DNA of 64,000 bases from Trematomus loennbergii (lineage: Eukaryota > Chordata > Actinopteri > Perciformes > Nototheniidae). The notes below the pieces were generated by a model, which was not told the origin of the DNA, made no database searches, and saw only the letters and a list, made by a program, of their open reading frames with translations. The DNA lies in the NCBI GenBank assembly GCA_012861695.1, contig JAAOOA010000322.1, positions 65,001 to 129,000 on the forward strand. Direction: 5' to 3'. A program made the position numbers and the translations under genes. Of this stretch, positions 1 to 64,000 are shown in pieces. Positions within the stretch are counted from its first letter, which is position 1, and each line of letters starts with the position of its first letter.

Positions 1-3000
1 AACAGCTCTTGGAGAGAAGCTGGACTCCATTAATGCTCACAGGAAGCCAGGGACGCTGACGTGCAGGAGGACTTCCATCGTGGCTCAGAAACACGGTACA
101 AAACGGGCTAAACAAGAGTAGAGCTTGTTAAAATGTAAAAGCACCTGAGGATCATGGGTAATGTAGTCTTTAGAGACATGCGTCATACCAAAGTGACAGG
201 TATTAGTTTTGTGTAATAATATTTTCAACCATTTCATATCCAGAAGCTCCTGAATGTTTGTGAGACTGTTCCTGGAAGTGTATGCAAACAACCACACACC
301 CAGAGGATCATGGGTAATGTAGTTTTTAGAGTCATGCAAACTGGGCCTCATGCAGCAAGCACTATATATAATTAAATGTCCTCTCCTTTTATTTTTATCA
401 GTAACCATTGATTACAATCATTATTAGACTTTTTAAAACATACTTCTTACAAATATCTTCAGGTCGCATCCAGGTATTAGTTTTGTGTTATGTGTGTGGG
501 GAAACTTCTGAAGCAACTGAGACCGGACTCAGAGAGAGACGAGGAGAGCTGGAGCTTGATGGCAAACACTGACGGTTTATTTGGAGCTTCGGCCGGAGAA
601 TTCACAAGACATGTCACGGGCCACGATCTGACCGCACGGATGAGATGCCAAATCAATTCTGAAGACCCCTCCTGTAGCTCCAGGTTTGAACTAGTTCAGA
701 GTGTAATAATCAACATTCTTCAATTGATAGACTAAACAGCTGAGGACACTGAATTACATTTGTTGTCGCTTATGGCTCGGGGTCAGAGAAGGATGTGTTC
801 CAGGCCGGCACGCCGGATTCATTTTAGAAGTGGGGTGCCAAAAAAGTGCATGTGTATGGCCCAATCCCAAACCACCCCTACACCCTACCCCTACACACTC
901 CCCCTCCGTGACGGAGTGAACTCCGACACATGAGGCTCCCTCCTGTCAGATGGAGGGAGTAGATACAGCGGCAAGCTTTGGGACAAACTCCCCTCTCTCC
1001 GGCAGAAACAGGAAATGCCGTAACTGTGTCAACGGTTCAAATCAGCATCTCTTTGACAAAAAATGTAAATTAATAACTAAAATAAAACTCCAAACATCTC
1101 TAATTGTGTTACTTTTTTGTAAAGCTCTTTTAGTTTTAAACCTGATGTTTATAAGTTTCTTAGTTTTTGCAACAGTCTGTAAATATACACAACTTTATAA
1201 TAAAATGCACACATTTACCTTTTTCTAGACTAAACACAGGTAGATCCTCAGTTAAAACAATATGAGGTTATCATGAGGTTGTTAACATCGCAGTTTATCA
1301 GTGGATGTTTGCTGGAAGCACAATAACTGCATGTTTTGCATTGCTTTTAAATTTCAGTTAATATAGTGGTGAGAGACTCCCGATACATTAGATTTATAAG
1401 TTCATTAATTGTCTCATGATGCATATTTCCCGGTGAGCATGAAGCTTTTCAGAGTGGGGTTTTTCTCAGCTACGAGTTCTTTTGGAAATTGCTCTCCTTA
1501 TCCGCCGATCTGATTGCTAGGCCCTGTCGGGTTAGAAACTGCAGACAGCGCAGTTGCTCCATCATTCCATCTCTTCTTTTTCCTGCTCAATACGCTGTTG
1601 TTTGACAAGCTGTATGTTGACTGGTGTTTGACTGAAGAAAGCGCACTTTTTTTTAATACACTCTCTGTGGAAATTAGACTTTTCGTGGCTGTCCAGGAGG
1701 CTTGGGCACTTTTTCCAGTTATTAACTCCGATATTAACAAAGCTATCATCTCCACATTTTGAGAAAGTTACAAGCCGTTTGACAGCAAATCTGCATATTT
1801 CACAGAAGGCCCGTTTAGTGGTTTTGCAAATAATTAACCACTCTCTGTTTTTGTACCATTCTGCGTTGAAGTACCTTTCTCTTTGCCCAGACGATCTAGC
1901 GGTCAGTTAGCTGCAGCTTTACCCGTCTCAATGTCCCGACAACAAACCTCCAGAGCTGCTGCTTTTGGGTTCATCTGGCTTCGCTGTTTCTATGATTGAT
2001 GAAGGTCCAGGCTCCGGAGACGTGGATGTCAGGGATGTGACCTTCCAGTTGTTAATTTAAGTTTAGATTGACTGTATTTAGCTTTCTTCTGACGTGTTTG
2101 CAAGTGTATATATTTTTTCTATCTAGGTTAACGGCTGACACACACAGAACAACGTAACAAATAAAGTAAACAACGTAACGAATAATCTAAGCTTTTTTAT
2201 TGGTTGTAATTTACATGGATACATTTGAATGGTGTGACAATGTCCTATTTGATTGGGTTAAAATGTACATATTCTTCCTGTTATGTCTGCCTGCTTTATT
2301 TTACCTAATGCAAAGTGACCTGCTCCATCGAAATCAGTCGCATTGACCCGAAGACACATTTTGAGTTGTATACACTGTTGGAAAGAGGAGATTCATAGCT
2401 TTCTAATGATATCAGGATTGTTGTTGTAGGCTACTCCAAATATTAAGCAAAATATGTCACATTATATAATGACTGTTACAGAGTCATCATTTTGAGAAAA
2501 AGGCCTTTAAAGTTTCCTCTTCTCTGGATCGATCTGATTGATTATTAGCGGAGCAAATGATCAAAATAGTACGAAGGGAAGATAGGGGCCCGCGAGTGTG
2601 GTGTGTATACGTGTGTGTGTTTGTGTATTTTTGCGTTTGTGTGTATTGTGTTTGTTTCCCGGGGAAAACACTCACGAGAAACACCGGCTGTTATGCCTGC
2701 AGTGACGTAAAGTTACTCCGTTGCTTGTAATTATGCCGTTACAAGCTTCAAAGTTGTATTTATCATCTGAATTTGCCGAAACAAGTTTAATATTCTGAAA
2801 GCCAAGACTTTGTTTATTTGAAATCAGATAAAAACAAACTGTAACGGACCCTGCCGTGTTATCTATGATTACTATACGCCTTACATTCATAATTTCAGCA
2901 GAGGGAGGGGAAGCGGCGCTGTGGAACAGCAGAGTGGCGAGTGAGAGCTTTACAAGCTTAAAAAATGCCTGTAGCTAATGAGATTGAATATAACAATCAA

Positions 3001-5275
3001 ACATAACAAAATATACACAGCTATATCAGATCGCGTTTTAGATGCGACTTTAGAGTAGAGGGGAATTATTGAAACGGGATTTGTACAGTGTTCCACGGCA
3101 TCCGCCGCTGCGAAAATGTGGGGCAGGGCTGAAAAGTGGGGGGGCCAATGGCCCCCTGGCCCCCCCGCTTCCGGGCGCCTTGGTTCCAGGTGTCCCACAA
3201 CAATAACTATCTCTGACCGAGAGTTGCCCGGTCACAAACTGGTAACAACAACAATATGCTAGGGCAGCCGCTCCTTATGGGAGATAACGGCTGCTCAAGG
3301 GTTAGGGCATCTGCATCAGAGGGCGAAAGGTAAACATGTATACAGAATGATTCCCTGACAATGTGTAATAGTATCTTTAACTATTTGTGTTCACCAGTAG
3401 CTCCTGAATGTTTGTGACACTGTTCCTGGAAGTGGATGCCAATGAACAACCACACACCCAAACAGTTTTCTTAATCACTCACCTCCCAGGAATGCTCCCC
3501 AAAGTCTGAGGTGTGTTAAAGCCGAGCTGCTGGCCGCATAATCACCACCTTCACTCTCCTCTGGTCTGTAATGGGACTGTTTTCGGGGAACAAAACGAGG
3601 TATTTCTCGTCAGTGAAACACAGAGGTTGACTCATGCCACTTAGGAAATCGCAAAAGTACCAAATCAGGGACTTTATGAGTGAAATGTGCAGCCAGAAAA
3701 AGCTTGACACGGATTCCAGCGGTTAGGAGGGGATGTTGTCCTGAACATACCAGACTCCATTCACAAAACTCTGGATTTAAGCTCCCTTTGCTCCCTCGTG
3801 AGTGTTTTATATATATAATGTATGTAATCTTAACATTGTCTAACTCATAGGAAGCTACTCTTGGATTCGGTGTGCATTTACCTAGAAATATGTAATGCAA
3901 AAAGCTGCCAGAAGCTAATTCAAGACAGAAGTAGCACACCAAACGCTATTCAGAAATCTCTATTGTAAGGTTTCCGTACTATGTACTAGCAAACATAAAC
4001 ATGTTTTATCTTATTATAATGAACTGTGAGTGTTTAATAGAAGGTTTTCTTCAATTCGGCGACCATTTCGCTAACATTACAGGCCGTATTTAATGCAAAA
4101 ACAGCCACTTTATTTCTTCAATAGAGCTAGTTTGCTAGCTATGTTAGCCAAATGAAGCTAACTAACGCTGTTTTTCTGCTTTATATTTGTTTTTGTCAAC
4201 GTAATTACATGTAGCTCAGTTATAGTTATCCCACAACAGATTATAAAACATTTGAGACGTGTTAAAAGAACGGAAAGAAGAGATTTAGTATTTTAAAACT
4301 ACCAACATTTCCAGAAAGAGCTGCAGCTTCTCCGCGGCTTCCTGTTGACAGTTCGGGATTTTAGGTCCGACGTCAAACCACAGCGTGTTTCAAAGGTTCC
4401 GCTTATATTAATAATACACAATTAATTAAAAGGAAATAATTAAACATGTAGAACAAATCTACACATCTGAATACCATCTTTATGTATTTATGGATCTTTT
4501 TGTCGTAACTGACTTTCTTTATTTTCTAATAAAGTTTGAGTTTTTTTAAGCAATTTTCAAAATTCAATAATAGCTTCATACAGTCCCAAAGGATCAAGTT
4601 GTACAATATTATACAACAATTAAATGCTAAATTGTGTATCAGAACTTAATTAGGTTCTTAATTATTGATTATAGGCTGCCTGCTGACACATGAACGCACC
4701 GTGACTGACATCTACCGGTTCTCTAATTGCAAAGCAGGTGAAGCCTTCTGTCTGTCAGTGTATGTGTGTGTGCAGCTGATGAATGTGTCTCTATGGGGGG
4801 GGGGGGGGACTGATTTAGCCCTCACATCTGACTCAGTGTGCATAAATAAGGCCTTGTGTAAAAGCAGCAACACACCAGTTGCATGTCTGCAACAGATGCC
4901 TGCTAATAATACCAACCTGCTGCGCCTTTAAGAGGATGACTGAGGAAACTTAATATCTCTCCATATCGAGTCTGCATCAATTAACAGTGAGAGCCGAGAA
5001 CAGGTCGATTTCTGAATCTGCTCCTCTGCTCTGACTTCCAAACTCCAGGCAGCCACTAGTTTTCTGTTGTTTTGTCACACATAAACCGGATTAAATTACG
5101 CATTGCACCTTTAAAACGCTGTCCCTGGGATTAGAGTTACGCGCAGTGAGCCTCGCCAGGTTTTACGCACCGTCGGTTTCCAGAGTAGGGTCTCCTTCAA
5201 CGACTTCCCCCCCCTCTGTCTCTCTTCTTCTTCGCTGGTTGTGACACCGCCGGGGAGCCCTCCACGCTGCGAGAC
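1..5275. other. Non-coding flank upstream of bin1-like gene
   Basis: I see no recognisable exon here; the short open frames have no family resemblance. Visible structure: a repeat of about 60-70 bp present at 244-303 and again at 3392-3462 (both contain GCTCCTGAATGTTTGTGA); a C/G-rich imperfect palindrome around 3135-3170; and a G homopolymer near 4796-4809. The promoter and 5' UTR of the bin1-like gene should lie in the last few hundred bases, but I cannot fix a start site. Confidence 0.6.
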
Positions 5276-21361
<16,086 letters not shown>

Positions 21362-22128
21362 GGTTCATGCACCAGAAGCACTTTGCCCCAAACTCTTCAG
21401 AATTATAGATAGAACTGAGTTGAAACGTGTATCAGTACATGATTCCAAATATGCGCTGAAATACAAGGACATCTAGACGGCTACGGTCTCTCATGAAAAC
21501 ATAGATAACTTATTAACCCAACTCCCTTTTGGTCAATGAAGCGCAATCCTCTAAATTAAATTAATAATATTGTTTTAATTCCCTTTCCTGAATTATTTAT
21601 ATGCTGAAATCAAAACTCATGTCATGAATGTATTGAATGAATGTCAAATTGTTTTATGTATCGTCATCAGGTTTTTGGAAAAAAATATGTTATGAGAACT
21701 TTTCACGGTTCCTTGCATGAAGCATTTGATTGTATTTTTTTATTTTGTAACACTGTGACGACGGGTTGCTTTGCTGGAAGAAATGTGGCTCAGATTGAAA
21801 AAATTCAGATGACCCAACTCAGAGCCCTGGGGAACGCCACAGGTTTAAACAACATTATCAAAATCTATTAGTTTCTTGTAGGACTTTCAAAAGGGAACAT
21901 TAGTTTTTCATTTATTTTACCGGCCATTTTGAAGACATGACTTAAAGTGTGGCTTACATTTTCTAACAACTTTTATTTAGATTTTTGAATCATCTTTACG
22001 TTGATGGATAAAACGGATAACCCCACGCAAACTGTATTTTTACATTGTGTGGGATTAACACATAAGGAATCAGTCGAAGTGGTTAATGTCGCACCATTTG
22101 TTGGATCAAGTCAGTGTCATTAAAGATG

Positions 22129-22134
22129 AATAAA
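22129..22134 (+). terminator. Polyadenylation signal of bin1-like gene
   Basis: A canonical AATAAA lies about 770 bp after the stop, followed within about 20 bases by a GT-rich stretch (GTGTGGTGTCTCAGTGTC). Confidence 0.6.
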
Positions 22135-24758
<2,624 letters not shown>

Positions 24759-24815
24759 TAAACATCTTCAGTCAAGCCACAATTGTACTTCAAATGTCAC
24801 AAAACTGTAACAGAA

Positions 24816-24825
24816 AATAAATAAA
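24816..24825 (+). terminator. Polyadenylation signals of alpha-tubulin copy 1
   Basis: Two overlapping AATAAA hexamers start at 24816 and 24820, about 65 bp after the stop codon. Confidence 0.75.
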
Positions 24826-26073
24826 GCTAATATGGTAAGCATCTGTGTGTTTCATGTGTGCTACTAGAAAAGGTCATGTCTTTAACAATGAGAAGCCTAG
24901 CAGGAATGTTGCACCCCCCCCTTCCCCTTTTATATGTGCTGACGTTTAGTTTCTCCCACCAGCTATTTGTTCTGCCGTCTCTAAGATCAGCGGCCAACGG
25001 AGAGGAAACAAGTCGACCTGAGAAAAGAGTAACTAGGGAGACTAAATGTTCTGGCAAACATGACTTGCCAGAAGGAAGTGGTTTGTTATTGCATCGCCAT
25101 GGTTACCTGCAGGTGCAGAGGTGAAACCAATAACAGCCACTTATCTGAAAACAATAGAGTACGTTTATAGGAACACAATGGGTCTGATCACTAACTGGGA
25201 CTTACTCAAGTGTTTCTCTCTCAATAAGGAACACTGTCCTGAAAACCCATCTCTGGGGTGTAATGGTTGCCATTAAAACAATGCATATTAAATCATTTTA
25301 GGGTTAGCAGGTTTATAAGGCAATGTGATGAACAAATACCCATGCACCTGTTGAAGAAGTCAAACTACTAGCACATCTCTGTAAGGACAGACGTTGTTAA
25401 TATCTAACTTTGGGTGTTTCATTGCATGCATCCATCTCCTTGTCTATTTCTGTGGTGTAGTAAAACCCATTGGAGCTCTCAAAAGTCAAATACTGCTCTG
25501 ATGCTCTGCAGAGGAAGTCTGTTACCTTTGCTTTGCAGATGGATCTTAACCAAAGTGCGGATGCAACGGTGATCTGTAACAAAAGCCTGTTCAGGTCACT
25601 GAGGAGGTATTTGTTTTCTCAGCTCTGCCAGATAAACACTGAGGCTCCAAATGAGACATTTGAACAGAATATGAAATGTAAACACTGCTCCATCACAGAA
25701 TTTCTTCATGCATGCAATATATTTTTGTTTGGTGAATGCAAGGTCCTATCCAACAGCAGGCAAAATGTTTTTTAAGATGTACTTTATTTAGTTTGAACCC
25801 CCCTGCTCACTGCACAGCAGCAGCGAACAGGCCTTTCATTTAACATGTGTAATTGGAGGAGGGGGGGGTGCTGTTATGGCTCATATTTCACAGCTTCTCT
25901 GCCATTGTTGCTGGCTACTCGTTTGTGTAAGAACAGCTGTTGTTCCTCCGACCCGAGCACAGCAGTTGATCTTTTTCTTCGTGCTCCCCCTCCTCATCTT
26001 TCATCATGTTTGCGCTCACGCAGCGTCTCCAGTTACCACAACAGAAAGAGGCTGTTGCCGGGTGATGCTGTGC
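24826..26073. other. Spacer between tubulin copies
   Basis: I recognise no exon here. The last 250 bases are promoter-proximal DNA of the second tubulin gene, with a G run at 25861-25867. Otherwise it is ordinary AT-rich fish intergenic sequence. Confidence 0.5.
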
Positions 26074-26080
26074 TATAAAG
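26074..26080 (+). promoter_or_regulatory. TATA box of alpha-tubulin copy 2
   Basis: TATAAAG lies 86 bp upstream of the ATG. This predicts a transcription start near 26104 and a 5' UTR of about 55 nt. Copy 1 does not have as good a match at this distance. Confidence 0.6.
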
Positions 26081-26159
26081 CCGCTTGTCTGCAGCTCTAA
26101 CGTACACAACATCCCCAGCCACTCATCTCAGGTGAACGAGGGACTGCTACAAAGACAAC

Positions 26160-28440
<2,281 letters not shown>

Positions 28441-28469
28441 TGAGCTACAACTGTGTCATGTTCGTGCAA

Positions 28470-28475
28470 AATAAA
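28470..28475 (+). terminator. Polyadenylation signal of alpha-tubulin copy 2
   Basis: An AATAAA lies 100 bp after the stop codon. Confidence 0.7.
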
Positions 28476-29690
28476 CAAACATACTGAAGTACTTATATTT
28501 TGTTCTGTGTTTACCACAAAAAGGTGGCAGTTTTATCATTTATGAGCTCTAAATAGACGTAATTTTGACAAAAACGTCAAATAATTGAAGGATTACTTGT
28601 TTAATGTCTGACCATCCTTCAAAATTCAATAGATTTTCATTTAAAAACACACATACACAGTATCATGTTGAAACCAGTGACAGTTTAGTATTTTAATCCC
28701 CTAACAGCTGTAACATGTAAAGTGTTTTCCCCGCTGTCCGGCCCAGAAGAAGATTTAAGCTCCATTGTGAATTTGGGGATCATTGATTAAAATCGTATTT
28801 AATTTCTGTACTCAGGGGCTAGTGGGACAAAGTCTGGACCAGGCTAAATCCTGGAGTCCTCAGATGTGTGGGAGGGAATCCCACACGTCTGTGGAATGTG
28901 CACGGCTCGGCACGCTTAAAGCGAGCTCCGCGCTGTAGTGGAAATGCGCCATTCACTTATATTGTAACACAAAGAATAGTTTTGTTGTGTTGTTTTGTGT
29001 TTTAGGTTGCACCTCAGAGACGGTGTGATTATTGTCAGGCCTATAAAGTTTGGCAAAAAAAAGTCAGCTGAATCAAATGCACCTATTTCCACACTTACAA
29101 TCGAATAGCTGATTATTCCTATTTGCCTCACTTTATGAGCTTCACAACTTGTGCCTTCTACCGCAGAGTTTGCAACGTCACAAATAAATGGTGCCAATCT
29201 TCAGTCAGATGTGAATGTGTAATCTAACATTTTCAGTAAGAATAACGGACAAAAGGAGTGCAAATACAAATTCAATTTATTGAAATGTGAACTGAAAGTT
29301 ATCAAGCATGAACCATCACAGTTTTTTAAAATAAAAACGAAATAATATACATAAGTTACACCTTAATGTTAATTGATTAAGTAAACACATTTTGTCAAAT
29401 AAAGTGACAGGCTAGGCCTGTGCAGGTGGTAACAGCTATGCCCAGCATGGGCTAAGTTCTGTAGGTGCAGCTGGTGCAGGTCCTCCTCCCTCAGGCCTGG
29501 TCCTTCCCTCAGGCCTGGTCCTCCTCGCAGGGAAAGACCCTCAGCCCTCTCTGGCCAAACCAACAGACAGGACGTTCATAAATCTGAGGTTTCCCCCAAA
29601 GTCTCTAATCATCCATCCTGTGAATATGAGAGGGGAACAAATTGTTAGTCTAAAGTCAAGTTAAGGCGCTGGTGTCGAGTTCAGGTCCGT
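28476..29690. other. Intergenic, no recognisable gene
   Basis: There is a short open frame on the minus strand near 29369-29563 with two repeated GPGLRE words, produced by a local 20-bp duplication (TCAGGCCTGGTCCT…). It has no family resemblance. Confidence 0.5.
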
Positions 29691-29694
29691 TGCT

Positions 29695-31030
29695 TAGCGT
29701 GTACGGGGTTCGAGACTCAGAGTAGCTGCAGCAGTTAGTGCACAGTAGATGAGGCAGGTAGTTCAACCTAGTTTGACCTTAAAAGTCCCTGCAAATGATA
29801 AGCATTGAACCCTCAACCTCCTGTCTTCAAGGCAGTGTATTATCCCTGTGAGCCATCTGACCTGGGTTGACTCTGTGTCGCTTGTAATCTAATTCTACAC
29901 TTTGGGTCTTGGACTTCAAAAACATTTGTACTGGGTGGGTGTTGTATTTGTAAAAATCACTGCACTTCATGAGGATCGAACCGAAGACCACAGTTCTTCA
30001 GAACAGTCTAGTTCTCTATGAGATCTGAGATAGCTCTCTGGTAGAGTTTGTGTCACAACCTCTGCATGTTTGACTCGTTTATTATGGTGTTGGACTTTCA
30101 AAACCTAAGTATCGAACAAACAACATCAGCTCTACTGAGCTTCCTCATAAGTCCATGAGCTATGAAATCTAATAGAAACAATATAATAGCCTAAGTAATT
30201 TTCTTTGTGGTCGACCCAAGTAGGAACCAAACACACAACCTCAGCTCTACAGACCACACGTCTTCCACTCTGAGCTATATGACTGAACACACTTCACAGT
30301 TGTTAGGGACACATTTGTACTTCGTCTGTGGGAAATTGGACTTATAAGTTACTGCACCTAATAAGAATCAAACACACAACCTCAGATCTTCTAACCTAAC
30401 ACTGAGCTGCGCCATCTGGCCTGAGGCATTAATGTTTCGTAGAGCTTATGGCCTGTTCATTTGGGATTTTGGAGGTGAAATACTTAAAGGTCGGGTAGGT
30501 AAGTTTGAGAAACCGGCTCGAGATACACTTTCTGTTATATTCCATGGAATGCTCTTAACATCCCGATAGCAATGAATATCTTAAGTGCTTTGACAAAAAA
30601 TCCATAACAAAATGTCATCTGTGGAAGCTGTGGTACTGTGAAGACGGAAAACAAATATGTGAGGATCAAAACTACATATGTAAAACTTTTTTCTGTATTT
30701 GGATTGTATTTACATGTTATTTACATGTATATGAAACGGAAGACATTTGTGTGTGCATTGGAAAACACAAGTGTGGATCCTTTTGCGGATCATGAATTAC
30801 AAGTTTGAATCCTTCTGTGTGCATGTGTGTATTATGAGACTGTTCTGAGCCCATACCAACCTCACAGGCAGTCTTCTATCCCTCTGAGCCATCTGACCTG
30901 AGAGATAAATCTTTCATTTGGTCAATTCATTTTCAACTTTGGGTTGGAGATTTAGAAAACTCCTGCACCTCAGAAGGATCGAACCCAAGACTTCAGCTTA
31001 CCTGAGCGGTGTTGTATCACTCTGTTTGAC
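29695..31030 (-). repeat. Degenerate tandem array with tRNA-like units
   Basis: Seven or so imperfect units, roughly 120-150 bp apart, each contain a complement of a tRNA B box (GGATCGAACC at 29974, 30979 and variants) preceded or followed by a complement of an A-box-like stretch (TGAGCCATCTGACC at 29851 and 30886). The 29795-29862 unit on the minus strand reads like a tRNA with an anticodon arm around CTTGAAG (a Ser-TGA type loop). None folds well enough to call as a functional tRNA. Confidence 0.5.
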
Positions 31031-31165
31031 AAAATCTAGCAAACACCAACAATAGCTCAGAGTATGTCCTACAATTGCGCCACGAACACCTTGATGTAAA
31101 AACTGTTCTTTCTAAAAAAAACTCATTTTTATATGAGGGGGAGGATCCTTATCCAAAAGATATGT

Positions 31166-31660
31166 TTAAAGGGGACCTATCATGCAAAATGCACTTTGTA
31201 CGTCTTTTATACATGAATATGTGTCCCCGGTGTTCCAGGGAACTCACCAAGTGTCAGAAAACACAACCCTCTCTATTTTCCTCCATACCCAAATCTCTAA
31301 AAAAGGGGCTGCAACGGATCTGATAAAAACTGATCCAGATTTGAACACTGTCCTGACGTCAGGACGGTGGCGCTACGGCTATTGGGCCAACTCCACCAAT
31401 CAGGAGGAGACAGCCACGGCCATTGCCGTTCGAAAGCGCTGGAGACGCTGTAGTACATATGCCAGGCCTGTAGATGGTGCTGTTCTCACAGAATCTGCCT
31501 TGCTAAAACAGAGTTAGAATTGTCAAATTGAGCGAAATGAGGCATGGCTAAAATGCATGATCTGTTTGGTATTTTGAAGAAAAAAAAGTATAAATATGCC
31601 TTATATAGGTATGGCCCTACACTATATTATTCAAATATAGCATGATAGGTCCACTTTAAA
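31166..31660. mobile_element. MITE with TTTAAAGG…CCTATCATGC inverted ends
   Basis: The left end TTTAAAGGGGACCTATCATGC is mirrored by GCATGATAGGTCCACTTTAAA at the right end (31640-31660). The interior includes GGAGACGCTGTAGTACATATGCC, which resembles GTACATATGCCGAGCCTGTA in the 12324-13534 element. It belongs to the same superfamily, with no coding capacity. Confidence 0.75.
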
Positions 31661-31876
31661 CTATCCTCCCCTGGCTATAACTAAGCTTACTGTTCCAGTT
31701 TTTGACAAAGTAATTTCCTGGAGCTTTATTGTTATTGTTGATTATTGTTATAAAGTGAAATAAATAACTCTGTGTGTGTGTATTTGAAGTAAAACAGCTA
31801 TTGTTCAGTCGGGGTTTTAAAGAGCAGAAAGACACAGGAGGCAGGCGAGCGATTGCAGCACTTCAACACTAACATA

Positions 31877-32837
31877 TTTATTCAAGGTCTCACAGATACA
31901 AAATAAGCTTTTCTGTTTTTTCAGAGAATAGCATTTCTTTTTAATTTTTTTTATTTCTTTTTTGACTTGCATGAGGTAAACAACAATATATTCAGTGACG
32001 CAGAACGATCCACACACACACACACACACACACACATGGGGACGCAGTGTGTTGGTGTTTTCTGCAGGTGTGTGAGGAAGGGAGGGGAGCTACAGAGAGA
32101 GCAGGTAAACAATCACACATCCTCCTTTTACACACCTTTCCATCCCTTTCACCTGTGTCCACACCTGCTTTGAAACCATCTCTACTTCCTCTCTGAGACA
32201 CGACGACCGGCAGGAAACACTTCATCTTAAAGCCATCTCTACTTCCTCTCTGAGACACGACGACCCGGCAGGAAACACTTCATCTGGTGCTTTAAAGCCA
32301 TCTCTACTTCCTCTCTGAGACACGACGACCCGGCAGGAAACACTTCATCTGGATTCCTGATGTTTAAATATCGCATTCACCCGGTTCAGAGGTTGCATTC
32401 AGGGTGGCTGCTTACATGTAGTACTTTAATTGATGTATCCTGCAAAGACAAAGCTGGGAAAGACATCTCTTTGCATGTATCTTGGTTTCCTTTCTTTCAG
32501 TTTCTGGCAGCTTTATCCTTTGTTAATTTAACACGGTCCTCTTTTGCTGAAAGAATAAGACACCATGCATGTGGGTTTTTTAACCTCTTTTTTAAATATC
32601 TCAATTATTTAGCTTTCATATTAGCATTAAACGCAACACTCCTGTCCCTGAACGCATCACCTCTGTGCCACAAACGCATAGAAATCAGACACAGCCTTTC
32701 TGACTTTAAAGCCGTCCAAAGTAAGATGTTTTGTTTTAGTTAGACACCAGACGGACAGACGGACAAGCACAGCGTCGTTCTTCATCGTGAGAATCATCAT
32801 GGTGGAGAGGAGGAGGAAGAGGAGGAAGAGGAGGGTG
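31877..32837 (-). other. Probable 3' UTR of ptprn with terminal poly(A) signal
   Basis: On the minus strand an AATAAA (plus-strand TTTATT at 31877-31882) lies about 960 bp after the ptprn stop. Within the UTR, 32167-32352 holds three direct copies of a 54-64 bp unit containing CTCTGAGACACGACGAC. The exact 3' end is inferred. Confidence 0.5.
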
Positions 32838-51034
<18,197 letters not shown>

Positions 51035-51113
51035 GGTACATCCAGCCTGCACCTTCAACAGCTCCCCATGTCTGATGGAGAGGGAGGGAGGACGGAGGGG
51101 GTGTGTGGTGTGC

Positions 51114-51179
<66 letters not shown>

Positions 51180-51258
51180 CAGGAAGAGTGAGATGTGTTG
51201 TTAGGAAACGGACCAGAGGAGGCGCCACACTGCAATAAATACTGAAGGACTACAGCTA

Positions 51259-51293
<35 letters not shown>

Positions 51294-51924
51294 AGAAAGA
51301 GAGACATGAAGAGTGAGATGTGTTGTTATAAAAGTACCACAGGAGGCGCAGCTATGAAGGAAATAAAAGCTAATAGAATAATGAGAATGGTGGAAGACAG
51401 AACTCTTATTTATCTTAAGTGAAAAATAGTAATACAACAATGTAGAAGTGCTTAAGTAGAAGTGGTTCATGTAAAATCTTACTTTTAAGTAGTGAAATCT
51501 AGGCTACTTGAAGTTTCATTTTCCACTGATGGAGCATTTTGTCCAAATCAATGATTATTGTATGTCTTGTTCTTGTTTATGTTGGCATGTGTAAATACTG
51601 TATATCTAAATGCATTCCCTTTGTGCTGCAACTTCTCTCAACTTAAAACTGTATTTATTATAGATATTATTTTATTGACTTATGTTGTATTTCAGTTACA
51701 AAATTGCATCGTATCGATCAAATTTTGTATGTAAGCTTTATATTAGTATGAATCTAGTTTCCTTTCATAGTTTCAAAAGAGTATTTACTAAACGGGTTTC
51801 AACACCTCTGACAGAATATTTAGACTTGTTTTACTTTCTCATGCAGGATGAGACCTTCCACATTAACTAACATGTTTTAATAAACCCAAACAAAAGGAGA
51901 GAAAACAGGGAAACCTTTCAATAT
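51035..51924. other. Spacer between ptprn 5' end and dnpep 3' end
   Basis: It holds the ptprn 5' UTR/promoter side, with TG tracts at 51107-51165 and 51261-51292 each followed by GAGAGA. No other exon is seen. Confidence 0.55.
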
Positions 51925-51930
51925 TTTATT
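51925..51930 (-). terminator. Polyadenylation signal of dnpep
   Basis: Plus-strand TTTATT (AATAAA on the coding strand) lies about 145 bp past the dnpep stop. Confidence 0.6.
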
Positions 51931-52071
51931 ATTCGGAGAAACCATTTTTTAAAGAAAGGATTAGTCATTTCCAACACGTCGAGATTCTGTGCGTCATCTC
52001 CTTGCATCACATGTGGAAAACGACATCCTTTGAGTCCGTCAGCGAGTGTTTCACCACAGCTTTAGTCGAGA

Positions 52072-55000
52072 ACCAGAGACTTCCTCACGGTGGGGAACAA
52101 CTCGAAGAAGCCCTGCAGGAGGAAGAGGGTGAGATCAAAAGAAGATCATAAAGATATGTTTCTGCAGCGGGAGAAAGGAAAAATTACATTAAATCAAAGC
52201 TGGAAAACAAAAGGAATCTGACGTGTGTGTGCCGGGAAGGAGAAGACATGAGGTTTTCTCGATCGTCTGAACACTTAAGGTCCAGCTGCCGTTTGTTTCC
52301 TTCAAATCATATTCCTTACCTGGAAAACATGACGGCATAATAAGCTTTTTCCAGGACTTTTTGAGAAGCCTGCATCCAGTGTTTCCCTTGGTTAATGTGT
52401 GAGGAACATGCAAGAGGAAGAGACCATGCAGGCCCTCGTTTGCTGATATATGGCAATATATCTTAGTCTATATCACTTCAGAAACAAATACCAAGAGGAA
52501 TGCACATCACGGGTTTCCAGAGCACACGTTGGCGTCTTGTTTTCTCCAAAACTAAAAGATATTCAATTTATAATCACAAGTCCTCGCATTGGAGAAGCTG
52601 AAATAGCTTTATTATTGAAACTGTATTCGGATTACTTTCAGAGCCATCATGTATTCAGTATTCAGGCACTAAGTACATTTACAAAGTAACCCTCCCAACC
52701 CTGGACACTACACACTGAAATGAACCTGGAAAGGAACATAGGGCCCCTTAAAAAAACAACAACTAACTACCTTTTAACTTCACATCAAAAACCTTTTTAA
52801 AATCATGTCATAACAAACTCAGAAGTATTTGTACTCCCCTACTTCCCACCTCTGGAGTTATACATATATAAATAGACGTCAGGGTGCCTCTGTTTGTGTT
52901 TCTCTCACCTTGAAGAGGGTGGTGCTCTGCAGGACGCTGGAGGTGCAGCACATCTCTCTGATGGAGTGCATGGAGAGCTGCGGGGCCCCGATGTCCACCA
53001 CGGGGACCCCGAGGCGGGCCGCTAGATCGGACCGATGGTCGACCCACAGGCGCTGTCGTTACGCACCATCACATCCTGAAAACAATTAGAATGGAATATC
53101 TCTGTGTCTCCTATTGGCTAGCAGCTCCAACACATTGTACGTGATAGGCTAAGGGGCGGGACATCTCTAAGCGGTTGACCAATCACAACAGAGCAGCCAG
53201 CTAACCGATCAGAGCTTTTTGAACATTAAAGCATGGAGACATGTCACAGGAGAGATAATAAATACAAATATGAACATGAAAGTGAGCATAGGGCGCCTTA
53301 AAAAAACTAAAACAATTAACTATCTTTTAGCTTTACATCAAAAACCTCTTTAAAAACATGTGATTACAAACTCAAAAGTGTTTTTTTGCTACATGAAGGA
53401 CTACCAACTGCTCCTTCAGTGTCTCTGCAGATATCGAGCCGTGTCTAAGCGTATCTCTCCCCGTGACGTAAACAACCTTTCTCCGCTCCTGATCCCAATC
53501 TCACATAATTCAGAGGTTTGGTTCCCAGGAATGGAAAAGGATCATTTATGCATCGTGGTCCTTTATTTCTGATCTTCGGTACTCACACTCACACACACAC
53601 TCTCTGACACACACACACACACACAGTACCTGCAGGGGCACGTCGACCTGTCCAGCGATCTCCCTGATGACGGAGGCGGTGACGGCCGTGGTGGCGTAGC
53701 GCTGGTTGCCGTTGAACTTCAGCACTGGGCCCTGAAAGGAACATTATAAGAATATAAGTCACAATTATTATGATGATTATTTATACATTTATAATCAACA
53801 GGATGTAAAAACAAGCATGGCTGCAGGCGAGGATTTCTTTCAACATGTAATCATGCATTCATGTTGGATTTGGATTTAAGATCTCATCACCTTGTGGAAA
53901 GCTGGGCGATGGTTCTCCTCATGCTTCTCCCTGAGGAGAGAATGAAAAAGTGAGATACATTTAAGATGTGCAGATATATGGTGTGTTTGTGCAGATATAT
54001 GGTGTGTGTTTGTGCAGATATATGGTGTGTGTTTGTGCAGATATATGGTGTGTGTTTGTCTAGATATTGTGTGTTTGTGCAGATATATGGTGTGTGTTTG
54101 TGCAGATATATGGTGTGTGTTTGTGCAGATATATGGTGTGTGTTTGTGCAGATATATAGTGTGTTTGTGCAGATATATGGTGTGTGTTTGTGTAGATATA
54201 TGGTGTGTGTTTGTGCAGATATATGGTGTGTGTTTGTGCAGATATATGGTGTGTGTTTGTGCAGATATATGTGTGTGTTTGTGCAGATATATGGTGTGTG
54301 TTTGTGCAGATATATGTGTGTGTTTGTGCATATATGGTGTGTGTTTGTGCAGATATATGGTGTGTGTTTGTGCAGATATATGGTGTGTGTTTGTGCAGAT
54401 ATATGGTGTGTGTTTGTGATATATGTGTGTGTTTGTGTAGATATATGGTGTGTGTTTGTGCAGATATATGGTGTGTGTTTGTGCAGATATATAGTGTGTG
54501 TTTGTGCAGATATAAGGTGTGTGTTTGTGCAGATATGGTGTGTGTTTGTGCAGATATATAGTGTGTGTTTGTGCAGATATATAGTGTGTGTTTGTGCAGA
54601 TATATAGTGTGTGTTTGTGCAGATATATAGTGTGTGTTTGTAGATATATGGTGTGTGTTTGTCAGATATATGGTGTGTGTTTGTGTAGATATATGGTGTG
54701 TGTTTGTGCAGATATATAGTGTGTGTTTGTGCAGATATATGGTGTGTGTTGTGCAGATATAAGTGTTTGTTGCAGATATATGTGTGTTTGTGTAGATATA
54801 TGGTGTGTGTTTGTGCAGATATATGTGTGTGTTTGTGCAGATATATGGTGTGTGTTTGTGCAGATATATGGTGTGTGTTTGTGCAGATATATGTGTGTGT
54901 TTGTGCAGATATATAGTGTGTGTTTGTGCAGATATATAGTGTGTGTTTGTGCAGATATATAGTGTGTGTTTGTGCAGATATATGGTGTGTTTGTGCAGAT

Positions 55001-58000
55001 ATATGTGTGTGTTTGTGTAGATATATGGTGTGTGTTTGTGCAGATATATGGTGTGTGTTTGTGCAGATATATGGTGTGTTTTGTGCAGATATATGGTGTG
55101 TGTTTGTGCAGATATATGTGTGTGTTTGTGCAGATATATGGTGTGTGTTTGTGTAGATATATGGTGTGTGTTTGTGCAGATATATGGTGTGTTTGTGCAG
55201 ATATATGGTGTGTGTTTTGTGCAGATATATGGTGTGTGTTTGTGCAGATATATATGTGTGTTTGTGCATATATATGGTGTGTGTTTGTGCAGATATATGT
55301 GTGTTTGTGCAGATATATGGTGTGTGTTTGTGCAGATATATAGTGTGTGTTTGTGCAGATATATGGTGTGTGTTTGTGCAGATATATGTGTGTGTTTGTG
55401 CAGATATATGGTGTGTGTTTGTGCAGATATATAGTGTGTGTTTGTGCAGATATATGGTGTGTGTTTGTGCAGATATATATGTGTGTTTGTGCAGATATAT
55501 GGTGTGTGTTTGTGCAGATATATAGTGTGTGTGTTGTGCAGATATATGGTGTGTGTTTGTGCAGATATATGGTGTGTGTTTGTGCAGATATATGGTGTGT
55601 GTTTGTGCAGATATATGGTGTGTGTTTGTGCAGATATATGTGTGTGTTTGTGCAGATATATGGTGTGTGTTTGTGCAGATATATGGTGTGTGTTTGTGCA
55701 GATATATGGTGTGTGTTTGTGCAGATATATGGTGTGTGTTTGTGTAGATATATGGTGTGTTTGTGTGAGATATTGTGTGTGTTTGTGTAGATATATAGTG
55801 TGTGTGTTTGTGCAGATATATGGTGTGTGTTTGTGCAGATATATAGTGTGTGTTTGTGCAGATATATAGTGTGTGTTTGTGCAGATATATGTGTGTTTTG
55901 TGCAGATATATAGTGTGTGTTTGTGCAGATATATGGTGTGTTTGTGCAGATATATGGTGTGTGTTTGTGCAGATATATGGTGTGTGTTTGTGTGCAGATA
56001 TGGTGTGTTTGTGCAGATATATGGTGTGTGTTTGTGCAGATATATGGTGTGTGTTTGTGCAGATATATGGTGTGTTTGTGCAGATATTATGGTGTGTGTT
56101 TGTGCAGATATATGGTGTGTGTTTGTGCAGATATATGGTGTGTGTTTGTGCAGATATATGGTGTGTTTGTGCAGATATATGGTGTGTGTTTGTGCAGATA
56201 TATAGTGTGTTGTTTGTGCAGATATATGGTGTGTGTTTGTGCAGATATATGGTGTGTGTTTGTGCAGTATATAGTGTGTGTTTGTGCAGATATATGGTGT
56301 GTGTTTGTGCAGATATATGGTGTGTGTTTGTGCAGATATATGGTGTGTTTGTGCAGATATATGGTGTGTGTTTGTGCAGATATATGGTGTGTTTGTGCAG
56401 ATATATGGTGTGTTTGTGCAGATATATGGTGTGTGTTTGTGCAGATATAGGTGTGTGTTTGTGCAGATATATGGTGTGTGTTTGTGCTAGATATATGGTG
56501 TGTGTTTGTGCAGATATATGGTGTGTGTTTGTGTAGATATATGGTGTGTGTTTGTGTGATATATGTGGTTTGTGCAGATATATGGTGTGTGTTTGTGCAG
56601 ATATATGGTGTGTGTTTGTGTAGATATATGGTGTGTGTTTGTGCAGATATATGGTGTGTGTTTGTGCAGATATATGGTGTGTTTGTGCTAGATATAGTGT
56701 GTTTGTGCAGATATATGGTGTGTGTTTGTGCAGATATATGGTGAGTGTTTGTCTAGATATTGTGTGTTTGTGTGGACACTGACTGGTAGTTCGGGTGCAC
56801 GGCGTGGGCCATGTCGGCGCTGATCATGAAGGAGAGCGGCGCCGCCTGCTGGAAGGCCGTGAGGTTGGAGGCGGAGGAGGAAACGCGGCTCAGGATGAGC
56901 TCCGTCAGGTTGGACTGAGCCCCCTGAGCACTCTCTGAGCCCACCTGGAGTAAAACAATAACAAACTGTCACGTAAACACATTCAGTCTGGACTGTTTAG
57001 GTAAACAGTGGAACGTGTGTATCATTACTCCCTAGGGTACAAGGAAACAAAGCATTCACAGCTGCTTGTTTACGCTCACCTCCTCGTTGTCGTACAGCAT
57101 GATCATGCGGACGTTGGTGTCTTTGGAGAGAGAGTCTCCAGAGCAGGACTCCAACAGAGCCTGAACCGGCACAGAGAAAGAAAAGCAGAGGACTGGATAT
57201 CACAAAAACATTTACTGGAGTTACGATAAAAGCTTAAAAAAGAATGCAACTATCTGGCAACGGTGTTAACTTTCAGGAGTTACCCGATGCCTGTTCAGAG
57301 AACACGTCCACACATTTGAATGAAGGGTTCGAACTACAGAAAAACGGAATAAATAAATATATGTTCTGACCTGCAGGGCGCAGTAGCAGCTGTGCAGGTT
57401 GTCCAGACGAGCAGAATAAATGAACTCCTCGTAGATTCCTCCCAACGCCTGCAGAGAGGAGAAGACCCTCTTTTATTTTAACTTCTTAGGTTTATCTAAA
57501 TATCCTTATTTGATCTTTTCATTGCATGTTCTTACTTCAACTTCTGTAGTAGGTTTACACATACAAGGAATTATATGTGGGTTTGGTTCATACAAAAGTG
57601 TAGTAAGAGAAATGCAAATGGAAAGTTAAATGCAAACATTTAATAAAGGAAACGTGTAGAGGGACATACGTGTCCAAAAAATACCCCAACAAATATGAAA
57701 ATGATGAAACATGCAGTATATATATGATGTAAATAGAAAGCTTTGCAGTGGTGATACTCTGCAGAACGGTCCAGAGTAGTTCGGAGTATCCCTGCTGCTT
57801 TAGACGTGATATCAGATAAGGACAGGAGACAGGAATTGGGTTTATCTGCAGACTCCCGCGGGCTGCGTGTCGGCGAGACAGAGCTCAAAGTCCAGCAGAG
57901 CTTCAGGCTCCACGTCGAGCTCCGAGCACAGAAGCTTCACCAGCGCCGGGTGGTGCTTCTCCGCCTGGGGAGGGAAAACACCTGTCACAGATATCATGCA

Positions 58001-60988
58001 ACACAAATCTGCTTTCTCATGCAGCTCATTATCCTTCAAAGAAATGTCTAGCTTTTCAAGTAGCACATGTGTGTTTTTACCGTGTTAGTAGCACAGGCAG
58101 CGTCACCAGAGGAAGCACAGCCCGTCTCCAGCTCCTCCTGAACCACCGTGGCGATGATGGGCACCCTGAAGAAGAAAAAACATGTGATGAATGAAACCTA
58201 TAATATGTGTCCGTCCTCTCCACATGTATGCAAGCAAGTCTGTTAAAGTTCAGTGTTCTTCACTGACAGGTGGTTCTCCTTGTTGGGGCCGAAGGAGTCG
58301 TTGACGTCTCTCTGCAGGTGGATGGCCAGGTTAGGGATTCTGAGCAGAGGCCGAGACACGTGGAACAACGCTGCACCAGACGCCCTTCCTTCTGTGGGAG
58401 GAACACACACACACACACACACACTTCAGCTCCAGTCCTTAAACCTGCACAGATTGTATGGCAATGTTTCTGGTACACAAGACTAAAATTAAAGATGTGA
58501 TAATAATCTAATAAGTACCTTGATGATAACGCGTCCGGCGAGGGTCAGGTCGCGGTCGAACCAGGTGTTCCAGATGCCTCCACCGTAGCACTCCACCCCG
58601 ACCTGCAGGCAGCCCTGCTTCGTCCGCTTAGACCTCGGCTTCACCTGGAACACAAATTAAAATACTTTATTATTAGTCCACGTCTCCAGTAATTGCATAT
58701 CTGATTTGACACCTTTTAAGACGTGCTTTTTGCTATTTTAAGAGAATTTAAACACAATTTTAACGCTTTTCTTTTTCTAACGTCTGCATGAGCCTAATTT
58801 AAGAGGCATTTTATACATTATTTTTAATAATCAAATTGATGATGGCAAATATATTGGATATTTGACTATATTCAGACTGTGGATGTACAGTAATAAAAGT
58901 GAATTTGATAAGGTTGTGATTGACAGGTGGATGTGGGCGGGCTCTCACTCTGAGGCAGGGGCTGTCAGTGTGCGCTCCGATCATCGAGAAGCCGTTTCCG
59001 GGCAGGAAGTGTCCGCCCACAGCGAAGGCGATGAGGCTCGAGTAGTTCCTGGTCACAAAGTACTGAAGACGGCAGAGGAGCAAATCATTCAGTATCCAAC
59101 ATGTAGAAATCATATTTGTACACACAATACATGCTATTTATTAACCAAATACGTCGATATTGATGAGATATTGAAGGCTATTGATATTGATGAGATATTG
59201 AAGGCTATTGGTGCACCATTGAGTTCTTTTTAACCAAATCTCTCTCAGAGGGGCGTGGGGAGGGGCTCCTTATTTTCATCTAAAGTAACAGACAGAGAAT
59301 CAGCACTTTGGAAACAGGGCTGAAACAGAGGGGATTATGGGTAATGCTGCAATGATCTGTTTGGTGTTTCAGCCAATCAGAGACAGGTTCTGTATATATC
59401 TGAGACCTGTGATATATTGATGAAAAACAGTAATAGGGACCTTAAAAGTGAAATTCAATGCAACAACCAGCTAACGTGTTTATTATGGTCTGTGAGGTAC
59501 CTTGCTGGAGGGCTTGATGTCCCACTGCTCCGCCTCCTTCAGCTCGATGAAGCCGGCCTGAAGCAGACGTCGTTTGCACTCCTCCACGACTACAGAGACA
59601 GAAATACTTAGAAGTGCTGACACAGATATATTTGTTGGGTTTTTGTATACGTCGGGGATCTTTCATTAAGCTGCATCTACTTCCTCCAGTCTGGAACTAA
59701 GTGGTCAAAACTTGTGATACAATTTGACAACACAAGCTGTAAGACTATGGCAGACTCTTGCTAGTCTGCTATTTTATTTCTACTGAGATGTTTACATTTT
59801 GGATTGTTTATTTCTTGTCATTTTTAATGTACAATTCCATGTGTTTTTATGCTGCTGCAACACAAACATTTCCAAATTGGGATCAATAAAGTACTTCTTA
59901 TCTTATCTTAATACTATCATAGTCTCTCACATCTAAATGTCAGTTTATAAAAGGGTAAAAGCTCAAACTGAAGGACTGAGAGTAAGACAATGTGAGGAAC
60001 ATCTCCTGCAAATGTTTCTGCATTATAGGAAAACATACTAACTAACATAACACAGGGTACTTATCATTGCTAACTTACATGCACATTGCAGACACACACT
60101 GTGAGACACCAGAGGTCAAAGTGCAAAGGTAGGAGACATTGTGAAATATATTTTTTCCATGAGCACATCTTATCTCAAAGTCTCATAAGCTCAAAGTCTG
60201 TTAACAAGAACACTGACTCGACTTAATGCTGACACTTGAATTGTATAAACTATAATGTAAGCACAACTTTTAACTGTGCAGGATTACAGCTTTGAGCATA
60301 ACATGATATATAGTAGTAAACACTGCACATTAAGTACATGTTACCTACATAAGGTGTTGAATGCATGACTGGTTCTTGTAGTAGAGTATTGTCCCAGTGC
60401 TGTTCTATATGTTTACCAAGGGTCCAAACACTTATTCTACCACAGTTAGTTTTAAAATGTGGAAAACTAAAAGACTTTACCATGATATGGAGAGACTCCT
60501 TTGTTGACAAACTGCAGGAACTCTTTGGCTGCAGACTGCACGGCCTCTTTGGAGCTTTTCATGACAAGGACTGAGGAAAGAAGGAGTAAAATAATAAGTC
60601 ACAAGTTCGTCAGAGGGAAGTGATACAGCAAAGCTAGCAGCTACAAGTTACAACTTCGGACACTTATCGCGAGATTTCAGCCTCTTTTTCTCTACTTTCC
60701 GATCGGCGAAGAACATGTAAAAACACGATAATAACAACCAATATAAAAGTAGTACAATAACACGCTTGATTTATGTTAATATTCCATTAAAGTGCAATAG
60801 CTTATGCTTGTCCGATAAAGGGCGCACCTGTGTTTGGCTAACCGTAGCTAGCTAACCTGCACGGGATTTGTGTCTCTTCTTCTTCTGCGAGCTTCTCTGT
60901 TCAAAATCAAAGCAGCTCTCAGTGAGGATCCAAACACCTCCGCACGCCACTGAGACACAATATACCTGTTTATGACACTTACCTGCAT
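52072..60988 (-). CDS. dnpep: Aspartyl aminopeptidase (peptidase family M18), about 15 exons
   Basis: Exons from the 5' end: 60988-60983 (probable MQ), 60570-60481, 59589-59501, 59062-58949, 58644-58519, 58391-58268, 58165-58081, 57964-57857, 57448-57371, 57160-57080, 56944-56784, 53930-53891, 53731-53630, 53075-52909, 52112-52072. The metal and catalytic motifs of the dinuclear-zinc M18 family are all visible: [44 protein letters not shown], and MHSIREM near the end. This cytosolic enzyme removes N-terminal Asp/Glu. The start is uncertain: ATGCAG at 60988 matches the human MQ start but needs one base restored at the exon join; the next in-frame ATG is at 60562. Other single-base losses are near 53025 (creates a false stop), at the donor near 57856, and near 58367. 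Confidence 0.92.
53095..53250. repeat. Dispersed repeat family X, copy in a dnpep intron
   Basis: The inverse orientation of the 8350 copy: GGCTAAGGGGCGGGACATCT, then ACCAATCACAACAGAG, then TTTTTGAACATTAAAGCATG. Related copies lie at 45470-45590, 48660-48790 and 49370-49530. Confidence 0.7.
53960..56770. repeat. 2.8-kb minisatellite of a 23-bp unit in a dnpep intron
   Basis: About 120 copies of TGTGCAGATATATGGTGTGT plus GTT. Common variants are AGATATATAGTG, TGTAGATATAT and units shortened by 1-4 bases. It occupies nearly the whole intron between exons 56944-56784 and 53930-53891. Because 23 is not a multiple of three and the unit has no stop in several frames, long spurious open frames cover it on both strands. 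Confidence 0.93.
59200..59450. mobile_element. Partial MITE in a dnpep intron
   Basis: It includes CAGAGGGGATTATGGGTAAT and ends AATAGGGACCTTAAAAG. It is the inverse complement of the right and central part of the 37298-37735 copy. Confidence 0.6.
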
Positions 60989-63232
<2,244 letters not shown>

Positions 63233-64000
63233 ATGACCTCCTTCAGCTCCTCCGCCCAAACGCTTCCTCTTACCGACGCCACTTCGGACACGGAGCCTAC
63301 GCCTCGCCATCGCTCAACCGCTCGCTGCTGGGCCACGGCTCCACAGGGGGCAATGTCTCCTCCAGGTGGGAACTAGTGGAGTACAAATACTCTGTTTTTC
63401 TGACAATTATTGTTCTATTAATATAAAGGGAGGTCAGGTACTCTTTAAAACAGCTGCTAGTTATGGGTACTTTTTACTGAAGTACATTTCAAAGTTCTTT
63501 ACTTTTACTTGATGAAGAAGTTTAGTCAGTACTTGAGTAGGCCTATCTGTACTTCTTGAGTAAAGGATGTGTGTACTTGTACCATCTCTCAGGGTGTACG
63601 AGGTGACTCGGAGCAGCTCCGCCCCGGCGTACCGTGTCTCCTCCAGTCTCTACGGGAAACCTCAAGCCACCTCTTCTTCCCGAGCCTCCGCCGGACGATG
63701 CTACGCAGGAATGGGCGAGACGCTGGACTTCAGCCTGGCCGACGCCATCAACCAGGAGTTCATGACGACAAGAACCAACGAGAAGGTTGTTAAATCACAA
63801 GATTCAAGGCTTTTATTGTCATGTGTACATAGCTACAGTGTAGATATGTCAAAGGAAATCTTAGGTCACAGGCTCCTCCAACAGTGCAACACAATAAAAC
63901 AGACAAATAGTGCAAGTAAATAGAAGTAAATCCAATCCAATCCAATCCAAAGGTGGAGCTGCAGCACCTGAACGACCGCTTCGCCAGCTACATCGAGAAG
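63233..64000 (+). CDS. des: Desmin, 5' part (muscle type III intermediate filament), runs off window
   Basis: Exon parts are 63233-63365, 63593-63785 and 63953-64000+. The head begins [11 protein letters not shown] and, after restoring one base near 63264, continues [17 protein letters not shown] and GGNVSSR, then [40 protein letters not shown], and the start of rod coil 1[17 protein letters not shown]. This matches desmin (head SSYRR…SRVYQVSR and [14 protein letters not shown] in human) better than vimentin, and the neighbour dnpep agrees. Desmin filaments link Z-discs and organelles in muscle. Vertebrate desmin normally has head and coil 1A in one uninterrupted exon; here two short introns (63366-63592 and 63786-63952) interrupt it, both with exact GT-AG ends that restore the frame. 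Confidence 0.9.
63366..63592. mobile_element. hAT-like element copy C acting as an intron in the desmin head
   Basis: It starts GTGGGAACTAGTGGAGTAC and ends GTGTACTTGTACCATCTCTCAG (split here: GTGTACTTG then TACCATCTCTCAG). Its sequence, including CTTTATATTAATAG on the complement, matches the non-repetitive ends of copies A (17421-18789) and B (35281-36251), but it lacks the 37-bp minisatellite. Both ends coincide with the splice sites. Confidence 0.85.
63786..63952. mobile_element. Family Z element acting as an intron in desmin
   Basis: It contains AGATTCAAGGCTTTTATTGT, CATAGCTACAGTGTAGATAT, CACAGGCTCCTCCAACAGTG and four AATCC units at its 3' end. AAGGT occurs at both junctions (63783-63787 and 63950-63954), as a target-site duplication would. 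The left copy gives AAG then GT (donor), the right copy AAAG then GT (acceptor). Confidence 0.85.

Follow-up and report, generated by a model that had tools for sequence, protein, structure and literature searches.

The Antarctic notothenioid fishes already offer a case of introns made by transposons. In five species, introns 3 and 5 of slc26a2 are transposon-made, and the gt-ag of intron 3 falls within the inverted and direct repeats of its element; the new introns are absent from Eleginops and Bovichtus, according to the accessible part of the report (PMC12357937, Sci Rep 2025). This was the sole work on notothenioid intron gain among those listed by our searches. A search for desmin introns in notothenioids found nothing, with most subscription journals outside its scope, and one for transposon-made introns in fishes found nothing beyond the works cited here.

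Copies of an introner family number from 5 to more than 2,000 in a genome, and vertebrates show no pattern of gain by introners in the available sections of that work (PMC9860276, PNAS 2022). The ray-finned fishes also gained introns in MC2R, MC5R and other GPCR genes, and these gains are dated at ~190–320 million years in the accessible text of another report (PMC3151243). Notothenioid genome size is described as driven by transposon expansion, again in the part of the source that is available (PMC10256766).

Vertebrates rarely gain introns, and since inserted sequence erodes over time, how a gain came about can seldom be seen. Here, we examined a window of 64,000 nucleotides from Trematomus loennbergii, in which the elements inserted in desmin b, a conserved muscle gene, are still recognisable and the trimming of one may be readable. 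Judging from sequence, we take the two inserts, named A and B, to be spliced and recently gained introns with a probability of roughly 85%. We infer that both are spliced and that the splicing let the two insertions persist in the gene of a conserved protein.

Two inserts in the first exon of desmin b

Desmin b starts at 63233 on the plus strand and leaves the window at its right end. The gene order at the locus was read as ptprn-dnpep-desmin, where we take the middle gene to be dnpep and the human order to be the same. The identity of ptprn is supported by its match to 2i1y. A tandem repeat of almost 3 kb stands at 53887–56823, near the gene read as dnpep. The spliced desmin b product matched the Pfam domain of the intermediate-filament head (Filament_head, 1.7e-19) and also vimentin, and Rfam gave nothing above the gathering score on 63300–64000.

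Relatives were sought among ~5.8 billion proteins and the best 120 of 1180 matches were used. Among the matches listed, the closest desmins are those of Pogonophryne albipinna (98%), Notothenia coriiceps (97%), Champsocephalus esox (97%) and Eleginops maclovinus (P0004, 90%). Within the best 120 of the 1180, the notothenioids are followed by percid and other fishes, several of them labelled desmin b. The 97–98% identity of these nearest desmins marks the genome as that of a notothenioid.

The exon is read in three pieces, all on the plus strand. The first piece (63233–63365) runs from the start codon to VSSR, the second (63593–63785) from VYEV to TRTNEK, and the third (63953–64000) extends past the window as far as AG|GTGGGC, the native donor of intron 1. 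Between them lie two candidate introns on the same strand. Insert A (63366–63592) is a 227-bp, internally deleted member of a hAT-like family, here family A, and insert B (63786–63952) is a 167-bp repeat of another family, with a (TCCAA)n end and AAGGT at each edge. Joining 63365 to 63593 restores VSSRVYEV, and joining 63785 to 63953 restores NEK|VELQ.

The limits of insert A were exact to the base in the preliminary description: 63365 is the last base of the head codons before the insert and 63593 the first one after it. The sequence between them starts with GTGGGA and ends with CTCTCAG, and removal of this GT-AG segment restores the coding sequence, as is proper to a U2-type spliceosomal intron. 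The donor GTGGGA (63366–63371) lies inside the element's 5′ terminal repeat, which reads CAGAG|GTGGGAA in other copies. In the acceptor region (63582–63592), the desmin copy of the element supplies CCATCTCT (63582–63589) and the target supplies the (C)AG that follows. Hence, the earlier claim that the splice sites sit in the element's own termini holds for the donor but not for the acceptor AG, other copies ending in CCATCTCTG.

Both sites scored high. The donor at 63366 is the top GT within 63233–63640 and outranks 99.2% of the 4634 plus-strand GTs, and the acceptor at 63593 is the top AG within 63400–63660 and outranks 96.4% of AGs, each by a simple score (a donor matrix and a home-made acceptor score). 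For comparison, 17 of 23 relatives have a read-through tail that begins with WE, from which their native intron-1 donor is deduced to be GTGGGA; in the present genome it is GTGGGC. The yTnAy branch-site motif, which is loose in vertebrates, was found in neither insert between −60 and −12. The protein models of relatives pass straight across the junction, and no model retaining the insert A sequence was found among candidates of 35–112 residues.

A comparison of fish desmins, suggested in the preliminary description, found exon 1 uninterrupted at both insert points in 26 of the 26 ORFs fetched. These ORFs are exon-sized (179–273 residues), were picked by length from the relatives listed and are 69–82% identical to the query. 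The 23 that read past KLR into intron 1 are taken as genomic readings, and since such a search shows uninterrupted exons only, it speaks for the ancestral state and not for universality. Exon 1 of the paralogue desma in the same genome is also uninterrupted apart from one dropped base; an apparent interruption at the same place turned out to be this dropped C and not an intron.

The inserts are thus absent at their positions from the 26 ORFs and from desma, as expected of recent gains, and as far as can be seen desmin b exon 1 was ancestrally single. With the coding sequence restored and the gene continuing downstream, the proposal that a single ancestral desmin exon gained two introns from transposons is well supported at the level of sequence. 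The epithet "very unusual" given to it has to be read against the background of the clade, in which two transposon-made introns of slc26a2 are already published, going by the accessible part of that paper (PMC12357937).

The family of insert A and the proposed gains

Family A elements begin with CAGAGGTGGG (the start is also given as CAGAGGTGG) and end with CCATCTCTG or near variants. In the window, a longer copy at 17420–18789 (minus; 3′ limit approximate) has the 5′ end, the 3′ part and a 37-bp tandem repeat at 17831–18696. The copy at 35274–36251 (plus) also carries the 37-bp tandem repeat, has an eroded 5′ terminus and fills most of a ptprn intron (minus), and a 5′ end fragment at 52824–52854 (minus) keeps CAGAGGTGGGAA intact. 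The tandem repeat occupies the middle of the two longer copies and is missing from the desmin copy.

Insert A is homologous to these repeats, including the one in ptprn, just as the preliminary description had it. It matches 17431–17633 (minus) at 84% over 204 columns (E 3e-60) and 36108–36250 (plus) at 71% (E 9e-17), with further matches to 5′-end pieces at 52824–52849 (E 2e-5) and 35283–35308 (E 0.001). Its first bases are identical to the 5′ end of the 17.4–18.8 kb copy at 20 of 21 positions. In the 3′ part of that copy, 163 of 173 positions are the same with 26 gap columns excluded, and in the 36-kb copy 89 of 102 with 104 gap columns excluded.

The 1.21-Gb assembly, in which the window lies at C322:65001–129000, yielded 481 candidates of family A, of which 40 were scored. 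Every one of the 40 matched, and the desmin insert is among them. Apart from it, the remaining 39 match insert A in part, starting at its base 36 or 41, so the whole insert A is common to no other scored copy. The ends were inspected first at 8 loci (desmin included) and then in 38 stretches covering all the 39 other places, among which the 7 copies of the first round recur, and in these stretches both ends were recognised in 13 copies.

An 8-bp target duplication agrees at 8 of 8 bases in 3 of these 13 copies and at 6 or more in 11, the remaining two having 4 and 1, and because several of the 13 repeat one another, flanks included, they do not represent 13 independent events. Exact duplications include TACCCGAG and CTCGTTTA. 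Elements of the hAT superfamily duplicate 8 bp of their target and have short terminal repeats (CAG...). Terminal repeats together with the 8-bp duplication were found in the family copies, and from these features we name family A hAT-like, an assignment that we presume.

The desmin copy itself has no recognisable 8-bp target duplication, as its edges have only CAGG in common, and its left edge is trimmed by about 10 bp. The pair TCCTCCAG/TCTCTCAG, matching by eye at 6 of 8 bases, was considered as the duplication of insert A and rejected, because the other family A copies end in CCATCTCTG and hence TCTCT is the element's own.

We propose that a hAT-like DNA transposon landed in desmin b exon 1 of a notothenioid and that insert A became a new spliceosomal intron in this way. 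The 5′ terminal repeat includes AG|GTGGGA, a strong donor that resembles in type the native one of intron 1, and the element's 3′ end gives the pyrimidine stretch just ahead of the target-derived CAG. As in the other copies, the insertion probably duplicated 8 bp of the target (CAGGGTGT or AGGGTGTA), and about 10–11 bp, namely the left copy of the duplication and CAGAG, would then have been lost, if they were ever made. Had the element and its 8-bp duplication stayed complete, splicing would lengthen the message by 10 or 11 bases; such a piece is absent from the left edge, and its absence restores the protein. The loss would have brought the donor into register, and splicing would then leave the protein unchanged.

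Insert B would be a second, independent and simpler gain, by insertion at an AAGGT site with the duplication supplying AG and GT. The 374 exon bases contain only two AGGT sites and insert B occupies one of them, as expected if the AAGGT duplication supplied both splice signals. Its splice sites are weak, at the 68.5th and 70th percentiles, and better GT and AG are close by. Copies of it stand elsewhere in the window at 26.7, 34.9 and 44 kb. In one Pogonophryne gene model (P0041), 14 residues are left out and the reading picks up again precisely at |VELQ, the insert B acceptor, an independent hint that insert B is present in Pogonophryne too.

In simulation, insertions were exactly removable by GT-AG in 560, 483 and 790 per 20,000 (2.8, 2.4 and 4.0%) under three settings, and these rates are a rough guide because copy A departs from the simple duplication model that was simulated.

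Two further repeats of the window lie close to splice sites of ptprn. Its intron at 35263–36267 (minus; YHIYE|VNLVSEH) consists of a reverse-oriented family A element plus just 16 and 11 bases. AGGTGA is present at both exon borders of this intron, and the 8-mers flanking the element do not match each other by eye. It is possibly another intron made by a transposon. Separately, a copy of the insert B family at 43980–44112 stops about a dozen bases short of a putative ptprn acceptor (minus).

The family has also been thought of as introner-like, and this idea is half supported, on the donor side. As introners carry one or more of their splice sites, so family A carries a good donor, with AG|GTGG kept in 10 of the 15 copies that have a recognised 5′ end; an acceptor AG of its own is what it lacks. 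A true vertebrate introner would go further and make introns in many genes through this terminal-repeat donor. The ptprn intron, nearly all one family A copy, speaks for this, as do the slc26a2 introns of the same clade, which hold elements with a 37-nt repeat in the available part of PMC12357937, like the two window copies of family A.

However, a coding location was seen for none of the 13 delimited copies, where coding was judged by open frame length alone and the longest open frame across the empty site was 139 codons. The ptprn element lies 16 and 11 bp inward of the splice sites, is reversed and has unmatched flanking 8-mers. With 40 of the 481 candidates scored and 13 delimited copies inspected, one intron is supported for family A, that of desmin. 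We regard a role of family A as a true introner as unlikely.

Intactness of the gene

Desmin b has frame breaks near residues 10, 152 and 305 in the assembly, all of them single missing bases. At the first, the AAA run at 63258–63260 (plus) is taken to miss one A since the relatives read SAQNASS there, and the break is read as an assembly error. The coding parts of the two tandem alpha-tubulin genes of the window (23700–24770 and 27270–28390) differ by five 1-base gaps, four of them in runs, which points to single bases being dropped by the assembly. From such similar 1-base losses in the alpha-tubulin pair and in desma, the frame breaks of desmin b look like assembly errors.

The gene can be followed beyond the window. 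Residues 10–459 of the 471-residue relative P0003 were located piecewise within 63259–69594, the pieces being 88–100% identical except one at 58% (a short intron read through), and residues 460–471 were not found on the downstream continuation at E 0.001. Within the window, the models of three Antarctic notothenioids (P0001–P0003) differ from the predicted protein at 2, 4 and 3 of 125 aligned positions, of which one is an X. So few differences are no sign of decay.

A second partial desmb copy is present on contig C693 at ~49088–51907 (L024–L026) and is 98.3% identical over 4355 bp. It was tried as a possible empty site and holds residues 310–471 only, in the 29.7 kb fetched. Pogonophryne likewise has two desmin models (P0001 and P0041). 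The viral and bacterial collections, scanned for stray fish DNA, contained no relative save one short match, which covers 17 residues at 76% in a bacterial MAG (L001).

That desmin b is a decaying copy is very unlikely. In such a copy the transposons would simply disrupt the gene, splicing would be unneeded and the frame breaks would be real mutations, and the 3′ half on the other contig would fit with it, meaning that the locus is duplicated or that the assembly includes two haplotypes. The three breaks count in its favour at face value, but they resemble the single missing bases of the alpha-tubulin pair (five) and desma (one), and the protein is otherwise near-identical to its relatives. 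Moreover, the chance that two independent inserts are both exactly removable by GT-AG is ~0.1% or less, taken as the product of the simulated rates. The pseudogene reading is thus weakened by the pattern of dropped bases, the conservation of the protein and the downstream exons.

We give just as little credit to recent polymorphic insertions in one haplotype in place of fixed introns: there is a single assembly, and insert A differs at only 10 of 173 positions from its nearest relative in the window so the insertion may be young, but P0041 suggests insert B in Pogonophryne as well, and an insertion that disrupts the gene while segregating would have to be either spliced or recessive.

Relation to described intron gains

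If both inserts are spliced introns of recent origin, desmin b would add two to the pair in slc26a2, giving four proposed introns of transposon origin, spread over two genes, in one young radiation whose genomes are swollen by transposons according to the available part of PMC10256766. Notothenioids would then allow a direct measurement of how often, by what rules and at what cost introns are born. Tentatively, one may picture an Antarctic notothenioid wave of transposon-made introns, from several families and in many genes, as the first introner-like case in a vertebrate; this is possible but on balance doubtful. If true, the element families that inserted into coding exons and became introns would include a hAT-like one whose terminal repeat brings a ready donor.

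Family A copies resemble the hAT superfamily in the 8-bp target duplications and the short CAG... repeats, whereas the desmin copy differs in being trimmed and without a duplication. Like the introners of Chrysochromulina, family A has the donor in the transposon and the acceptor from the target. An introner of Aureococcus leaves 12 extra bases, of which the duplication accounts for 8 and the element for 4, an arithmetic similar to that at desmin b but with no trimming. Introners also have many copies per genome, whereas family A has one supported intron; these comparisons draw on the accessible sections of PMC9860276.

Like the gains in desmin b, those in the GPCR genes belong to ray-finned fishes, lie at MAG|R sites and have canonical GT-AG borders. 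They differ from the desmin b gains in that repeats lie in some of the introns and no single maker element appears, as far as the available text of PMC3151243 goes.

The slc26a2 gains, in the accessible part of PMC12357937, share with desmin b the suborder, the two new introns per gene and the use of dispersed repeats. Its elements NTE-2 and NTE-3 carry a 37-nt repeat, and the window copies of family A a 37-bp one. NTE-1 starts with tgt, ends with aca and has 4-nt direct repeats, whereas family A starts with CAGAGGTGG, ends with CCATCTCTG and has 8-bp duplications. As transposon-made introns of this clade are already in print, desmin b would thus be the second gene with them, through an element that is, by its ends, other than NTE-1.
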